Below, in pieces: positions 1-64,000 of a stretch of 64,000 nt of DNA; position 1 is the first letter of the stretch; the number at the start of each line of letters is the position of its first letter. The DNA is taken from NCBI RefSeq assembly GCF_027111275.1, contig NZ_CP114286.1, positions 868,001-932,000 on the forward strand, given 5' to 3'. The position numbers and the translations under genes are program-made. Below the pieces are notes generated by a model. It was not told where the DNA came from and made no database searches. It saw nothing but the letters and a program-made list of their open reading frames with translations. Source of the stretch: Flavobacterium luteolum (GTDB taxonomy: Bacteria; Bacteroidota; Bacteroidia; Flavobacteriales; Flavobacteriaceae).

Positions 1-263
1 ATTTTAAACAACAGTTGTCCTTTTTTTACAAACTGTCCTTCGTCAACATATATATTTTGTAAAAACCCTTTTTCTTGGGCGCGAAGTTCGATATTACGAA
101 CCGATCTAATTTGTGAAACGTATTCTTTAGTAAACGAAGTATCAATTCTAACCGGATTAGTAACGGTAAATTTTTCAACTTCTTCTTTTTCTTCTTTTTT
201 AGATGTGCAGCTCGTTAAGCACACCAAGGCCATTAAGCCTGTGAAAACAATGATTTTTTTCAT
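1..263 (-). CDS. RND efflux periplasmic adaptor (HlyD/AcrA family), N-terminal part
   Basis: Reading leftwards from an ATG at 263, about 87 residues run off the window edge. The protein starts with a lipoprotein signal ending in a lipobox-like LTSC, so it is probably anchored in the inner membrane. A short acidic linker (KKEEKEEVEKF) follows. The next segment contains VRNIELRAQEKGFLQNIYVDEGQFVKKGQLLF, written here in two parts: a beta strand leading to GFLQNIYV, then the DEGQFVKKGQLLF turn typical of the biotinyl-lipoyl-like domain of membrane-fusion proteins. Such adaptors link an inner-membrane RND pump to an outer-membrane channel; the pump genes would lie left of the window. The family call is firm, the substrate unknown. 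Confidence 0.85.
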   Translation of the reverse strand, partial: MKKIIVFTGLMALVCLTSCTSKKEEKEEVEKFTVTNPVRIDTSFTKEYVSQIRSVRNIELRAQEKGFLQNIYVDEGQFVKKGQLLFK

Positions 264-441
264 GATTTAGTTTGGAAATTAAGCGATTGAATGCTTTGGA
301 ATAAAAATTCCTTTTGGATGTTAAAATGCATCAGTCAGCCTTAGTCCAGACCATAACTTTCATATAAGCGGAAGTAGAAAAAATATACAACAGCAAGATA
401 CGCAGAGATCAAAACTCAGGTAACCGATGTATACTTTAGAA

Positions 442-822
442 TCAAATTCTTAATACTCGTTGAGTAATATAGATAGGATTTGAATGCCCAAATATAGGCG
501 CAGAAAATTTTAAACGATTAGAATCATTCGCTGCAGACTGATCTGAAAGTGCCAGATACAAAGTGTCTACCAAACTATACGAAGCAGTAAAATATTTGTT
601 CGTAAGTAAATCAACATCTTCGCCACCAACAAGATCTTCTTCTAAATCAATATCTGTAGCTTCTTCAATTGTTGAAGTCCCACGATCTTGATTAGTAAAT
701 TTAACTCTGTGTTTTTGTAGATGATGGTGATTATGAGGACCAAAAGTATTTGCATTCAAATATTGGCCTCCGCCAAACAGAAGCATATTCATGAATACTA
801 AAAATACTATTAACTTTCTCAT
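442..822 (-). CDS. Small exported protein of unknown function
   Basis: 126 residues with an N-terminal hydrophobic signal segment (about residues 1-18), a histidine cluster (HNHHHLQKH, about residues 31-39), an acidic stretch around residues 55-70 and a mixed C-terminal half. I do not recognise a catalytic domain. It lies upstream of the efflux adaptor gene on the same strand, 178 bp away, so it could be the first gene of that efflux operon. The His-rich stretch after the signal peptide could bind metal, which would fit a heavy-metal or RND context, but that is inference only. Confidence 0.6.
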   Translation of the reverse strand: MRKLIVFLVFMNMLLFGGGQYLNANTFGPHNHHHLQKHRVKFTNQDRGTSTIEEATDIDLEEDLVGGEDVDLLTNKYFTASYSLVDTLYLALSDQSAANDSNRLKFSAPIFGHSNPIYITQRVLRI

Positions 823-1014
823 TTCGGTGCGAAAGTAATAAAAGAATTAAAACAAAAAAAGATTTTTTAACAAGCTTTAACAGTTACATAAAATGAAAAC
901 GTTTTCGGTAACTTTTTATATGAAGATTAGATGAAGAAAAGCAACATCCGATTCAAAAAATGCAATATAAACAACTACAAAACAAATATTTATACAAACA
1001 AAAAAATTACTTTT

Positions 1015-1419
1015 CTATAGCTTAATTTCCATTATTGTAAATTCCTGTCCAGCTTTGACAAATGTTTTATGAGTATCTGTAAGTCCCATTTTTTCATAAA
1101 AAGACTTTTTGTTGCTTCTGGCATTACACCAAACTTTTTGCAAATCTTTACTTTTTGCAAATTCCAAAATATATTTTAAGAGATAAGACGCAATTCCTCT
1201 TCCCTGATATTCTTCTAAAGTAGCCAGTTTTCTAAACTGCATTTCTTTCCCTTCAATAAAACAAGAAACTATAGAAACTAATTGATCATCTTCAAAAACT
1301 CCAAAATGAAATCCAGCATTGTCTTCGTCTAACTTTACAAATTCAAAAGGCTGTTCTGGCCACATTACTTCATGACGAATCTGCCAAGTATCTGATGCTT
1401 TTATTGCTTTAATTTCCAT
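1015..1419 (-). CDS. GNAT family N-acetyltransferase
   Basis: 134 residues, a normal size for a single-domain GNAT enzyme that transfers acetyl from acetyl-CoA to an amine. The acetyl-CoA pyrophosphate-binding motif A is visible as YQGRGIASYLL at residues 71-81 (Q/RxxGxG/A pattern). It is followed by the usual helix and the strand KVWCNAR, and by SFYEKMGL near residue 106, typical of motif B. It has no signal peptide and should be cytoplasmic. The substrate cannot be read from sequence. It stands alone, divergent from the barrel gene to its right. Confidence 0.85.
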   Translation of the reverse strand: MEIKAIKASDTWQIRHEVMWPEQPFEFVKLDEDNAGFHFGVFEDDQLVSIVSCFIEGKEMQFRKLATLEEYQGRGIASYLLKYILEFAKSKDLQKVWCNARSNKKSFYEKMGLTDTHKTFVKAGQEFTIMEIKL

Positions 1420-1593
1420 AAGTATCTATTAAATCTTTCCAAAAATAATTCATTTTAATCTGATTAGAAAAAGTAAAACAAAAATCAGACATAACTAACT
1501 ATCAAAACTTTACATAAAAATAAATCAGACAAATCATTCAATTCTAATCTATTATGTTTATTTTTATAGAACCAAAATCAAACAGCTTCCGTT

Positions 1594-2157
1594 ATGAAAA
1601 AATTCTTTTTAGCAGCATTTTTATGTATTTGTGCCAATGGATTTGCGCAATTAATACAAATAGGACCGCAATTTTCGACCAATATTACTTCTGTCGATGC
1701 AAAAAATTTCAGCTCCGACCATACGAATACAGGAATTGGCTTTGCCGCTTTTGCTCGAGTAAATCTTACCGTTTTTTATGCGCAAGGCGAATTTGGTTAT
1801 GCCCAAAGTAATTTCAGCGTTTTTCAAGACGGAAGAGGAGAAACCGAATTTAAACTGTCTGGAACCGATGCTACTTTAATTGCCGGTTTTAAAATCATTC
1901 CGCTTGGAAAAATAGGTAATGTAAGAGTTTTTGCGGGATACAATTGGAAGAATTATTCAGACATAAGCAGCAATAATAATCTAAATTCTATTGCTTTTGA
2001 AAGAAACAATCACAGTATACTTGGAGGTGTTGGAGTCGATGTTTGGAGACTTACTTTTGATATAAGGTATCTTGCAGGACTTAGTGATATAGATGCTTCT
2101 AATGGAGAAATTAAAACTGGAGTAACAAACTTTTCGCTAGGATTTAAATTTTTATAA
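1594..2157 (+). CDS. Outer-membrane beta-barrel protein (porin-like family)
   Basis: 187 residues with a clear signal peptide (MKKFFLAAFLCICANGFA, cleavage before Q). The rest alternates short amphipathic strands, with frequent aromatic residues near strand ends (VRVFAGYNWKNYS, VWRLTFDIRYLAGL) and a C-terminal aromatic residue near the end (LGFKFL). This is the pattern of small Bacteroidota outer-membrane barrels (PorT/OmpW-like size, 8-10 strands). The ATG at 1594 is preferred because the signal peptide begins there. A shared terminator lies between it and the convergent gene to the right. The specific role is unknown. Confidence 0.75.
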   Translation: MKKFFLAAFLCICANGFAQLIQIGPQFSTNITSVDAKNFSSDHTNTGIGFAAFARVNLTVFYAQGEFGYAQSNFSVFQDGRGETEFKLSGTDATLIAGFKIIPLGKIGNVRVFAGYNWKNYSDISSNNNLNSIAFERNNHSILGGVGVDVWRLTFDIRYLAGLSDIDASNGEIKTGVTNFSLGFKFL

Positions 2158-2170
2158 AACATAAAGCCAT

Positions 2171-2203
2171 AAAAAAAGGGAATCAGTTGATTCCCTTTTT
2201 TTA
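2171..2203. terminator. Bidirectional intrinsic terminator
   Basis: Seven A, then GGGAATCA-gt-TGATTCCC, then seven T. The symmetric A and T runs let it stop both the barrel gene (ending 2157) and the converging gene (ending 2204). Confidence 0.85.
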
Positions 2204-2818
2204 TTATATTTTAACGTAATAACTTTCCTCGTTATCATTTTTTATCTTCTCGACTCCGTTTTCAGTTTTAACAGCTACATTAATAACATGCAATATGTTT
2301 GCTTTTTCATTAATACTGCAGTTCCAAACTGTTCCATCTGAAAGAATAATTTCTGAGAATACTGACACTGTCGCACTATTGTCATTGTAAACTAAATTTT
2401 CTGTTTTTAGAAGTTTCTTTACTTTCGTCTTTTTATCTACTTCATAAAACAATATTTCGTTTTCTTTAATTTCGATCAATTCATCAAAACTAGATTGACT
2501 ACTGTCTGGCGATGCTGTTGTTGACCAAACTGGTTGACTTCCTGTTCTTTCCCAAGTTCCAATAACGTTGCTTAAAATTTCTTTTCTCAACAGTCCGCGC
2601 AAAGTATCTACTTTATTAACAGCATCTTTTCCAATCTCATTGTCTGGTTTAATTTTAGCTGCTAAAGAGAATAAATCTATTGCCTTGGCAAAATCGGCTT
2701 TTTTGTAGTAGGAAACTGCTAATTCGTATTTACTTTTTTGAAATGCGGTTTTTTGATCATTTTGTCCAAAGAACTGGAATGTATTTAACAATACAATAAG
2801 TACAAAAATATTTTTCAT
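2204..2818 (-). CDS. Exported TPR-like protein of unknown function
   Basis: An upstream in-frame ATG exists at 2851, but the start at 2818 places a signal peptide (MKNIFVLIVLLNTFQFFGQ) at the N-terminus and gives 204 residues. Just after it, residues about 30-65 (YELAVSYYKKADFAKAIDLFSLAAKIKPDN) form one tetratricopeptide-like helical pair. The C-terminal part contains a conserved-looking beta-rich segment beginning VIGTWERTGSQPVW, as in lipocalin-like extracytoplasmic domains of Flavobacteriia. No catalytic residues stand out. Probably periplasmic; function unknown. Confidence 0.65.
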   Translation of the reverse strand: MKNIFVLIVLLNTFQFFGQNDQKTAFQKSKYELAVSYYKKADFAKAIDLFSLAAKIKPDNEIGKDAVNKVDTLRGLLRKEILSNVIGTWERTGSQPVWSTTASPDSSQSSFDELIEIKENEILFYEVDKKTKVKKLLKTENLVYNDNSATVSVFSEIILSDGTVWNCSINEKANILHVINVAVKTENGVEKIKNDNEESYYVKI

Positions 2819-2920
2819 TGGGGGGCGTGGTATTTTCTTAGTATTCTGCAAACCTAGTCTATTTTAGAGAAATATTCCTATATTTCTCTATATTTTAGAC
2901 ATTTTTAATGTTTTTCAAAA

Positions 2921-2962
2921 AAATAAAGCTGCTTTATTAAATAAAGCAGCCTTATTTTTTAT
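2921..2962 (-). terminator. Intrinsic terminator of the M1 aminopeptidase gene
   Basis: Read on the minus strand: AAGGCTGCTTTATT, a short AA loop, AATAAAGCAGC, then a T-rich run. It lies 20 bp beyond the stop codon at 2982. Confidence 0.8.
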
Positions 2963-2981
2963 TTTATTAAAATTTAAATAA

Positions 2982-4859
2982 TTATTTAACATTTAAAATA
3001 TTATTTTCGGGAGTTGCATCCATAAAAATACCTCCATCTAACTGAATTTGGGCTATTTTCTTTGCACTTTTCAGAATTATTTTGGCTGTTTTTTGATTTT
3101 TCTCCCAAATTGCCGGCGTTTGATGAAGTGTGACTTTCGATTTATCAGCGTAAGTAATAATAACATCAAATGGAATTGCAAAACCTCCAATATTATCTAT
3201 TGTTATAGTTTTTTTATCAGCAGAAATACCTTTTACAGTGATATCTAAATAGTTGTTGGTAAAAAACCAATTATTAAAAAACCAATTTAAATTCTTGCCT
3301 GTTGCAGTATTAAACGAATTAAAATAATCCCATGGAATTGGATGCTTTCCATTCCAATTATCCATATAAGTATGTAAGGCCTTCTTAAACAAATCGTCTC
3401 CTAACAGGTCTTTCAAAGCCAAATAAGAAAGAGAAGCCTTACCGTAAGAATTGTTTCCATAACCTGCTCCAGAAACCTGTGTAGACATTGTTATAATGGG
3501 CTGATCTTGTTCTGAAGATCGATCGTTTATATAATGCTTTACTCTGAATTCTTTATAAAAATTATCCGCAGCTTCTTTGCCATGTTCGGCAATTCCGATT
3601 AAATATTCAAAAGTTGTCGCCCATCCTTCGTCCATAAATGCGTAACGCGTTTCATTGATTCCCATATAAAAAGGGAAATAAGTATGTGCTACTTCATGAT
3701 CTTGAACTAACTGTGCAAAAATAGGATCGCCCATTTGCGAGTCGTTGCACATCATTGGATATTCCATATCGGCAAAACCTTGAAAAGCCGTCATTTTTGA
3801 AAACGGATACGGAACTCCCGGCCAGTTGTTAGAAAACCAATCTAAAGCATATTGATTGTTCTTTACAGAGTTCACAAAATCTGTTCCTTTAACATCGTAA
3901 GCCGCCTGAACGCTCGCACGACGATTTGTTTTCTTGTCGACAACAACACTGCTAGCATCCCATAAATAATGGTCGCTTAAACCAAAACATACATCGGTTA
4001 TATTTTTAGCTTCAAACTTCCAGACATTCCAATCATATTGTTTCGTTACGATACCGCTTTTCATTTCCTGCTCGTTTGCAATATGCAGAATTTCATCTGT
4101 CGTGTATGATTTTTTCAAACGTGAAGCAAACTCAGGCTGTAAAACCTCATCTGGATTCAATAAATCTCCTGTTGCATAAACAACATAATTTTTGGGTGCT
4201 TTTACAGAAAAAACATAATCATTAAAATCATTATAAAATTCTTGACGATCTGTATGAGGTAATCTATCCCAGCCATTGTAATCGTCAAAAACAGAAACAC
4301 GAGGATAACTATACGCTACAAAAAAAGTAGTTTCGTCAATCTGTCCTTCACGCCCACTCTCTTTAGACAAAGGATAATTCCACTGAATATTTATAGTAGT
4401 TTTTGAATGCGGTAAAATCGGTTTTTGCAATTTCACATTTCCAACCGTTCCCCATTTTCTAGCATCTTCTTTGTATACTTCATTTTCAACTTTTAATGAA
4501 GTAATTGTTAATCCGTCGCTTAAAAAATCTTCGCTCACATCGTTTCCACGAGACGAAGTAGGTTTATGAAGATTATTTACAAAACGAATAGCCAAGTTTC
4601 TTAAAGTATCTTTACTATTGTTTTCATAAATAATGGTTTCTGTACCCGTAACCAATCTGGCTTTAGGGTCTACTGAGATTTCCATATTGTACTTTCCACG
4701 GTTCTGCCAATAGTTTACGCCAGGTTTTCCGTCTTTAGAACGTGTTCCGTTTTCGTAGGCTTTTTTTATATTTCGCGGCATGTAAAGCTCTTGAGCAATA
4801 GTATCTTGGGCAAAAAGAACGAATGCTATTAATGCAAATTGCAAAAATCTCTTTTTCAT
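2982..4859 (-). CDS. M1 family zinc aminopeptidase, exported
   Basis: 625 residues. A signal peptide (about 1-22, ending IAQ) sends it to the periplasm or beyond. The gluzincin zinc site is complete: H388-E-V-A-H392 with the third ligand E411 in MDEGWATTFE. The exopeptidase loop that is GAMEN in classical M1 enzymes reads FADMEYP (about 363-368), as in the divergent M1 enzymes of Bacteroidota. An N-terminal beta domain precedes the catalytic domain and a helical/beta C-terminal part follows. It should remove N-terminal residues from peptides in the envelope. A TAAATTTG promoter box is visible at 4921-4928 (minus strand), giving a leader of about 55 nt. The gene is monocistronic with its own terminator. 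Confidence 0.92.
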   Translation of the reverse strand: MKKRFLQFALIAFVLFAQDTIAQELYMPRNIKKAYENGTRSKDGKPGVNYWQNRGKYNMEISVDPKARLVTGTETIIYENNSKDTLRNLAIRFVNNLHKPTSSRGNDVSEDFLSDGLTITSLKVENEVYKEDARKWGTVGNVKLQKPILPHSKTTINIQWNYPLSKESGREGQIDETTFFVAYSYPRVSVFDDYNGWDRLPHTDRQEFYNDFNDYVFSVKAPKNYVVYATGDLLNPDEVLQPEFASRLKKSYTTDEILHIANEQEMKSGIVTKQYDWNVWKFEAKNITDVCFGLSDHYLWDASSVVVDKKTNRRASVQAAYDVKGTDFVNSVKNNQYALDWFSNNWPGVPYPFSKMTAFQGFADMEYPMMCNDSQMGDPIFAQLVQDHEVAHTYFPFYMGINETRYAFMDEGWATTFEYLIGIAEHGKEAADNFYKEFRVKHYINDRSSEQDQPIITMSTQVSGAGYGNNSYGKASLSYLALKDLLGDDLFKKALHTYMDNWNGKHPIPWDYFNSFNTATGKNLNWFFNNWFFTNNYLDITVKGISADKKTITIDNIGGFAIPFDVIITYADKSKVTLHQTPAIWEKNQKTAKIILKSAKKIAQIQLDGGIFMDATPENNILNVK

Positions 4860-5015
4860 ATGTGATTCTTAGGTCTTTAAATTGTTTGGTATATATGACT
4901 GCTGCTTGGCAACAATGTTACAAATTTAATTATTAATTGTTAATGGTGAATTGTGAAATGCGAGTCGTGAAATGTAAAATGCGAAAAACCTTTATTTCAC
5001 ATTTCACATTTCACA

Positions 5016-5053
5016 AAAAAGAAAAACCGTCTATCACCTAAAGCAACAGACGG
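5016..5053 (-). terminator. Intrinsic terminator of the aldehyde dehydrogenase gene
   Basis: Minus strand: CCGTCT, a 15-nt loop, AGACGG, then TTTTTCTTTTTT. It starts about 30 bp past the stop at 5082. A second inverted pair built from TGTGAAATG-type repeats follows at 4945-5015. Confidence 0.7.
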
Positions 5054-5081
5054 CATCTACAATTAATATATAACCTGAAGA

Positions 5082-6662
5082 CTACAAAATATAATCAGTA
5101 TTAATAAAATTCGATTCTTTGCTGTTAAGCAATTCCTGCAGAATCTCATTATTATAATCAATATCTTTTGAAGCTACAAACGTACGAATTGAGAAAGAGC
5201 GCAAAGCATCTGGAATACTCAAAGTTCCTACAGCAGAATCTTTTCTTCCTGTGAAAGGGAAAGCATCTGGACCTCTTTGGCAAGAGCTATTTAAGTTTAC
5301 TCGACAAACTAAGTTAACTAGAGCATCAATTAACGGAGCAAGTGTTTTTATATCTTTTCCAAATAAACTTACTTGTTGTCCGTAATTTGATTCTGCCATA
5401 TCTTTCAATGGTTCTTTAATATCTTTAAAAGAAAGTACAGGAACAACAGGCCCAAATTGTTCTTCGTGATAAACACGCATTTCTTTGTTTACTGGATATA
5501 AAACTGCTGGAAAAATATAATTATCAGTATGTTTTCCTCCTTTTTCATTAATCACTTTTGCTCCTTTGTGAAGAGCGTCATCAATTAAACCTTGAATATA
5601 TTTTGGTTTATCTGTTTCTGGAAGCGGCGTTAATGAAACTCCTTTTTCCCACGGATTTCCAAAAACCAAACTGTCTACTTTTTCAGCAAAACGTTTGTTG
5701 AATTCTTCCGAAATTGATTCGTGAACATACAACACTTTTAGAGCCGTACAACGCTGTCCGTTAAAAGATAAACTTCCTGTGATACATTCCTGAATAGCCA
5801 AATCCAAATCAGCATCTGGTAGAATAATTGCTGGATTTTTAGCTTCTAAACCTAAAATTAAACGCAATCTGTTTTTGTTAGGGTGCTGATCCTGTAAAGC
5901 AATCGCCGATTTACTGTTTCCAATTAATGCCAAAACATCAATTTTTCCAGATTTCATTATTGGAGAAGCCACTTCACGTCCTCTACCATAAACAATATTA
6001 ATTACACCTTTTGGAAAACTGCTTCTGAAAGCTTCCAACAATGGCGAAATACATAAAACACCATGTTTAGCAGGTTTGAAGATTACAGTATTTCCCATAA
6101 TCAAAGCTGGAATCAACAATGAGAAAGTTTCGTTTAAAGGATAATTATACGGGCCAAGACATAAAACCACTCCAAGAGGCCCACGGCGAATCATGGCGTT
6201 TACACCTTGCACTTTTTCAAAATGTGAACTACGACCGTTTAATTCCTTGTAGCTTGCAATGGTATCGTAAATATATTCTACCGTTCTGTCGAATTCTTTT
6301 TGCGAATCTCCAAGGTTTTTTCCAATTTCCCACATCAAAAGTTTTACTACTTCTTCACGGGTTTCTTTCATTTGTTTCACAAATTTTTCCATGCATTTAA
6401 TGCGATCCACTACTTTCATAGTTGGCCATAAACCTTGGCCCATATCGTATGCATTGGTAGCAGCTTCGACAACTTCTGCTGCTTCTTTTTCTCCCATAAA
6501 AGGGATAGATCCTAATAAAGTAGGCGAATACTTTTCAGTTGAAGAAATAGTAGAAAACACAGGTGTGGTTTGCCCTGTCCATTGTTTCAATTCTCCATTT
6601 ACAAGATAAGTATCTTGATTTATCAAACTTTTAATCTGATATTCTTCTGGTATAAAACTCAT
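5082..6662 (-). CDS. gapN: NADP-dependent glyceraldehyde-3-phosphate dehydrogenase-like aldehyde dehydrogenase
   Basis: 526 residues, cytoplasmic, with a full aldehyde dehydrogenase domain. N174 sits in PYNYP, the general base E273 in LGLEAKNPA and the nucleophile C305 in [18 protein letters not shown] and the overall length match the non-phosphorylating GapN branch, which oxidises glyceraldehyde-3-phosphate to 3-phosphoglycerate and makes NADPH, bypassing GapA and Pgk. The alternative is another semialdehyde dehydrogenase of the same superfamily, so the gene symbol is given with reserve. It is separated from the upstream rhodanese gene by a terminator and so is probably its own unit. Confidence 0.82.
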
Positions 6663-6699
6663 AATTTGGTTATTTAATGGTCTGGTAATTCATTTTCAA

Positions 6700-6730
6700 A
6701 AGAAAAAAGAGGCTTTTTTAGTGCCTCTTC
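6700..6730 (-). terminator. Intrinsic terminator after the rhodanese gene
   Basis: Minus strand: AGAGGC, loop ACTAAAAAA, GCCTCT, followed by TTTTTC. It lies directly after the stop at 6736 and before the start of the dehydrogenase gene. Confidence 0.8.
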
Positions 6731-6735
6731 TTCTT

Positions 6736-7047
6736 TTATGGTTGTACTGTTTCGCCTTCCCAATCCAGGATTCCTCCAAGCAGATTGTAGGCGTTTTCGA
6801 TACCCAATTCGTTCATAATCTGACACGCTTTTGCGCTTCTAGCTCCAGAACGGCAGTATACGTAATAATTTTTATTTTTGTCTAATTCTTCGATTTCATA
6901 GATAAATGCCTGCCCTTTATTGATATCAATATTTAGAGCATTCTCAATGTAGCCGTCATTAAATTCGTCTTCAGTTCTTACATCAAGTATAACTGCATTT
7001 TCGTCAGTCTCTAACTGAGCAACCCAATCTTCTTGTGATAAATTCAT
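6736..7047 (-). CDS. Single-domain rhodanese-like sulfurtransferase
   Basis: The ATG at 7047 (MNLSQEDW) is chosen over an in-frame ATG at 7086, because a TAATTTTA box (minus strand, 7065-7072) fits a promoter between them. This gives 103 residues. The CDC25-type fold shows LDVRTEDEFNDGYIENALNI, and the active-site loop C65-RSGARS has the catalytic cysteine that carries persulfide. Such proteins move sulfane sulfur between cytoplasmic acceptors. It is divergent from the Crp/Fnr gene and close to other persulfide-handling genes, which suggests a role in the same network. Confidence 0.88.
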   Translation of the reverse strand: MNLSQEDWVAQLETDENAVILDVRTEDEFNDGYIENALNIDINKGQAFIYEIEELDKNKNYYVYCRSGARSAKACQIMNELGIENAYNLLGGILDWEGETVQP

Positions 7048-7408
7048 AATAAAATGTGTTTTTGTAAAATTACGACGTTTCTCCATATGAAAAACGTACC
7101 AAATGCGATTTCGATTATTATTCTCAGAAAACGTTTTAGAGAAAGTATTATAATCAGTGAATTACAAATTTAGTTACTATTTTCAAAAATTCAGCCTACA
7201 AAATCGATAGAAAATAGGATTTTTTCATTTATATAAAATTAATCTTAAATCTAGTTTTCTGATAATTATTCCCATCTCAAACCCTTATCTTTGCAATCAA
7301 TCATATATTTTTATTCGATTTTGATAAAAATATTCGCCACGAATTACACGAATTCTCACGAATTAATTGTTTTGAATTAATGCAATTGGCGGCAAAAAAA
7401 TCTACAAT
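7048..7408 (+). promoter_or_regulatory. Divergent rhodanese / crp intergenic region with crp promoter and repeat
   Basis: A perfect TAnnTTTG box (TATCTTTG, 7286-7293) points toward the Crp/Fnr gene and predicts a leader of about 110 nt. Part of that leader (7334-7368) is a dispersed repeat (CGCCACGAATTACACGAATT type) whose inverted partner lies after the gene at 8200-8228. I found no good copy of the RTRAY-N4-GTYAY palindrome at the activating position, so self-activation is not indicated. Confidence 0.6.
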
Positions 7409-8035
7409 ATGCAGCATTCATTAAAAACCATTTTTCCTAATTTCTCTAACGAGCTTATCGCTACAATAGAAGAAAACGGAAGTCTTCAGGATTTTGAAAC
7501 CGGAACCATTTTAATGCGCACCGGACAGTATATTAAAAATACAGTTTTGATTATTAAAGGTAAAATCAAAATCTATCGCGAAGGAGAAGATGGCGGAGAG
7601 TTTTTAATGTATTATCTACAGCCAGGGCAAGCCTGTGCTATCTCGATGATCTGTACTGCCAAAAGCGAAAAAAGTCAGATTATGGCAAAAGTCGTAGAAG
7701 ATGTTACCGTGATGATGATTCCGTTGCAATTGATGGACAAATGGATGATGGAACATAGAAGTTGGTACGAATTTGTAATTGAAACCTACAGAAGCCGTTT
7801 TGAAGAAGTTCTCGAAGTGGTTGATAATATTGCTTTCCGTTCTATGGATGAAAGATTAGAGTTTTACCTAAAACGTCATTCCGATGCTTGCGGCTGTTCT
7901 GAGGTAAATCTCTCACACCAAGAAATCGCAACCGAATTGAATACTTCGCGTGAAGTGGTTTCCAGATTACTCAAAAAAATGGAACAGCGAGGTTTAGTCA
8001 AACTCAACAGAAACCAGATTGAGTTATTGAAATAG
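7409..8035 (+). CDS. Crp/Fnr family transcriptional regulator
   Basis: 208 residues: a cNMP-binding-like beta-roll (about 20-115), a long dimer helix (about 118-145) and a winged HTH (about 165-205). The recognition helix TSREVVSRLLKKME carries R181, E182, S185 and R186, mixing Crp-type and FNR-type contact residues; the FNR-type serine suggests a TGA-core half-site. Four cysteines are present (C76, C82, C161, C163), but not the N-terminal cluster of E. coli FNR. The canonical cAMP-binding motif is not obvious. Cytochrome bd, TauE and the persulfide dioxygenase are nearby, and matching palindromes lie in front of them, so this is the likely local regulator. It may sense thiols, sulfide or redox state through the cysteines (inference). 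Confidence 0.9.
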   Translation: MQHSLKTIFPNFSNELIATIEENGSLQDFETGTILMRTGQYIKNTVLIIKGKIKIYREGEDGGEFLMYYLQPGQACAISMICTAKSEKSQIMAKVVEDVTVMMIPLQLMDKWMMEHRSWYEFVIETYRSRFEEVLEVVDNIAFRSMDERLEFYLKRHSDACGCSEVNLSHQEIATELNTSREVVSRLLKKMEQRGLVKLNRNQIELLK

Positions 8036-8040
8036 TTTTT

Positions 8041-8127
8041 TTTTAGCCACAGATTAAAAGGATTATTAGGATTTCTTTTTATTAAGAATGGAAAAATCCA
8101 TCTAATCCTTTTAATCTGTGGCTAAAA
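8041..8127. repeat. Long inverted repeat after crp (GCCACAGATTAAAAGGATTA family)
   Basis: Perfect 25-bp arms at 8041-8065 and 8103-8127 around a 37-nt loop. The same core (GCCACAGATTAAAA / TTTTAATCTGTGGC) recurs at 15764-15877 and 37950-38068. It may act as a bidirectional terminator for crp. Confidence 0.8.
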
Positions 8128-8135
8128 TATTTTCT

Positions 8136-8230
8136 CTTGTCAGGCTGAGCGAAGTCGAAGCCCCGCAAAGCATTTCGGCTTCACTTAATGTGACAAAATA
8201 ATTCGTGAAAATTCGTGAATTCGTGGCGAA
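8136..8230. repeat. Dispersed repeat mosaic between crp and tauE
   Basis: Holds a hairpin whose outer arms are TTGTCA and TGACAA and inner arms GAAGCC and GGCTTC (8138-8195). It is followed by ATTCGTGAAAATTCGTGAATTCGTGGCG-like DNA (8200-8228), the inverted partner of 7334-7368. Confidence 0.65.
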
Positions 8231-8242
8231 AAAAAAGCTTCT

Positions 8243-8286
8243 GTGATAAATGTTACTGTAGGATTCTAATTTCCGAGGCAACTTTG
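8243..8286 (+). promoter_or_regulatory. Predicted Crp/Fnr-type operator and promoter of tauE
   Basis: Palindrome GTGAT-AAAT-GTTAC at 8243-8256, then 22 bp, then a -7 box CAACTTTG at 8279-8286 (one mismatch to TAnnTTTG). The spacing equals that upstream of the persulfide dioxygenase gene and places the site near -41.5 relative to a probable start, the class II activator position. Confidence 0.65.
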
Positions 8287-8302
8287 CATTAAAATAAATG
8301 CA

Positions 8303-9088
8303 ATGGAATATTTAGGATTTTTTGCCTCAATCATAATCGGAATCTCGCTTGGCTTAATTGGTGGTGGCGGTTCTATTTTGACTATTCCAATTTTAGTTTA
8401 TTTATTTGCAGTAAATCCTGATCAGGCTACTTCTTATTCTTTATTTATTGTCGGATTAACAGCATTGTTTGGAAGTTACAGCCATTATAAAATGGGGAAT
8501 CTAAAACTGAAATCGGCATTGTATTTTGCTATTCCTTCTGTTATTTCAATTTTGATAATCCGTGAAGTAATCTTTCCCCAGATTGCATCAACATTGTTTT
8601 CTGTTGCTTCTTATACCGTTTCAAAAGATTTTCTTATTATGATTATCTTTTCCATTTTAATGATTACAGCAGCTATTTCTATGATTAAAAAAAATCAGCC
8701 CGAAATAACAGCAGTAGAAACCAATTATCCGCAACTTAGCTTAATTGGCTTTTTGGTCGGAATCGTAACTGGATTTCTAGGCGCTGGCGGCGGATTCTTG
8801 ATTATTCCTGCGTTGCTTTTTTTCGCCAAACTGCCCATGAAACAAGCCGTTGGCACTTCTCTGTTAATCATTACCATAAATTCGTCAATAGGTTTTGTCG
8901 GAGATTTATACATTGGAACACCTATAAATTATACTTTTCTTTTAAGCGTTTCTGCAATGGCCTTAATCGGAATGATAATTGGAAGCCAACTTTCTAAAAA
9001 AATAGACGGCACAAAATTAAAACCTCTTTTTGGATGGTTTGTCCTCGTTATGGGATTTTATATCATTGCCAAAGAAGTTTTATTCTAA
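8303..9088 (+). CDS. TauE/SafE family sulfur-anion exporter
   Basis: 261 residues, an integral inner-membrane protein with about eight hydrophobic segments in two repeated halves. Each half opens with the family's glycine-rich loop: GLIGGGGSILTIPILVYL near residue 18 and GFLGAGGGFLIIPALLFF near residue 154, the latter followed by PMKQAVGTSLLIITINS. TauE/SafE proteins move sulfite or other small sulfur anions out of the cell. In Staphylococcus aureus a tauE gene accompanies the CstB persulfide dioxygenase, and here a CstB-like gene lies 6 kb away with a matching operator. Export of sulfite or thiosulfate made during persulfide detoxification is the best inference. Confidence 0.88.
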   Translation: MEYLGFFASIIIGISLGLIGGGGSILTIPILVYLFAVNPDQATSYSLFIVGLTALFGSYSHYKMGNLKLKSALYFAIPSVISILIIREVIFPQIASTLFSVASYTVSKDFLIMIIFSILMITAAISMIKKNQPEITAVETNYPQLSLIGFLVGIVTGFLGAGGGFLIIPALLFFAKLPMKQAVGTSLLIITINSSIGFVGDLYIGTPINYTFLLSVSAMALIGMIIGSQLSKKIDGTKLKPLFGWFVLVMGFYIIAKEVLF

Positions 9089-9133
9089 CCGTAATCTCCA
9101 AGAACTTTTATTTAGTTTCACTTGTAGAGTAAT

Positions 9134-9162
9134 CTTTGTCAAAGTTTAAAACTTTGACAAAG
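9134..9162. repeat. Inverted repeat CTTTGTCAAAGTTT / AAACTTTGACAAAG
   Basis: Near-perfect hairpin between the convergent tauE and HTH genes. An almost identical copy lies at 59374-59403, also between convergent genes. Probably a bidirectional terminator. Confidence 0.75.
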
Positions 9163-9177
9163 ATGAAACTAAAACCT

Positions 9178-9564
9178 TCAAATCTCTCCAAACTTATCTT
9201 TATAACGTTCCAGTTCAATTTCGGTTCTCGAAAGCAGTTTTTCTAGCAACTGAATTTTGTCTTCATAAAGCTCTTTAAGAACCGAAGAATTATCGGCATT
9301 AATCAAAATACTGCCGTTATTGTTTCCTGTTATTTTGTTGTAATTATTAAAATATTTATCGTAATCAAAACTAATTATATCCTCAACGCTGACATCTAAA
9401 ATCCTTCCTATTTCAACCAATTTTTCGTAACTCAAAGAAGTCTTTCCTTTTTCAATTTTACTGTAACCCGCCTGAGTTACACCTAACCTTTCTGCCATAT
9501 ATTCTTGAGTATAATTTTTTAACTCTCTAATGTTTCTAATCTTGTTTTTAATTGTTGTGGCCAT
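9178..9564 (-). CDS. XRE-family helix-turn-helix protein with C-terminal coiled coil
   Basis: 128 residues. Residues about 5-62 are a Cro/C1-type HTH: IRELKNYTQEYMAERLGVTQ and SKIEKGKTSLSYEKLVEIGRILDVSVEDII. A polar Asn-rich linker (NNYNKITGNNNGS) leads to a predicted coiled coil (about 92-126, LKELYEDKIQLLEKLLSRTEIELERYK) for oligomerisation. This architecture is common among flavobacterial stand-alone regulators. Targets are unknown; no mobile-element genes are nearby. Confidence 0.85.
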   Translation of the reverse strand: MATTIKNKIRNIRELKNYTQEYMAERLGVTQAGYSKIEKGKTSLSYEKLVEIGRILDVSVEDIISFDYDKYFNNYNKITGNNNGSILINADNSSVLKELYEDKIQLLEKLLSRTEIELERYKDKFGEI

Positions 9565-9699
9565 AATTTTTTAATCTGATTTGGGGTCATGTATAGTTAA
9601 AACAGCCAGCCGTTAAATTACAACGGCTTAACTACACTTATTTTTGGGTATTATTATTATTGAAGCTTCATCAATAAAGAAATATGATAAGCATTTTTG

Positions 9700-9789
9700 T
9701 TAATTCTTTCTTTTTGTAATGAAATAACCGTACATCAAAGCTGCCATTATGAAAACAAAGTCATAACGGGAAATAGTAAATTCAAACAT
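9700..9789 (-). CDS. Possible 29-residue single-span membrane microprotein
   Basis: An ATG at 9789 opens a 29-residue frame ending at TAA (9700-9702). It begins MFEFTISRYDFVFIMAAL and continues through a hydrophobic span to a basic end (TKRKN). One membrane segment with a Lys/Arg tail is the usual form of real bacterial microproteins. It starts only 16 bp after the stop of the 134-residue membrane protein gene on the same strand, so the two could be co-transcribed. There is no homology evidence; the call rests on composition and position. Confidence 0.4.
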   Translation of the reverse strand: MFEFTISRYDFVFIMAALMYGYFITKRKN

Positions 9790-9805
9790 TTCTGATTTTT
9801 TTTTG

Positions 9806-10210
9806 TTAGGCAGTTCTTTTTACATTTCTTTCAAACTGAAGATCTAAATAGTAATCGATCTGTTTTCCAACCAATATACGGTCCTCTGGTGCTATTTTAG
9901 TTTTAATTTCTTTTTGGTAAATATCTTTAACAAAAAGAAAATACACAAACTCAGTTTTATCATTAAACCTCATTGCAATAATAAAAGCATAGCATAAAAT
10001 TGATGGAATAATATAATAGAGATCCATTATATTAGAAAATAGCATACAATAATATGCAGCAGCAGTTACGGCGATAAAAGCGCCATTTTCAAGAAAATAC
10101 TTTTTCTTTTTTTTGAGCAGTCCAAGTTCTTTAATTTCGTCAAATTGATACTGCCAGTTTTTAGATTTATAACGAAATCTAACCTCATCGGAAAAAATTG
10201 TTAAAGGCAT
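9806..10210 (-). CDS. Small membrane protein of unknown function
   Basis: 134 residues with two adjacent membrane segments (about 44-62 and 66-82: FIAVTAAAYYCMLFSNIM, YYIIPSILCYAFIIAM). They are flanked by a basic N-terminal domain (EVRFRYKSKNWQYQFDEIKELGLLKKKKK) and a charged C-terminal domain. The N-terminal part resembles a PH-like domain of bacterial membrane proteins in pattern only. A possible microprotein gene follows 16 bp downstream. I do not recognise the family. Confidence 0.6.
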   Translation of the reverse strand: MPLTIFSDEVRFRYKSKNWQYQFDEIKELGLLKKKKKYFLENGAFIAVTAAAYYCMLFSNIMDLYYIIPSILCYAFIIAMRFNDKTEFVYFLFVKDIYQKEIKTKIAPEDRILVGKQIDYYLDLQFERNVKRTA

Positions 10211-10429
10211 AATTAAGTAGGTAAAATAGCTTTACGCTTTTAGTAAAAATGAATTGCTAAAAATTTTTTAGGGGGAAAAAATTCTTAGATACGCAATATT
10301 AAGCATTAACTGCTTTTTTTTCTTACAGTACAGCTTATAGAATATAACTATCAGTTGTAATTAAATCTTTCGTAAAAATTATCATACACTTTTAACTGCC
10401 AAAATATATTTATTTTTAAAAGGCAATAA

Positions 10430-10690
10430 TTTGGGCGTTTCCTTCGGCCGGGCTATCCGCTTGTATCTTTTCCTTGCTAAAGAAGCAAGAAAAAGGATAC
10501 CGCTCCTATCCCTAACGCAATATCGGGTCAAATGATCTTTTCGGTTTTAATATTTCCAATCAATTGCCTCCAGTTTTAACTGGAGGTAAAAAACATTTTA
10601 AAAAAAGGCTTTAGCCAAAACCGCAAAGTTTGGCTAAAGCCCAATTCAAATTCAAACAAAAAACCTCCAGTTAAAACTGGAGGCAATTCA
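10430..10690. repeat. Composite dispersed repeat block between the 134-residue gene and cydB
   Basis: Two families abut. At 10430-10510 lies a GGGCGTTTCC...GGGCTATCCGCT...CCTATCCCTAACGC segment of a type seen repeatedly in Flavobacterium genomes. At 10565-10686 two copies of the palindrome CCTCCAGTTTTAACTGGAGG (the second reads TTAAAACT in its centre) flank an inner hairpin, GGCTTTAGCC / GGCTAAAGCC. The gene-free stretch 10211-10735 holds nothing else I can support. Confidence 0.75.
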
Positions 10691-10735
10691 TATAGAATTT
10701 GTGAAAATTTGTGAAATTCGTGGCAAACAAAAAAA

Positions 10736-11812
10736 TCAATGTTCCCCATACCCAATATCATCCATTTTCCCGCTAAAAACACGATATTGAATAATAAAAT
10801 AAATAATCACGAGAAACAAAGCGATAAAAAACCAGCTCAAGCCAGCATTCAATCCGTATTCGTGAGCGGCGGTATTATATATCGTTAAAGACGGATTCAC
10901 TTTATTGGTTGAAGGCAAAACATTTGGAAAAATCGAAACTGCTGTTGAGGCAAATCCTCCAACTAAAAACAAAGTCGAAAACAGAAATCCGTGACCGTCT
11001 TTTTTGAAGGAACGAACTTTGAACAATCCTGCAATTCCGACAAAAGTCATTAAAGGAAAAAACCAAAGAATTGGATTTTCGACGAAATTATGAAAGGGTT
11101 TCGGCTCGATAAAGTGCCAAATTCCCAAAGAAATAAAGACCAAAATCAACAGAACAAAGTTCAGTCTAAAAACTACATTTTTCAATTTCGGATTCAGCGC
11201 AGAATTTGTTTTATAAATAATCCAGTTTGCACCGTGAATCGTTAATGCGACAACACTCACGATTCCTAAGAAAAGCGTAAACCAGTCAATAATTCCCAAT
11301 TCATCTGCTTGCGGACTAAAAGTAGGATTCCATAAAGGCAAAAAGAAAAAATGCGCTTCTTGCGTAGAAACTCCATTCTGAACCATTCCTAGATTAACAC
11401 CGCGAACGATATTTCCTAAAGCAATTCCGAAGAAAAGAGCCAAAAGCAAACTCGCGATTCCGAAAGCTTTATCCCAAATGCTTTCCCACATGTGATTGTG
11501 AATTTGTCCGCGCATTTCCAATCCGATCGCACGGAAAATCAAAAGCCATAAAATCATAATCAAAGGCAGATAAAATCCGCTGAAAGATGATGCATATAAA
11601 GTCGGAAAAGCAAAAAACAAAACTCCTCCAGCTGCAATCAGCCAAACTTCATTGGCATCCCAAAACGGACCAATGGCATTGGTGATTGCTTTTTTATCTT
11701 TTTCTGTATCAGCAAAAAATAAATGAATAATTCCTGCACCAAAATCGTAACCGTCCAAAACTAGATAAACGGCCAGAATTCCCATTAAAACTACGTACCA
11801 AAAAAATTCCAT
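10736..11812 (-). CDS. cydB: Cytochrome bd ubiquinol oxidase subunit II
   Basis: 358 residues, about eight to nine membrane helices. It opens with the family hallmark MEFFWYVVLMGILAVYLVLDGYDFGAGI. FWDANEVWLIAAGGVLFFAFP follows near residue 50, including W and E residues conserved in CydB. CydB scaffolds the bd oxidase, which reduces oxygen to water with quinol and tolerates low oxygen and sulfide. It starts 2 bp after cydA ends, so the two are translationally coupled. Downstream is a repeat block and no further gene on this strand nearby. Confidence 0.97.
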   Translation of the reverse strand: MEFFWYVVLMGILAVYLVLDGYDFGAGIIHLFFADTEKDKKAITNAIGPFWDANEVWLIAAGGVLFFAFPTLYASSFSGFYLPLIMILWLLIFRAIGLEMRGQIHNHMWESIWDKAFGIASLLLALFFGIALGNIVRGVNLGMVQNGVSTQEAHFFFLPLWNPTFSPQADELGIIDWFTLFLGIVSVVALTIHGANWIIYKTNSALNPKLKNVVFRLNFVLLILVFISLGIWHFIEPKPFHNFVENPILWFFPLMTFVGIAGLFKVRSFKKDGHGFLFSTLFLVGGFASTAVSIFPNVLPSTNKVNPSLTIYNTAAHEYGLNAGLSWFFIALFLVIIYFIIQYRVFSGKMDDIGYGEH

Positions 11813-11814
11813 AC

Positions 11815-13161
11815 TTATATTTTTTCTGTTGAAAGTTCCACATGACGCGGACCTTTATTGATAATTTTTCCAACTAAAAGTAAAAACAGCATTCCCAGTA
11901 AAAGGTATAAACCAATAAAACCAAGTAGCGTAAATAAGGTATTTCCTGATGAAACCGTCGGTGAAGCTCCGGCTGCTGTTCTCAATAAATTGTAAACTAG
12001 CCAAGGCTGTCTTCCTAATTCTGCGGTATACCAACCCGTTGTATTGGCAATGTACGGAAACGGCATCATGAACATTAGAGACCATAAAATCCATTTGGTT
12101 TCAAACAATTTCCCTCTAATTAATTGAAAAAGCGAAAGCACCATCAATCCAATAAAAACTGTTCCGAGTCCGACCATAATATGATAGGCATAATACAAAC
12201 CAGAAATATTGGTTGGGTGCAAGTCTTCTTCAAACTGATCTAAACCTTTTATTTCCTGATCCCAGTTTCCATAAGTCAGGAAACTTAGAATGTTTGGAAC
12301 AGCGATTTTATTATCCAGTTTTTTATCTTTTACATCGGGCTGACCGATTAAGACAATTTCTGAACCTTTCTTTTCGGTATGAAAAATTCCTTCCATCGCA
12401 GCAAAAGTTACCGGTTGGTATTTCACTACATTTTTAGCCAGTAAATCTCCTGTTGGAACAGCCACAATGACACTCGAAATCAATCCGAAGATTACTCCCG
12501 TTTTAAGGAATAATTTCCCGAAATCAACATTCTTTTTACTTAAAATATAGAAAGCTCCAATTCCAGCCACAACAAAAGAACTCGTTACCAAAGAAGCGGC
12601 TTGATTGTGCAAATACGAAGGCCAAAGCCAAGGATTTAAGAATAAAGCTTGAAAATTATTTAGAACAAATTTTCCATCTTCGAGGATTTCATAACCAACT
12701 GGATTCTGCATCCAGGAATGTGTGGCAATAATTAGGTAACCACTCGCCCAAGAACCAATCATGATTAGCAATCCCGTTACAAAATGCCATTTATGCCCGA
12801 GAAGTTTTTCTCCGAACAAAAATAATCCAAGAAAAGAAGATTCGAGAAAGAAAGAGAACATTCCTTCCATTGCCAGCGTCTGACCAATGATTCCGCCAGT
12901 TAATTCAGAGAATTTTGCCCAATTGGTTCCAAATTGAAACTCCATCGGAATTCCCGTTACAACGCCCATTGCAAAATTGAGGGCGAAGATTTTCATCCAG
13001 AAATGGGTGGCGTGATTGTATTGTTCGTCTTTAGTCTTGAGATATTTCCACTTGAAGTACACAATGATCAACGAAAGACCCATTGTAAGTTGCGGAAAAA
13101 GATAATGAAAAGTGATCGTGAAGGCAAATTGCATTCGATCATAAAAGAGCATTTCTTCCAT
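11815..13161 (-). CDS. cydA: Cytochrome bd ubiquinol oxidase subunit I
   Basis: The ATG at 13161 (MEEMLFYDRMQFAFTITFHYLF) gives 448 residues, and the family N-terminus aligns there. A longer frame from 13200 would begin inside a TAAATTTG promoter box. Heme-ligand regions are visible: the early His in FHYLFPQLTMGL, the MEGMFSFFLES helix and GWYTAELGRQPW (GRQPW signature). The length indicates the short quinol-loop type common in Bacteroidota. CydA carries hemes b558, b595 and d. Bd oxidases resist sulfide inhibition, which fits the persulfide-metabolism genes on both sides. The upstream palindrome ATGAC-N4-GTCAT suggests co-regulation. Confidence 0.97.
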   Translation of the reverse strand: MEEMLFYDRMQFAFTITFHYLFPQLTMGLSLIIVYFKWKYLKTKDEQYNHATHFWMKIFALNFAMGVVTGIPMEFQFGTNWAKFSELTGGIIGQTLAMEGMFSFFLESSFLGLFLFGEKLLGHKWHFVTGLLIMIGSWASGYLIIATHSWMQNPVGYEILEDGKFVLNNFQALFLNPWLWPSYLHNQAASLVTSSFVVAGIGAFYILSKKNVDFGKLFLKTGVIFGLISSVIVAVPTGDLLAKNVVKYQPVTFAAMEGIFHTEKKGSEIVLIGQPDVKDKKLDNKIAVPNILSFLTYGNWDQEIKGLDQFEEDLHPTNISGLYYAYHIMVGLGTVFIGLMVLSLFQLIRGKLFETKWILWSLMFMMPFPYIANTTGWYTAELGRQPWLVYNLLRTAAGASPTVSSGNTLFTLLGFIGLYLLLGMLFLLLVGKIINKGPRHVELSTEKI

Positions 13162-13187
13162 AATGGTAATTTGTTTATGAAGTTCCA

Positions 13188-13293
13188 CAAATTTAACCAT
13201 TAGAACCCGAATTAACCTCCTTTAAAAAAAGTTTATCACCCGATATTTGTTAAACTTTTCAACAATTTAAAGGGTAGAAATGACACTTGTCAT
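13188..13293 (-). promoter_or_regulatory. cydAB promoter region with two inverted repeats
   Basis: On the minus strand a perfect -7 box TAAATTTG lies at 13188-13195. Upstream are GTTTATCA-N9-TGTTAAAC (13231-13255, arms 7 of 8 matching) and the perfect palindrome ATGAC-ACTT-GTCAT (13280-13293, extended by one more pair on each side). The latter has the same 5-4-5 geometry as the tauE and dioxygenase sites but sits about 62 bp further from the -7 box. Confidence 0.5.
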
Positions 13294-13309
13294 TTTTTGA
13301 GTTAGGTAC

Positions 13310-13516
13310 AGTTTGTCATTTCGAACGAAGAGAGAAATCTTCGCAAGAAGCTCGACAAAGATTTGACTTTCGTTACGGAGTTACTTGCGAAGATTTCTCC
13401 TTCGTCGAAATGACAAGATTACATATAGATTTACATGATCAAAAACATAACCCGTGGTTTCAACCACGGAAACGTATCGTGAATATGCATGAGTTCCTGC
13501 GGTTGAAACCGCAGGC
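13310..13516. repeat. Two dispersed inverted repeats between cydA and the HD gene
   Basis: 13312-13425 is a long imperfect hairpin of the TGTCATTTCGACGAAGGAG / CTCCTTCGTCGAAATGACA family, also seen at 31928-32033 and 50524-50656. 13450-13516 holds CCGTGGTTTCAACCACGG and GCGGTTGAAACCGC. A reading frame over 13287-13586 is only a by-product of these repeats. Confidence 0.75.
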
Positions 13517-13548
13517 TATGTTTGATTTTGATTGCTTGGCACTATTAG

Positions 13549-14139
13549 TTATTTCTCTAAAATACCTTTCTGAACACTTTCATTAATCAAACCTTCGGCA
13601 TAATTCCATAATGATTCTGAACCATTTTTAATGACGCTTTTCTTTTCGTAAACTTTATCGTATTTCACTCCAAACTCTTTCCAAGTTCCGCCGTTGTTTG
13701 ATGTATTTTGCAGCAAAGGCTCTAATCTGTCCATTGATCTTGCAAATTTGGCTTCGTTAGTTTCTCCTGCTTCAAATTCTTCCCAGATTGCAATTAGTTC
13801 TTTGGCTTGCTTTTCTGGCAGTAATCCAAAAATTCTATTTGCGGCTAAACGTTCTTCATCTGTTTTGTCATGACTTTTTACAGTATCATAAATAAAAACA
13901 TCGCCTGCATCAATTTCGACAATATCATGAATCAAAACCATTTTTACGACTTTCAAAACATCAATCGGTTCATTGGAATGTTCTGCCAAAACAATTGCCA
14001 TCAAGGCCAAATGCCAGCTGTGTTCTGCATCATTTTCGCATCGGTCGCTGTTGAACAATTTTGTCTTGCGCTGAATGTATTTTACTTTATCAATTTCTTT
14101 TATAAAAGCAATTTGATCTATTAAGTCCTGTGTGTTCAT
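13549..14139 (-). CDS. HD-domain phosphohydrolase, YfbR/5'-deoxynucleotidase-like
   Basis: The start at 14139 (MNTQDLIDQIAF) gives 196 residues. The longer frame to 14205 would include the promoter and a palindrome. Metal ligands are visible: H40 and H43 in NDAEHSWHLAL, H71-D72 in LIHDIVEIDAGD and D137 in ARSMDRLEPLL. This matches the small HD family that removes phosphate from nucleoside monophosphates. It is probably a cytoplasmic nucleotide house-cleaning enzyme. It is divergent from the persulfide dioxygenase operon (204 bp between starts), and its promoter carries a palindrome of the same geometry. Confidence 0.85.
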   Translation of the reverse strand: MNTQDLIDQIAFIKEIDKVKYIQRKTKLFNSDRCENDAEHSWHLALMAIVLAEHSNEPIDVLKVVKMVLIHDIVEIDAGDVFIYDTVKSHDKTDEERLAANRIFGLLPEKQAKELIAIWEEFEAGETNEAKFARSMDRLEPLLQNTSNNGGTWKEFGVKYDKVYEKKSVIKNGSESLWNYAEGLINESVQKGILEK

Positions 14140-14157
14140 TTTCTTTTTTGTTTTAAA

Positions 14158-14182
14158 ATGACATTCGTCATACGCAAAATTA
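14158..14182 (-). promoter_or_regulatory. Promoter of the HD gene with FNR-geometry palindrome over the start site
   Basis: Minus strand: perfect -7 box TAATTTTG at 14175-14182, then the palindrome ATGAC-ATTC-GTCAT at 14158-14171. The site covers the expected transcription start, a position suited to repression rather than activation. Confidence 0.5.
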
Positions 14183-14273
14183 AAGCTTAAAGCGTAATTG
14201 CTCAACTTAAAATTAAGTTATCTCAATCGAATATGGCAAACTGCGCTTTTTTTTACATAAAAACCTAATTTCT

Positions 14274-14317
14274 GTAACATTAGTCACCTATTTTTTTAAA
14301 AAACAAAGTTACCTTTG
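14274..14317 (+). promoter_or_regulatory. Predicted Crp/Fnr-type operator and promoter of the persulfide dioxygenase operon
   Basis: Palindrome GTAAC-ATTA-GTCAC (14274-14287), a 22-bp spacer and a perfect -7 box TACCTTTG (14310-14317). The 22-bp spacing is identical to that at the tauE promoter. The leader is about 22 nt. Confidence 0.7.
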
Positions 14318-14343
14318 TAACCCATCATTTTACAATATCTATC

Positions 14344-15759
14344 ATGAAAATAGAACAAATTTACACCGGATGCCTTGCTCAAGGTGCATACTATATCACT
14401 TCAAATGGTGAAGCGGCCATTATTGATCCGCTTAGAGAAATTCAGCCTTATCTGGATCGTTTAGAGCGTGATGGCGTTAAACTAAAATATATTTTTGAAA
14501 CGCATTTTCACGCCGATTTCGTTTCAGGTCACGTTGATTTAAGCAAAGAAACTGGAGCTCCAATTGTTTACGGACCAAATGCTGCCTGCGAATTTGACTG
14601 CATTTCTGCAAAAGACGGACAGGAATTTAAAATCGGAAAAATAACCATTAAAGTTTTGCACACTCCTGGACATACTATGGAAAGCACTACTTTTTTACTG
14701 ATTGATGAAAACGGGAAAGATCACGCTATTTTTTCTGGTGATACTTTATTTATCGGAGATGTTGGACGTCCAGATTTAGCGCAAAAAGCAGCTGGAATGA
14801 CACAAGATCAATTGGCTGGAATTTTATATCATTCGTTAAGAGATAAAATCATGACTTTGGCTGATGACGTAATCGTTTATCCAGCGCATGGTGCAGGAAG
14901 CGCCTGCGGAAAAAACATGAGCAAAGAAACTGTTTCTACTATTGGAAATCAAAAAGCGACCAATTATGCTTTGCGAGCTAATATGACCGAAGAAGAGTTC
15001 ATCAAAGAAGTAACTGACGGTTTATTGCCTCCTCCTGCCTATTTCAGCATGAATGTCGCGATGAACAAAGGTGGTTACGAAAGCTTTGAAACTGTTTTAA
15101 ACAACGGAATGAAAGCTATAAACGTAAAAGATTTTGAAGCTGTAGCTGAAGAAACTGGCGCTTTAATTCTAGATACCAGAAGTGCTGTCGATTTTAGTAA
15201 AGGATTTATTCCACAGTCTATCAATATTGGAATCAATGGTGATTTTGCGCCGTGGGTTGGAACTTTAATTGCCGATGTAAAACAGCCAATTATATTGGTT
15301 ACCGCCGCTGGCATGGAAGAAGAAACGGTAACTCGTTTAAGCCGTGTAGGTTTTGATACGATTATTGGACATTTGGAGGGAGGTTTTGAAGCTTGGCAAA
15401 ATGCAGGTTTCGAAGTTGATACTGTAAATAGAATTACAGCAGAGCAATTTGCCAATGAATTTAAACTTGGCGAAGACAAAGTAATAGATATTCGTAAAGA
15501 AACAGAATACGAAGCAGAACATATTGACGATGCTTATAGCAAACCCCTAGCTTATATTAATGATTGGGTAAAAGACATTAATCCCAATGAGCATTTTTAT
15601 CTGCATTGCGCAGGCGGTTACAGAAGCATGATAGCAGCTTCTATACTTCAAGCAAGAGGTTTCAGAAATTTCTCTGAAGTTGAAGGCGGTTTTGGAGCGA
15701 TTTCTAAAACCAATGTCCCTAAATCAGATTTCGTATGCCAAAGCAAAACTCTCAATTAG
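14344..15759 (+). CDS. CstB-like persulfide dioxygenase with pseudo-rhodanese and rhodanese domains
   Basis: 471 residues in three domains. Residues 1-240 are a metallo-beta-lactamase-fold persulfide dioxygenase: H54-F-H56-A-D58 in THFHADFVSGH, H110 in TPGH, D133 in SGDTLF, H182 in PAHGAGSACGK. By analogy with ETHE1, the non-heme iron ligands are H54, H110 and D133. Residues about 258-355 are a rhodanese fold whose active loop reads VTAAGMEEE and lacks the cysteine. Residues about 365-460 are a rhodanese with C422 in HCAGGYRS. Cysteines C10 and C188 match the extra cysteines of CstB. The enzyme should oxidise low-molecular-weight persulfides and release thiosulfate or sulfite. It is the first gene of an operon with the split sulfur transporter. 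Confidence 0.93.
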   Translation: MKIEQIYTGCLAQGAYYITSNGEAAIIDPLREIQPYLDRLERDGVKLKYIFETHFHADFVSGHVDLSKETGAPIVYGPNAACEFDCISAKDGQEFKIGKITIKVLHTPGHTMESTTFLLIDENGKDHAIFSGDTLFIGDVGRPDLAQKAAGMTQDQLAGILYHSLRDKIMTLADDVIVYPAHGAGSACGKNMSKETVSTIGNQKATNYALRANMTEEEFIKEVTDGLLPPPAYFSMNVAMNKGGYESFETVLNNGMKAINVKDFEAVAEETGALILDTRSAVDFSKGFIPQSINIGINGDFAPWVGTLIADVKQPIILVTAAGMEEETVTRLSRVGFDTIIGHLEGGFEAWQNAGFEVDTVNRITAEQFANEFKLGEDKVIDIRKETEYEAEHIDDAYSKPLAYINDWVKDINPNEHFYLHCAGGYRSMIAASILQARGFRNFSEVEGGFGAISKTNVPKSDFVCQSKTLN

Positions 15760-15763
15760 ATTT

Positions 15764-15877
15764 TTGCCACAGATTAAAATGATTAACACAGATAATAAAT
15801 TTAATATATAATTAGCTTGCAGATTTACAGATTACAAAGAAAAAATCCTTTTTAATCTGTGAAATCTGTGGCAAAAA
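15764..15877. repeat. Inverted repeat between the dioxygenase and transporter genes
   Basis: GCCACAGATTAAAATGATTAACACAGAT-type DNA at 15766-15795 pairs with TTTTTAATCTGTGAAATCTGTGGC at 15850-15874. It is the same family as 8041-8127. If it terminates, it would lower expression of the transporter genes relative to the dioxygenase. Confidence 0.7.
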
Positions 15878-15886
15878 AACTAACAA

Positions 15887-16456
15887 ATGAGTTTATTAGA
15901 AATAATAAGAGAACCATGGCCTTGGTACGTTGCAGGCCCGCTGATTGGATTAACTGTTCCAATTTTATTAATTATCGGAAACAAGTCTTTCGGGATTAGT
16001 TCTTCTCTTCGTCATATTTGTGCGGCTTGTATTCCCGCGAATATTTCGTTTTTTAAATACGACTGGAAAAAAGAAAGCTGGAATTTATTCTTTGTTTTAG
16101 GAATATTTCTAGGCGGTTTTATCACTGCTCATTTTTTATCGAATCCAAATCCTGTGGAGATTGCTCCTGAATTATCAGAGAAATTAGCCACCTACGGCAT
16201 TACAGATCATAGTGGTTTAGTTCCTGCACAATTATTTTCTTGGGAAAGTTTATTAACGCTTCGCGGATTTATCATGATTGTCGTGGGCGGATTTTTAGTA
16301 GGCTTCGGAACTCGTTACGCTGGCGGATGCACAAGCGGACACGCGATTATGGGATTATCAAACTTACAATGGCCTTCATTGGTAGCTACTATCTGTTTTA
16401 TGATTGGCGGTTTTGTAATGGCACTTTTGATTTTACCTTATATTCTTTCACTTTAA
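15887..16456 (+). CDS. YeeE/YedE family sulfur transporter, first half
   Basis: 189 residues with about five membrane helices. Family cysteines are visible: C45 and C48 in RHICAACIP and C148 in the signature RYAGGCTSGHAIMGL. YeeE/YedE proteins (TsuA, PmpA/B) carry thiosulfate or sulfane-sulfur compounds across the inner membrane, using cysteine relays. In many Bacteroidota the transporter is split into two genes, and the second half follows 10 bp downstream. With the dioxygenase upstream, the unit probably handles thiosulfate or polysulfide flux; direction of transport cannot be read from sequence. Confidence 0.9.
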   Translation: MSLLEIIREPWPWYVAGPLIGLTVPILLIIGNKSFGISSSLRHICAACIPANISFFKYDWKKESWNLFFVLGIFLGGFITAHFLSNPNPVEIAPELSEKLATYGITDHSGLVPAQLFSWESLLTLRGFIMIVVGGFLVGFGTRYAGGCTSGHAIMGLSNLQWPSLVATICFMIGGFVMALLILPYILSL

Positions 16457-16466
16457 AATTTCAAAA

Positions 16467-16943
16467 ATGAATTTAGAAAATAAAAATATAGACGGCGAAG
16501 GAATCAACGCAAGCCAGAAAAAAGAAACTGTATTAGGAAATCTTAAGTATTTAATCGTTGGAATCTTTTTCGGAATTGTATTTGTAAAAGCAGAAATCAT
16601 CAGCTGGTTTCGTATTCAGGAAATGTTCAATCTAGAGTCATTTCACATGTATGGCGTAATTGGATGCGCTGTTGTTGTTGGATTAATATCGGTACAATTG
16701 ATTAAAAAATTCAACATCAAAACTCTTGATGGCGAAAAAATCGAAATTCAGCCAAAAACTTTTAATAAAGGACAAATTTACGGCGGATTACTATTCGGTT
16801 TCGGATGGGCAATTACTGGAGCTTGTCCAGGTCCGCTTTTTGCTCAAATTGGCACAGGCGCTACTGTAATTGTAGTTACTTTATTAAGTGCAATTGCTGG
16901 AACTTGGGTTTATGGTTTGATTAAAGATAAATTGCCTCATTAA
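16467..16943 (+). CDS. YeeE/YedE family sulfur transporter, second half (DUF6691 type)
   Basis: 158 residues with about four membrane helices and an extended polar N-terminus (about 1-24). The signature GWAITGACPGPLFAQIGTG holds C120, equivalent to the GACPGP cysteine of the C-terminal half of one-chain YeeE/YedE transporters. It starts 10 bp after its partner, so the two halves are almost certainly made together and assemble into one transporter. Confidence 0.9.
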   Translation: MNLENKNIDGEGINASQKKETVLGNLKYLIVGIFFGIVFVKAEIISWFRIQEMFNLESFHMYGVIGCAVVVGLISVQLIKKFNIKTLDGEKIEIQPKTFNKGQIYGGLLFGFGWAITGACPGPLFAQIGTGATVIVVTLLSAIAGTWVYGLIKDKLPH

Positions 16944-16966
16944 TTTTTTATAAAGTAAATCCAAAA

Positions 16967-17485
16967 ATGAATTCTACAGAACAGTTAGTATTACGAAAAG
17001 CAGCTCTTTCTGAAGTACCTGCAATTTGGGAAATACTGCAAGATGCAATTGAACAAAGACGATTAGACGGAAGCACGCAGTGGCAAGATGGTTATCCGAA
17101 CGAACTTTCTATTAAAAGCGATATCGAAAATGGTTACGGATATGTTTTTACAGAAGATGAATCGATTCTGGCTTATGCGGCTATTATTTTTGATAAAGAG
17201 CCTGCTTACGAAAATATCGAAGGCAAATGGCTTACTGATGGCAATTATACTGTTGTGCATCGTGTAGCCGTTTCGAAATTGGCAAAAGGAAAGGGGATTG
17301 CAACAAAATTATTCCAAAGCATTGAAGGCTTATCTGTCGAAAATAAAATTTACAGTATAAAAGTAGACACAAACTTCGATAATACTCCGATGTTGAAAAT
17401 TTTAGATAGATTAAAATATACGTATTGCGGAGAAGTCTATTTTAGAGGCTCTGCAAGAAAAGCATTTGAAAAACGATTGATATAA
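16967..17485 (+). CDS. GNAT family N-acetyltransferase
   Basis: 172 residues. Acetyl-CoA motif A appears as VSKLAKGKGIATKLFQ (about 108-123, with the KGKGIA turn), preceded by the strand TVVHRVAV. A DTNFDNTPMLKILDRLKY segment near the end is the usual motif B region. It follows the transporter half by 23 bp and ends at a terminator, so it belongs to the dioxygenase operon by position, although a sulfur-related role is not evident from sequence. Confidence 0.85.
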   Translation: MNSTEQLVLRKAALSEVPAIWEILQDAIEQRRLDGSTQWQDGYPNELSIKSDIENGYGYVFTEDESILAYAAIIFDKEPAYENIEGKWLTDGNYTVVHRVAVSKLAKGKGIATKLFQSIEGLSVENKIYSIKVDTNFDNTPMLKILDRLKYTYCGEVYFRGSARKAFEKRLI

Positions 17486-17507
17486 ATAGACAATATATAA
17501 AATTGAT

Positions 17508-17545
17508 AACCCGACTGGTTCTATGAATCTGTCGGGTTTGTTTTT
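17508..17545 (+). terminator. Intrinsic terminator of the dioxygenase-transporter operon
   Basis: CCCGAC, 15-nt loop, GTCGGG, then TTTGTTTTTGTTT. The stem is at 17510-17515 and 17531-17536. A hairpin of GTTTCAA/TTGAAAC-type heptamer repeats follows (17545-17605). Confidence 0.85.
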
Positions 17546-17629
17546 GTTTCAAGTTTCACGTTTAACGTTGCCTACCGAAAACCTGAAACCTGAAACTTTT
17601 TTCTTCATCAATTTTTAATTTCATTTCGT

Positions 17630-17637
17630 TAAGTTTG
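17630..17637 (+). promoter_or_regulatory. -7 box of glpD
   Basis: TAAGTTTG, a perfect TAnnTTTG match 27 bp before the glpD start. Confidence 0.55.
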
Positions 17638-17664
17638 CTTTAAACAAAAAGTCCCGTAAAAAAT

Positions 17665-19242
17665 ATGAATCGCTCAGAGCAGTTACTAAAACTACAAAAT
17701 ACAGAAAATTGGGACGTAATAATTATTGGTGGAGGTGCAAGCGGACTAGGAACTGCAATTGATGCGGCAAGTCGCGGCTACAAAACCATTTTATTTGAAG
17801 CGGTAGATTTTGCAAAAGGAACTTCCAGCCGAAGCACTAAACTAGTTCATGGCGGAGTACGCTATTTGGCTCAAGGAGACGTGCATTTAGTTAGAGAAGC
17901 ATTAAAAGAACGAGGATTGTTGGCGCAAAACGCAAGTCATTTGGTAAAAAACCAATCTTTTGTTATTCCTAATTATCATTGGTTAAGCGGTTACTTTTAC
18001 ACTATTGGACTAAAAATCTATGATCTTTTATCTGGTGGTCTAAGTTTAGGTAGTTCAAAATATCTTTCGAAAAAGAAAACTATTGAAATGCTTCCTAACG
18101 TCGAAGAAAATGGTTTAGTAAATGGCGTAATTTATCACGATGGACAATTTGACGATTCTCGTCTTGCTGTCAATCTGGCTCAAACTGCGGTAGAAAACGG
18201 AGCTTGTGTTTTAAATTATACTAAGGTTGTTAATTTATTAAAAGACAATAACAATCAAGTAATTGGAGTTCAGGTTCAGGATCAAGAAAGCGGAATTAAA
18301 TATGAACTTAAAGGTTCTACCATTGTAAATGCGACAGGAGTTTTTACAAATGCTATCATGAAGCTTAATGATAATGTTTATAAAAAATATATTGTTCCGA
18401 GTCAGGGAATTCATTTGGTTTTCGATAAATCATTTCTGCCTGGAGATCACGCCCTAATGATTCCGAAAACAAAAGATGGAAGAGTTTTATTTGCGGTTCC
18501 TTGGCATAATCGAGTTGTAGTTGGCACGACTGATACTTTAATAAAAAAACAAAGTTTAGAACCGATTGCTTTAGAAAGCGAAATTCAATTTGTACTTGAA
18601 ACTGCACAGCGATTCTTGGCAAAAAAACCAGAAAGAAAAGATGTATTAGCTGTTTTTGCAGGTTTGCGTCCATTGGCAGCTCCAAAAGAAGAAGGTAAAA
18701 GCACCAAAGAAGTTTCTAGAAGCCATAAAATTATAGTTTCAGAAACTGGCCTCATTACCATTACAGGAGGAAAATGGACCACTTACCGAAAAATTGCTGA
18801 AGATATAATTGAGAAAGCCATCAAAACAGGTAAATTACCAAAGAGAAACTGTACAACAGAACATCTTTCTATTCACGGAAGTCAACCTACTACTTCATTT
18901 GATAGAGAAAATCACCTCTATATATATGGTACAGATATTTCGAAAATAATCGAGTTGCAAGAAAGCGAACCTGCATTAAAAGAAAAACTGCATCCTAATC
19001 ACGAATTTACGATGGCAGAAGTTGTTTGGGCAATTCGCTACGAAATGGCACGAACTGTTGATGATATACTGGCAAGAAGAGTTCGTTTATTATTCTTAGA
19101 TGCCAGAGCTGCAATTGAAGTTTCGGAAAAAACAGCAAGAGTAATTGCCAAAGAATTGGGACACGATGAAGCTTGGATAAACAATGAAATTGCTAATTTC
19201 AAGCAAATTGCGAAAGGTTTTCTGCTGTCTGAGTTCCAATAA
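17665..19242 (+). CDS. glpD: Glycerol-3-phosphate dehydrogenase (FAD, quinone-linked)
   Basis: 525 residues. The N-terminal dinucleotide fold (DVIIIGGGASGLGTAIDAASRG, about 19-40) binds FAD. Next is the family signature SSRSTKLVHGGVRYL (about 54-68), and a C-terminal DAO cap domain lies around 390-515. The enzyme oxidises sn-glycerol-3-phosphate to dihydroxyacetone phosphate at the inner membrane and passes electrons to the quinone pool. No glpF or glpK lies beside it. It has its own promoter box and stands between two terminated operons, so it appears monocistronic. Confidence 0.95.
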   Translation: MNRSEQLLKLQNTENWDVIIIGGGASGLGTAIDAASRGYKTILFEAVDFAKGTSSRSTKLVHGGVRYLAQGDVHLVREALKERGLLAQNASHLVKNQSFVIPNYHWLSGYFYTIGLKIYDLLSGGLSLGSSKYLSKKKTIEMLPNVEENGLVNGVIYHDGQFDDSRLAVNLAQTAVENGACVLNYTKVVNLLKDNNNQVIGVQVQDQESGIKYELKGSTIVNATGVFTNAIMKLNDNVYKKYIVPSQGIHLVFDKSFLPGDHALMIPKTKDGRVLFAVPWHNRVVVGTTDTLIKKQSLEPIALESEIQFVLETAQRFLAKKPERKDVLAVFAGLRPLAAPKEEGKSTKEVSRSHKIIVSETGLITITGGKWTTYRKIAEDIIEKAIKTGKLPKRNCTTEHLSIHGSQPTTSFDRENHLYIYGTDISKIIELQESEPALKEKLHPNHEFTMAEVVWAIRYEMARTVDDILARRVRLLFLDARAAIEVSEKTARVIAKELGHDEAWINNEIANFKQIAKGFLLSEFQ

Positions 19243-19472
19243 ATCGTGAAATGAGCTGATTTTGAATGTTTTTCAATTTAAAATTATCTTACAAAAAAGT
19301 TGTTCTCTAATTTTTCAGCCTAAAATTATTTTTAGACTTTAAAAAATCATTAAATAACAATATATCAATACATTACAACAAAAAATTAGCTTACTTTTAT
19401 TCTTTAAAAGACCTCTATTAAGTTCTTTACAAAAGCGCATTTAAACAGATTAACAAAAAATTAACACAACAC

Positions 19473-19514
19473 TTGTATATACAACTATTAAAAGCTATAC
19501 ATTTGTATATACAA
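19473..19514 (+). promoter_or_regulatory. Twin MarR operators overlapping the -33 and -7 promoter elements
   Basis: Two identical 12-bp palindromes TTGTATATACAA at 19473-19484 and 19503-19514, 30 bp centre to centre (about three helical turns). The second extends to 16 bp (ATTTGTATATACAAAT). The first supplies a -33 TTG (19473-19475); the second overlaps a perfect -7 box TACATTTG (19498-19505). Strong repressor geometry for the MarR gene that follows. Confidence 0.8.
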
Positions 19515-19531
19515 ATTATACACTTACGACT

Positions 19532-19990
19532 ATGACAATTGAAGAGGTTATTAAGAGTACGGTTAAGATGGATAATGCGAAAAAAGTTATTCTGAATATC
19601 ATGTACACGCAAAATGTGATTCAGGATCATTTCAACGAGTTGATCAAACCGTATGATTTATCTGGAGAACAGTACAATGTGTTGCGTATATTAAGAGGAC
19701 AAAAAGGACAGCCTGCTAATATGTGCGTGATACAAGAGCGAATGCTTGCTAAAACAAGCAATACAACACGTTTGGTAGACAAATTATTATTGAAGGATTT
19801 TGTAACTCGAAATGTCTGTCCGGATAATCGAAGAAAAATTGAAGTTTCGATTACACAAAAAGGATTGGATGTTTTAAAAGAATTAGATCCTAAAGTAGAT
19901 GAACACGAACAAACGTTTGCAAACAATTTAAAACCAGAAGAATTGGTTTTCTTAAATCAACTATTAGAAAAATATAGAACCAACAAATAA
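19532..19990 (+). CDS. MarR family transcriptional regulator
   Basis: 152 residues with the MarR winged helix at about 30-140. LSGEQYNVLRILRGQKGQPANMCVIQERMLAKTSNTTRLVDKL covers the HTH (written as one region: residues 43-86), and the wing holds CPDNRRKIEVSITQKG. Two cysteines (C65 in NMCVIQ, C101 in NVCPDN) could allow oxidant or electrophile sensing. It is first in a three-gene unit with a nitroreductase (13 bp gap) and a YceI protein. The twin palindromes upstream imply autoregulation and control of the downstream oxidoreductase in response to electrophiles or quinones (inference). Confidence 0.9.
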   Translation: MTIEEVIKSTVKMDNAKKVILNIMYTQNVIQDHFNELIKPYDLSGEQYNVLRILRGQKGQPANMCVIQERMLAKTSNTTRLVDKLLLKDFVTRNVCPDNRRKIEVSITQKGLDVLKELDPKVDEHEQTFANNLKPEELVFLNQLLEKYRTNK

Positions 19991-20003
19991 AATAATAAAA
20001 ACT

Positions 20004-20636
20004 ATGAGCAATTTCTTAGAAAATCAAAATTGGAGATACGCAACTAAACAGTTTGATGCTTCAAAAAAGATATCAGACGCTGATTTAAATACACTAAAAG
20101 AAGCCGTTAGATTAAGTGCTTCTTCATACGGATTACAACCTTACAAAGTAATTATTGTTGAAAATCCAGAATTGAGAGAAAAATTAAAAGGTGCAGCTTG
20201 GGGACAAACTCAAATTACTGATGCTTCTCACCTATTCATTTTTGCAAATGATTTAAGCCTTGATGCAGGTTCTGTTGACAAATACATCAATAATATTAGC
20301 GAAGTTAGAGGTGTTCCAGCAGAAGCTTTAGGAGGATTCAGCGATATGATGAAAAATGTAATTTCAAATTTATCTGAAGATGCAAAACACATTTGGACTG
20401 CAAAACAAACGTATTTAGCTTTAGGAAACTTATTAAACGCTGCTGCCGAATTAAAAATTGACGCAACTCCTATGGAAGGTTTCAATGCGGCTCAATTTAA
20501 TGAAATCTTAGGTTTCGATAAATTAGGTTTAAACGCTTCAGTTATTGCAACTGTAGGTTACAGACATGATGACGACAAATCTCAGCACCAGAAAAAAGTT
20601 AGAAAATCACACGAGGAATTATTTATCACACTATAA
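20004..20636 (+). CDS. Nitroreductase-family NAD(P)H-dependent oxidoreductase
   Basis: 210 residues. The flavin-binding start NWRYATKQFDASKKISDADLNTLKEAVRLSASSYGLQPYK shows the RYATKQFD and SSYGLQPY elements (about 8-16 and 37-44) that bind FMN phosphate and flavin. A second element AELKIDATPMEGF lies near 153-165. The family reduces quinones, nitroaromatics or dihydropteridine using NAD(P)H; this one is closest in layout to NfsB-type enzymes. It is controlled with the preceding marR gene. Confidence 0.9.
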   Translation: MSNFLENQNWRYATKQFDASKKISDADLNTLKEAVRLSASSYGLQPYKVIIVENPELREKLKGAAWGQTQITDASHLFIFANDLSLDAGSVDKYINNISEVRGVPAEALGGFSDMMKNVISNLSEDAKHIWTAKQTYLALGNLLNAAAELKIDATPMEGFNAAQFNEILGFDKLGLNASVIATVGYRHDDDKSQHQKKVRKSHEELFITL

Positions 20637-20673
20637 TTATTTATTAATCAAATTCAAATTTAATTTTAAAAAC

Positions 20674-21240
20674 ATGAAAAATTTAAAAACTATTGCAATA
20701 GCATTATTCGTAGCAGCAGCTGGCATCTCAGTAAACGCTCAAACTAAAAAAATCGACGTAAAAGCATCTACTATTAAATGGGTAGGCAAAAAAGTAACTG
20801 GAGAGCACTCTGGAACTGTAAACTTCAAAGATGGTGCTGTTATTTTTAAAGGAAAAAAATTAGCTGGTGGTAACTTTACAGTTGATATGACTTCATTAAC
20901 TTCTACAGATTTAACTGGAGAATACCAAGGAAAATTAAACGGTCACTTAAAAGCTGACGATTTCTTCGGAACTGACAAATTCCCAACTTCAAAATTAGTT
21001 TTCAAAACTATCGGTGCAAAATCTGCTGACGTTTATACTGTAACTGCAGATTTAACTATCAAAGGAATTACTAAACCAGTAACTTTTGATATCACTGTAA
21101 AAGGAAATACTGCTACAACTGCTTTCAAAGTTGACAGAACTAAATACGATATTAAATACAACTCTGGTAACTTCTTCGAAAACTTAGGAGACAAAACCAT
21201 CAATGACGATTTCGAATTGACAGTAGCTTTAAAATTCTAA
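20674..21240 (+). CDS. YceI family exported lipid-binding-like protein
   Basis: The start at 20674 places a signal peptide at the N-terminus (MKNLKTIAIALFVAAAGISVNA), giving 188 residues; upstream extension is non-coding overlap. The mature part is a YceI lipocalin-like barrel: STIKWVGKKVTGEHSGTVNF, LKADDFFGTDKFPTSKLVF (about 92-110) and TIKGITKPVTFDI. YceI proteins bind isoprenoid or quinone-like lipids in the periplasm. Location after a MarR-nitroreductase pair fits a quinone or electrophile stress theme. A strong terminator follows. Confidence 0.93.
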   Translation: MKNLKTIAIALFVAAAGISVNAQTKKIDVKASTIKWVGKKVTGEHSGTVNFKDGAVIFKGKKLAGGNFTVDMTSLTSTDLTGEYQGKLNGHLKADDFFGTDKFPTSKLVFKTIGAKSADVYTVTADLTIKGITKPVTFDITVKGNTATTAFKVDRTKYDIKYNSGNFFENLGDKTINDDFELTVALKF

Positions 21241-21273
21241 TATTTAGGCCTTACTAATTCAGAAATACAGTAG

Positions 21274-21309
21274 ACCCCGACAGTTTTAAACTGTCGGGGT
21301 TTATTTTTA
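21274..21309 (+). terminator. Intrinsic terminator of the marR-nitroreductase-yceI operon
   Basis: ACCCCGACAGTTT / AAACTGTCGGGGT hairpin (21274-21300) followed by TTATTTTT. Confidence 0.92.
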
Positions 21310-21375
21310 AAAAAACTTTTCAAAACCTTAACCTTCTTAATAATATAATAACTCTTTCGTAATAAGTATCAGGAC

Positions 21376-21403
21376 TTTGATTAACATACGGCTTCTATTT
21401 TTG
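21376..21403 (+). promoter_or_regulatory. Promoter of the beta-helix protein gene
   Basis: -33 TTTG (21376-21379), 16-bp spacer, -7 TATTTTTG (21396-21403): a textbook Bacteroidota promoter 45 bp before the start. Confidence 0.65.
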
Positions 21404-21447
21404 GGGCAATTAAAAAAAATCAAAAACTAGAAATCAAAGTCATAGTT

Positions 21448-22728
21448 ATGAAAACAAAACTACATATTGCATGCATACTCTTCATTATCAGCTTTTTCGC
21501 ACAAGCTCAGCAACAGCCAAAAGGAATAACTGGTACTACAAACTGGATGACCAACTGGACAAGCTTTAGACCGGCTGCTAATGACTATGGCGAAGCAACC
21601 AATATAATTGCTGGAACAATTGATAAAGACACGCGATTAGTAAAGCGTAATATCTATCATTTAGTTGGTGTTGTGTATGTTACAAACAATGCAACTTTGA
21701 CTATTGAGCCTGGAACTGTTATTCGCGGCGATGATAAAACCTGCGGAACTTTAGTAATTACAAATGGTGCAAAAATTATGGCCGAAGGACTAGAAACTGA
21801 CCCAATTGTTTTTACATCTGAAAATGAAATAAATAACAGAAAACCTGGTGACTGGGGCGGAATCATTGTTTTAGGAAAAGCTCCTATAAATTCTTTAGGA
21901 GGCATTCATACTTTGCCTTTCGATTTAGATCCAACTTTAAATCATTATGGAGGTCAAGATCCAGAGGATAATTCTGGAGTTATGAAATATGTGAGAATCG
22001 AATATGCTGGTAGAAAATTAAGTGCATCAAAAGAATTAAACGGTCTTTCTCTTGCTGGCGTTGGAAGAAAAACAACAGTTAGCCATGTTCAAATTAGTTA
22101 TTCAAATGATGATTCTTTTGAATGTTATGGCGGAGATTTGAATCTAAGCAATTTAGTTTCATACCGAACAACAGACGACGATTTTGATTTTACGCAAGGT
22201 GCCCAAATTAATATCTCAAACAGTATTGCCATTCGTCACCCATTTTCTTCAGATATTTCGGGATCAAGATGTTTTGAGGTCGATTCATACGAGAAAGTTG
22301 CTACTACAGATATGACTAAAAAAATGACTAAAATTAATGCAAGCAACATCACTTTGGTTAATTTAGAAGAAAACAATCAAGGTTTGGTTAGAGAATCTGC
22401 TTACATTAGAGAAAATACTTTTTTCAACTTAACTAATAGTGTCGTTTCTGGGTTTGCTCCTTTCATTTTATTGGAAGGAAATATCGGAAATGGTGAAGCC
22501 AATCTATCAAAAATTACTTTTAAAAACGTTGTGGCAAATAATTGCCAAGGTGAAATTGAAAGTGAATCTGGAAGCAATATTCCAGGTATAAAAAACTATT
22601 ATGGAAACCCAGCTTACGGAATAGAATATACAAAAATAAAACTTAACGAGTTATTTGCGCTTCCAAACATCAAAGGAAATCCAGATTTCAGATTAAATGT
22701 AAACAACACTATAGCAAGTGGAAACTAA
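21448..22728 (+). CDS. Secreted beta-helix-like protein
   Basis: 426 residues with a signal peptide (ends AQAQQ, about residue 22). The body shows repeated short strands typical of a right-handed parallel beta-helix: VVYVTNNATLTIEPGTVIRG, CGTLVITNGAKIMAEG, DPIVFTSE. Later repeats follow the pattern ...ISNSIAI..., ...INASNITLVN... and ...LTNSVVSGF. Proteins with the GTVIRGD...GTLVITRGAKI pattern are common and poorly characterised in Bacteroidota. No C-terminal secretion (T9SS) domain or lipobox is visible, so periplasmic or outer-surface location is undecided. Function unknown. Confidence 0.75.
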   Translation: MKTKLHIACILFIISFFAQAQQQPKGITGTTNWMTNWTSFRPAANDYGEATNIIAGTIDKDTRLVKRNIYHLVGVVYVTNNATLTIEPGTVIRGDDKTCGTLVITNGAKIMAEGLETDPIVFTSENEINNRKPGDWGGIIVLGKAPINSLGGIHTLPFDLDPTLNHYGGQDPEDNSGVMKYVRIEYAGRKLSASKELNGLSLAGVGRKTTVSHVQISYSNDDSFECYGGDLNLSNLVSYRTTDDDFDFTQGAQINISNSIAIRHPFSSDISGSRCFEVDSYEKVATTDMTKKMTKINASNITLVNLEENNQGLVRESAYIRENTFFNLTNSVVSGFAPFILLEGNIGNGEANLSKITFKNVVANNCQGEIESESGSNIPGIKNYYGNPAYGIEYTKIKLNELFALPNIKGNPDFRLNVNNTIASGN

Positions 22729-22825
22729 GGAGTTAAAGAAGCATTCCGAATTAAAATTTAACAAATTTTACAGATTCGAAAAGTTTTTTTTCAAATTTTA
22801 TGTACTCTAATTAAAATTACATTTA

Positions 22826-22833
22826 TATCTTTG
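22826..22833 (+). promoter_or_regulatory. -7 box of the trp operon
   Basis: TATCTTTG, a perfect TAnnTTTG match 19 bp before the leader peptide start. Confidence 0.65.
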
Positions 22834-22851
22834 TCACATCAAAATAAAGAA

Positions 22852-22908
22852 ATGAGAACAATTTTAAACAATACTTGGTGGTGGAGCAATTTACGTCAGA
22901 CGTCGTGA
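22852..22908 (+). CDS. trpL: trp operon leader peptide
   Basis: An 18-codon frame reads MRTILNNTWWWSNLRQTS then TGA. Three consecutive TGG codons (22876-22884) form a Trp-sensing stall site. The stop codon lies inside the 5' arm of the antiterminator, so a ribosome that finishes the peptide would cover that arm and a stalled one would leave it free. This is the classical design of amino-acid attenuation. It lies 18-20 bp after a promoter box and 122 bp before trpE. Confidence 0.88.
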   Translation: MRTILNNTWWWSNLRQTS

Positions 22909-22982
22909 ACGAAGCTTCCTATGGTATTGTAAGAAATATAAAAATATAAAGGGCTTGTCATCACGACAAGCCCTATTTTTTT
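22902..22982 (+). promoter_or_regulatory. trp attenuator: antiterminator and terminator
   Basis: Terminator: GGGCTTGTC (22951-22959), loop ATCAC, GACAAGCCC (22965-22973), then TATTTTTTT. Antiterminator: GTCGTGA (22902-22908) pairs with TCACGAC (22961-22967), and the adjoining ACGAAGC (22909-22915) pairs with GCTTGT (22953-22958) with one bulged G. The two structures share 22953-22967 and so exclude each other. Confidence 0.87.
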
Positions 22983-23029
22983 GATCAAAACCGAAACATA
23001 AATTAACAACACATAAAAAACTATATATT

Positions 23030-24430
23030 TTGAAACCTTTTATTCTTAATACACATTACAAACAAATTCTGGCAGATACTGTTACGCCAGTAAGCATTTA
23101 TTTCAAAATCAGAGATAAATTTCCAAATAGTTTATTGCTAGAAAGTAGTGATTATCACGGAAATGATAACAGTTTCTCTTATATCTGCTGCAATCCTATC
23201 GCTACAATTAAAATCGAAAATGAAACAATCTCAAAAACATTTCCTGATGGAACTTCTGAGAAAACGTTAATCGATGCTTCAACAAATATTCCTCAGGTAA
23301 TTCAGGAATTTTCAAGTCAGTTTCAATCAGAAAAAAATGATTTTAAATTCATTAATAATGGTTTGTTTGGTTACATTTCTTATGATGCTGTTCGTTACTT
23401 CGAAAAAGTTTCAATTGCAAAAAAAGACAATGCAACTTCAATTCCAGACGTTTTTTATGCAGTATATCAAAACATTATCGCGATTAACCACTTCAAAAAC
23501 GAAGCTTATATTTTCTGCCACAGCGTAGATAATAAAAATAATATTGCTGAAATCGAGCAATTACTTCAATCTAGAAATATTGCTTCTTATAAATTTTCTA
23601 AAGAAGGTGAAGGTTTCTCTAATTTAACCGATGAAGAATTTAAAGCAAATGTGGCTTTAGCGAAAAAACACTGCTACCGCGGAGATGTTTTTCAATTGGT
23701 TCTTTCTCGCCGATTTACTCAAGGTTTCAAAGGAGACGAATTTAATGTATACAGAGCCTTAAGAAGCATTAACCCTTCTCCATATTTATTCTTTTTTGAT
23801 TATGGAGATTTCAAAATATTCGGTTCTTCTCCTGAAGCACAAATTATTGTAAAAAATAGAAAAGCTGAAATTCACCCAATTGCTGGAACTTTCAAAAGAA
23901 CAGGAAATGATGAGCGTGATGCACTTTTAGCAAAAGAGCTTTCTGAAGATAAAAAAGAAAACAGCGAACATGTTATGCTGGTTGACTTAGCTAGAAACGA
24001 TTTAAGCAGAAACGGACATGATGTAAATGTAGAAAAATACAGAGAAGTTCAATTTTTCTCTCACGTAATTCACTTAGTTTCTAAAGTTACGGGACATTTA
24101 CACGATAAAGCAACTACAATGCAAGTTGTAGCAGATACTTTTCCAGCAGGAACTTTAAGCGGCGCACCAAAACACAGAGCGATGCAATTAATAGAAGAAT
24201 GCGAAAAGACAAATCGTAACTTCTACGGAGGTGCAATCGGAGTTATGGATTTTGAAGGAAACTTTAACCACGCCATTATGATTCGAACTTTCCTTTCTAA
24301 AAATCACCAATTGCATTGTCAAGCAGGAGCTGGAATCGTAGCGAGCTCTGACGAAGAAAGCGAAATGCAGGAAGTTTACAATAAGTTAAGAGCCTTGAAT
24401 ACAGCACTAGAAATGGCAGAACAGATTTAG
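23030..24430 (+). CDS. trpE: Anthranilate synthase component I
   Basis: 466 residues, starting at TTG (no ATG fits; LKPFILNTHYKQIL is the expected N-terminus). LLESSD near residue 37 marks the feedback site for tryptophan. The chorismate-binding domain shows GDVFQLVLSRRF, GSSPEAQI, HPIAGTFKRTG, ENSEHVMLVDLARND and TFPAGTLSGAPKHRAM. With TrpG it converts chorismate and glutamine to anthranilate. It is the first structural gene after the attenuator. The TTG start may keep expression low. Confidence 0.97.
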   Translation: MKPFILNTHYKQILADTVTPVSIYFKIRDKFPNSLLLESSDYHGNDNSFSYICCNPIATIKIENETISKTFPDGTSEKTLIDASTNIPQVIQEFSSQFQSEKNDFKFINNGLFGYISYDAVRYFEKVSIAKKDNATSIPDVFYAVYQNIIAINHFKNEAYIFCHSVDNKNNIAEIEQLLQSRNIASYKFSKEGEGFSNLTDEEFKANVALAKKHCYRGDVFQLVLSRRFTQGFKGDEFNVYRALRSINPSPYLFFFDYGDFKIFGSSPEAQIIVKNRKAEIHPIAGTFKRTGNDERDALLAKELSEDKKENSEHVMLVDLARNDLSRNGHDVNVEKYREVQFFSHVIHLVSKVTGHLHDKATTMQVVADTFPAGTLSGAPKHRAMQLIEECEKTNRNFYGGAIGVMDFEGNFNHAIMIRTFLSKNHQLHCQAGAGIVASSDEESEMQEVYNKLRALNTALEMAEQI

Positions 24431-24504
24431 TTTCAAGTTTTTTTAGTTTCAAGTTTCAAGTTAGGAAACTTAGAACCTCAGAACCTTAGCAACTTAGAAC
24501 CTTA
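24426..24504 (+). repeat. 79-bp direct repeat, copy 1 (trpE end)
   Basis: Matches 24988-25066 with two mismatches; the last 59 bp are identical. It begins at the trpE stop codon and ends in an 8-bp-period tract (TTAGAACC, TCAGAACC, TTAGCAAC, TTAGAACC). Confidence 0.9.
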
Positions 24505-24537
24505 AACAATTAAAAACAAACCATAAAACCACAAACT

Positions 24538-24981
24538 ATGAAAAAAGCAGTATCAATTTTAGTTTTAATCATTACCCTTAGTTCTTGCAATTCAGAAAAA
24601 AAACAAAATCCGATTGAGGGAACCTGGCGTCTTATATCAGCTGAAACGACAGAGAAAGATTCAACGTTCTCGACTTTCAATTCAAAAACAAAAATGATTA
24701 AAATTATTAACGATACACATTTTGCCTTTTTTAATCATGATTTAAAACACGGAAAAGATACAACAGCAGCATTATTCTTTGGCGGAGGCGGAAAATATAC
24801 TTTAAAAGATAGTGTTTATACAGAACATTTAGAATTTTTCAACAACCGCGATTGGGAAGACAATAAATTTGAATTTGTAGTGAAAGTTCAAAACGACACC
24901 TTAATTCAAAAGGGAATAGAAAAAGTAGAAAAATTAGGCGTAGATCGTGTTATAGTAGAAAAATACGTTCGAGAGAAATAA
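24538..24981 (+). CDS. Lipoprotein, lipocalin-like, inserted in the trp operon
   Basis: 147 residues with a lipoprotein signal ending LSSC (C17). After it comes PIEGTWRLISAETTEKDS, a lipocalin-like opening shared by many flavobacterial lipoproteins, followed by beta-rich sequence (THFAFFNHDL, GGGGKYTLKDSVYTEHLEFF). No link to tryptophan synthesis is visible. Near-identical 79-bp direct repeats lie immediately before and after it, which suggests the gene entered between trpE and trpG by an insertion or duplication event. A second, unrelated small lipoprotein lies after trpA. Confidence 0.72.
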   Translation: MKKAVSILVLIITLSSCNSEKKQNPIEGTWRLISAETTEKDSTFSTFNSKTKMIKIINDTHFAFFNHDLKHGKDTTAALFFGGGGKYTLKDSVYTEHLEFFNNRDWEDNKFEFVVKVQNDTLIQKGIEKVEKLGVDRVIVEKYVREK

Positions 24982-24987
24982 AAAAAA

Positions 24988-25066
24988 TTTAGTTTCAAGT
25001 TTTCTTTGTTTCAAGTTTCAAGTTAGGAAACTTAGAACCTCAGAACCTTAGCAACTTAGAACCTTA
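24988..25066 (+). repeat. 79-bp direct repeat, copy 2 (before trpG)
   Basis: Partner of 24426-24504, offset 562 bp. It ends 6 bp before the trpG start codon. Confidence 0.9.
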
Positions 25067-25072
25067 AAAAAA

Positions 25073-25639
25073 ATGAAAAAGATTTTAGTTATAGACAATT
25101 ACGATAGTTTCACTTACAATTTAGTGCACTATTTAGAAGATTTAGATTGCGAAGTTACTGTTTACAGAAACGACGAATTTGATATTGATGAAATTGCTGG
25201 TTTTGAAAAGATATTGCTTTCGCCAGGACCTGGAATTCCTGATGAAGCTGGTTTATTAAAAGCAGTAATCGAAAAATACAGTCCAACAAAAAGTATTCTT
25301 GGCGTTTGTTTAGGACAACAGGCAATTGGAGAAGTTTTTGGAGGAACGCTTTCCAACCTTGACAAAGTATATCACGGCGTTGCAACAAATGTAAAAACTT
25401 TAGTAGACGACGAAATTTTATTTGAAGGTTTAGGAAACGAGTTCGAAGTTGGAAGATACCATTCTTGGGTTGTTGACAATAATTTACCTGAAGATTTAGA
25501 AGCGACTTCGGTAGATGAAAATGGACAAATTATGTCTTTACGTCACAAAAATTATGATGTAAGAGGCGTTCAATTTCACCCAGAAAGCGTTTTAACACCA
25601 AACGGAAAAAGGATTCTAGAGAATTGGATTAAGAGTTAA
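25073..25639 (+). CDS. trpG: Anthranilate synthase component II (glutamine amidotransferase)
   Basis: 188 residues, a class I glutamine amidotransferase. The oxyanion loop is SPGPGIPDEAG (50-60), the nucleophile C79 sits in GVCLGQQA, and the His-Glu pair is in VQFHPESVLTPNG. It supplies ammonia to TrpE. Not fused to TrpD, unlike in enterobacteria. Confidence 0.96.
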   Translation: MKKILVIDNYDSFTYNLVHYLEDLDCEVTVYRNDEFDIDEIAGFEKILLSPGPGIPDEAGLLKAVIEKYSPTKSILGVCLGQQAIGEVFGGTLSNLDKVYHGVATNVKTLVDDEILFEGLGNEFEVGRYHSWVVDNNLPEDLEATSVDENGQIMSLRHKNYDVRGVQFHPESVLTPNGKRILENWIKS

Positions 25640-25689
25640 TTTTTGTTTCAAGTTTCAAGTGTTGGAACCTGAAACCTGAAAAATAAACC

Positions 25690-25727
25690 TTAGAATCTTA
25701 GCATCTTAGAACCTTAGCAACTTAAAA
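25690..25727 (+). repeat. 8-bp-period repeat before trpD
   Basis: TTAGAATC, TTAGCATC, TTAGAACC, TTAGCAAC, then TTAAAAG, ending about 8 bp before the trpD start. It is preceded by a GTTTCAA heptamer hairpin (25645-25680). Confidence 0.8.
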
Positions 25728-25733
25728 GAAAAA

Positions 25734-26726
25734 ATGAAAACTATATTAAATAAATTAATCAACCACGAAGTTCTTACTAAAGAAGAAGCAAAAAGCGTAT
25801 TGATTAATATTTCAAGCGGTCAGTATAATCCAAGTCAGATTTCGGCATTTTTGACTGTTTTTATGATGCGAAGCATTACAATTGACGAACTTTCGGGCTT
25901 TCGTGAAGCTTTATTAGACTTATGTATTCGTGTCGATTTATCAGCCTATAATACCATCGATTTGTGTGGAACGGGCGGTGATGGAAAAGACACTTTCAAT
26001 ATCTCCACTTTAGCTTCTTTTGTATCTGCCGGAGCAGGAATAAAAGTAGCAAAACACGGAAATTACGGAGTTTCATCTATCTCTGGATCAAGCAACGTAA
26101 TGGAAAAAATGGGAATTAAATTCAGTAATGATCCTTCATTTTTAGAAAAATGTATTGATCAAGCTGGAATCTGTGTTTTGCACGCTCCCCTATTTCACCC
26201 TGCGATGAAAAATGTTGGACCAATTAGAAAAGAATTGGCAGTAAAAACATTCTTTAATATGTTAGGTCCAATGGTAAATCCGTCATTCCCACAAAATCAA
26301 TTGGTTGGGGTTTTCAACTTAGAATTGGCTAGAATGTATGCGTATTTGTATCAAAATACCGATGTGAATTTTACCATCTTACATTCGCTTGACGGATATG
26401 ATGAAATTTCATTAACTGGTCCGACAAAAACAATTTCTAATCACATGGAAGGAATGTTGAATCCAGAAGATTTTGGCATTCATCTTTTATCTCAAACTGA
26501 AATCGAAGGTGGAAAAACCATCGAAGAATCAGCTGAAATTTTTACGAATATCATTTCAGGAAAAGGAAACGAAGCTCAAAATAATGTAGTTTGTGCGAAT
26601 GCAGCAATGGCAATTTCAACTGTTACCAAATGTTCTCCAAAGGAAGGATTTGAATTAGCAAAAGAAAGTCTATTGTCAGGGAAAGGACATCAAGCATTAA
26701 AAAAATTACAAGAATTAAGTAAATAA
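25734..26726 (+). CDS. trpD: Anthranilate phosphoribosyltransferase
   Basis: 330 residues, normal length. The PRPP-binding signature LCGTGGDGKDTFNIST (about 80-95) and the KHGNYGVSSISGSSNVMEKMG loop are present, as is GPMVNPSFPQNQLVGVF. It transfers phosphoribose to anthranilate, the second step of the pathway. Third biosynthetic gene of the operon. Confidence 0.97.
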   Translation: MKTILNKLINHEVLTKEEAKSVLINISSGQYNPSQISAFLTVFMMRSITIDELSGFREALLDLCIRVDLSAYNTIDLCGTGGDGKDTFNISTLASFVSAGAGIKVAKHGNYGVSSISGSSNVMEKMGIKFSNDPSFLEKCIDQAGICVLHAPLFHPAMKNVGPIRKELAVKTFFNMLGPMVNPSFPQNQLVGVFNLELARMYAYLYQNTDVNFTILHSLDGYDEISLTGPTKTISNHMEGMLNPEDFGIHLLSQTEIEGGKTIEESAEIFTNIISGKGNEAQNNVVCANAAMAISTVTKCSPKEGFELAKESLLSGKGHQALKKLQELSK

Positions 26727-26734
26727 AATTTTGT

Positions 26735-26812
26735 TTCAAGTTTCAGGTTTCAAGTTATTTTAAACGTTCTACATCTTGAAACATAAAACTTGAAACATGA
26801 AACAACACAACA
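26735..26812 (+). repeat. Heptamer (GTTTCAA) inverted repeat before trpC
   Basis: GTTTCAA-GTTTCAG-GTTTCAA at 26735-26755 faces CTTGAAACATAAAACTTGAAACATGAAAC at 26776-26804. This 7-bp-period family also appears at 17545-17605 and 25645-25680. Confidence 0.7.
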
Positions 26813-27598
26813 ATGAACATTTTAGATAAAATAATAATAGATAAAAAACGAGAAGTTGTTCTAAAAAAATCGATCATTCCAGTTTCTCAATTGGAAGCTT
26901 CAGTCTTCTTTGGAAAACAAACCATTTCTCTTAGTCAGAAATTAAAAGAAAGTAATTCTGGAATTATTGCCGAACATAAACGTCGTTCGCCTTCAAAATC
27001 AATCATCAACAATAATTTTACGGTTGAAGAAGTAGTAAAAGGTTATGAAAATGCAGGCGCTTGCGGAATCTCAGTTTTAACCGACGGAAAATATTTCGGT
27101 GGTTCTTTAGACGATTTGCTTTTAGCTCGAGCTTCAGTCAATATTCCACTTTTGCGAAAAGAATTTATTGTTGACGAATACCAAATTCTTGAAGCAAAAG
27201 CACATGGAGCCGATTTAATTCTTTTAATCGCAGCCGTTTTAACGCGTGAAGAAATCAAATCATTATCTGAATTTGCAAAAAGTTTAGGTTTAGAAGTTCT
27301 TTTAGAAGTTCACAATCAAGAAGAACTAGAAAAATCGATTATGCCAACTTTAGACATGATTGGTGTGAATAACAGAAACTTAAAAACATTCGAAGTAAGT
27401 CTTGATTTCAGTAAAGAATTAGCATCACAAATTCCGAATGATTTTGTAAAAGTATCAGAAAGCGGTATTTCATCAGTAGAAGCCATTCAAGAACTAAAAC
27501 CATACGGTTACAAAGGTTTCCTAATTGGAGAAAACTTCATGAAAACCGACAACGCAGGTCAAGCCGCAACGGATTTTATTAAAAATCTGGGCGTTTAA
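26813..27598 (+). CDS. trpC: Indole-3-glycerol-phosphate synthase
   Basis: 261 residues, TIM barrel. Key motifs: IAEHKRRSPSK (catalytic Lys region, about 49-59), ISVLTDGKYFGG, LRKEFIVDEYQ (catalytic Lys), ADLILLIAAVL, IGVNNRNLKTF and VSESGISS. It closes the ring of carboxyphenylamino-deoxyribulose phosphate. Not fused to TrpF. Confidence 0.96.
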   Translation: MNILDKIIIDKKREVVLKKSIIPVSQLEASVFFGKQTISLSQKLKESNSGIIAEHKRRSPSKSIINNNFTVEEVVKGYENAGACGISVLTDGKYFGGSLDDLLLARASVNIPLLRKEFIVDEYQILEAKAHGADLILLIAAVLTREEIKSLSEFAKSLGLEVLLEVHNQEELEKSIMPTLDMIGVNNRNLKTFEVSLDFSKELASQIPNDFVKVSESGISSVEAIQELKPYGYKGFLIGENFMKTDNAGQAATDFIKNLGV

Positions 27599-27602
27599 AA
27601 AA

Positions 27603-27720
27603 TAGCCACGAATTCACGAATTTAATTTACAATCATTCGTGAATTCGTGGCGGAAAAACTTTGCGAACTTTTTCGCATTATAAACACAAAACAAAAAATC
27701 TTAGCGCACTTTGCGGTAAA
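27603..27720. repeat. Repeats between trpC and trpF
   Basis: GCCACGAATTCACGAATTTAA (27604 onward) with its inverted partner ATTCGTGAATTCGTGGC (about 27634-27651) forms a hairpin. It is followed by TTTGCGAACTTT-type repeats. A frame that extends trpF upstream to 27647 is built from this repeat DNA. Confidence 0.75.
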
Positions 27721-27733
27721 AAAACACAACGAA

Positions 27734-28366
27734 ATGAAACTCAAAATATGCGGCATGAAATATCCCGAAAACATACTCGAAGTAGGTGCACTCCTACCCG
27801 ATTATATGGGATTTATTTTCTGGGAAAAATCCGCACGATATTTTAACGGAACTATTCCTGAACTTATTGAAACAATCAAAAAAGTAGGTGTTTTTGTCAA
27901 TCAAACTCAGGAAGAAATTCTGGAAAAAGTAACAAAATACAATTTACAAGCCGTTCAATTACACGGAAATGAATCGGTTGAATTTTTAACGGAATTAAAA
28001 AATCAATTGCCAAAGAAAATCGAAATCATAAAAGTATTTTCAGCCGATGAAAATTTTGATTTTGAAACAATTACACCTTTTGAAAATGTCTGCGATTATT
28101 TTCTATTTGACACCAAAGGAAAATTACCCGGCGGAAATGGAACAACTTTCGACTGGACCATATTAAAAAAATACAATTCGAAAAAGCCTTTCTTTTTGAG
28201 CGGTGGCATCGGAATGAATGAATTAAAAGCCATTGAAGAAATTTCAAAAACCAAATTACCTATTTATGCAGTCGATGTAAATAGTAAATTTGAAATCGAA
28301 CCAGGGCTGAAAAATAAAAATCTATTTAGCAACTTCAAACGCAAATTTGATGTTGCCAACTTTTAA
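27734..28366 (+). CDS. trpF: Phosphoribosylanthranilate isomerase
   Basis: The ATG at 27734 (MKLKICGMKYPENI) is the family start; 210 residues. The catalytic Cys lies in KICGMK (C6), GVFVNQTQEEI follows, VQLHGNES lies near 73-80, and the catalytic Asp is in FLFDTK. PGGNGTTFDW and LSGGIGMNEL bind the substrate phosphate. It performs the Amadori rearrangement of phosphoribosylanthranilate. Confidence 0.95.
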   Translation: MKLKICGMKYPENILEVGALLPDYMGFIFWEKSARYFNGTIPELIETIKKVGVFVNQTQEEILEKVTKYNLQAVQLHGNESVEFLTELKNQLPKKIEIIKVFSADENFDFETITPFENVCDYFLFDTKGKLPGGNGTTFDWTILKKYNSKKPFFLSGGIGMNELKAIEEISKTKLPIYAVDVNSKFEIEPGLKNKNLFSNFKRKFDVANF

Positions 28367-28377
28367 AATTTAAAAAA

Positions 28378-29559
28378 ATGAGTTTTAACGTTAACGAAAA
28401 AGGATATTACGGAGAATTTGGAGGAGCTTATATTCCAGAAATGCTGTATCCAAATGTAGAAGAATTACGTCAGAAGTATTTAAGCATAATGGATGAACCT
28501 GATTTTAAAGCAGAGTTCAATCAATTGTTGAAAGATTATGTTGGACGCCCTAGTCCGTTGTATTTTGCAAAACGTTTATCTGAAAAATACAACACCAAAG
28601 TTTATCTAAAAAGAGAAGACTTAAACCATACCGGAGCGCACAAAGTAAACAATACTATCGGGCAAATTTTACTTGCAAAACGTCTAGGCAAAAAAAGAAT
28701 TATTGCCGAGACTGGAGCTGGCCAACATGGTGTAGCAACAGCAACCGTTTGTGCTTTGATGGGAATTGAGTGTATTGTTTATATGGGAGAAATTGACATT
28801 GCACGTCAGGCTCCAAACGTAGCGCGTATGAAAATGTTAGGCGCAGAAGTTCGTCCAGCGCTTTCAGGCTCTAGAACTTTAAAAGATGCTACAAACGAAG
28901 CAATCCGCGATTGGATTAATAATCCTGTAGACACACATTATATTATTGGATCAGCAATTGGACCACATCCTTATCCAGATATGGTAACGCGTTTTCAAAG
29001 TATCATTTCAGAAGAAATTAAATGGCAGTTAAAAGAAAAAGAAGGTCGTGAAAACCCTGATTATGTAGTAGCTTGTATTGGTGGCGGAAGTAATGCTGCA
29101 GGAACTTATTATCACTTTTTGCACGAACCGGAAGTTGGAATCATTGCAGTTGAAGCAGCTGGAAAAGGAGTTGATAGCGGACACAGTGCTGCAACAAGCA
29201 AACTAGGAAAAGTGGGTGTTATTCACGGCTGTAAAACGCTTTTAATGCAAACTCCTGACGGACAAATTACAGAACCATATTCTATTTCAGCTGGATTAGA
29301 TTATCCTGGAGTTGGCCCATTACACGCTCATTTGGCACAAACAGGACGTGGCGAATTTTTCTCTGTAACCGATGATGATGCTATGAATGCAGGTTTACAG
29401 CTTACGAAATTAGAAGGAATTATACCAGCTATAGAAAGTGCTCACGCATTTGCGGTTCTAGATCAAAAGAAATTCAAACCTGAAGACGTTGTCGTAATCA
29501 GTCTTTCTGGACGTGGCGATAAAGATTTAGATAATTACATTGATTACTTTAAATTGTAA
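28378..29559 (+). CDS. trpB: Tryptophan synthase beta chain
   Basis: 393 residues. The pyridoxal-phosphate lysine is K89 in NHTGAHKVNNTIG. The phosphate loop CIGGGSNAAG (about 232) and the TrpB1-type ending SGRGDKDLDNY are present. It condenses indole with serine. It starts 11 bp after trpF. Its partner trpA lies 1.2 kb downstream beyond two unrelated genes. Confidence 0.98.
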   Translation: MSFNVNEKGYYGEFGGAYIPEMLYPNVEELRQKYLSIMDEPDFKAEFNQLLKDYVGRPSPLYFAKRLSEKYNTKVYLKREDLNHTGAHKVNNTIGQILLAKRLGKKRIIAETGAGQHGVATATVCALMGIECIVYMGEIDIARQAPNVARMKMLGAEVRPALSGSRTLKDATNEAIRDWINNPVDTHYIIGSAIGPHPYPDMVTRFQSIISEEIKWQLKEKEGRENPDYVVACIGGGSNAAGTYYHFLHEPEVGIIAVEAAGKGVDSGHSAATSKLGKVGVIHGCKTLLMQTPDGQITEPYSISAGLDYPGVGPLHAHLAQTGRGEFFSVTDDDAMNAGLQLTKLEGIIPAIESAHAFAVLDQKKFKPEDVVVISLSGRGDKDLDNYIDYFKL

Positions 29560-29615
29560 TAAAAGTATTAATTTGCACCTCTCTAATCGCAACTATTAAC
29601 GAGAAAAATATAATT

Positions 29616-29936
29616 ATGGAAAAGTTATTCTCATACGGAACATTAAGATCTAAACAAGTTCAAATGCAGATTTTTAAAAAAGTATTAGTAGGAACTCCAG
29701 ATCAGCTCTTGGGTTATAAACTAAAAAGTTTACAAATCGAAGAAGAATTTGGAATGGCAGATTATGTGGTAGCAATTGCAAGTGAAAACGCCGAAGAAAA
29801 TATACATGGCGTAGTTTTTAATGTTTCTAATGCAGATTTAGCAAAAGTCGATTTATTCGAATCTAATTCGTATCGAAGAGTTCAGGTTAAATTGAAATCT
29901 GGGACAGTTGCTTGGGTTTATACCGAAAATAAATAA
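29616..29936 (+). CDS. Gamma-glutamylcyclotransferase/AIG2-like protein
   Basis: 106 residues. The AIG2/GGCT fold starts with LFSYGTLRSKQVQMQIF, whose YGTL loop (7-10) binds substrate, and has the catalytic-type glutamate E82 in VDLFESNSYRRV. Such enzymes release 5-oxoproline from gamma-glutamyl amines, though many family members have unknown substrates. It sits between trpB and trpA, 57 bp after trpB, and is followed 9 bp later by a carbon-nitrogen hydrolase gene. Confidence 0.85.
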   Translation: MEKLFSYGTLRSKQVQMQIFKKVLVGTPDQLLGYKLKSLQIEEEFGMADYVVAIASENAEENIHGVVFNVSNADLAKVDLFESNSYRRVQVKLKSGTVAWVYTENK

Positions 29937-29945
29937 TTTACAAAA

Positions 29946-30683
29946 ATGATTTTAGCAGCGGCGCAGACAAAACCAAAACGCGGAAATATTGCTTCAAATT
30001 TATTAAATCATTATCAGCTTATTGAATTGGCTGCACAAAACGGAGCTCAATTAATCGTTTTCCCAGAAATGTCAATTACAGGATATGAAAGAGAAAATGC
30101 TTTAGAATTGGCTTTCGTCGAAGATGATTATAGAATAGATCATTTGAAAGATTTGGCAACCGATAATAATATTGTCATTATTGCTGGTGCCCCAATTTTA
30201 ATTGAAAATCAGTTGTTTATTGGGCAATACATTATTGCTCCCAACGATTCGGTTTCTATTTACACAAAGCAGTTTTTACATGAAGGCGAAGATGAATTTT
30301 TCCAGTCTTCATTTGAAAATAATCCGATGGTTAAGATTGAAGATCAAAACATTGCATTTGCGATTTGTGCTGATATTGATAATCCAAAGCATCCTGAAAA
30401 TGCTGCAAAAAATAACGCAGACATTTATATTGCGAGCATTTTCTTTTCGCCAAATGGAATTCCGAATGCGTACAGAGATTTACAAAATTACGCCGAAAAG
30501 CATCAAATGAATGTTTTGATGTCCAATTTCAGCGGAGAATCTTGGGGTTCGCCTTCGGCTGGACAAAGCGCTTTTTGGAATAACAAAGGTGAATTAGTTG
30601 CCCAAATGAATGACTCTGACTCTGGATTGTTATTGGTTGAAAAACAAAATGATAATTGGATAAGTAAAATCAGAACAGTTTAA
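29946..30683 (+). CDS. Carbon-nitrogen hydrolase (nitrilase superfamily)
   Basis: 245 residues. The catalytic triad is visible: E41 in VFPEMSITGYE, K108 in YTKQFLHEGEDEFF and C141 in FAICADIDNP. The family cleaves amides, nitriles or carbamoyl groups; omega-amidase and N-carbamoyl hydrolases are the closest in size. Pairing with a gamma-glutamylcyclotransferase-like gene (9-bp gap) suggests amide or gamma-glutamyl metabolism, but no substrate can be assigned. Confidence 0.9.
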   Translation: MILAAAQTKPKRGNIASNLLNHYQLIELAAQNGAQLIVFPEMSITGYERENALELAFVEDDYRIDHLKDLATDNNIVIIAGAPILIENQLFIGQYIIAPNDSVSIYTKQFLHEGEDEFFQSSFENNPMVKIEDQNIAFAICADIDNPKHPENAAKNNADIYIASIFFSPNGIPNAYRDLQNYAEKHQMNVLMSNFSGESWGSPSAGQSAFWNNKGELVAQMNDSDSGLLLVEKQNDNWISKIRTV

Positions 30684-30684
30684 G

Positions 30685-30768
30685 TTCCTGCAAGGTTTTC
30701 AAAACCTTGTAGGTATAATTAAATTACATAAAATAAGAAACCTACAAGGTTTTAAAAACCTTGCAGGA
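30685..30768. repeat. Inverted repeat CCTGCAAGGTTTTCAAAACC family before trpA
   Basis: Arms at about 30687-30713 and 30741-30767 (CTGCAAGGTTTT...AACCTTGTAGGT / ACCTACAAGGTTTT...AACCTTGCAGG). A related copy lies at 52808-52887. Confidence 0.8.
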
Positions 30769-30784
30769 GAAAAACATACTAAAA

Positions 30785-31546
30785 ATGAACAGAATAACTC
30801 AAAAATTACAAGAAGATAAAAAGATCCTTTCGATTTACTTTTCTGCAGGATATCCGAACTTAAACGATACTGTGCAGATTATTCAGGATTTAGAAAAAAA
30901 CGGAGTTGATTTAATCGAAATCGGACTTCCTTTTAGCGATCCTTTGGCAGATGGTCCAACTATTCAGGCGAGTTCTACACAGGCGCTTCATAACGGAATG
31001 ACAACTCAAATTCTTTTTGATCAGCTGAAAAACATTCGCGAAAGCGTAAAAATTCCGTTGATTATCATGGGATATTTTAATCCGATGCTGCAATACGGAG
31101 TTGAAGCGTTTTGCCAGAAATGTGCTGAAATTGGAATTGACGGTTTAATTATTCCTGACCTTCCGGTTGATGTTTATGCTGACGAATACAAAGCGATTTT
31201 TGAAAAATATGGTTTGATCAATGTTTTCTTAATTACACCTCAAACTTCAGACGAACGTATTCGTTTTATTGACAGCGTTTCAAACGGATTTATCTATATG
31301 GTAAGTTCTGCAAGCGTTACAGGATCTCAATCTGGTTTTGGAGATGTTCAGGAAAGCTATTTTGAAAGAATCTCTAATCTGAATTTGAAAAATCCTCAAA
31401 TAGTTGGTTTCGGAATTTCGAATAAAGAAACTTTTAATCAGGCAACTAAATATGCTAAAGGTGCAATTATTGGAAGTGCTTTTATCAAACATTTGAGTGA
31501 AAAAGGAAGCGGAAAAATTGAGGAATTTGTTGGAGAAATTCGATAA
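30785..31546 (+). CDS. trpA: Tryptophan synthase alpha chain
   Basis: The start at 30785 (MNRITQKLQEDKKIL) is preferred over 30761, which lies in repeat DNA; 253 residues. The TIM-barrel catalytic acids lie in LIEIGLPFSDPLADGPTIQ (Glu about 46, Asp about 57). The phosphate-binding region shows GFIYMVSSASVTGSQSGFG and VGFGISNKE. It cleaves indole-3-glycerol phosphate to indole for TrpB. Last pathway gene of the operon. Confidence 0.97.
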   Translation: MNRITQKLQEDKKILSIYFSAGYPNLNDTVQIIQDLEKNGVDLIEIGLPFSDPLADGPTIQASSTQALHNGMTTQILFDQLKNIRESVKIPLIIMGYFNPMLQYGVEAFCQKCAEIGIDGLIIPDLPVDVYADEYKAIFEKYGLINVFLITPQTSDERIRFIDSVSNGFIYMVSSASVTGSQSGFGDVQESYFERISNLNLKNPQIVGFGISNKETFNQATKYAKGAIIGSAFIKHLSEKGSGKIEEFVGEIR

Positions 31547-31556
31547 ATAGATTTTA

Positions 31557-31913
31557 ATGGAAGTTGTAAAATATTCATTAGCAATAATTCTTCTTATTTC
31601 AATAATTTCATGTCAAAAAGCCCAAACCGAAAAACTTATCGGAAGTTGGAAGATGAAGGATTTAGTAAATACGACTGGAAAAAATATAGAGGACAAAACG
31701 ACTTTTACAAAAGATAGTTTATTGATTTTTGAATTAATATCGAATGGAAAAACTATTGATAAAGAAGTTGCTAATTATAGTTTAAAAAACAATATAATTA
31801 CTGTAAAATTTAAGAATCAAAATCCATACGATTTTAAGGTCTTAAAACTGAATAATTCAGAAATGGAATTATTAAATATCAAAGAAAAAAGAGCTTATAG
31901 GTATGTAAAATAA
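31557..31913 (+). CDS. Small lipoprotein, lipocalin-like
   Basis: 118 residues with a lipoprotein signal ending ISC (C19). It continues TEKLIGSWKMKDLVNTTGK, a lipocalin-like opening, then beta-rich sequence. It starts 10 bp after trpA and so is transcribed with the trp operon. No motif indicates function. It resembles the lipoprotein between trpE and trpG only in general layout (lipobox, then a G[ST]W segment). Confidence 0.68.
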   Translation: MEVVKYSLAIILLISIISCQKAQTEKLIGSWKMKDLVNTTGKNIEDKTTFTKDSLLIFELISNGKTIDKEVANYSLKNNIITVKFKNQNPYDFKVLKLNNSEMELLNIKEKRAYRYVK

Positions 31914-31927
31914 ATATTAGAAATCTA

Positions 31928-32033
31928 ATTTGTCATTTCGACGAAGGAGAAATCTTCGTTGCAAAATCGACAAAGATTGGATTTCACTTTACTGAGCTAC
32001 TTGTAGAGATTTCTCCTTCGTCGAAATGACAAG
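31928..32033. repeat. Long inverted repeat, TGTCATTTCGACGAAGGAG family
   Basis: TTGTCATTTCGACGAAGGAG (about 31930) faces CTCCTTCGTCGAAATGACAA (about 32013-32032). The same family occurs at 13312-13425 and 50524-50656. Confidence 0.85.
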
Positions 32034-32044
32034 ATTGTGAAAAA

Positions 32045-32082
32045 AAGCCTGAAAAAATAAAGTTTTCAGGCTTTTTTATTTT
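32045..32082 (+). terminator. Intrinsic terminator at the end of the trp operon
   Basis: AGCCTGAAAA, loop ATAAAG, TTTTCAGGCT, then TTTTTATTTT. Confidence 0.88.
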
Positions 32083-32151
32083 AACTAATTAATGCACGAT
32101 TTAACATAAATTATCGAAAACGCTTTATGTTAATATTATGTTAAAATAAAA

Positions 32152-32189
32152 TTAAACAAGCGTTTAAATTAAACAAGTGTTTAATTTTG
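32152..32189 (+). promoter_or_regulatory. Tandem TetR operators over the efflux operon promoter
   Basis: Two copies of TTAAAC-N4-GTTTAA (spacers AAGC and AAGT) at 32152-32167 and 32169-32184, 17 bp apart. The second overlaps a perfect -7 box TAATTTTG (32182-32189). Confidence 0.75.
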
Positions 32190-32210
32190 CATCCGATTAG
32201 AAACAATACC

Positions 32211-32840
32211 ATGTCACACATCGAATTGAACGATAAAAAAATTCAGATTCTTAATGTTGCAGAAACGCTATTTTCTGAGAAAGGATTTGAAGGTACATCG
32301 ATACGGGATATCTCCAAAGAGGCCAAAATTAACATCGCAATGGTCTCTTATTATTTTGGTTCAAAAGAAAGGCTACTGGAAGCTCTTATTTTTCACAAAA
32401 CTGTTGATTTAAAACTACAACTCGAAAATTTATTACAAGAAGACATCGAACCTCTTGAAAAAGTCAATAAATTAATCGAAATTTACATCAATAGAATTTG
32501 CCTTAACAAAGGGATTTACAGGGTTTTACATTTTGAACTTTATAATAAGAAGAGAGAAAAAAGCCTTCAAGCTTTTACTGAACTTAAAAAAGGAAATTTA
32601 AAATCGGTTGAAAGTATTATCAAGCAAGGCCAAGCTCAGGGGGTGTTTAGAAAAGATGTTAATATCCAACTCATTACACCTACGATTATTGGAACCTTTT
32701 TTCACTTTCACATGAATCGCTCTTTCTTCGAAGAAATATTTGATTTGAAAACCGACGAAATGTTTAACAATTACATTAAAAACGATCTTACAAAGCACAT
32801 TCAACAAACTATAAAAGCGCTACTTGTTTATGAAAATTAG
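32211..32840 (+). CDS. TetR/AcrR family repressor of the adjacent efflux operon
   Basis: The start at 32211 (MSHIELNDKKIQILNVAETLF) gives 209 residues; an upstream in-frame ATG lies in the operator region. The HTH at about 12-55 reads AETLFSEKGFEGTSIRDISKEAKINIAMVSYYFGSKERLL (motif region positions only). The ligand domain follows. It overlaps the next gene by 11 bp and heads a TolC-EmrA-EmrB efflux operon. Likely autoregulated through the tandem palindromes at its promoter. Confidence 0.92.
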   Translation: MSHIELNDKKIQILNVAETLFSEKGFEGTSIRDISKEAKINIAMVSYYFGSKERLLEALIFHKTVDLKLQLENLLQEDIEPLEKVNKLIEIYINRICLNKGIYRVLHFELYNKKREKSLQAFTELKKGNLKSVESIIKQGQAQGVFRKDVNIQLITPTIIGTFFHFHMNRSFFEEIFDLKTDEMFNNYIKNDLTKHIQQTIKALLVYEN

Positions 32841-34149
32841 TCAATTAATGCTCTTTGGAGTTTTCTTTATCGGAATATCTTCAATGGAAGCACAAGAGAA
32901 AACAAGTTTAACCTTGGGCGAGGCCGTACAAATGGCTTGGGAAAAGAGTAACGAAGTTACACTTGCCAATACTAAGGTAAACACAAAAAAATACGAATTA
33001 AAAACCGTAAAAAACAATCAATACCCAGATCTTAAAGTTTCGGGGCAATATCAGCGTCTTACAAAAGCATCGATTGATATGCCTAATCAAGGTGAAAGTG
33101 CTTCATTAGCTTCTCCAGATAGAGCAATGCTTGGAATGGCAAATTTAAGTCTTCCTATTTTTGCTGGATTTAAAATTCAAAACAGCATTGATGCATATGA
33201 AGGAATGTACGAAGCAGAAACTGCTAATGCTGAAAAAACTAAAGAAGATGTTGCTTTAAAAGCAATTACTTATTACACAGCATTATACAAGGCTCAAAAA
33301 ACTTTAGATGTTTTAAACGAAAATCAAAAAAGTGCAAAACAGCGTGTTACTGATTTTACAGAGTTGGAGAAAAACGGAATTATTCCGAGAAATGATTTGT
33401 TGAAAGCGCAATTATTAGTTTCTAAAACGCAATTATCTATTGATGAAGCTAATAATAACATCAATAATATCAACTTCTATTTGACTACTTTGTTAAAATT
33501 AGATCCGAATGTAAAAATTCAGGTAAATGAAGAGGATTTCTTTAATCTTAAAACAAGCAATTCTATAACATCTGATGCTGTTGCACTTGAAAGCAGAAAA
33601 GATTTAGAAGCAATAAGATTACAAGGCAAAGCTTCTGAAGCAAATGTAAAAATTGCAAAAGCTGGATATTATCCTTCAATTTCACTTTTAGGCGGTTATA
33701 CTGCATTTGACTTAAAAGACATTGTAACTGTAAAATATGCGATGAACTTTGGAATCGGATTATCTTATGATTTATCAGGAATTCTAAAAAATAATGTTCA
33801 CGTAAAAGAAGCAGAAAGCAGAGCTTTGGAAGTAAAAAATACCGAAGCAATTATGACAGACCGCATTAAAGTAGAGGTTCAAAAATCTATTGAAGATTAC
33901 GACCTAGCAATTAATCAAAGTGTGGTGTATGAAGAAGCATTACAGCAAGCAGCCGAAAACTACAGATTAGTAAAAGATAAATTTGACAATGGTTTATCTG
34001 ACACTAATGATTTAGTAGAAGCAGATGTAGAGCATTTAAATGCCAAAATTCAAACTGCTTTATCTAAAGCAACCATTATTCAAAAATATTACGAATTACT
34101 TTCAGTATCAGGACAATTATCACAATCATTCAATCTTTCTAAAATATAA
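32830..34149 (+). CDS. TolC family outer-membrane efflux channel
   Basis: 439 residues with a signal peptide (about 1-21, ending MEAQ). Two internally repeated outer-membrane efflux domains with long coiled-coil helices are evident: LTLGEAVQMAWEKSNEVTLANTK near the start and AESRALEVKNTEAIMTDRIKVEVQKSI near 330. FDNGLSDTNDLVEADVEHLNAK is typical of the second repeat. It forms the outer channel for the adaptor and MFS pump downstream. The start is at 32830, overlapping the repressor gene. Confidence 0.93.
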   Translation: MKISQLMLFGVFFIGISSMEAQEKTSLTLGEAVQMAWEKSNEVTLANTKVNTKKYELKTVKNNQYPDLKVSGQYQRLTKASIDMPNQGESASLASPDRAMLGMANLSLPIFAGFKIQNSIDAYEGMYEAETANAEKTKEDVALKAITYYTALYKAQKTLDVLNENQKSAKQRVTDFTELEKNGIIPRNDLLKAQLLVSKTQLSIDEANNNINNINFYLTTLLKLDPNVKIQVNEEDFFNLKTSNSITSDAVALESRKDLEAIRLQGKASEANVKIAKAGYYPSISLLGGYTAFDLKDIVTVKYAMNFGIGLSYDLSGILKNNVHVKEAESRALEVKNTEAIMTDRIKVEVQKSIEDYDLAINQSVVYEEALQQAAENYRLVKDKFDNGLSDTNDLVEADVEHLNAKIQTALSKATIIQKYYELLSVSGQLSQSFNLSKI

Positions 34150-34161
34150 TCGATAGCTCTC

Positions 34162-35241
34162 ATGGAAAAGAAAAAAACAAATAAAAAATTCATCATCATA
34201 CTTGCAGTTCTGATTTTAGGAGGCGGAACTTACGGAATATCTAAATACCTACACGGCCAAGCTCACGAAGAAACAGATGATGCTCAGATTGAGAAAAAAA
34301 TGAATCCGATTATCCCAAGAGTTTCAGGATATATCAGCAAAGTTTATGTGAAAGATAATGATTATGTAAAAAAAGGAGATACTTTATTTACTATCGATAA
34401 GAGAGATTATCAATTAAAAATTGATGAAGCTAATGCTGCATTATTGGGAGCTGAAGGGCAATTTGAAGCTGCAAAAGCAGATATTGGAAGTGCTTACGCA
34501 AGCATCTCTGTTTCTGATGCTCAAATGAGATCTGCAAGCGGTTCTATCGAAAGTGCAAAAATCAGATTGAGACAGCTTACAAATGATTATAACCGTTACA
34601 ATAACTTGTATAAAACACATACGATTACAAAACAGCAATATGAGCAGGCCTTAACTGCAAAAGAAGAAGCTGAAAATCAAGTACGTGTTTTAGAGCAACA
34701 GCAAAAAGCTACTTCTTACCAAAAATCGGTTATTCAATCAAAATCTAAAGTTTCTGATAAACAGACAGAAGTTGCTGCTGCAAACATCAAAAAAGCAAAA
34801 ACAATGCTTGATGTTGCACACTTAAACCTTTCTTATACTGTAGTTACTGCTGCAATTGACGGTCAGGTTTCTAAAGTTGATATTCAGCCAGGACAATTAG
34901 TTCAGCCAGGACAATCTTTATTTTATATCATCAACAATAATGAAGCTTGGGTTGTAGCTAACTTCAAAGAAACACAATTGAACAAAATGGTTGTAGGACA
35001 AAAAGTAAGCTTAAAAGTAGACGCATATCCAAACTATGAGTTTAAAGGAACTGTATCTTCTTTCTCTCCAGCAACAGGTTCTCGTTTTTCATTATTGCCT
35101 CCTGATAACGCAACAGGAAACTTCGTAAAAACAATTCAGAGATTACCAGTAAAAATTACCATAGACGAATCTAACGATCCTGAAAAAGTGAAACTTTTAA
35201 GACCAGGTATGAACGTTGACGTAGATGTACATTTGAAATAA
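34162..35241 (+). CDS. HlyD/EmrA-type membrane-fusion protein
   Basis: 359 residues. One N-terminal membrane anchor (about 9-26), then ETDDAQIEKKMNPIIPRVSGYISKVYVKDNDYVKKGDTLF, covering the start of the lipoyl half-domain (residues about 37-76). A long coiled coil runs about 85-215, then LSYTVVTAAIDGQVSKVDIQPGQLVQPGQ closes the lipoyl domain. The beta-barrel end has NEAWVVANFKETQL. This is the EmrA pattern, linking the MFS pump to TolC. Confidence 0.93.
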   Translation: MEKKKTNKKFIIILAVLILGGGTYGISKYLHGQAHEETDDAQIEKKMNPIIPRVSGYISKVYVKDNDYVKKGDTLFTIDKRDYQLKIDEANAALLGAEGQFEAAKADIGSAYASISVSDAQMRSASGSIESAKIRLRQLTNDYNRYNNLYKTHTITKQQYEQALTAKEEAENQVRVLEQQQKATSYQKSVIQSKSKVSDKQTEVAAANIKKAKTMLDVAHLNLSYTVVTAAIDGQVSKVDIQPGQLVQPGQSLFYIINNNEAWVVANFKETQLNKMVVGQKVSLKVDAYPNYEFKGTVSSFSPATGSRFSLLPPDNATGNFVKTIQRLPVKITIDESNDPEKVKLLRPGMNVDVDVHLK

Positions 35242-35246
35242 AATAA

Positions 35247-36833
35247 ATGGCTACAGCAGTACAAGACGACGATTTAGTAGAATACGGTTTCAGACGTGTT
35301 ATCATTACGATTACAGCAGTGCTTTGTGCACTGTTGGAAATTGTAGATACTACGATTGTAAACGTAGCGCTGACAGACATGCGCGGAAGTCTTGGTGCTA
35401 CCTTGACCGATGTGGCATGGGTTATTACAGCATACGCAATTGCGAATGTTATTGTAATTCCGATGACGAGCTGGCTATCGCAGCAATTTGGAAGACGTAA
35501 TTATTTTGTGGCTTCCATTATAATATTTACAGTCTGTTCTTTTTTGTGTGGTAATGCCACTAATATTTGGGAACTAGTAGCTTTCCGTTTCGTACAAGGT
35601 ATGGGTGGTGGAGCATTACTAGTAACAGCCCAAACGATTATTACAGAAAGTTATCCAGTAGCAAAACGTGGAATGGCACAAGCTATTTACGGAATGGGTG
35701 TAATTGTTGGTCCAACATTAGGTCCACCTTTGGGAGGATATTTAGTAGATAATTATTCTTGGCCTTATATTTTCTATATCAATATTCCATTAGGAATTAT
35801 TGCTACTATTTTGGCTTTAACCTTTGTTAGAAGTCCAAAATATGGAGAAAAATTAAAAGCCAATCAGGTTGACTGGTGGGGAATTATATTGTTGACTGCA
35901 TTTATCGGTTCTTTACAGTTCGTATTAGAACACGGACAGCAGGACGACTGGTTTAATGATTCTACAATTGTAACCCTGAGTGTTGTAACTGTTCTTGGAT
36001 TGGTTCTCTTTATTTGGAGAGAGCTTACCTATGAACATCCAATTGTAAACCTAAGCGTTCTAAAAGATGGAAATCTTCGAATTGGAACCATAATGTGTTT
36101 TATTCTTGGATTTGGATTATATGGTTCTACTTTAATTATCCCAATTTACACGCAGTCAATTTTAGGATGGACGGCAACAGATGCAGGATTATTATTAATT
36201 CCGGGATCTATAACCACAGCGATTATGATGCCGTTTGTGGGTAATATGATTCAGAAAGGTGTACCTCAAGGGTATATGGTTGGAGTAGGGTTTTTAATTT
36301 TCTTCTTCTTTACCTTCATGATGTATAGCCGTATGACGCCTGATACAGGAGTTGAACATATGTATTGGCCTTTAATTTTGAGAGGAATTGGTTTAGGATT
36401 GCTTTTCGTTCCTATTACAACACTTTCGCTTTCCACCTTAAAAGGGAAACAAATTGGTGAAGGAGCGGCATTTACTGGAATGATGCGTCAATTAGGCGGA
36501 TCTTTTGGTATTGCGATTATTACCACTTTCATCACTCGTTTTAGTCAATCTCATAGAGTAGATTTAATTAATAACCTAGATCCTGCCAAATTTGATGTGC
36601 AGCAGCGTATTGCAGGAATGCAGCACGCCTTTATGGCAAAAGGATACAGTGCAGATGTTGCTTTGAAAAAAGCATATCAGGCGATAGAATATTCCATAAT
36701 GAAACAAAGCACTGTAATGGCTTATATGGATATCTTCCTTTATCTAGGAATTATGTTTTTATGTTGCATACCGATTATTCTCTTTATCAAAAAAGGGAAG
36801 AACAAAATTAGTGCAGCCGACGCAATGCATTAA
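35247..36833 (+). CDS. EmrB/QacA (DHA2) family MFS drug exporter
   Basis: 528 residues with 14 membrane helices expected. DHA2 signatures are visible: EIVDTTIVNVALTDM in helix 1, RFVQGMGGGALLVTAQTI in helix 4 and motif C GMGVIVGPTLGPPLGGYL in helix 5, followed by SWPYIFYINIPLG. It is a proton-driven exporter of hydrophobic drugs, working with the EmrA-like and TolC-like proteins just upstream (5-bp gap). It ends the operon at a terminator. Confidence 0.95.
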   Translation: MATAVQDDDLVEYGFRRVIITITAVLCALLEIVDTTIVNVALTDMRGSLGATLTDVAWVITAYAIANVIVIPMTSWLSQQFGRRNYFVASIIIFTVCSFLCGNATNIWELVAFRFVQGMGGGALLVTAQTIITESYPVAKRGMAQAIYGMGVIVGPTLGPPLGGYLVDNYSWPYIFYINIPLGIIATILALTFVRSPKYGEKLKANQVDWWGIILLTAFIGSLQFVLEHGQQDDWFNDSTIVTLSVVTVLGLVLFIWRELTYEHPIVNLSVLKDGNLRIGTIMCFILGFGLYGSTLIIPIYTQSILGWTATDAGLLLIPGSITTAIMMPFVGNMIQKGVPQGYMVGVGFLIFFFFTFMMYSRMTPDTGVEHMYWPLILRGIGLGLLFVPITTLSLSTLKGKQIGEGAAFTGMMRQLGGSFGIAIITTFITRFSQSHRVDLINNLDPAKFDVQQRIAGMQHAFMAKGYSADVALKKAYQAIEYSIMKQSTVMAYMDIFLYLGIMFLCCIPIILFIKKGKNKISAADAMH

Positions 36834-36858
36834 TAATAATAGATTTATAATACGCAGA

Positions 36859-36900
36859 AACGCCGAATTCATCATTTAGAATTCGGCGTTTATTTTTTCT
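36859..36900 (+). terminator. Intrinsic terminator of the efflux operon
   Basis: AACGCCGAATTC, 8-nt loop, GAATTCGGCGTT, then TATTTTTT. Confidence 0.92.
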
Positions 36901-36903
36901 GTT

Positions 36904-37018
36904 TAACCACCGCAAAGTTCGCAAAGGTTTATTTCTAAGGGTCAATAAAACGCAAAGTTCGCAAAGCTTTGCCATAAAAACTTTGCGAACTTTGCGTAAA
37001 ACTTTGCGTCTTTGAGGT
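36904..37018. repeat. Inverted repeat of the CGCAAAGTTCGCAAAG family
   Basis: Forward ACCGCAAAGTTCGCAAAGG and ACGCAAAGTTCGCAAAGC units face CTTTGCGAACTTTGCGT and ACTTTGCGTCTTTGAGG. It lies between the convergent emrB and yaaA genes. Confidence 0.75.
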
Positions 37019-37041
37019 TAAAATCTCAGCACATTAAAAAG

Positions 37042-37800
37042 TTATCTTGTAAAAACTAAATGACTTCCCTTAGAAAGATTCGCATCAAACTGATATCCTT
37101 CGTAATTAAAACCTTTTAAATCATCTATAGTTTCAGCATTGGTATCTATAATATAACGAACCATCATACCTCTCGCCTTTTTAGCAAAGAAACTGATCAT
37201 TTTTAGTTTTCCGTCTTTATAATCTTTGAAGTCTGGTGTAATTACTGGAACTTTTAAAGCTTTTACATCAACAGCAGAAAAATATTCGTTACTAGCCAAA
37301 TTCACAAACAATTCTCCTTTTTTCAATTCTTTGTTTAATGCTTTAGTAACAACAGGTTTCCAGAATTCATGCAGATTTTTATATTCACCAACTGGCATTT
37401 TGGTTCCCATTTCCAAACGATAAGCCTGCATTAAATCAAGTGGTTTTAAAAGACCGTAAAGTCCCGATAAAATTCTCAATTTATCTTGAAGAACATCTAA
37501 TTTTTCTAACGGAATAGTATAAGCGTCTAAACCTGTATATACATCTCCATCAAAAGTATAAACTGCCGGACGAGCATTTTCAGGTGTGAAAGGTGTTTTC
37601 CAATCCTGATTACGTTTCCAATTTAAATCGGCTAATTTGTCTGAGATTGACATTAGTTCTGATAATTCAGAAGGCTTTTTTGTTTTTACTACTTTATGAA
37701 CCACTCTTGCTTCTTTTAAGAATGAAGGTTCAGTATATTGAGATGTTGGTAATTCTTTTTCGAAATTCAATGATTTCGCTGGAGATATAACAATTTTCAT
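37042..37800 (-). CDS. yaaA: YaaA family peroxide-stress protein
   Basis: 252 residues, full length for the DUF328/YaaA family. Signature segments are MKIVISPAKSLNFE at the start, DWKTPFTPENARPAVYTFDGDVYTGLDAY (about 65-93) and NLASNEYFSAVD (about 166-177), followed by FFAKKARGMMVRYII. In E. coli YaaA lowers free iron and protects DNA from hydrogen peroxide. It is monocistronic, flanked by repeat DNA on both sides. Confidence 0.95.
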   Translation of the reverse strand: MKIVISPAKSLNFEKELPTSQYTEPSFLKEARVVHKVVKTKKPSELSELMSISDKLADLNWKRNQDWKTPFTPENARPAVYTFDGDVYTGLDAYTIPLEKLDVLQDKLRILSGLYGLLKPLDLMQAYRLEMGTKMPVGEYKNLHEFWKPVVTKALNKELKKGELFVNLASNEYFSAVDVKALKVPVITPDFKDYKDGKLKMISFFAKKARGMMVRYIIDTNAETIDDLKGFNYEGYQFDANLSKGSHLVFTR

Positions 37801-37889
37801 GTGTGCTTTTTTCTATGATTCAAAAATACAAATTGAATTTCTAAAAACAGATTATCGCAATTGATTTGTTTTATGGAGCCATATTTTTT

Positions 37890-38110
37890 TTCGCCACGAA
37901 TTCACGAATTTTCACTAATTATTCTTTTGCGCAAATTGTTATATTTTTTTTGCCACAGATTAAAATGATTTACACAGATTTTCTTAATCTATTACTATTT
38001 TTTTCTGCCACGAATTGCACAAATTTTCACTAATTAAAAATCTTTTTTAATCCTTTTAATCTGTGGCAGAAAAATAAATTCGTGGAAATTCGTGCAATTC
38101 GTGGCAACCA
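37890..38110. repeat. Dispersed repeat block between yaaA and cca
   Basis: TCGCCACGAATTCACGAATTTTC (37893 on), GCCACAGATTAAAATGATT (37951 on) and GCCACGAATTGCACAAATTTTC (38008 on) face inverted TAATCCTTTTAATCTGTGGC (about 38048-38067) and GAAATTCGTGCAATTCGTGGC (about 38084-38104). The rest of the 37801-38228 gap holds only the cca promoter. Confidence 0.75.
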
Positions 38111-38197
38111 TTCTCATTTTAATAAAATTCTGCACGACAAAATGTGAAATTGTTCAAAAAAGTAAGCTCTAGATTATAATAGGCATTTTCTATGTTG

Positions 38198-38205
38198 TAA
38201 ATTTG
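38198..38205 (+). promoter_or_regulatory. -7 box of the CCA-adding enzyme gene
   Basis: TAAATTTG, a perfect match, 24 bp before the TTG at 38229. Confidence 0.5.
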
Positions 38206-38228
38206 CATGCATTTCATTTCTTAGAAAT

Positions 38229-39698
38229 TTGAAATTGCATTTTTACTCAATAATTAGTGAATTCGTGGCGATACAGACAAACTATAAAACTGCTTTACAA
38301 AACAAAATCTTCGATGTTATTTTGAAAGCTTCTCAGGAACTAAAAGTCGACTCTTATGTGATCGGCGGATTTGTTCGTGATTTGCTTTTAAACCGAGGTT
38401 CTAAAAAAGACATTGATGTTGTTGCAGTAGGAAGCGGCATCGAATTGGCTCTTAAAGTTTCCGATTTACTTCCGAACAAACCAAAAGTTCAGGTTTTTAA
38501 AACTTACGGAACTGCAATGCTTCGTTTTGAAGATACCGATATCGAGTTTGTTGGTGCCCGAAAAGAATCTTATACCCGAGACAGTCGAAATCCGATTGTT
38601 GAAAATGGAACTTTGCAAGATGATCAAAATCGTCGTGATTTTACCATCAATGCCTTAGCACTTTCTTTAAACCAAAATAATTTTGGAGATCTTTTAGATC
38701 CGTTTGACGGATTAACCGATTTAGAAAATAAAACAATCAAAACTCCTTTGGATCCAGATATTACGTATTCTGATGATCCTTTGCGAATGTTGCGTGCCAT
38801 TCGTTTTGCAAATCAATTGAATTTTGAAATTGAAGAAAATTCATTAAACGTCATTACCAAAAATGCTGATCGCATCAAAATAATTTCTGGGGAGAGAATC
38901 GTTGATGAGTTAAACAAAATTCTCATGACCGATAAACCTTCAACAGGATTTTTACTTTTATACAAAACTGGACTTTTAGATATTATTTTACCTGAATTGA
39001 CCGCTTTGAATCAGGTGGAAGAAATTGAAGGTCATACACATAAAAACAATTTCTATCATACATTGGAAGTTGTTGACAACATATGCCCAAATACGGACGA
39101 TGTTTGGCTTCGCTGGTCAGCATTACTTCATGATATTGGAAAAGCACCAACCAAACGTTTTACAAAAAAACAAGGATGGACTTTTCACGGACATGAATTT
39201 CTAGGCGGAAAAATGGCAAAGAAAATCTTTGAACGTTTACACATGCCTTTAAACCATAAAATGAAGTTTGTGCAGAAAATGGTTATCATGAGTTCGCGCC
39301 CGATTGTTTTGGCACAAGATATTGTAACCGACAGCGCGGTTCGCCGTTTGGTTTTTGACGCTGGCGAAGATGTAGAAAACTTAATGACTTTGTGCGAAGC
39401 CGATATCACAACCAAAAATCCATCGAAATTCAAGAAATATCATAAAAACTTCGAGCTTGTCCGCAAGAAAATTGTGGAAGTTGAAGAACGCGATCATGTT
39501 CGTAATTTTCAACCGCCAATTTCTGGCGAAGAAATTATGGAAATATTTGATTTGAAGCCTTCTCGCGAAATCGGAATTTTAAAAGAAGCGGTAAAAGAAG
39601 CTATTTTGGAAGGCGTTATACCGAATGAATATCAGGCTGCTTATGATTTTGTAATTAAGAGAGCTGAAAAATTAGGCTTAAAAAAAGTTGAGAAATAA
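38229..39698 (+). CDS. CCA-adding tRNA nucleotidyltransferase with HD domain
   Basis: Up to 489 residues. The nucleotidyltransferase head shows VIGGFVRDLLL and D61-I-D63 in KKDIDVVAVG. RRDFTINALAL and the RNA-binding neck YSDDPLRMLRAIRFA (about 175-190) follow. An HD domain near residue 300 reads LLHDIGKAPTKRF. It adds or repairs the 3' CCA of tRNAs. No in-frame ATG precedes the conserved region. Candidate starts are TTG (38229, 38235) and GTG (38265), and the GTG lies in a dispersed repeat (GTGAATTCGTGGCG, about 38257-38270). The exact start is uncertain. Confidence 0.92.
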   Translation: MKLHFYSIISEFVAIQTNYKTALQNKIFDVILKASQELKVDSYVIGGFVRDLLLNRGSKKDIDVVAVGSGIELALKVSDLLPNKPKVQVFKTYGTAMLRFEDTDIEFVGARKESYTRDSRNPIVENGTLQDDQNRRDFTINALALSLNQNNFGDLLDPFDGLTDLENKTIKTPLDPDITYSDDPLRMLRAIRFANQLNFEIEENSLNVITKNADRIKIISGERIVDELNKILMTDKPSTGFLLLYKTGLLDIILPELTALNQVEEIEGHTHKNNFYHTLEVVDNICPNTDDVWLRWSALLHDIGKAPTKRFTKKQGWTFHGHEFLGGKMAKKIFERLHMPLNHKMKFVQKMVIMSSRPIVLAQDIVTDSAVRRLVFDAGEDVENLMTLCEADITTKNPSKFKKYHKNFELVRKKIVEVEERDHVRNFQPPISGEEIMEIFDLKPSREIGILKEAVKEAILEGVIPNEYQAAYDFVIKRAEKLGLKKVEK

Positions 39699-39713
39699 GT
39701 ATTATTTAATAAA

Positions 39714-40739
39714 ATGAAAAAAGAGAATAAATCAGTAATCATTTGGTTACTATCGGGCTGTGTTTTATTGTTTTTAATGGTCGTCGTGGGCGGAATCACA
39801 CGTTTGACCAATTCAGGTTTATCTATGACTGATTGGCATTTGGTAACCGATACCTTTCCACCTTTAACAGAAGCAAAATGGCAAGCTGCTTTTGACGAAT
39901 ACAAAAAATTTCCTGAGTATCAGAAAATCAATATTCACAATGATTTTCAATTAGCCGATTATAAATTCATCTATTTCTGGGAATGGTTTCATCGTTTTAT
40001 CGGCCGTATTATTGGTTTGGTTTTCTTTGTGCCGTTTGTTTACTTTTTAGCCAAAAAGAAATTAGATACTCCAACCATCAAAAAATGTATCGTTCTTTTG
40101 GCAATGGGAGCTTTCCAAGGATTTTTAGGATGGTTTATGGTAAGAAGCGGATTAATTGACAATCCAGATGTAAGCCATTTTAGACTTTCATTACACTTAA
40201 CTTTTGCTTTTATCACTTTTGCTTATACACTTTGGGTTGCACTAGATTTGATTTATCCTGAAAGAAATATCAATAAAATTCTACCTTTAAGAAATATTGC
40301 GCGTTATGCTTTAGCTGCTTTATTAATCCAAATTATTTACGGCGGATTTGTGGCAGGATTAAATGCCGGATTAATTCACAATCACTGGCCTTTAATGAGC
40401 GACGGAGAATTTATTCACGAATCGGTTTTTATTGAGCAATCTTCTTTAATAAAAAATTTAATTGAGGGAAAAAGCGGTGTTCAGTTTGTACATAGAACTT
40501 TTGCTTATGTAGTTGTAGCGATTATTCTTTTTCTTTTCTTCAAAAGCAAAAAATATACACTTACACATACTCAAGCAAACGGAATCAAAACTTTAGTCGT
40601 TTTTGTTTTCATTCAATTCTTGCTTGGAGTTTTCACTTTATTATACAGCGTGCCTTTAGCTTTAGGATTAATTCACCAAATTATGGCATTTTTCCTTTTA
40701 AGTGCTATGACATATACATTGCATAGATTGAGTAAATAA
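39714..40739 (+). CDS. Heme A synthase (COX15/CtaA)
   Basis: 341 residues with about eight membrane helices. Family marks are VVVGGITRLTNSGLSMTDW (helix 1), FYFWEWFHRFIGRIIGL (heme-ligand His near 84-88 region), SLHLTFAFITFAYTLW and VQFVHRTFAYVVVA (second-half His), then LGLIHQIMAFFLL. It oxidises heme O to heme A for cytochrome oxidase. It follows the cca gene by 15 bp, so it may be co-transcribed. Confidence 0.94.
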   Translation: MKKENKSVIIWLLSGCVLLFLMVVVGGITRLTNSGLSMTDWHLVTDTFPPLTEAKWQAAFDEYKKFPEYQKINIHNDFQLADYKFIYFWEWFHRFIGRIIGLVFFVPFVYFLAKKKLDTPTIKKCIVLLAMGAFQGFLGWFMVRSGLIDNPDVSHFRLSLHLTFAFITFAYTLWVALDLIYPERNINKILPLRNIARYALAALLIQIIYGGFVAGLNAGLIHNHWPLMSDGEFIHESVFIEQSSLIKNLIEGKSGVQFVHRTFAYVVVAIILFLFFKSKKYTLTHTQANGIKTLVVFVFIQFLLGVFTLLYSVPLALGLIHQIMAFFLLSAMTYTLHRLSK

Positions 40740-40763
40740 ACTAACTTTCATAAAAAAACATTT

Positions 40764-41285
40764 ATGAAAACAGTCTTTTTTTTATTTACTATTCTTTTTA
40801 CTTGCCTTGTTTCTGGGCAAACCAAAGATAATCCGTTAGTTATTTTGGATTCTAAAAGTATTGGATATATGAATCAGGCAAAAAGTACCTTGAAAAATAT
40901 CGACCAAAGCGATCTGCTGATATTTATTTATAAAGGGAGTGCTGAAGAAGTGGAGCAAAAGTTCGGTTCTAAATCGGGAGTTATAATCTTTGCTACCAAA
41001 AAATATATTCTTAATAAGTTTTATCAAAACAATATTGAAAACTCCCCATTAAAAAAAGACATTCCAACAACGGATTATTTATCTAAAGTTGGTATTATAG
41101 GAAGTATTGCTGGTAATATAAATCAGCCTTATGATGAGCTTGTAAATTATATCAGCATTACTCCAAACAATGAAACAGCAAAAAAAATTGCGTCAATAAC
41201 TTTTATAAAGCCTACTGACGCTCAAATAATAAATCCTGATTGGAAATTTGGAGCTATAGAAATTATGTCAACAATTGACAACTAA
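40764..41285 (+). CDS. Small exported protein with a TonB-plug-like segment
   Basis: 173 residues with a signal peptide (about 1-18, ending VSG). Residues about 24-82 (PLVILDSKSIGYM..., ...IDQSDLLIFIYKGSAEEVEQKFGSKSG, VIIFATKKY) follow the pattern of a TonB receptor plug domain: target line PLIVLDG, then a strand, then YG..G.NGVIIITTK. The remainder is not a barrel. Stand-alone plug-like proteins occur in Bacteroidota; role unknown. Its stop codon directly abuts the stop of the convergent LytTR gene with no gap. Confidence 0.6.
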   Translation: MKTVFFLFTILFTCLVSGQTKDNPLVILDSKSIGYMNQAKSTLKNIDQSDLLIFIYKGSAEEVEQKFGSKSGVIIFATKKYILNKFYQNNIENSPLKKDIPTTDYLSKVGIIGSIAGNINQPYDELVNYISITPNNETAKKIASITFIKPTDAQIINPDWKFGAIEIMSTIDN

Positions 41286-42050
41286 TTATCCTAACCAAGC
41301 CTTAAAATCCTGCACTTTTTCTCGGCTTACAATGACCTCATCTTCTTTATAAGTTGGAAGAATCACTTTAAGTCGAGAATTAGTATAAACCTGAATTTCT
41401 TTAATCGCTTTCAGCGGAACAATAAATTTTCTGCTTACGCGAAAAAAATCCTTTTTGTCTAGTTCTTGTTCTAAAATCTCTAATGTCGAATCGATCAAAT
41501 AATCTCGATTGTCGTAGGTATGAATATAAGTTCCTTTATTTTCGCTGAAAAAACATTCAATTTCTTCTGTAGTAATTACTTTTAAATGTTGTCCTATTTT
41601 AACTGTAAATCTCTTTTTATACGTTTTCTCAAAAGGATTTGACAACATTTGACGAATCTGCTCAAAATCTAATTGTAGATTTGAAGTTTCTGCTATTTTC
41701 GGAAGACGCGATTTGAATTTTGAAACCGCAACTTCCAAATCATCTTCGTCAATTGGTTTTAGAAGATAATCTATACTGTTTAATTTAAAAGCTTTTAAAG
41801 CGTATTCATCATAAGCTGTAGTAAAAATGATAGCGCTTTTGATATCTATTTTTTCAAAAATCTCAAATGACAAACCATCAGACAACTGGATATCCAGAAA
41901 AATCAAATCTGGGTGCGGATTATTTTCAAACCAATGAACCGATTCTTCAACTGAGTGAAGCATGGTTTCTACGGTTACATCTAACTTTTCAAGTTTTCTT
42001 TGCAACAATCTTGCTGCTGGTTTTTCGTCTTCTATAATTAATGTGATCAT
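41286..42050 (-). CDS. LytTR family response regulator
   Basis: 254 residues: an N-terminal receiver domain with acidic pair E7-D8, phospho-acceptor D53 in LIFLDIQLSDG, T in IIFTTAYDEYAL and K in YLLKPIDE. A LytTR DNA-binding domain (about 145-250) follows, with FTVKIGQHLKVITTEEIECFFSENKGTYIH and FFRVSRKFIVPLKAI. It is the last gene of the unit that contains the LytS-type kinase, so it is the expected partner. LytTR proteins bind direct repeats about 21 bp apart; a candidate lies at 48481-48510. Confidence 0.94.
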   Translation of the reverse strand: MITLIIEDEKPAARLLQRKLEKLDVTVETMLHSVEESVHWFENNPHPDLIFLDIQLSDGLSFEIFEKIDIKSAIIFTTAYDEYALKAFKLNSIDYLLKPIDEDDLEVAVSKFKSRLPKIAETSNLQLDFEQIRQMLSNPFEKTYKKRFTVKIGQHLKVITTEEIECFFSENKGTYIHTYDNRDYLIDSTLEILEQELDKKDFFRVSRKFIVPLKAIKEIQVYTNSRLKVILPTYKEDEVIVSREKVQDFKAWLG

Positions 42051-42090
42051 TTACTATAATGTGAAATTTGAAAAAATTATGAAGTCAAAG

Positions 42091-42477
42091 TTACTCCCAT
42101 TTATTTTTATTTGCAGTATCCTTTTCCATGTATTTTTGGATTTTTCTTTTCTCCCAATCTGGGCCAAAAAACCAATCAGCGCCAAAAACAGATAATGCGT
42201 GAGCTAATAGACCAATTCCCCAAAAAAACACCGTAGAGTAAGTTTGCCATTTTGTTAAACCACTTAAATCCATCACAATTAGACCAGCAGACCTATCTCG
42301 AGTCAAACTTGATACAATGATAATAATGTTTACAATGATGAAAATTTTCAAATGCGAGTAAAATCTTTTAAGTCTTTTTACTCTTCTATAAGCTGCATTG
42401 TAATTTGGATCGTCTGTATACTCTCCAAAATGCTGTTTTGTATAATCTTCATACATTTCTCTTCTAAAACGTCCCAT
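42091..42477 (-). CDS. 2TM domain protein (fourth stand-alone copy)
   Basis: 128 residues. Two membrane segments (about 48-65 and 82-100) lie between YRRVKRLKRFYSHLKIFIIVN and the conserved tail WEKRKIQKYMEKD. This is the 2TM domain: a basic KxxKxxxFYxHL helix, two hydrophobic helices with G-W/x-G-hydrophobic-H in the second, then WE.RKI..hhEK. It is the most divergent copy of the array, with an extra N-terminal segment. It lies 40 bp before the LytTR gene. Confidence 0.88.
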   Translation of the reverse strand: MGRFRREMYEDYTKQHFGEYTDDPNYNAAYRRVKRLKRFYSHLKIFIIVNIIIIVSSLTRDRSAGLIVMDLSGLTKWQTYSTVFFWGIGLLAHALSVFGADWFFGPDWEKRKIQKYMEKDTANKNKWE

Positions 42478-42490
42478 AACTATATTTTAA

Positions 42491-42796
42491 TTATTTCCAC
42501 TTATTTTTATTCTGTTTTTCCTTCTCCATAAACTCTTTGATTTTTCTTTCTTCCCATTCTTTGCCCATTCCTGGAAAAACTTCAAATACTTTTAATCCGT
42601 GAAAAACTACTCCTACTCCCCACCATAACAATGGCCAGAAAAACCATAAATAACTTGGTGATGTATATAAATTTATAAAAATCAAAATCGCATTTACTAA
42701 TACGAAAGCCAAAAGATTTCCATAAAAACCTTTAATATTTTCTACTTTCTTTTTGGCCTGAATATATCTTTCTTCTTCGCTTAAATTCGTTTCCAT
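42491..42796 (-). CDS. 2TM domain protein (third stand-alone copy)
   Basis: 101 residues from METNLSEEERYIQAKKKVENIKGFYGNL; the longer frame to 42808 would overlap the previous gene. Two membrane helices (about 28-45 and 53-75, with LLWWGVGVVFHGLKVF) and the tail WEERKIKEFMEKEKQNKNKWK. The opening METNL is shared with the next copy upstream, pointing to recent tandem duplication. Confidence 0.9.
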   Translation of the reverse strand: METNLSEEERYIQAKKKVENIKGFYGNLLAFVLVNAILIFINLYTSPSYLWFFWPLLWWGVGVVFHGLKVFEVFPGMGKEWEERKIKEFMEKEKQNKNKWK

Positions 42797-42798
42797 GA

Positions 42799-43128
42799 TT
42801 ATTCCCATTTTTGTTTTTTATATTTTTTTTCTAAGATGCTTTTTAGTTTTCTTTCTTCCCATTCTTGCCCAAAAATCTTGTAAGAAGCAAACAAATCTAT
42901 TGCAGAACCCACAATTACGGCTGTCCAAATAATTACAATTATCCAATTGATGTATTTAATTGGAAAAAATTGCAAGGGCAGATTGGTATATTCTTTTAGA
43001 AGAAAAATTATCAGTGCAATGGTATAAACGAACAAATGCTTGTAAAAAGATTTCAGCTGAATTACTTTTTTTGTTGCTAATTCTTCCAGCATTACTTGTT
43101 CCTGATCATTATTCAAATTTGTTTCCAT
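42799..43128 (-). CDS. 2TM domain protein (second stand-alone copy)
   Basis: 109 residues. METNLNNDQEQ precedes a KKVIQLKSFYKHLFVYT helix, two membrane segments and the tail WEERKLKSILEKKYKKQKWE. It lacks the G-W-G...H...KVF pattern in the second helix (reads SAIDLFASYKIFG), so this copy has diverged. It overlaps the preceding gene by 20 bp. Confidence 0.88.
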   Translation of the reverse strand: METNLNNDQEQVMLEELATKKVIQLKSFYKHLFVYTIALIIFLLKEYTNLPLQFFPIKYINWIIVIIWTAVIVGSAIDLFASYKIFGQEWEERKLKSILEKKYKKQKWE

Positions 43129-43432
43129 GATTATTTTCTAAACGTTGCTGCTTTTCTTTTTCTAGAATTTCTCTTATTTTTTTCTCTTCCCATTTCTTAT
43201 TAAAGAAGGGCGGTAAACTAAAAACTTTCAATCCGTGTAAAACAATCGCTATTCCCCATCCCATTACAGACCAAATCCACCACAGATATTCTGGAGAAGT
43301 CATATAATTTACAACAATCACAATCGGGTTGCATAAAGCGTAGACAGTCAAATGCTCGTAAAATCCTCTTATCTCTTTTACTTTTTTCTGAGCATCATAA
43401 TAACGAACTGTTTCTGTGAAATTATTTTCCAT
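43109..43432 (-). CDS. 2TM domain protein (first stand-alone copy)
   Basis: The start at 43432 (MENNFTETVRYYDAQKKVKEIRGFYEHL) overlaps the kinase stop codon by one base (TAATG), so the two are translationally coupled; 107 residues. The second helix carries MGWGIAIVLHGLKVF and the tail WEEKKIREILEKEKQ. The opening closely resembles the 2TM segment fused to the kinase. Confidence 0.9.
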   Translation of the reverse strand: MENNFTETVRYYDAQKKVKEIRGFYEHLTVYALCNPIVIVVNYMTSPEYLWWIWSVMGWGIAIVLHGLKVFSLPPFFNKKWEEKKIREILEKEKQQRLENNHGNKFE

Positions 43433-44772
43433 TACTTCCACGTTTTTTGTTTGTTGTCTTTCTCTAAAATTTCGCGAATTTTTCTTTCTTCCCAATCTGA
43501 GCTATATCCAAATACTTTAAAAGCATGCATGGCAACTCCAAATCCCCAGCCTAAAGCTGAAAACCAAAACCATTGAAATCCTGGTGAAAATTTTAGATTA
43601 ATAAAAACTAAGAACGGAATCACACAGCAATACGAAATTATATTTCCGTAAAATCCTTTAAGCTCTTCTACTCTTTTTTTGGCTCTATAATAAGCTTTTG
43701 CTTCGTCGGTATATTCTGCACTCATTTCCATAACCGCAATTTGTTTAGTTAAAATTGGAATCCTAACGGTGAAATTCTTTCCATCTTCTTCAATCTTCAC
43801 TTTTCTGTCTGTTACAATTCCGTATCTGTTTACAATATTCTGCAATCCGACACCTTGCCTGTCTTGCAAAACTTCTTTTTTCTGAAGATCATTCTGGATG
43901 GCCAGATAATCTTTATCAATAAAAATTCTGATATGAAGCGGTTTTTGCTCGCTTACTACATTATGCTTTACAGTATTCTCTAGCAAAAGCTGTAAAGAAA
44001 GCGGCACCACTTTGGCTTCTGGATTGATGTTTTCTGTTGGCAATTCGTAAAACAAACTATTTTCGAAACGCATTTTCAGAAGATTCATATAGGTTTTTGC
44101 AAATGACAACTCGTCTTCAACCGAAACCAATTCTTTGTCTTTCTGTTCTAAAACATATCGGTAAATTTTAGATAATGAAGTGGTAAAACGCTGTGCATTA
44201 TCTGGATTTTCTTCTATTAAAGAACTAAGAACATTTAAACTATTAAAAAGAAAATGCGGGTCGATCTGATTTTTTAAACTTTCAAATTTGGCATTTGCTG
44301 TTCCCGCAATAATCTTTTGTTGTGTTACTTTGTTTTCCTGATAGAGTTTATAAAAATTAAGTCCGTGAAAAAACAGTAGGACAATAAAAGTCATTACTGC
44401 AGATTCTATGTAATTTTCAGCCTTTTCATTGGCAAGAAAACCAATAATTGTCTTATTCTCGATTATTACACTTGTAAACAAACGTAATACTAAAATTACA
44501 ATCATCGATATTAAAAAAGAACTTGCAAAACCAATTAAAATTCTCTTTACTGAATATGGATTTTCTCTAAAGACCCTATCTAAAAAATCAAAAAGAACGA
44601 CATTTACGATATACAAAACCACACTGTAAAGCATGCAGTACAAGAAATAAATGTAAAGATTCTTGTTAAAGACTGCTGTTCCTAAAGAGGCAAACCGAAT
44701 TAGAAAAGAGAACAAAAATACTATTCCTCCAACTAAGCATGCTTTTAACAAATTAGGTTTTAATATCATCAT
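43432..44772 (-). CDS. LytS/YehU-type sensor histidine kinase fused to a C-terminal 2TM domain
   Basis: 446 residues. Four membrane helices (about 9-30, 40-62, 78-100, 122-142), then the His_kinase box with H173 in QIDPHFLFNSLNVLSSLIEE, the N-box LLLENTVKHN (N266) and a G-box QGVGLQNIV. The kinase domain ends near 347. From M348 (MEMSAEYTDEAKAYYRAKKRVEELKGFYGN, two lines in the family style) to the end is a complete 2TM domain. M348 and M350 look like old start codons (43731 and 43725), so the fusion probably arose by loss of a stop codon. The kinase should phosphorylate the LytTR regulator four genes downstream. Confidence 0.93.
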   Translation of the reverse strand: MMILKPNLLKACLVGGIVFLFSFLIRFASLGTAVFNKNLYIYFLYCMLYSVVLYIVNVVLFDFLDRVFRENPYSVKRILIGFASSFLISMIVILVLRLFTSVIIENKTIIGFLANEKAENYIESAVMTFIVLLFFHGLNFYKLYQENKVTQQKIIAGTANAKFESLKNQIDPHFLFNSLNVLSSLIEENPDNAQRFTTSLSKIYRYVLEQKDKELVSVEDELSFAKTYMNLLKMRFENSLFYELPTENINPEAKVVPLSLQLLLENTVKHNVVSEQKPLHIRIFIDKDYLAIQNDLQKKEVLQDRQGVGLQNIVNRYGIVTDRKVKIEEDGKNFTVRIPILTKQIAVMEMSAEYTDEAKAYYRAKKRVEELKGFYGNIISYCCVIPFLVFINLKFSPGFQWFWFSALGWGFGVAMHAFKVFGYSSDWEERKIREILEKDNKQKTWK

Positions 44773-44787
44773 ATTTATAATACTGAA

Positions 44788-45408
44788 TTATTTACAAGTT
44801 TTTTGAATTTCTAAAGCTCTTTCTAATCCCCATTTTGGAGAATAAGGTGTTGCTGGTTTAAAAGTATTAAAAAGTTCAATAGATTTATCAACTTGCGCGC
44901 ATAAAGGTTTTGTATCTACTCCTGTCCATTTTGCTCCCCCTATCTGATAATCTGCTTCGCCAAAAACTGCTCTCGGATTATTTGGGTCTAATGCCTTGGC
45001 TTTTGCGTAAGCTTCCATCACTTTAGCAGAATATTTCATTCCATTTGTCATCGGGTCTGCTACAACATATCCTGTATAAATTAAGGCTTGCATTACATAC
45101 AATTCTGAATTGGCTTGGTCTTTTATCAACTCTATATCTAATGCATCTTGTGCTTTGGTCAATAACAAATCGATTTTTGTTTTGTCTTTTTCTGTAAAAA
45201 CAGCTGTCGCGTTGATCATAGCGATATAATAATTTGGCAAGTAACTGTTTTTTTCTGCCGCAGCAATTCTTTCGAATAAAGCCGAAGCTTCAGCATTTTT
45301 TCCTTCTTTCCAAAGTCCGAATGCTTTATTCATTCCTTGTTCAAATTGTGTTTGAGCCGAACTTATTACTGCTATAAATAGTGCAATTAAAGTGATGATT
45401 TTTTTCAT
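44788..45408 (-). CDS. Exported TPR-like protein
   Basis: 206 residues with a signal peptide (MKKIITLIALFIAVISSAQ). Helical repeats follow: GLWKEGKNAEASALFERIAAAEKNS, AYAKAKALDPNNPRAVFGEADYQIGG. The latter has the TPR-type A..ALDPNNPRA motif. Periplasmic. It lies between DUF2141 and the histidine kinase (15 bp upstream of the latter), so it may be part of the sensing unit. Confidence 0.8.
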   Translation of the reverse strand: MKKIITLIALFIAVISSAQTQFEQGMNKAFGLWKEGKNAEASALFERIAAAEKNSYLPNYYIAMINATAVFTEKDKTKIDLLLTKAQDALDIELIKDQANSELYVMQALIYTGYVVADPMTNGMKYSAKVMEAYAKAKALDPNNPRAVFGEADYQIGGAKWTGVDTKPLCAQVDKSIELFNTFKPATPYSPKWGLERALEIQKTCK

Positions 45409-45456
45409 TTTATAAGTTATTTAATGGTTTGTTTATATGGATTAGTTATTTGTTTA

Positions 45457-45864
45457 TTAGAATATAATTTCAATTTTTGAATCTTTGCTGACATTAAATT
45501 TAGCATCTTGATATGATGGAGGCCCCATAAATCCTTTTGCATTGTTTGAAGCTGCATATTCTTCTGATGGAGCTCCCATTGCATTTCTGTCAAGCTTTCC
45601 GTTGCTGTTTTCATCATGATAGGTTGAGATTGCATATTCTCCAGCAGGAAGATTATCAAAAGTTACAACCGCTTTATTGTCTTTAATTTCCGAAGCCAAA
45701 CTTTTGTAAGTTGTTTTAAGGAAAGTTCCGTCTGAATTATATAATCCTACTTTCACGATTCCTGTGTCATTTTTCAAACCTGAAACGGCAACAGTTAATT
45801 TCACATTTTGAGCAGACATTAAGCTGCAGATAAATAAAATAGTTATTGTAATAATTTTGGTCAT
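45457..45864 (-). CDS. DUF2141 exported protein
   Basis: 135 residues with a signal peptide (about 1-18, SLMSAQ). The body matches the DUF2141 pattern: VSGLKNDTGIVKVGLYNSDGTFL, LPAGEYAISTYHDENSNGKLDRNAMGAPSEEYAASNN (two consecutive parts). GKLDRN and the AMGAPSE element are the family hallmarks. Periplasmic, function unknown; frequently near TonB receptors in Bacteroidota, as here. Confidence 0.92.
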   Translation of the reverse strand: MTKIITITILFICSLMSAQNVKLTVAVSGLKNDTGIVKVGLYNSDGTFLKTTYKSLASEIKDNKAVVTFDNLPAGEYAISTYHDENSNGKLDRNAMGAPSEEYAASNNAKGFMGPPSYQDAKFNVSKDSKIEIIF

Positions 45865-45883
45865 GATTTCTTTTTTTTTTTAA

Positions 45884-46246
45884 GGTTCTAAGGTTCTGAG
45901 TTACTAAGGTTCTAAGTTTTTTTGTTGATGATTAAAACTCTTTTTTTTAGGTTCAAAGGTTCAGAGCTGCAAAGATTCAGAGATTCGTTTTTCTCATTAC
46001 TAGTATTTAAAAAACTTTGAACCTTTGTCGCCTTGTTTCTTTGTTCCTTTTAAATTACACTTCAAAAGTATGCTGGTTTTTAGTCTTTTAAAATTAAATG
46101 ATACTGAGTTGTTGATTTTTGATGATGAATTGTTTTTTTAAGTTGCTAAGGTTCTGAGGGGCTATCCCGATAGTTATCGGGACTAAGTTTTTTATGCAAA
46201 AACCTTAGCAACTTAGAACCTTAGTAGCTTAGCATCTTAGAACCTT
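45884..46246. repeat. 8-bp-period repeats in inverted orientation around a gene-free stretch
   Basis: GGTTCTAA-type octamers (45884-45918, weaker at 45950-45985) face TTAGCAAC, TTAGAACC, TTAGTAGC, TTAGCATC, TTAGAACC (46205-46244). A GGGCTATCCCGATAGTTATCGGGAC hairpin-like segment lies at about 46159-46182. I see no gene in 45865-46247. Confidence 0.75.
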
Positions 46247-46247
46247 T

Positions 46248-48413
46248 TTAAAGATTCTTCAATTGATTCTCATTCTTGTTCTGGCTGATCGTCCAAAAGA
46301 AACCTACAAAAAAGAATCTGTCTGCTGTTGGCACTACCGCTTGTCTTTGATACACTCCGCTTGCGTCTGGCGTTTTGGCGTAATCGTATCCAAATATATT
46401 TTGAGTTCCTAAAACATTCGAAACTGAGAAATAAAGGATCTTTTGTGTCGTTAATAAATATGCCCAGCTAAAGCTTAAACTATTATACGATTTTGTTTTT
46501 CCGTTCATAAACTGTGTCTGATTCGGATCGTTGTATGGACGACCTGAGCTGAAACTGTTTGTTAAACTAACCTGAGATTTCCAATCTGTAATAAAATATT
46601 TTGCTACAACAGATAAGTTATGATTGGCAATAAAACTTGGAGTCGCCATGTTTGGAAAGTTTTTATATTGTCTTTCTGAATCGATATAAGAATATGAAAT
46701 CCAATATTCTAGGTTTTTGTGCAAATTGCTGTCTTTCCAAAATAAATCGAATCCTTTTGCATAACCAGATCCATTATTATTAAAAACCGAATTGTACTGA
46801 ATATCTCTTGTGTCGTATTGCACTAAATTGCTGTAATCTTTATAATAAGCCTCTGCTCTAAGTGTTTGACCTATTCTTGTAAACGTATAATTAAAAATAT
46901 AATGTCTTGCTTTTTCACTTTCAAACTGATGATATTTAGAAAATTTAATGTAATCTACAACCGGTGTTTGAGAATAATCTCCATAAGCAAACGAGAACTG
47001 ACTGTTTTTTGAAGCTTTATATCCTAATGAAGCTCTTGGCGCAATATTATTTTCATTTAATAAACTGTTGTTTGAATATCTTAAACCAACTTTTAAGGCT
47101 AGTCTTTTAGAAAATAAAATATCACCTTCAGTATACGCTGCAAAAATGTTTGAATCATAACCATTTGTAACATTAAGTGAAATATTATCAGCTACGTTTT
47201 CATCGTATTTTGTAATGAAATAATCACTTCCGAAAGACAATTTAAAAAAGTTTGAAAATTTCTTGCTTAATTTCAGCTTCAGCTGAGCGGCATTTTCTTG
47301 GTTTTCGATTCCAGTAATATCATATTTCAGTTTGTTTTTGCTGTAACCATAGCTCACTCCAGAAGTAATCTGCCATCCAGTTCCAAAACTTCCTTTGTAA
47401 GATGAATTCAAATAGAAGTTATTATTGTTCATGTCAGTTCGAACCGGATTCTCGAAATTGACATTTTTCTGATTCAAATCAAATTTTTCAGAATCAAAAG
47501 AAGCATACAGCTTAAATATTCCGTTTGTAAAATTATATCTATAAACCGTCTCACCTCCAAGAGATTGATACGGATTATTCCAATCTACATTTTGCGGAAT
47601 AACAGCCTGATAAGGTGCCAAATTCACATACATCATATTTACACTCAATGAACTTTTTTTGAATTTCTGTGTATTTCCTAAACTCAAACCAACCGTCATT
47701 AATCCGATATCCGTTTTTTCATGATCTTCTTCGTCTTGAGTATTTAAAAGTAAAACACTCGACAAGGCTTCACCATATTCTGCAGAATAACCACCTGTAG
47801 AAAAAGCGATTCCGCTAAATAAAAAAGGAGAAAAACGGCTTCTTGTAGGTAAGTTATTTGTAGTTGCGCCATAAGGCTGCGCTACACGAATTCCGTCAAC
47901 AAAAGTCTGTGTTTCGCTTGCTTCTCCTCCACGAACAAACAAACGTCCGTCTTCACCAACCGTTTGAGTTCCTGGCAAAGTCTGTAAAGCCGCCACTATA
48001 TTTCCTGCAGAACCTGCTATTGTAACAATATCTAGCGGTTTCAAAACAGAAACTCTCGATTTCTCTCCCGATTCTAAAGTTCCAGCTGTGATAACAACGG
48101 CATCCAAAGTATTAATGTTCTCTTTTAATTTTACTATTTGATCTTTATAATTAGCAACATCAATTTCTTGTTTGTAGGTCTCAAAAAGTAGAAAACTTAC
48201 CACTAAAAATTTATTTCCAGTTTCTGTAGTTTCAAAAGAAAATTCTCCTGTTTCAGAACTTGTTGCTCCGTCGTAAGTTCCGTCAATATAAATATTAGCT
48301 CCAGCAACAGGTTTTCCTTTTGGGTCAAGTACTTTTCCAGAAATAGTATTTTGAGCAAAAATTAAAGCTGTAAAAAATAAAAAGCTTATTGTAAAAAATA
48401 ATTTGGTTTTCAT
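46248..48413 (-). CDS. TonB-dependent receptor
   Basis: 721 residues. The signal peptide (about 1-20) is followed by a carboxypeptidase-regulatory-like domain (NTISGKVLDPKGKPVAGANIYIDG, about 22-45, to about 105). Next come the plug domain (LQTLPGTQTVGEDGRLFVRGGEASETQTFVDGIRV, about 140-178) and a beta-barrel (about 220-721). It should import an unidentified ligand across the outer membrane using TonB energy. Downstream DUF2141, TPR, kinase, 2TM and LytTR genes lie on the same strand. A perfect -7 box (TACATTTG, 48437-48444, minus strand) drives it. Confidence 0.95.
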   Translation of the reverse strand: MKTKLFFTISFLFFTALIFAQNTISGKVLDPKGKPVAGANIYIDGTYDGATSSETGEFSFETTETGNKFLVVSFLLFETYKQEIDVANYKDQIVKLKENINTLDAVVITAGTLESGEKSRVSVLKPLDIVTIAGSAGNIVAALQTLPGTQTVGEDGRLFVRGGEASETQTFVDGIRVAQPYGATTNNLPTRSRFSPFLFSGIAFSTGGYSAEYGEALSSVLLLNTQDEEDHEKTDIGLMTVGLSLGNTQKFKKSSLSVNMMYVNLAPYQAVIPQNVDWNNPYQSLGGETVYRYNFTNGIFKLYASFDSEKFDLNQKNVNFENPVRTDMNNNNFYLNSSYKGSFGTGWQITSGVSYGYSKNKLKYDITGIENQENAAQLKLKLSKKFSNFFKLSFGSDYFITKYDENVADNISLNVTNGYDSNIFAAYTEGDILFSKRLALKVGLRYSNNSLLNENNIAPRASLGYKASKNSQFSFAYGDYSQTPVVDYIKFSKYHQFESEKARHYIFNYTFTRIGQTLRAEAYYKDYSNLVQYDTRDIQYNSVFNNNGSGYAKGFDLFWKDSNLHKNLEYWISYSYIDSERQYKNFPNMATPSFIANHNLSVVAKYFITDWKSQVSLTNSFSSGRPYNDPNQTQFMNGKTKSYNSLSFSWAYLLTTQKILYFSVSNVLGTQNIFGYDYAKTPDASGVYQRQAVVPTADRFFFVGFFWTISQNKNENQLKNL

Positions 48414-48436
48414 GTCATCTTTGGTTTTTGATGAAG

Positions 48437-48510
48437 CAAATGTATTTTAACAATTCATGTTAAAAAATATATAATAACCCAATTGTAGATTTTCGAGGAT
48501 GAGTTGTAAA
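48437..48510 (-). promoter_or_regulatory. TonB receptor promoter with inverted repeat and LytTR-like direct repeat
   Basis: -7 box TACATTTG (48437-48444). Directly upstream is an 8-bp inverted repeat TTTTAACA-N5-TGTTAAAA (48445-48465). Further upstream are AATTGTAGA (48481-48489) and AGTTGTAAA (48502-48510), two similar 9-mers offset by exactly 21 bp, the spacing used by LytTR proteins. Confidence 0.45.
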
Positions 48511-48555
48511 ATACTAATTTGTATCTTAGTAACGTGTTTCTAAAAACTATTAACT

Positions 48556-49014
48556 ATGTCAGAAAGTAAAAGAGTTTCGAATTTATATCAATCCATTTAT
48601 AATGGAAATCCATGGCTTGAAGTAACCTTAGCAGATACTTTAAAAGATGTAACTGCAGCTCAGGCTTATAAAAAAATCAATCCTAACTTAAACACGATTT
48701 GGGAAATTGTCAATCACCTAATACAATGGAGAAGAAACATATTAAAACGTGTTCAAGGAGAAATAATTACAACTCCCGATCATAATTATTTTGTGCCCAT
48801 TTTAGATTCATCTGAGCCCGCTTGGGAACAATCACTGCAAAGTCTGGCAAAATCTCAGGAATTATGGAGTGCTTGTCTGAGTGATTTTAATGATGAGGAT
48901 TTCGAGAAAATAGATCTAAACAATAATCACAATTTTTATGAAGATATTCACGGAATCATTCAGCATGACGTGTACCATTTAGGACAGATTGTTATTTTGA
49001 AGAAACTGCTTTAA
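48556..49014 (+). CDS. DinB family protein
   Basis: 152 residues, a four-helix bundle with the metal-binding histidine triad H54 (IVNHLIQWRR), H137 and H141 (IIQHDVYHLGQI). DinB-like proteins are metal-dependent thiol S-transferase or hydrolase relatives; most members are uncharacterised. It is divergent from the TonB receptor and starts a short run of small enzyme genes. Confidence 0.9.
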   Translation: MSESKRVSNLYQSIYNGNPWLEVTLADTLKDVTAAQAYKKINPNLNTIWEIVNHLIQWRRNILKRVQGEIITTPDHNYFVPILDSSEPAWEQSLQSLAKSQELWSACLSDFNDEDFEKIDLNNNHNFYEDIHGIIQHDVYHLGQIVILKKLL

Positions 49015-49026
49015 AAATTCATAATC

Positions 49027-49485
49027 ATGAAAAAGCCACTTTTAATTTTTGTTTTTTTAGTAATGAGTGCAATCGGGTTTTCGCAAGAAACCGAAGTTAA
49101 ATATGATGAAGCTCTAGCCAAATCACTTCATGCCGACGAATACGGAATGAAGAAATATGTTTTTTGTCTTCTAAAATCTGGAAGTAATACAACAGCTTCT
49201 AAAGAAGAAACCAAAAAATTATTTGAAGGACACATGGAAAACATTGGCAAATTGGCCAAAGAGGGAAAACTGGTTGTTGCAGGACCTTTCATGAAAAATG
49301 ATCGAAATTATCGTGGCATTTATATTTTTAATGTAGAAACCGTAGAAGAAGCCAAAGGTCTTGTTGCCACCGATCCGGCAATAAAAGCCAATTTACTCGA
49401 AGCCGAATTAACGCCTTGGTACTGCACCGCAGCTTTGCAGGAAATTCCGAAAATGCATGAAAAAATTGCCAAGACGAAAATGTAA
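49027..49485 (+). CDS. Exported YciI-like protein
   Basis: 152 residues with a signal peptide (about 1-19, IGFSQ). The YciI/ferredoxin-like fold is suggested by YVFCLLKSGSN, HMENIGKLAKEGKLVVAGPFM (about 72-92) and GIYIFNVETVEEAKGLVATDPAI. The H..H/D pattern of YciI (His in GHMENI, Asp in ATDPA) is kept. Exported versions are common in Bacteroidota. Function unknown; 12 bp after the DinB-like gene. Confidence 0.85.
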   Translation: MKKPLLIFVFLVMSAIGFSQETEVKYDEALAKSLHADEYGMKKYVFCLLKSGSNTTASKEETKKLFEGHMENIGKLAKEGKLVVAGPFMKNDRNYRGIYIFNVETVEEAKGLVATDPAIKANLLEAELTPWYCTAALQEIPKMHEKIAKTKM

Positions 49486-49488
49486 AAT

Positions 49489-50064
49489 ATGAAAACAGAG
49501 AAAGAAAAAATGATTTCTGGCGAATATTACAACGCCTTTGATCCCGAATTAGTAAAAGGACGCCGTGCGGCAAAAAACCTTTTACACAGCTTAAATGTAA
49601 AAGAATATAGAGTTACCAAAAAAGCAAAAGAGATTCTAAAAGAATTGATTCCGAATGCTGGAGCTGGTCTTTATATTGAACCACCTTTTCATTGTGATTA
49701 CGGTTACAATATTTTTGCTGGCGAAAATGTTTATTTTAATGTGAATTGTGTGGTTTTAGACTGTGCGCCAGTAAATATTGGCTCAAATGTATTTATAGCA
49801 CCAAATGTTCAAATTTATACTGCCTCACATCCGCTTGACGCTGAGTTGAGAAAAACGCTTGAAAACGCATATCCCGTTACAATTGGCGACGATTGCTGGA
49901 TTGGCGGAAATTCGGTTATCTGCCCAGGCGTAACAATCGGAAAAGGCTGTGTTATTGGAGCTGGATCTGTGGTTACAAAAGATATTCCAGATAATTCGCT
50001 TGCTGTTGGAAATCCGGCAAAAGTTATTCGAAAATTAAATCAAGAACCTGAATCAAAAAAATAA
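49489..50064 (+). CDS. Maltose/galactoside O-acetyltransferase-like hexapeptide enzyme
   Basis: 191 residues. The N-terminal maltose-acetyltransferase helix region reads EKMISGEYYNAFDPELVKGR. The left-handed beta-helix repeats are evident: NIGSNVFIAPNVQIY, TIGDDCWIGGNSVICPGVTIGKG, CVIGAGSVVTKDI. The catalytic His is in YTASHPLDA (about 113). It should acetylate sugars using acetyl-CoA. It starts 3 bp after the YciI-like gene and overlaps the next gene by one base. Confidence 0.93.
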   Translation: MKTEKEKMISGEYYNAFDPELVKGRRAAKNLLHSLNVKEYRVTKKAKEILKELIPNAGAGLYIEPPFHCDYGYNIFAGENVYFNVNCVVLDCAPVNIGSNVFIAPNVQIYTASHPLDAELRKTLENAYPVTIGDDCWIGGNSVICPGVTIGKGCVIGAGSVVTKDIPDNSLAVGNPAKVIRKLNQEPESKK

Positions 50065-50453
50065 TGCTTACCCTTAATAAAGTTCATCATATTGCCATTT
50101 TATGTTCCGATTACGAAAAATCGAAATATTTCTATACTCAGATTTTGGGTTTAACCATTATTCGTGAAATTTACCGCGAAGAACGTCAATCTTATAAATT
50201 GGATTTGGCTTTGAATGGCTCTTATGTTGTGGAGCTATTTTCATTTCCAAATCCGCCACAAAGACCTTCAAGACCAGAAGCTGTTGGTTTAAGACATTTG
50301 GCTTTTGAAGTAATTAATCTGGAAGAAACAATTGCTTTTTTAACTTCAAAAAATATAGAATCGGAACCAATCAGAATTGATGAAACTACTGAAAAACGTT
50401 TCACTTTTATTGCAGATCCAGATTTGTTGCCGATTGAGTTTTATGAGCGTTAG
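50064..50453 (+). CDS. VOC superfamily (glyoxalase-like) protein
   Basis: 129 residues in two beta-alpha-beta-beta-beta halves. Metal-ligand positions are seen as VHHIAILCSDYEKSKYFYTQILGL (His8), VVELFSFP (Glu53), LRHLAFEV (His73) and LPIEFYE (Glu126). This arrangement matches the lactoylglutathione-lyase-like VOC enzymes of low-GC bacteria. The start codon overlaps the previous stop (TAATG), indicating coupling. Confidence 0.9.
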   Translation: MLTLNKVHHIAILCSDYEKSKYFYTQILGLTIIREIYREERQSYKLDLALNGSYVVELFSFPNPPQRPSRPEAVGLRHLAFEVINLEETIAFLTSKNIESEPIRIDETTEKRFTFIADPDLLPIEFYER

Positions 50454-50462
50454 GCTTTTTTT

Positions 50463-50702
50463 CTGCCACGAAGGCGCTAAGACGCAAAGTTTGTTTTTAT
50501 TTAAGACAACAATTAAACAGGCAGTTTGTCATTTCGACGAAGGAGACTCGAGCGATAGCGAACTGGCGAAGCAAATCTCCGCAAGTAACTCCGCAATCAA
50601 AATCGCCAATCTTTGTAGAGCTTCTCACGGAGATTTCTCCTTCGTCGAAATGACAAAAAATGAGAGAAATCTTTGCGTCTTAGTGCCTTTGTGGCAAAAA
50701 AC
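50463..50702. repeat. Nested inverted repeats between the VOC and ClC genes
   Basis: Outer arms: GCCACGAAGGCGCTAAGACGCAAAG (50464 on) and CTTTGCGTCTTAGTGCCTTTGTGGC (about 50671-50696). Inner arms: TTGTCATTTCGACGAAGGAGA (50525 on) and TCTCCTTCGTCGAAATGACAA (about 50636-50656). A frame over 50377-50739 is made of this DNA. Nothing else is evident in 50454-50828. Confidence 0.8.
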
Positions 50703-50828
50703 CACATCGAAAGAATTTTCCTGTTTATATCCATTTTAACACACTAAAATAAAGATTTCCTAGAAAAAACCGAATTTGATGCTTAATTTTGTAATCCGCA
50801 GAAAAAAAATGCGATTCTCAAACTTATA

Positions 50829-52112
50829 ATGATGAACAAAACGGCGCAAATCAAAAAAAATCATCAATTAATTAAACTCCGAAAATTAGTTATTGTTTCT
50901 ATCTTAATTGGCTTTCTTTCTGCCTTTCTCGGAATTTCACTAAAAAAAATAACCGAATATTACGAAGAAATCTTCATTCATGAAGTTTCAGTTCATCCTA
51001 TTTTTTACATCATATTCCCTGTTTTCGGTTTGTCGGTAATTTATTTTCTTAGACAATATCTTTTTAAGAAAAAAGAAAACAAAGGAATCAAAGAGGTTTT
51101 TGAAAGCACTGCATCAAAATCTAAAAATCTGCCTTCTTATAAAATTCCATCTCACTTCATAAACGGATTATTGACCGTTATTTTTGGAGGTTCTACAGGA
51201 ATTGAAGTTTCTACCGTTGTAGCCACAGCAACTATTGGTTCTGTAGCACACGAAAAAGAAAATGTTTTCCGTCAATACAAAACAGAACTAATCTGTGCGG
51301 GAGTTGCGGCGGGAGTTACAGCACTTTTCAGCAGTCCGATTGCAGGAGTTTTATTTGCTTTTGAAGTTATTTCTAGAAAAGTAACGCGAGCATTTATCAT
51401 TTCAAATTTAATTGCCGTTTCTATCGCTTTTGGTTTACTAACGATTTTAAAAGAAGAACCATTATTTGCAGTTTCCATCACAACATGGAACTTAAAAGCC
51501 ATTCCGTACTTCATTCTTTTAGGCATTTTAGCGGGAATGAATTCTGTTTATCTGACACGTTGTGTGTTATTCTTTAAATCTCAATTTGGAAAAATCGATA
51601 CGCATTATTACAAAATCATTTTAGGATCTGCTGTTTTAAGTATTTCATTATTCTTTTTTCCTCAATTGTATGGAGAAGGTTATCATGCAATCAAAGGAAT
51701 TTTTGGCCCTTCATCTCAGCTTCCGCTAACCATTACTTTGGCTTTAACATTTATCGGAATTTTAATTCTAAAACCAATTGTAACTTCAATTACTCTAGCT
51801 TCTGGCGGTGACGGTGGTGTTTTTGCACCAAGTTTATTCATCGGAGCATTTTTAGGATTATTGTTGGCTTCTATCTTAAACAGCTTTTTCCATGTAAATG
51901 TAATTCCGGTTAACTTTATGATTATCGGAATGGCAGCTGTTCTTAGTGCAAGCATTCATGCGCCTTTTACAGCTATTTTTCTGGTTTGCGGTTTAACGAA
52001 TGATTATACTTTGTTTTTTCCGATTCTTGTAGTTTGCTTGATTTCAAAATATACAGCCAAAACAATTTATCCTTACACTGTTTATAGCTATTCGCCAAGT
52101 TTAGTTAAATAA
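50829..52112 (+). CDS. ClC family chloride channel/transporter
   Basis: 427 residues with the ClC double-repeat fold (about 10 to 12 membrane segments) and no CBS domains. Selectivity regions are GGSTGIEVSTV (external gating glutamate E126, equivalent to E148 of E. coli ClC), LFSSPIAGVLFAFEV and LASGGDGGVFAPSLFIGAF. The position of the internal proton glutamate (E203 in E. coli) is V180, so proton coupling may be absent or altered. Inner membrane. It precedes the HPP gene by 84 bp. Confidence 0.93.
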   Translation: MMNKTAQIKKNHQLIKLRKLVIVSILIGFLSAFLGISLKKITEYYEEIFIHEVSVHPIFYIIFPVFGLSVIYFLRQYLFKKKENKGIKEVFESTASKSKNLPSYKIPSHFINGLLTVIFGGSTGIEVSTVVATATIGSVAHEKENVFRQYKTELICAGVAAGVTALFSSPIAGVLFAFEVISRKVTRAFIISNLIAVSIAFGLLTILKEEPLFAVSITTWNLKAIPYFILLGILAGMNSVYLTRCVLFFKSQFGKIDTHYYKIILGSAVLSISLFFFPQLYGEGYHAIKGIFGPSSQLPLTITLALTFIGILILKPIVTSITLASGGDGGVFAPSLFIGAFLGLLLASILNSFFHVNVIPVNFMIIGMAAVLSASIHAPFTAIFLVCGLTNDYTLFFPILVVCLISKYTAKTIYPYTVYSYSPSLVK

Positions 52113-52196
52113 TTTCAGACTATTACGATCTGAAGATTTAAAAGATACAGCAAAGTATATTTAAAAGCATAACGAGTAAAATATAATACGACAATA

Positions 52197-52796
52197 ATGC
52201 CAACTGAAAAAATAAAAAGAAGCTACCGCAAAACACGTTACATTCTTTATAAAGAAACTTTAATCGATTATAAAGAGCATTTTTGGTCCTTTTTAGGTTC
52301 GTTTGTCGGAATTGGGATTCTTTCTTATCTCGATGCTTCGCAATTTGCAGGAAGTGATATGCTGTTTTTAATTGGTTCTTTTGGTGCGTCGAGTGTTTTG
52401 ATTTACGGAATTATACAAAGTCCGTTTTCACAACCAAGAAATTTAATTGGAGGACATCTTATTTCGGCCTTTATAGGAGTTACCGTAAATAAACTAGTAC
52501 CTGATATTGTATGGATTTCGGCTCCTCTTGCTGTCTCTCTTTCGATTATTTTCATGCAGATTACAAAAACCTTACATCCGCCTGGAGGTGCAACAGCTTT
52601 AATTGCAGTTACCGGTTCAGCACAAATAAAGGGCTTAGGATATATGTATGTGATTTCTCCTGTTCTTGTTGGTGTTTTAATTTTATTTGTGACTGCCTTG
52701 TTTTTTAATAATATTACTTCAAGCAGAAGTTATCCAAGCCATAGCACTTATCATAAACATTATCATAAAATTAGAAAAAGACTGGCGAGAAAATAA
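52197..52796 (+). CDS. HPP family membrane protein
   Basis: 199 residues with four to five membrane helices and the family signature TKTLHPPGGATALIAV (HPP at about 124-126), plus LIGSFGASSVLIYGIIQSPFSQPRNLIGGH (about 58-87). HPP proteins are transporters; some move nitrite. The basic N-terminus (MPTEKIKRSYRKTRY) and C-terminus are probably cytoplasmic. It lies after a ClC gene on the same strand; anion transport is a common theme but no direct link is shown. Confidence 0.92.
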   Translation: MPTEKIKRSYRKTRYILYKETLIDYKEHFWSFLGSFVGIGILSYLDASQFAGSDMLFLIGSFGASSVLIYGIIQSPFSQPRNLIGGHLISAFIGVTVNKLVPDIVWISAPLAVSLSIIFMQITKTLHPPGGATALIAVTGSAQIKGLGYMYVISPVLVGVLILFVTALFFNNITSSRSYPSHSTYHKHYHKIRKRLARK

Positions 52797-52807
52797 TTCT
52801 GGCCCTT

Positions 52808-52887
52808 CTCCTGCAAGGTTTTCAAAACTTTGTAGGCATAAACTTCAGCATTAATAAGACCTACGAGGTTTTGAAAACCTCGCAGGA
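52808..52887. repeat. Inverted repeat CCTGCAAGGTTTTCAAAAC family
   Basis: CCTGCAAGGTTTTCAAAACTTTGTAGG (52810 on, written in the family orientation) faces CCTACGAGGTTTTGAAAACCTCGCAGG ending near 52887; related to 30685-30768. Probable terminator after the HPP gene. Confidence 0.75.
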
Positions 52888-53006
52888 TCATAAAAAATTA
52901 AAACACAGAAAAACAAGAGACTAAAATCTTTTCAACAAATCGTAATTCGTGATTCGTATTTCGTTTTTTATATTTTACCTTTGACCTCTCAATAAAAACA
53001 AAGATT

Positions 53007-53549
53007 ATGGTTTATAAATTTAGAGTTATTCTAGACGCCGAAGAAGATATTTTTAGAGACATTGCTATTCTTGAGGAAGATACACTTGAAGATTTACACA
53101 ATGCAATCTTCAATGCTTTTGGCTTTGACGGATCAGAAGTGGCTTCATTTTATACTTGTGATGACACTTGGAATCAGGAAGATGAAATTCCGCTTTTTGA
53201 TACAGGAGATGTTCCTGGCGAAATGAGAACCATGAACGATTATCCGTTATCTAGTATTTTAGACAAAGAAAATACAAAGATTATCTACGTTTACGATTTC
53301 ATAAGTATGTGGACATTCTTAGTCGAATTGGCTGCAGTCGAAGATGAAACCGTTGGAGCAACTTACCCTGAAACTTTATTCTCTCACGGTGAAATGCCAG
53401 ACGAAGCTCACGAAAAAAACTTCGAAGCCGATGACATGCACGACGATATCTACGGAGAATTTGAAGACGACTTAGACGAAGACGATCTTGACATGTTTGA
53501 AGGAGACGACAGCTTCGAAGATTATGGATTTGAGGAGAACTGGAATTAA
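53007..53549 (+). CDS. PRiA4_ORF3-like domain protein with acidic tail
   Basis: 180 residues. The N-terminal part (about 1-112) matches the plasmid pRiA4b ORF-3-like fold: YKFRVILDAEEDIFRDIAI, LEDLHNAIFNAFGFDGSEVASFYTCDDTW, YPLSSILDKENTKIIYVYDF. The C-terminal third is strongly acidic (EDDLDEDDLDMFEGDDSFEDYG). Some databases call the family IS1096 passenger protein, but no transposase is nearby. Cytoplasmic, function unknown. Followed at once by an octamer repeat. Confidence 0.87.
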   Translation: MVYKFRVILDAEEDIFRDIAILEEDTLEDLHNAIFNAFGFDGSEVASFYTCDDTWNQEDEIPLFDTGDVPGEMRTMNDYPLSSILDKENTKIIYVYDFISMWTFLVELAAVEDETVGATYPETLFSHGEMPDEAHEKNFEADDMHDDIYGEFEDDLDEDDLDMFEGDDSFEDYGFEENWN

Positions 53550-53553
53550 TTTG

Positions 53554-53593
53554 AGGTTCTAAGGTTCTGAGACGCTAAGGTTCTAAGGTTTTA
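53554..53593 (-). repeat. Left inverted repeat of the four-helix-bundle cassette
   Basis: GGTTCTAA-type octamers. Positions 53563-53591 match the reverse complement of 53997-54025 at 26 of 29 positions. Confidence 0.85.
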
Positions 53594-53639
53594 AATTGAA
53601 AGATTTTTCTTATTTTTATATTTAATTTAAAAATAAGAA

Positions 53640-54005
53640 ATGAGCAATTTTAGAACTTTATTGGTTTGGCAGAAATCTATGTCCTTGATTACCAAAATTT
53701 ATTCCTTAACAAACAAATTCCCAAAAGAAGAAGTCTTCGGATTAACTTCACAAATTAGACGCAGTTCAATTTCTATTCCGAGTAATATTGCAGAAGGATT
53801 TGGCAGAGAAAGCGATAAAGAACTTTTACGTTTTTTAAACATTTCTGTAGGATCATTATTCGAAATGCAGACTCAGTTAGAAATTGCTAAAAATATATCT
53901 TATTTAAAAGAAGACGATTTTAACAAATTATACGAGGACAGTCGCGAAGTAGAAAGAATGTTAGTTTCTTTTATAAAAAAAATAAAAGACAGAACTAAAC
54001 CTTAG
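53640..54005 (+). CDS. Four-helix-bundle protein (23S rRNA intervening-sequence protein family)
   Basis: 121 residues. Family pattern: LLVWQKSMSLITKIYSLTNKFPKEEVFGLTSQIRRSSISIPSNIAEGFGRES (about 7-58), with FGLTSQIRRSS...PSNIAEG as the signature, then a second helical pair. The family was first found in intervening sequences of 23S rRNA genes and is related to the Avd accessory protein of diversity-generating retroelements. Here it is free-standing. It is flanked by imperfect inverted octamer repeats, and the right repeat supplies its last two codons and stop (CCT TAG), so gene and repeats look like one cassette. Confidence 0.9.
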   Translation: MSNFRTLLVWQKSMSLITKIYSLTNKFPKEEVFGLTSQIRRSSISIPSNIAEGFGRESDKELLRFLNISVGSLFEMQTQLEIAKNISYLKEDDFNKLYEDSREVERMLVSFIKKIKDRTKP

Positions 54006-54038
54006 TACCTTAGCATCTTAGAACCTCAGCACCTTAAA
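53997..54038 (+). repeat. Right inverted repeat of the four-helix-bundle cassette
   Basis: TTAGTACC, TTAGCATC, TTAGAACC, TCAGCACC, ending 6 bp before the next start codon. It overlaps the end of the four-helix-bundle gene. Confidence 0.85.
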
Positions 54039-54043
54039 AAAAT

Positions 54044-55102
54044 ATGATCAACTTATTCAACACCCACATCGACACGCTGTCAATACACCGCGTAGGAAAC
54101 AAAAGCCGTAACGAAGCAATTTTTTTATCGGAGCAGCCATTTAATTTAAATGACGAGATCGTTCCTTTGATAAAAGAATTCTTTTTTAAGCCTTTTAGAG
54201 AAAAAGAAGAAAACTATTATCAGTTTGCACACGAAGTGGACTTGGATTACAACGACATGTTTAAATATGCAACTGAGATTTTCGCTAATCCGTCAAATGT
54301 TCATGAGGTTTCTAAAAACATCACGAAGCATTTATTTGAGCAGTCAAATCACCCGCACATTAAAAACGGAGAGGTTTATGTAACGTATTTGACCAACTTA
54401 AGCATCGATAATAATGTAGTTGATGCCATCGGTATTTTTAAAAGTGAGTTACAAGCCGACTTTTTACAGTTTGAAGAAAACGGAAGCAACCTTGAAATGA
54501 TTTTACAGCAAGGAATTAACTTGAGTAAATTGGATAAAGGATGTTTGATTTTCAACTATAAAAAAGAAGAAGGATACAAAATCTTAACTGTAGATAGCAA
54601 CCGTTACGATGCGCGTTACTGGTTAGAGCACTTTTTATCTGTTGATGCTTTTGAAGATGAAAATTTCATCACAAAAAAATATTTAAAGTTCTGTCAAAAC
54701 TTCGCAAAAGACGTGGTTTTGCCAGCAGAAGACAAGAAAGAGGAAGTAATGTTTATGAACCGATCTGTGAATTATTTCGCTAAAAATGATCAGTTTGAAG
54801 AGCAGAATTTCTTGAATGAAGTACTAGACAATCCTGATTTGATTCCTGAATTTAAAAACTATAAAGTTGATAAAGGAGAAAAATACAGCATCGAAGATGT
54901 AACCTCATTCCCTATCGCCAACGCAGCAGTTTCTGACGCTAGAAAATCGATTAAAAACGTAATTAATTTGGATACTCATATTCAGATTAAAATGGATTTT
55001 ATCAACCCTGAAAGTGCAGAAAAATTTGTTGAAAAAGGCTGGGATGAAGAAAAACAAATGTATTACTACTTAGTTTACTTCAATAAAGAAGAGAAAAGCT
55101 AA
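54044..55102 (+). CDS. Nucleoid-associated protein (NdpA/YejK family)
   Basis: 352 residues. The family layout is seen: an N-terminal THIDTLSIHRVGNKSRNEAIFLSEQPF, then YVTYLTNLSIDNNVVDAIGIFKSE near 115-140, a central LDKGCLIFNYKKEEGYKILTVD (about 163-184) and a C-terminal domain. In E. coli YejK is a nucleoid protein, and related proteins in phages interact with RecA-like partners. It begins 6 bp after an octamer repeat and ends at a terminator. Confidence 0.88.
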   Translation: MINLFNTHIDTLSIHRVGNKSRNEAIFLSEQPFNLNDEIVPLIKEFFFKPFREKEENYYQFAHEVDLDYNDMFKYATEIFANPSNVHEVSKNITKHLFEQSNHPHIKNGEVYVTYLTNLSIDNNVVDAIGIFKSELQADFLQFEENGSNLEMILQQGINLSKLDKGCLIFNYKKEEGYKILTVDSNRYDARYWLEHFLSVDAFEDENFITKKYLKFCQNFAKDVVLPAEDKKEEVMFMNRSVNYFAKNDQFEEQNFLNEVLDNPDLIPEFKNYKVDKGEKYSIEDVTSFPIANAAVSDARKSIKNVINLDTHIQIKMDFINPESAEKFVEKGWDEEKQMYYYLVYFNKEEKS

Positions 55103-55137
55103 GAAGTTTTCATTTTCTATTACTTACTTAAAACAGA

Positions 55138-55175
55138 AAACGGCAATTACGAAAGTAACTGCCGTTTTTTTATTG
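55138..55175. terminator. Terminator between the convergent ndpA-like and tetR genes
   Basis: AAACGGCAATTAC-gaaa-GTAACTGCCGTTT with A-rich and T-rich flanks, so it can act in both directions. Confidence 0.88.
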
Positions 55176-55191
55176 TCTTAAATTTTTAATG

Positions 55192-55773
55192 TTATAAAAC
55201 CGAAAATACTGCTTTTACAATATCATCGTACACTTGTTTATTTCTTTCTCCAGTGCGAGCTAAAACTCTAATTCCTGAGTAATTATTAAAGATAAATCGA
55301 GCCAAAACTTTTGCATCCAGCTGTTTGGAAATATGTCCTGCCTCCTGCCCTTTTTTAACAGCATTTGTAAAGACTTCTTCCATAGTTTGGCTGTTGTTTT
55401 TTACAATTTTGGCAATTTCCTCATCATGTATCGCTAGTTCTACAGAAGAATTAACCATAAAACAGCCTTTTGTAATTCGATCTTCTAAACTCTCGATCAC
55501 TGCTTGCTTAAAAATAGCCAGCAAAGTTTCTTTGACATTCTCAGATTTTTCTAAAAGTTCTTTTACCGCATCTTGTGCCTGTTCCTGATAACGTTTTAAG
55601 GACTTGGTAAACAATTGCTGTTTATCTCCAAAAGTATCATACAAACTAGAACGGCTTAAACCTAAATGCGTCACCAAATCCTGAGCAGAAGTGCCGTTAT
55701 AACCTTTGTGCCAAAAAATTTCGATTGCTTTATCCAAAGCCTGATCTTCATTAAATTCTTTCGTTCTAGCCAT
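55192..55773 (-). CDS. TetR family repressor (AcuR/YxaF-like)
   Basis: The start at 55773 (MARTKEFNEDQALDKAIEIFW) gives 193 residues; the frame extending to 55839 contains the promoter and operator. The HTH (about 9-50) reads ALDKAIEIFWHKGYNGTSAQDLVTHLGLSRSSLYDTFGDKQ. It lies 71 bp after the SDR gene on the same strand. Its own promoter (TATCTTTG box at 55797-55804) has the palindrome GGAAC-AATC-GTTCC, and the SDR promoter has the same core, so it likely represses both. Such pairs often respond to electrophiles or aldehydes. Confidence 0.92.
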   Translation of the reverse strand: MARTKEFNEDQALDKAIEIFWHKGYNGTSAQDLVTHLGLSRSSLYDTFGDKQQLFTKSLKRYQEQAQDAVKELLEKSENVKETLLAIFKQAVIESLEDRITKGCFMVNSSVELAIHDEEIAKIVKNNSQTMEEVFTNAVKKGQEAGHISKQLDAKVLARFIFNNYSGIRVLARTGERNKQVYDDIVKAVFSVL

Positions 55774-55796
55774 GACATTCAAATTAAATTCATCTA

Positions 55797-55827
55797 CAAA
55801 GATATAAAAATACGGAACAATCGTTCC
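55797..55827 (-). promoter_or_regulatory. tetR promoter and operator
   Basis: -7 box TATCTTTG (minus strand) and palindrome GGAAC-AATC-GTTCC at 55814-55827, sharing its core with the SDR operator. Confidence 0.75.
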
Positions 55828-55844
55828 TGAATTGGTCAAAAAAA

Positions 55845-56597
55845 TTATAGTACGGTATTTACGATAAGCCCGCCGTCAACCACAATTTCAGATCCAGTAA
55901 TAAATGAAGCATCATCTGAAGCTAAAAAACTAACTGTTTTTGCAACTTCAGCAGCTTGTCCAAAACGTTTTAATAAAATTTTCTCTCCTAAAGCAGAACC
56001 TAAACCTTCTACTTCTTCTTTTTCTAAACCAACTTTTCCGTACAATGGTGTTTCAATTGGACCAGGAGAAACCGCATTTACTCTAATTTTTCTTGAAGCC
56101 AATTCTACGGCAAAAACTTTATTTAAAGACAATACAGCTGCTTTACTTGCGGCATAAACACTAGAATTAGGCATTCCGACATGAGCGTTTACCGAAGTAT
56201 TAAAGATAATTGAACCGCCGTCATTTAAAATTGGCAACACTTTTTGAACTGTAAAATACACTCCTTTTACGTTGACATTCATAATACTGTCATAATGATC
56301 TTCTGAAGCTGAATCTAGTGGCGCAAAAGCTGCAATTCCAGCGTTCAAGAATAAAATATCAACTTTACCAAATTTTGATTTTACTTCTTCAACTAAATTG
56401 TCGATTGATTTTAAATCAGACTGATCAGCTACAATTCCTGTAACATTCAATTCTTTTTCCGCTTTTGCCAAAGCTTCTTTGTTTCTTCCTGTTACAATTA
56501 CTTTTGCTCCTTTTGCTGTTAAATCTGCTGCGGCTGCATATCCAATTCCGCTGTTTCCACCTGTCACGATTGCTACTTTGTTTTCTAAATTTTTCAT
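55845..56597 (-). CDS. Short-chain dehydrogenase/reductase
   Basis: 250 residues, classical SDR. The NAD(P) motif is TGGNSGIG (12-19), NAG lies at 84-86, and the catalytic S134, Y147 and K151 sit in NTSVNAHVGMPNSSVYAASK. VSPGPIETP and the ending VDGG are present. TGR at the end of the second strand suggests preference for NADPH. The substrate is unknown. It is transcribed from a promoter overlapped by a 30-bp palindrome and paired with the downstream tetR. Confidence 0.95.
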   Translation of the reverse strand: MKNLENKVAIVTGGNSGIGYAAAADLTAKGAKVIVTGRNKEALAKAEKELNVTGIVADQSDLKSIDNLVEEVKSKFGKVDILFLNAGIAAFAPLDSASEDHYDSIMNVNVKGVYFTVQKVLPILNDGGSIIFNTSVNAHVGMPNSSVYAASKAAVLSLNKVFAVELASRKIRVNAVSPGPIETPLYGKVGLEKEEVEGLGSALGEKILLKRFGQAAEVAKTVSFLASDDASFITGSEIVVDGGLIVNTVL

Positions 56598-56640
56598 TTT
56601 ATTTATTCTTTAAGTTATTGATTATTCAATTATTATGATA

Positions 56641-56677
56641 CAAAGATATAATAACGGAACGATCGTTCCGTTATTAT
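56641..56677 (-). promoter_or_regulatory. SDR promoter with 30-bp perfect palindromic operator
   Basis: -7 box TATCTTTG (minus strand, 56641-56648) abutting a perfect palindrome at 56648-56677 with core ACGGAACGATCGTTCCGT. The core matches the tetR operator. Confidence 0.85.
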
Positions 56678-56797
56678 TATAGTTAATTTTATGTTAAAAT
56701 ATTTAGATCTGTTTCAAACTCTTTATTTATAAAGGAATTAACTATTACACCATAAGTGAAAGAAATTGCAAAATGTGGCTATTTCTTAATATTTGAT

Positions 56798-56805
56798 TAA
56801 TTTTG
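56798..56805 (+). promoter_or_regulatory. -7 box of the GAF protein gene
   Basis: TAATTTTG, a perfect match 20 bp before the start codon. Confidence 0.5.
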
Positions 56806-56824
56806 TATCCTAAAAACAAAACAT

Positions 56825-59194
56825 ATGGAACGTGTTTTACCACATGAAAGTCCTTTCGAAACCATCATCTCTTTTCATAAATTAATTGAATCTTTTGAAG
56901 AAATTGCTACATCTGACGTAGATTATCGTTCTAATTACGCCAAAGCTATTTTAAAAGAAGTTGAGTCTTTTCCTGAATTCAGAACTGGAATTCATGATTA
57001 TAATATCATTAAAAACAACGAAACCTTAATTAAAAACATAGCTGCGGACTTATTTCCTACTGCTCTGACTCACAATGAGATTAAAGCAATTACAATTCCG
57101 TTTCAAAACGTATCTTTTAATTATACAGAACGTTTCAAAAAAATCTTGAAAAATGCTGGAGACGAATTTTATATGGAAATTCGTGATTTTAGCGAGCATC
57201 AGTTCTACATCAATAACTGCTGTTTAATTTTAAGCAGTTATTACAAACAGCATATCGACTTCAATCAGCCATTTTTCTATGACATTCCAGATGAAAATGG
57301 TATTGAAAAGCATTATCGTATTTTATACAATGCTGATTTTATGGAAATTACTCCAACAGAAAACGCTGTTCCGCTAACTCAAGAAGATATTGATCAATTA
57401 CTTGATAATTATAATGATATCAATTTATGGAAATCTAAATTCCCAAAAGGAAGCTGGATATTAAGAGGTTTCGGTATTGTTTCTTTATTTGATGCCACAA
57501 CAGAAAGTGCTATTTCAATATTGAAAAGCAGTTTACTAAAACCTGGCCCAAAAACAGTTGCCACAGATCAGGAAGTTTCTAATATTTTTCAGTCGATTTT
57601 TAATCTTCCGAATTTAAAAGTCGGATTTATTATTTACAATCCTGAAGAAGAGAAATTTATGCGACCGGCAAAATACGAAAATCAGATGAAGAGCTTTCTG
57701 CTTTCTGCCGATCAGGAAGTAGATTGCAAAAATGCTTTTTTTGGCTGTTCTTTCGAAAATTTATTGGACAAAAGAGAACCTTTTGTTATTTCTAATGTCA
57801 GCAAGTTTACCGAAGAATCAACAAATAAAAGACTTGGCGAACACTTACTTACACAAGGTATTCAAAGCTGCATTTTTGCTCCGGTAATTAAAAGTGGGCA
57901 ATTGTTAGGCGTTGTTGAACTGGTTTCTGAAAACCCGAGAGATTTAAACAGTGTCAATGCCACAAAACTAGATTTGGTTCTACCGTATTTAACTGATACT
58001 ATTGATCGTTATAATACCGATATGCAGCATCAGATTGAAGCGATTATTCAGCGCGAATATACTACGATTCACCCAAGCGTATATTGGAAATTCAAAAGAG
58101 AATCTCAGAACTATTTTCAAAATATGAATCATACTAAAGATTATATTTTTAAAGAAATTGTCTTTAAAAATGTATATCCGCTGTACGGACAAATTGATAT
58201 TAAAGGTTCTTCTGAACATCGTAATGAAACGGTAAAAATTGATTTGAAAAGTCAATTGACTGCTCTTATGGAAATTTTTGATAATCAAGAAGAAAATTCA
58301 AACCTAGTTCTTCTAGAGCAAAGAAAATTTGAATTGGAATCGCTTCGAAGCGAATTGGATTATCCACTAAAAGCAGATACAGAACAGCACATTCAGCGTT
58401 ATATCGAAGAAGAAATTCATCCGATACTGAAAAATACGAAAAGCAATCCTAAATCTGAAAAATTAGAGCAATTATACTTTGACAGTCTAGATGAAAAAAC
58501 AGGAATGTTCTATCAGGAAAGAAAGAAATTTGACAATGCCATGTCGATTATCAATAAAAGACTAGCAACGGTTTTGGATAAAAAACAAGTTGAGGCGCAG
58601 CAGATTTATCCGCATTATTACGAACGTTTTAAAACGGACGGTGTTGAGCATAATTTATATATCGGAGCTTCAATTTCTCCAACAAAACCTTTCGATATTA
58701 TGTATTTGCACAATCTTCGTTTGTGGCAGCTGCAAACTTTATGCGAAATGGAACTGGAACACCATGAACTTAAGGAATCTCTTCCATACGAACTGGATGT
58801 TACTTCTTTAATTCTCGTTTTTAGTTCTGCGCTTTCTATCCGTTTTAGAATGGACGAAAAACGTTTTGATGTAGATGGAACTTACAATGCAAGATATGAA
58901 GTTGTTAAAAAACGAATTGACAAATCACATATTAAAGGAACAAACGAAAGAATTACTGAGAAAGAGAAAATCACAATTGTATATTCTCAAAATAGTGAAG
59001 AAGCAGAATATTTAAAATATATTAAATATTTACAGCACAAGAAAATTCTTGAACCGTCAATAGAGCAATTTGAAGTTGAAGATCTTCAGGGAGTTTCTGG
59101 TTTGAGAGCTATTCGTGTCAAAGTAATCAACAATAGTTCAAACCCAGGAATTAAAAAAATAACTTATCAGGATTTATTAGATGAGCTCAACTAA
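56825..59194 (+). CDS. Large GAF-domain protein of unknown function
   Basis: 789 residues, no signal peptide or membrane span. Residues about 260-395 form a GAF-like domain (VGFIIYNPEEEKFMRPA, LGEHLLTQGIQSCIFAPVIKSGQLLGVVELVSENPRDL). The N-terminal 250 residues and the long helical C-terminal part have no motif I recognise, and no kinase, cyclase or GGDEF signature is visible. It probably senses a small ligand and acts through partners. It converges on the HD-PycTM-like gene; whether the two are linked is unknown. Confidence 0.82.
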   Translation: MERVLPHESPFETIISFHKLIESFEEIATSDVDYRSNYAKAILKEVESFPEFRTGIHDYNIIKNNETLIKNIAADLFPTALTHNEIKAITIPFQNVSFNYTERFKKILKNAGDEFYMEIRDFSEHQFYINNCCLILSSYYKQHIDFNQPFFYDIPDENGIEKHYRILYNADFMEITPTENAVPLTQEDIDQLLDNYNDINLWKSKFPKGSWILRGFGIVSLFDATTESAISILKSSLLKPGPKTVATDQEVSNIFQSIFNLPNLKVGFIIYNPEEEKFMRPAKYENQMKSFLLSADQEVDCKNAFFGCSFENLLDKREPFVISNVSKFTEESTNKRLGEHLLTQGIQSCIFAPVIKSGQLLGVVELVSENPRDLNSVNATKLDLVLPYLTDTIDRYNTDMQHQIEAIIQREYTTIHPSVYWKFKRESQNYFQNMNHTKDYIFKEIVFKNVYPLYGQIDIKGSSEHRNETVKIDLKSQLTALMEIFDNQEENSNLVLLEQRKFELESLRSELDYPLKADTEQHIQRYIEEEIHPILKNTKSNPKSEKLEQLYFDSLDEKTGMFYQERKKFDNAMSIINKRLATVLDKKQVEAQQIYPHYYERFKTDGVEHNLYIGASISPTKPFDIMYLHNLRLWQLQTLCEMELEHHELKESLPYELDVTSLILVFSSALSIRFRMDEKRFDVDGTYNARYEVVKKRIDKSHIKGTNERITEKEKITIVYSQNSEEAEYLKYIKYLQHKKILEPSIEQFEVEDLQGVSGLRAIRVKVINNSSNPGIKKITYQDLLDELN

Positions 59195-59412
59195 ATAGTT
59201 GAGCTTTTTTTCTTTTTTAAACACATAGAAATATAGATTTTGAAACTTAAAAAAGGCGTTTCACTTGCATCAATTCACATAGCTATGTGTGAGAAACTAG
59301 TTTCTTTCTTTATTCTTTTTAGATAAGAAAAAACTATGTTTCTATGTGTTTAAAATATTTCTATTAAAAAAAACTTTGTCAAAGTTTGAAACTTTGACAA
59401 AGCTCTCCAAAT
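59195..59412. repeat. Inverted repeats between convergent genes
   Basis: A terminator-like GTTGAGC / GCTCAAC hairpin overlaps the GAF stop: GAGCTCAACTAAATAGTTGAGCTTTTTTTC at about 59185-59213. AACACATAGAAATATAGATTTTG (59220 on) faces AACTATGTTTCTATGTGTTT (about 59331-59350). CTTTGTCAAAGTTTGAAACTTTGACAAAG follows at 59375-59403 (two halves). Confidence 0.75.
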
Positions 59413-60591
59413 CTAGATGGATTTAAAAGCGATCACAAACGCAATCACTGTTATGATAATTCCGAACATAAAAAAGTTATAGGCAATTCGGAGTAAATTA
59501 TATTTTCGCTGTAAAACCAATCCGAGATAGTATAAATCTTTGATCATTGTTGAGTACAGATAATCACGATCTTTCATCATTTCGTTCATTGCCCAGTCAT
59601 AATCTTCGAGAGGCATTTTATAGAAATTTCCAAAAAACATTAAATTCACTTTTTTAGCCTCCACATCGTCTCTCGTAAAAAATCCAGAAGTTACTTTTGG
59701 ACGTGTAGAAAGAATCGCAAAAATAATCGTAATCACGCTCGACATTAGCATAATAAATGTCGGAACAACCAAATGCGCATTTTTGGGACTATCTAATTTC
59801 GGAATAATAGACGATAATGCAATCGAAATGATAATCGCATTAACAGACAATAAAATATTGGCTTTGCTATCTGCAATACCGCTTAAACGGGTATGATTTC
59901 CAAGTGTAACACGAAATAAAGTATCAATTCCGCGGTCTGGTTTTTCTGTTTTATCTTTCTTTTTGGATTCTTCTTCTAACGCTTCAGCTGCCTTCAATTC
60001 CTGTTTATTTATTTTTTTCTGAATTAATAATAGATTTTTTTCTTTCAAAGGCTGCCATTTTCTCAAGGCATAATCGGTATAGAATCTATGTTTGTTTAAT
60101 AAGAAATTGAGGTTTTCTCTTGTCCATTCGGCATTAGAAAAACTAACTATTCCAGCATTTTTCAATTCCAAACGCAATAATTCGCAAGTTGTAGTATATT
60201 CGGCTCCCATTAAGTGAGCATAATCTGCGTCTCTTATAATTTTTTCAAGATGCGTTTTTGGTTCATATTCTTTAACTGTAGCCAGAATCAAACTTGAAAC
60301 AAGTGCTATAAACTCTTCCGATTTTCCTTTTTCGCGTAAAAAGTTAGCGGCAATTTCGGTACTTTTCTTTTCATGATTTTCATACCCTTCAATATATCCA
60401 GTGTCGTGAAACCATGCCGCCACCAAAAGCGCTTCCTTGTCCTCACCGCTTACATCTTCTTTTTTGCAAAGTTCTTTTACTGCTGTAACAACTGTAAAAG
60501 TATGATTAAAATTATGGTAAGAATATAAATTAGAAAGTTTATCTTTGAGTAAATTCCCGACAAAATCCTCGGATTGTTCTATTAGATTCAT
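59413..60591 (-). CDS. HD phosphohydrolase fused to a Pycsar-effector (PycTM-like) membrane domain
   Basis: 392 residues. Residues 1-185 form an HD domain: H30 (YSYHNFNHT), H62-D63 (AAWFHDTGYIEGY), H73 and D121/D123 (IIRDADYAHLMGA). A charged linker rich in Lys and Glu (about 190-220) leads to the DUF5706/PycTM domain: LGNHTRLSGIADSKANILLSVNAIIISIALS (about 230-260), a second helix near 272-293 and a C-terminal helix near 369-391. PycTM effectors depolarise the membrane upon cyclic-pyrimidine signals. No Pyc cyclase gene is present here, and such HD fusions are widespread in Bacteroidota. Function open. Confidence 0.88.
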   Translation of the reverse strand: MNLIEQSEDFVGNLLKDKLSNLYSYHNFNHTFTVVTAVKELCKKEDVSGEDKEALLVAAWFHDTGYIEGYENHEKKSTEIAANFLREKGKSEEFIALVSSLILATVKEYEPKTHLEKIIRDADYAHLMGAEYTTTCELLRLELKNAGIVSFSNAEWTRENLNFLLNKHRFYTDYALRKWQPLKEKNLLLIQKKINKQELKAAEALEEESKKKDKTEKPDRGIDTLFRVTLGNHTRLSGIADSKANILLSVNAIIISIALSSIIPKLDSPKNAHLVVPTFIMLMSSVITIIFAILSTRPKVTSGFFTRDDVEAKKVNLMFFGNFYKMPLEDYDWAMNEMMKDRDYLYSTMIKDLYYLGLVLQRKYNLLRIAYNFFMFGIIITVIAFVIAFKSI

Positions 60592-60617
60592 AAAGAATAT
60601 TTTTATACCACTAAATT

Positions 60618-63600
60618 ATGAAATTGTTTTTGGATAATCATTTTATTGCCAAGATTAAAAACTTTTTAATAGCAATAGTGTCACTCTTCATTGTTTATTC
60701 CTGCGCGACCCGCAAACCGCAATATGGAAAAAGTGTAAGTGCCAACGAAACAGAAAACGCAACAGATACTATAAAAATTGCACACACCTTTTTTCTTGTT
60801 GGTGATGCTGGAAATGCCGATGAAGAACAGGCACAGCAGACACTGGAGCTTTTACATCAAAAACTTAAAAAAGCGAGCAAAAAATCGACACTGCTATTCT
60901 TGGGTGATAATATTTACCCGAAAGGCTTTCCTGGTGATAAACATCCTGAAGACAAAGCTTTAGCAGAAACTAAACTCACCAATCAATTAAAACTAACTAA
61001 AGGTTTTAAAGGAAAAACAGTTGTAATTCCTGGAAATCATGATTGGTATAACGGCATTAAAGGCTTGGAACGTCAGGCCGATTTTGTAACGAAATATTTA
61101 AACGATAAAAAAGCATTTCTTCCGAGAAAATCCTGTCCTATTGAAAATGTAAAAATTGACAGCGTTACAACTTTGATAGCTGTTGATAGTGAATGGTTTC
61201 TAGAAGATTGGAACGATCACCCGACTATAAATGACAATTGCGAAATCAAAACTAGAGAAGCTTTTTTTGAAGAGTTAGAAGGACTTTTAAATAAAAACCA
61301 AGAAAAGACAGTTGTCTTGGCCATTCATCATCCGCTATTAAGCAACGGAACGCATGGCGGACAATTTTCATTAGAAAAACAGTTATTTCCTTTGGAGCAA
61401 AAAATTCCGCTTCCGGTAATTGGTTCATTTATTAATTTATTGCGAAAAACTTCTGGTGTAAGTCCGCAGGACATTCAAAACAAACAATATACAATTTACG
61501 CAAAAAGAATTAAGACCCTTTTGCAGAAGCAGAAAAATGTAATTGTAGTTTCGGGTCATGATCATAACCTTCAATATATCAGTAAAGAAAATATTCAGCA
61601 GATTATTAGTGGCGCCGGATCAAAATCGGAAGCTGCAAGAGCTATTAGTCCTTATGATTTCTCGTATGGCGGAAATGGTTATGCAACACTAACGATGTTT
61701 AAAAGCGGAGATGCAAAAGTTTCTTTTTATGGAAATGAAAATGGTAAAGAAAAACTGCTTTTTGAACGTGAAATAATAAAAGCCAAAGAAATCAATTGGG
61801 CTTCAGATATTCCGAACAAGTTTCCTGCAACTGTGACCACTTCGATTTATTCTCCAAAAATGACTCAAAAAGGTGCATTTCACAGGTTTTTATTTGGTCA
61901 GCATTATAGAAAGTATTACAGTATGCCAATTGAAGCTACAACAGCAACAGTTGACACTTTAAAAGGCGGGTTGAAACCAATTCGCGAAGGCGGAGGACAT
62001 CAATCTGTTTCCTTAAGAATGTCTGATCCTCAAGGGCGTGAATACATCATGCGTGCAATGAAAAAAAGTGCAACCGTGTTCTTACAGTCAGTAGCTTTTA
62101 AAGATCAATATGTGGTAAATGAATTTGAAAAAACATACGCCGAAGATTTTTTATTTGATTTTTATACCACTTCTCATCCTTATTCTTCTTTTGCTATCGG
62201 AAGTATGTCTGATCAAATTGGACTTAGACATACCAATCCTATTTTATATTATATTCCGAAACAAAATGGTTTAGGCGAATTTAATGCAAGTTTTGGTGAC
62301 CAATTATATATGGTTGAAGAAAGACCAGCCGACAATCATCTTGACGGCAAAAATTTTGGAAAACCAAGCAATATTATCGGAACTGATGATATGATGCTGA
62401 ACCTTCATAAAGATGAAAAATATACTGTTGATGAAAAGGAATATATTAAAGCGCGTTTATTTGATATCCTTTTAGGCGATTGGGATCGTCACAGCGATCA
62501 ATGGCGTTGGGCTGAATATAAAGAAGATGGAAAGGTGATTTACAGACCGATTCCGAGAGATCGTGATCAGGCTTTTGTAAAATACGATGGCGCTTTGCTT
62601 TCACTTTTAATGAATATGCCACCTCTTCGTCATATGCGAACTTTTAAAGGAGACAGAATTAATGTGAAATGGCTTGGAAGAGAACCGTACCCAATGGATT
62701 TGGCATTTCTAAAAACTGCTGGAGAAAAAGACTGGGTTGAACAAGCTAAATACATTCAAGAAAACTTGACAGATGCAGATATTGATGTAGCTTTCAAAAA
62801 TATGCCTAAAGAAGTTCAGGACGAAACGGTAAATGAAATTAAAGCAAAACTAAAAAGCAGAAAAAAAGATCTTCAGAAATATGCTCGTGAATATTCTGAT
62901 GTGTTAGATAAAACTGTTATGATTGCGGGAACAGACAAAAAAGATAAGTTTGTTTTAAATCATAATGTAAAGAAAGGAATTGAAATACAAGTTTTCAGAA
63001 TCAAAAAAGAAGGTGATGAATTGCTTTATACCAAAAACGTAACCGACGACAAAACCAAAAATCTTTGGATTTACGGACTAGACGATAATGATGTTTTTGA
63101 GGTAAAAGGAGATCAAAAATCTAGCATCAAAATTCGTTTGATTGGAGGCCAAAATAATGATACTTATAACATTGAAAACGGAAGAAAGGTTATTGTTTAC
63201 GATTTCAAATCAAAAGAAAACACTTATAACCTCGATTCTAAAACTCAAACACAACTTACAGACGACTACGAAGTTAATGCCTATAATTACGAAAGACCAA
63301 AGTATAATGTAGTTTCTGGTCTTCCAAACATTGGCTATAATCCAGATGATGGAGTAAAAATGGGAGTTAACGTAAATTATACCGTTAATAATTTTAAACA
63401 AAATCCGTATACGCAAAGACATATTTTTAATGCTTTCTACTACTTTGCTACTGGAGGTTTAGAATTTAATTATGCAGCACATTTCCCTGGGTTATTAGGA
63501 AAATGGGTTATTGATGTGGAATCATTATATACGACTCCGAATTTTGCCATGAACTATTTTGGATACGGAAATGAATCGCAATATGATGATAATTTAGGAA

Positions 63601-64000
63601 TGGATTACAATCGTGTCCGTATCAGAAAATTTAATGCTTCGGGTGCCATTCGCCATGTTGGAAGATATGGAAGTGAGTTTAGCATTCAGCCAATTTTCCA
63701 GAGAATGACAGTTGAAGATACCGAAAACAGATACATTAATATTCCTGGAATTGTAAATCCAGATGTATTTGACAGTCAGAATTACGGAAGTTTAAAAGTA
63801 AAATATCAGTTTAAAAATTCAGATTTTGCTGCAAAACCAACTTTAGGAATGGCTTTTATGATTGCGGCGACTTGGACAGCTAATTTAGATGACACCAAGA
63901 AAAATTTCCCAACTCTGGAAAGTTTCTTAGGTTTTACTCATAAAATTGATCATAACGGAAAACTAATATTAGCCACTTACGTTAAAGGAAAGGCTATTTT
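60618..64000 (+). CDS. Outer-membrane lipoprotein: calcineurin-type phosphatase, kinase-like segment and beta-barrel (3' end beyond window)
   Basis: 1127 residues are visible; no stop is reached. A lipobox-like VYSC follows the signal segment (Cys at about 29). Residues about 55-330 are a metallophosphoesterase: GDAGN (62-66), GDN (96-98), GNHD (139-142), HHPLL near 234, GHDH (313-316). Residues about 440-660 contain FDILLGDWDRHSDQW (D623) and PIPRDRDQAF (D648, D650), resembling catalytic and metal loops of HipA/FAM20-type kinase-like folds. After about 760 the sequence becomes beta-rich with a barrel-like pattern (VKMGVNVNYTVNNF, FNAFYYFATGGLEFNYAAHFPG). The whole would be an outer-membrane-anchored enzyme. 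The phosphatase call is firm, the kinase-like reading is tentative. Confidence 0.88.
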   Translation, partial: MKLFLDNHFIAKIKNFLIAIVSLFIVYSCATRKPQYGKSVSANETENATDTIKIAHTFFLVGDAGNADEEQAQQTLELLHQKLKKASKKSTLLFLGDNIYPKGFPGDKHPEDKALAETKLTNQLKLTKGFKGKTVVIPGNHDWYNGIKGLERQADFVTKYLNDKKAFLPRKSCPIENVKIDSVTTLIAVDSEWFLEDWNDHPTINDNCEIKTREAFFEELEGLLNKNQEKTVVLAIHHPLLSNGTHGGQFSLEKQLFPLEQKIPLPVIGSFINLLRKTSGVSPQDIQNKQYTIYAKRIKTLLQKQKNVIVVSGHDHNLQYISKENIQQIISGAGSKSEAARAISPYDFSYGGNGYATLTMFKSGDAKVSFYGNENGKEKLLFEREIIKAKEINWASDIPNKFPATVTTSIYSPKMTQKGAFHRFLFGQHYRKYYSMPIEATTATVDTLKGGLKPIREGGGHQSVSLRMSDPQGREYIMRAMKKSATVFLQSVAFKDQYVVNEFEKTYAEDFLFDFYTTSHPYSSFAIGSMSDQIGLRHTNPILYYIPKQNGLGEFNASFGDQLYMVEERPADNHLDGKNFGKPSNIIGTDDMMLNLHKDEKYTVDEKEYIKARLFDILLGDWDRHSDQWRWAEYKEDGKVIYRPIPRDRDQAFVKYDGALLSLLMNMPPLRHMRTFKGDRINVKWLGREPYPMDLAFLKTAGEKDWVEQAKYIQENLTDADIDVAFKNMPKEVQDETVNEIKAKLKSRKKDLQKYAREYSDVLDKTVMIAGTDKKDKFVLNHNVKKGIEIQVFRIKKEGDELLYTKNVTDDKTKNLWIYGLDDNDVFEVKGDQKSSIKIRLIGGQNNDTYNIENGRKVIVYDFKSKENTYNLDSKTQTQLTDDYEVNAYNYERPKYNVVSGLPNIGYNPDDGVKMGVNVNYTVNNFKQNPYTQRHIFNAFYYFATGGLEFNYAAHFPGLLGKWVIDVESLYTTPNFAMNYFGYGNESQYDDNLGMDYNRVRIRKFNASGAIRHVGRYGSEFSIQPIFQRMTVEDTENRYINIPGIVNPDVFDSQNYGSLKVKYQFKNSDFAAKPTLGMAFMIAATWTANLDDTKKNFPTLESFLGFTHKIDHNGKLILATYVKGKAI

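Follow-up and report, generated by a model that had tools for sequence, protein, structure and literature searches.

A Crp/Fnr-family protein of Flavobacterium luteolum as a candidate local activator of persulfide-detoxification genes

Among the persulfide regulators named in reviews are CstR (CsoR type), SqrR/BigR (ArsR type), FisR and OxyR/SoxRS, and MarR, OhrR, PerR and AdpA have further been reported. In Staphylococcus aureus CstR is found with cstA, cstB, sqr and tauE, and dithiol chemistry has been proposed (PMC5480029). FisR activates SQR, PDO and TauE genes in Cupriavidus and Acinetobacter, its cysteines sensing reactive sulfur in Cupriavidus, and in Acinetobacter a yeeE-yedE-pdo2 set is under BigR control; BigR and SqrR are ArsR-family proteins with a two-cysteine switch (PMC7315123, PMC9774590). 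Crp of Acinetobacter baumannii, which is orthologous to CRP and shares 50% identity with the E. coli protein, is persulfidated in cells with an effect given as unknown, hence persulfide chemistry on a Crp-type protein has already been reported (PMC7315123). The main text of a transcriptome map of F. psychrophilum mentions neither 'Crp' nor 'FNR' (PMC9723704). We found no Crp/Fnr regulon of persulfide genes in the open-licence literature searched. CRP and FNR of E. coli bind a 5-4-5 palindrome, which has its class II position near -41.5, and the recognition helix of FNR is of the E--SR type.

Here we analysed a stretch of 64,000 nucleotides of the F. luteolum genome (the window; NZ_CP114286.1, positions 868,001 to 932,000), in which a Crp/Fnr gene lies close to tauE and a gene for a CstB-like persulfide dioxygenase (Table 1). 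From the sequence features given below we suggest that the Crp/Fnr protein is probably a local class II activator of a persulfide-detoxification regulon (tauE and the dioxygenase gene). The expected cst-like gene set under a regulator of another kind was indeed found, with both a TauE and a CstB-like dioxygenase carrying rhodanese domains, and without a clear SQR. Read from the sequence, the first rhodanese-like stretch of the dioxygenase has no cysteine (pseudo-rhodanese) and the second has CAGGYRS; its best PDB chains, 3tp9 and 3r2u, cover residues 3-452 of 471. A single SQR query (the protein of locus L071) gave no convincing match in the genome, the best being 24% identical at 22.4 bits, and CsoR-family proteins (PF02583) had no match in this genome and matches in 6 of 14 control genomes.

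Table 1. Coordinates in the window of the genes, candidate promoter elements and rejected palindromes
Feature	Position	Strand	Remarks
Crp/Fnr-family regulator gene	7409..8035	+	208 aa; Pfam cNMP_binding and HTH_Crp_2 above cut-off
Candidate activator site GTGATAAATGTTAC, 5' of tauE	8243..8256	+	composite in 21/21 close genomes including the window
tauE -7 box CAACTTTG	8279..8286	+	22 bp past activator site; 1 mismatch to TAnnTTTG
tauE, sulfite/sulfur-compound exporter TauE/SafE	8303..9088	+	PF01925, 149.8 bits
Palindrome 5' of cydAB	13280..13293	-	rejected as site; of the 21 close genomes the window alone has it intact; box at 22 bp absent
Palindrome 5' of HD gene	14158..14171	-	rejected as activator site; in 8/20 close genomes including the window
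Candidate activator site GTAACATTAGTCAC, 5' of persulfide dioxygenase gene	14274..14287	+	composite in 21/21 close genomes including the window
Dioxygenase -7 box TACCTTTG	14310..14317	+	22 bp past activator site; 0 mismatches to TAnnTTTG
Persulfide dioxygenase, CstB-like layout	14344..15759	+	metallo-beta-lactamase and two rhodanese-like stretches
YeeE/YedE-type sulfur transporter half	15887..16456	+	PF04143; without own site here
YeeE/YedE-type sulfur transporter second half (DUF6691)	16467..16943	+	PF04143, PF20398

The original prediction had placed four palindromes of one consensus, RTRAY-N4-GTYAY, before tauE, cydAB, the HD gene and the dioxygenase gene. All four were found at the given coordinates, but they do not form one set. 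For the tauE and dioxygenase sites the consensus was refined to GTRAY-N4-RTYAC followed by exactly 22 bp and an NAnnTTTG -7 box; those before cydAB and the HD gene have a different form, ATGAC-N4-GTCAT. The predicted 22-bp spacers lie at 8257-8278 (tauE) and 14288-14309 (dioxygenase), each running directly into the box. RTRAYN4GTYAY has 11 matches in the window against 3.4 expected (three places match on both strands and are counted twice), and none of 100 shuffles reached 11. On the plus strand of 7409-16943 there are five, one of them within a gene at 16866, against 0.21 in 1000 Markov-resampled sequences. Composites, defined as palindrome, 22 bp and box with at most one mismatch, numbered two in the window against 0.02 expected (0/200 resampled sequences). 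It should be noted that no genome-wide enrichment was seen for the palindrome, neither in its first form (399 matches, with 645 in a reversed control) nor in its refined form (102 versus 103 for the control on each strand). The genome has GTRACN4GTYAC at 12 places, with a box at 22 bp only at the dioxygenase site and, at one other place (L133), a box at 23 bp that by eye appears to lie within a coding frame; a looser rule gave further rows at 21-23 bp (L019, L025, L028, L139 and L142). The composite search of this genome covered 54 loci of about 3 kb each.

The distance between palindrome and TAnnTTTG proved to be nearly fixed among related loci. Over 161 loci it was 22 bp in 76, 21 bp in 6 and 23 bp in 10, with at most two at any other distance from 5 to 45 bp, and in 80 named genomes, chosen as the best of 588 candidates and overlapping in part with the first set, it gave 37 at 22 bp, two at 23 bp and at most two elsewhere, with the composite at 69/80 loci. 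Within the close genomes, i.e. the window and 20 relatives, the composite stood before tauE in 21/21 and before the dioxygenase gene (PDO) in 21/21, and the control genes REG, RHO, CYDA, CYDB, YE1, YE2 and ALDH had it in 0/21 each and HD in 0/20; under this rule the predicted conservation is borne out for tauE and the dioxygenase and fails for cydA and the HD gene. Outside the close genomes some of the controls were above zero. Other clade A loci carried it at 13/18 tauE and 13/17 PDO genes. Clade B had it at 12/16 PDO and 2/14 tauE genes, so tauE is mostly without its own site there. In the phylum set, which includes nine genus loci, the site was present at only 9/29 tauE and 15/40 PDO genes, counts that may partly be due to operon structure; in our genome, the YeeE/YedE transporter half is possibly part of the dioxygenase operon. 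The fixed spacer to the -7 box supports the class II geometry predicted for both promoters, with the centre near -41.5, and the two palindromes look like real regulatory sites.

The regulator gene adjoins tauE, dioxygenase or yeeE/yedE genes in 58/61 genus loci. Among the genes behind composites in relatives, Pfam identified rhodanese, OsmC, DsrE, Cons_hypoth698 (YeiH-type), sulfate permease, a YgaP-like membrane protein, thioredoxin, peroxiredoxin and a pyridine-nucleotide oxidoreductase that reads as SQR-like; SQR-like genes follow the site in L071, L073 and L258. Genes without a known sulfur role (TolC-type, DUF983, DUF5777, DUF202, DUF2202, TetR and DinB) were also found. For the 50 'other' composites an ORF was found in 43 cases, some plainly spurious, and 20 of these ORFs were run against Pfam. 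Dioxygenase genes distant from the regulator in 19 regulator-bearing genomes had the composite in 5/20 cases, and those in genomes lacking a regulator match (threshold E <= 1e-25) in 0/20, both sets being hand-picked. In two genomes without a regulator match (L271 and L272) the dioxygenase gene is nonetheless preceded by a related palindrome at exactly 22 bp from TATTTTTG, hence the regulator cannot be told from the geometry by itself; a 22-bp composite is likewise present at a neighbour of another Crp/Fnr gene of the F. luteolum genome (L033).

The recognition helix has R181, E182, S185 and R186 as predicted, and it fits the sites. With the close genomes left out, a TGA half-site accompanies E182 at 42/42 loci and V182 at 5/34, i.e. 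residue 182 tracks the half-site, E182 being paired with TGA and V182 with TAA. Two of the five V182/TGA exceptions have a second paralogue, with E182, next to the TGA site. The association has a Fisher p of 3e-16 with kinship ignored; on the tree the residue has switched only about three times, and in three independent pairs 1.4 on average agree and none oppose, which is not significant.

The regulator belongs to the Crp/Fnr superfamily (PF00027, 40.2 bits with cut-off 27.5; PF13545, 46.6 with cut-off 27), and the Pfam result held no PF02583 domain as in CstR/CsoR and no sigma54 AAA+ domain as in FisR. The models for CRP (NF008732, 44.7 bits versus a cut-off of 266) and FNR (NF008365, 20.8 versus 228) did not accept it, and FNR-type N-terminal cysteines are absent. 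Its only cysteines are 76, 82, 161 and 163. The cAMP-pocket segment of CRP is replaced by CAISMIC, and C76 and C82 lie where CRP has its phosphate-binding cassette. C76 was present in 162/162 homologues, and both cysteines align in PDB 3dv8, the best sequence match among solved structures. Among the 61 genus loci the second cysteine occurred in 58/58 sulfur-linked regulators and 0/3 unlinked ones. In the phylum set 34 dithiol regulators were linked and 22 unlinked (the genus locus L187 among the latter), and 14 mono-cysteine regulators were linked and 31 unlinked (Fisher p 0.005, kinship ignored); with 14 linked mono-cysteine and 22 unlinked dithiol proteins, the idea that the second cysteine strictly marks sulfur linkage was rejected. 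The invariant C76 and the frequent second cysteine are the likely sensor.

We propose that a dimer of the regulator would bind GTRAY-N4-RTYAC with one recognition helix per half-site, centred near -41.5, where it would replace the -33 element and recruit RNA polymerase at tauE and the dioxygenase gene; the yeeE-yedE genes would be co-activated with the latter if they form one operon. The signal would most likely be persulfide or polysulfide reacting with C76 and, where present, the second cysteine (82 or 83), both in the place that the cAMP pocket takes up in CRP, and formation of a disulfide or tetrasulfide may fix the DNA-binding form.

A wider regulon that takes in cydAB and the HD gene, with the palindromes at 13280 and 14158 as further sites of the same regulator, was part of the original prediction, and we now regard it as very unlikely. 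These palindromes are perfect, CydAB is induced by sulfide in Acinetobacter (PMC7315123), and some relatives do have a cytochrome bd site: L264, with a CydA 80% identical, carries GTAACAAGTGTTAC, 22 bp and TACATTTA; in L344 a second site points towards cydA, at a distance from the cydA start that varies with the start chosen; and the more distant L255 and L256 have, less clearly, a site 234 bp upstream with a spacer of 21. As such sites occur in these few relatives, the cydAB idea seems right elsewhere and not here. Neither palindrome of our genome has a box at 22 bp and both are poorly conserved, the one before cydA being intact in 0/20 other close genomes and situated 19 bp from a dispersed repeat, while the HD palindrome starts 3 bp downstream of the -7 box of the HD gene (TAATTTTG, 14175-14182) and not upstream of it. 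The outer positions are A/T instead of the G/C of the tauE and dioxygenase sites, and at divergent cydA/dioxygenase loci the 22-bp box faces the dioxygenase gene (13 loci, judged by eye). The two palindromes might instead be sites of an FNR-like protein, encoded by a second Crp/Fnr gene at genome position 4107017, which we find rather doubtful. The neighbour of that gene carries ATGACAATTATCAT 22 bp before GAAATTTG (L033), a palindrome with the same A/T outer bases; the gene is divergent to an ORF that reads as a metal-binding P-type ATPase, and another ATGACN4GTCAT lies at 4919170-4919183, about 60 bp upstream of a minus-strand frame of 428 aa resembling pyridine-nucleotide oxidoreductases. 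Against this, ATGACN4GTCAT shows no genome-wide enrichment (six places versus four in the control), two of its places (L024 and L025) are not before an obvious target, and the absence of a box at 22 bp in both window palindromes counts here as well.

O2 and NO are common signals of Crp/Fnr proteins, and the regulator could bind the same sites in response to one of these through an iron-sulfur cluster, or to general thiol oxidation. Most of clade A has the four cysteines 76, 82, 161 and 163, but C161 is missing in 5/41 and C163 in 4/41 of its proteins, and the clade B residues listed include no cysteine at 161 (18/20 listed) or 163 (20/20 listed); a four-cysteine Fe-S sensor was rejected as C161 and C163 are not constant across the two clades. 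The sites are kept nonetheless, and the regulon content, much of it sulfur-related, along with the poor fit to FNR, makes another signal unlikely in our view. That the palindromes arose by chance or from repeats and the regulator acts elsewhere is barely credible: the palindrome is not enriched genome-wide, and the one before cydA has 10 nt in common with the far end of its neighbouring repeat, but the spacing is fixed over the 161 and 80 related loci and the control genes of close genomes are devoid of composites.

Further, we see an even balance for and against a phylum-wide Bacteroidota family of Crp/Fnr thiol-switch activators, in which the cAMP pocket would have turned into a persulfide-sensing cysteine site, sulfur-detoxification genes would be reached through one rigid promoter layout, residue 182 would tune the targets (E for TGA, V for TAA), and paralogues within a single genome would have split into separate regulons. 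If true across Bacteroidota, a Crp/Fnr activator would fill the persulfide-regulator gap for a major phylum. The promoter rule of site, 22 bp and -7 box could be used to predict sulfur regulons, and our finding suggests a possible role for the protein of structure 3dv8, whose entry names it only as a Crp/Fnr-family regulator and which was compared here by sequence.

The regulator has the fold, the 5-4-5 palindrome and the class II position of E. coli CRP and FNR and the E--SR helix of FNR, whereas it is without the cAMP-pocket residues and the FNR cysteine cluster, and both models score it far below cut-off. The cysteine of the A. baumannii Crp lies opposite the ligand pocket, and local control of persulfide genes is not ascribed there to the protein (PMC7315123). 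BigR and SqrR differ in being repressors of another fold. Like CstR of S. aureus, the present regulator would be a local one over a CstB-type dioxygenase-sulfurtransferase and TauE (PMC5480029), but CstR is a CsoR-like repressor and here a Crp/Fnr activator is predicted, in a genome where no CsoR-family gene and no clear SQR were found. An activator role over PDO and TauE genes would be shared with FisR, which is a sigma54 AAA+ activator, in contrast to the recruitment from a class II site that we infer here. Our best reading is hence a regulator that works like CstR or FisR and has an unrelated fold.

All four palindromes of the original prediction, placed before tauE, cydAB, an HD-domain gene and the persulfide dioxygenase operon, were found as described. 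In the genome itself (5.36 Mb, one contig, window at G000:C1:868001-932000) the palindrome alone shows no enrichment; the originally proposed pattern occurs 399 times against 645 for its reversed control, GTRACN4GTYAC 12 times against 19 and GTRAYN4RTYAC 102 times against 103. The distinctive feature is the composite of palindrome (GTRAY-N4-RTYAC), 22 bp and TAnnTTTG with at most one mismatch, which we take to be the -7 box of this phylum (Bacteroidota). Two composites lie in the window versus 0.02 in resampled sequences, and both stand where the 22-bp spacing had been claimed, before tauE and the dioxygenase gene. Read from this geometry, the regulator would act by class II activation.

Features of the locus and related sites (window positions unless a locus is named)
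Feature	Position	Context
Crp/Fnr gene	7409-8035	upstream neighbour of tauE
tauE	8303-9088	directly after Crp/Fnr gene
cydB, cydA	- strand	beyond tauE
HD-domain gene	- strand	after cydB/cydA, before dioxygenase gene
Persulfide dioxygenase with rhodanese-like stretches	14344-15759	two YeeE/YedE-type genes behind
Imperfect palindromic repeat, ~100-130 bp, ends GTCATTTCGA...TCGAAATGACAA	13313-13416, 31930-32032, 50526-50656	three window copies
ATGACAATTATCAT, 22 bp before GAAATTTG	L033 2278-2291	second Crp/Fnr gene of this genome, before P-type-ATPase-like ORF

Residues 3-452 of the 471 of the dioxygenase match PDB chains 3tp9 and 3r2u. A single-domain rhodanese gene (6736-7086), divergent from the regulator and without a site in the window, is kept in 20/20 close and 15/20 other clade A loci, with weak matches also in L069 and L082. 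Inverted repeats GCCACAGATTAAAA ... AATCTGTGGC, seen by eye after the regulator (~8045-8125) and in the dioxygenase/yeeE gap (~15766-15875), are possible terminators.

Of 121 Flavobacterium genomes searched, 105 contain a match to the regulator, and 60 loci were fetched from these; of 296 genomes across the phylum, 110 do so at E <= 1e-25, and 100 further loci were chosen by hand from their hits. The regulator adjoins tauE, dioxygenase or yeeE/yedE genes in 58 of 61 genus loci (exceptions L098, L100 and L101), in both the close (65-100% identity) and the distant (29-46%) clade, and an identical protein is found in Flavobacterium nitrogenifigens (L310). The composite precedes tauE in 21/21 close genomes (window included; mutually non-independent), 13/18 other clade A loci, 2/14 of clade B and 9/29 of the phylum set, and the dioxygenase gene in 21/21, 13/17, 12/16 and 15/40, respectively. 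Control genes of the close genomes had none. Beyond the close genomes ALDH, cydB and the second yeeE/yedE gene likewise had none, and non-zero counts came from the regulator gene (2/20 in clade B, 1/99), rhodanese (3/16), the first yeeE/yedE gene (1/1, 1/8, 3/23) and cydA (3/5). Across 161 loci the spacing to TAnnTTTG was 22 bp in 76, 21 in 6 and 23 in 10, with every other value at most 2; among 80 named genomes, a set sharing some contigs with the first, it was 22 in 37 and 23 in 2, the composite being absent from 11/80 loci. Dioxygenase genes apart from the regulator, in hand-picked sets, carried a strict composite in 5/20 regulator-bearing genomes and 0/20 without a regulator match; in L307 and L309 of the former and L271 and L272 of the latter a more relaxed palindrome is found at that spacing. 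In L345 (F. covae) the dioxygenase homology lies in several pieces and the gene may be broken. The regulator-tauE-dioxygenase-yeeE cluster is also present in L368, a MAG labelled Sphingomonadales, whose label or binning may be wrong.

The tauE and dioxygenase sites are well supported as regulatory sites, and the predicted regulon loses its cydAB and HD sites in this genome. The cydAB palindrome is intact in 0/20 other close genomes and lacks a box at 22 bp; extending its right arm gives a perfect 10-nt complement to the distal end of the ~100-130-bp repeat tabulated above. A cydA composite is found in relatives L264 and L344, and far upstream in L255/L256. The HD palindrome is present in 8/20 close genomes, in one of them (L114) with changes on both sides that preserve its symmetry. 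It starts 3 bp downstream of the gene's TAATTTTG box, a position that would suit a repressor, if any regulator at all, but not class II activation. Both palindromes read ATGAC-N4-GTCAT and resemble the ATGACAATTATCAT of the second, FNR-like Crp/Fnr gene, whose product, judged from sequence, would be a further regulator using this promoter layout. Elsewhere, ATGACAATTGTCAT (G000:C1:4919170-4919183) lies ~60 bp upstream of a 428-aa minus-strand frame weakly matching an SQR-like query.

Genes behind composites in relatives encode SQR-like, rhodanese, OsmC, DsrE, sulfate permease, YeiH-type, YgaP-type, thioredoxin and peroxiredoxin proteins, and also TolC-type efflux, DUF983, DUF5777, DUF202, DUF2202, TetR and DinB proteins. 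An apparent paralogous sub-regulon has the composite before a gene for a small membrane protein resembling YgaP, beside related regulators (L100, L181, L195, L196, L206, L240 and L243; Pfam PF11127 checked for L181 and L206). In L082, L187, L211, L232 and L265 the composite precedes genes of the TolC-type outer membrane efflux kind (Pfam checked for L265).

The contact residues of 162 aligned regulators are RESR (82), RVSR (73), RETR (5), RASR (1) and RVTR (1). Among loci outside the close genomes, a TGA half-site occurs at least once in 42/42 composite-bearing loci with an E182 regulator and in only 5/34 with V182. In two of these five (L183 and L196) a second, E182 paralogue adjoins the TGA site and the other sites are TAA-type, leaving L189, L222 and L234. 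A tree of 80 regulators, computed with column 182 excluded, shows three changes of the residue and five of the site type; three independent pairs gave a mean of 1.4 agreements and no contradictions, which is not significant.

C76 is found in 162/162 homologues, a set gathered by similarity to this regulator, and by alignment to the CRP sequence it presumably belongs to the phosphate-binding cassette; C82 follows six residues later. Among 61 genus loci another cysteine, at position 82 or 83, occurs in 58/58 sulfur-linked regulators and 0/3 unlinked ones. As a strict rule for sulfur linkage this was rejected, being broken both ways in the phylum set by 22 unlinked dithiol regulators (including L187 of the genus) and 14 linked mono-Cys ones. 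Persulfide would be the most economical candidate for the signal sensed.

The regulator fails both the CRP and the FNR model, and an open-licence PMC search found no paper on a comparable Crp/Fnr regulon. Persulfide chemistry on Crp-type proteins has a precedent, in that a true Crp of Acinetobacter is reported to be persulfidated, with an effect unknown there (PMC7315123). As far as the excerpts of the cited papers go, the role predicted here is filled elsewhere by CstR, SqrR/BigR and FisR, whose folds are unrelated (PMC5480029, PMC7315123, PMC8148161, PMC9774590).
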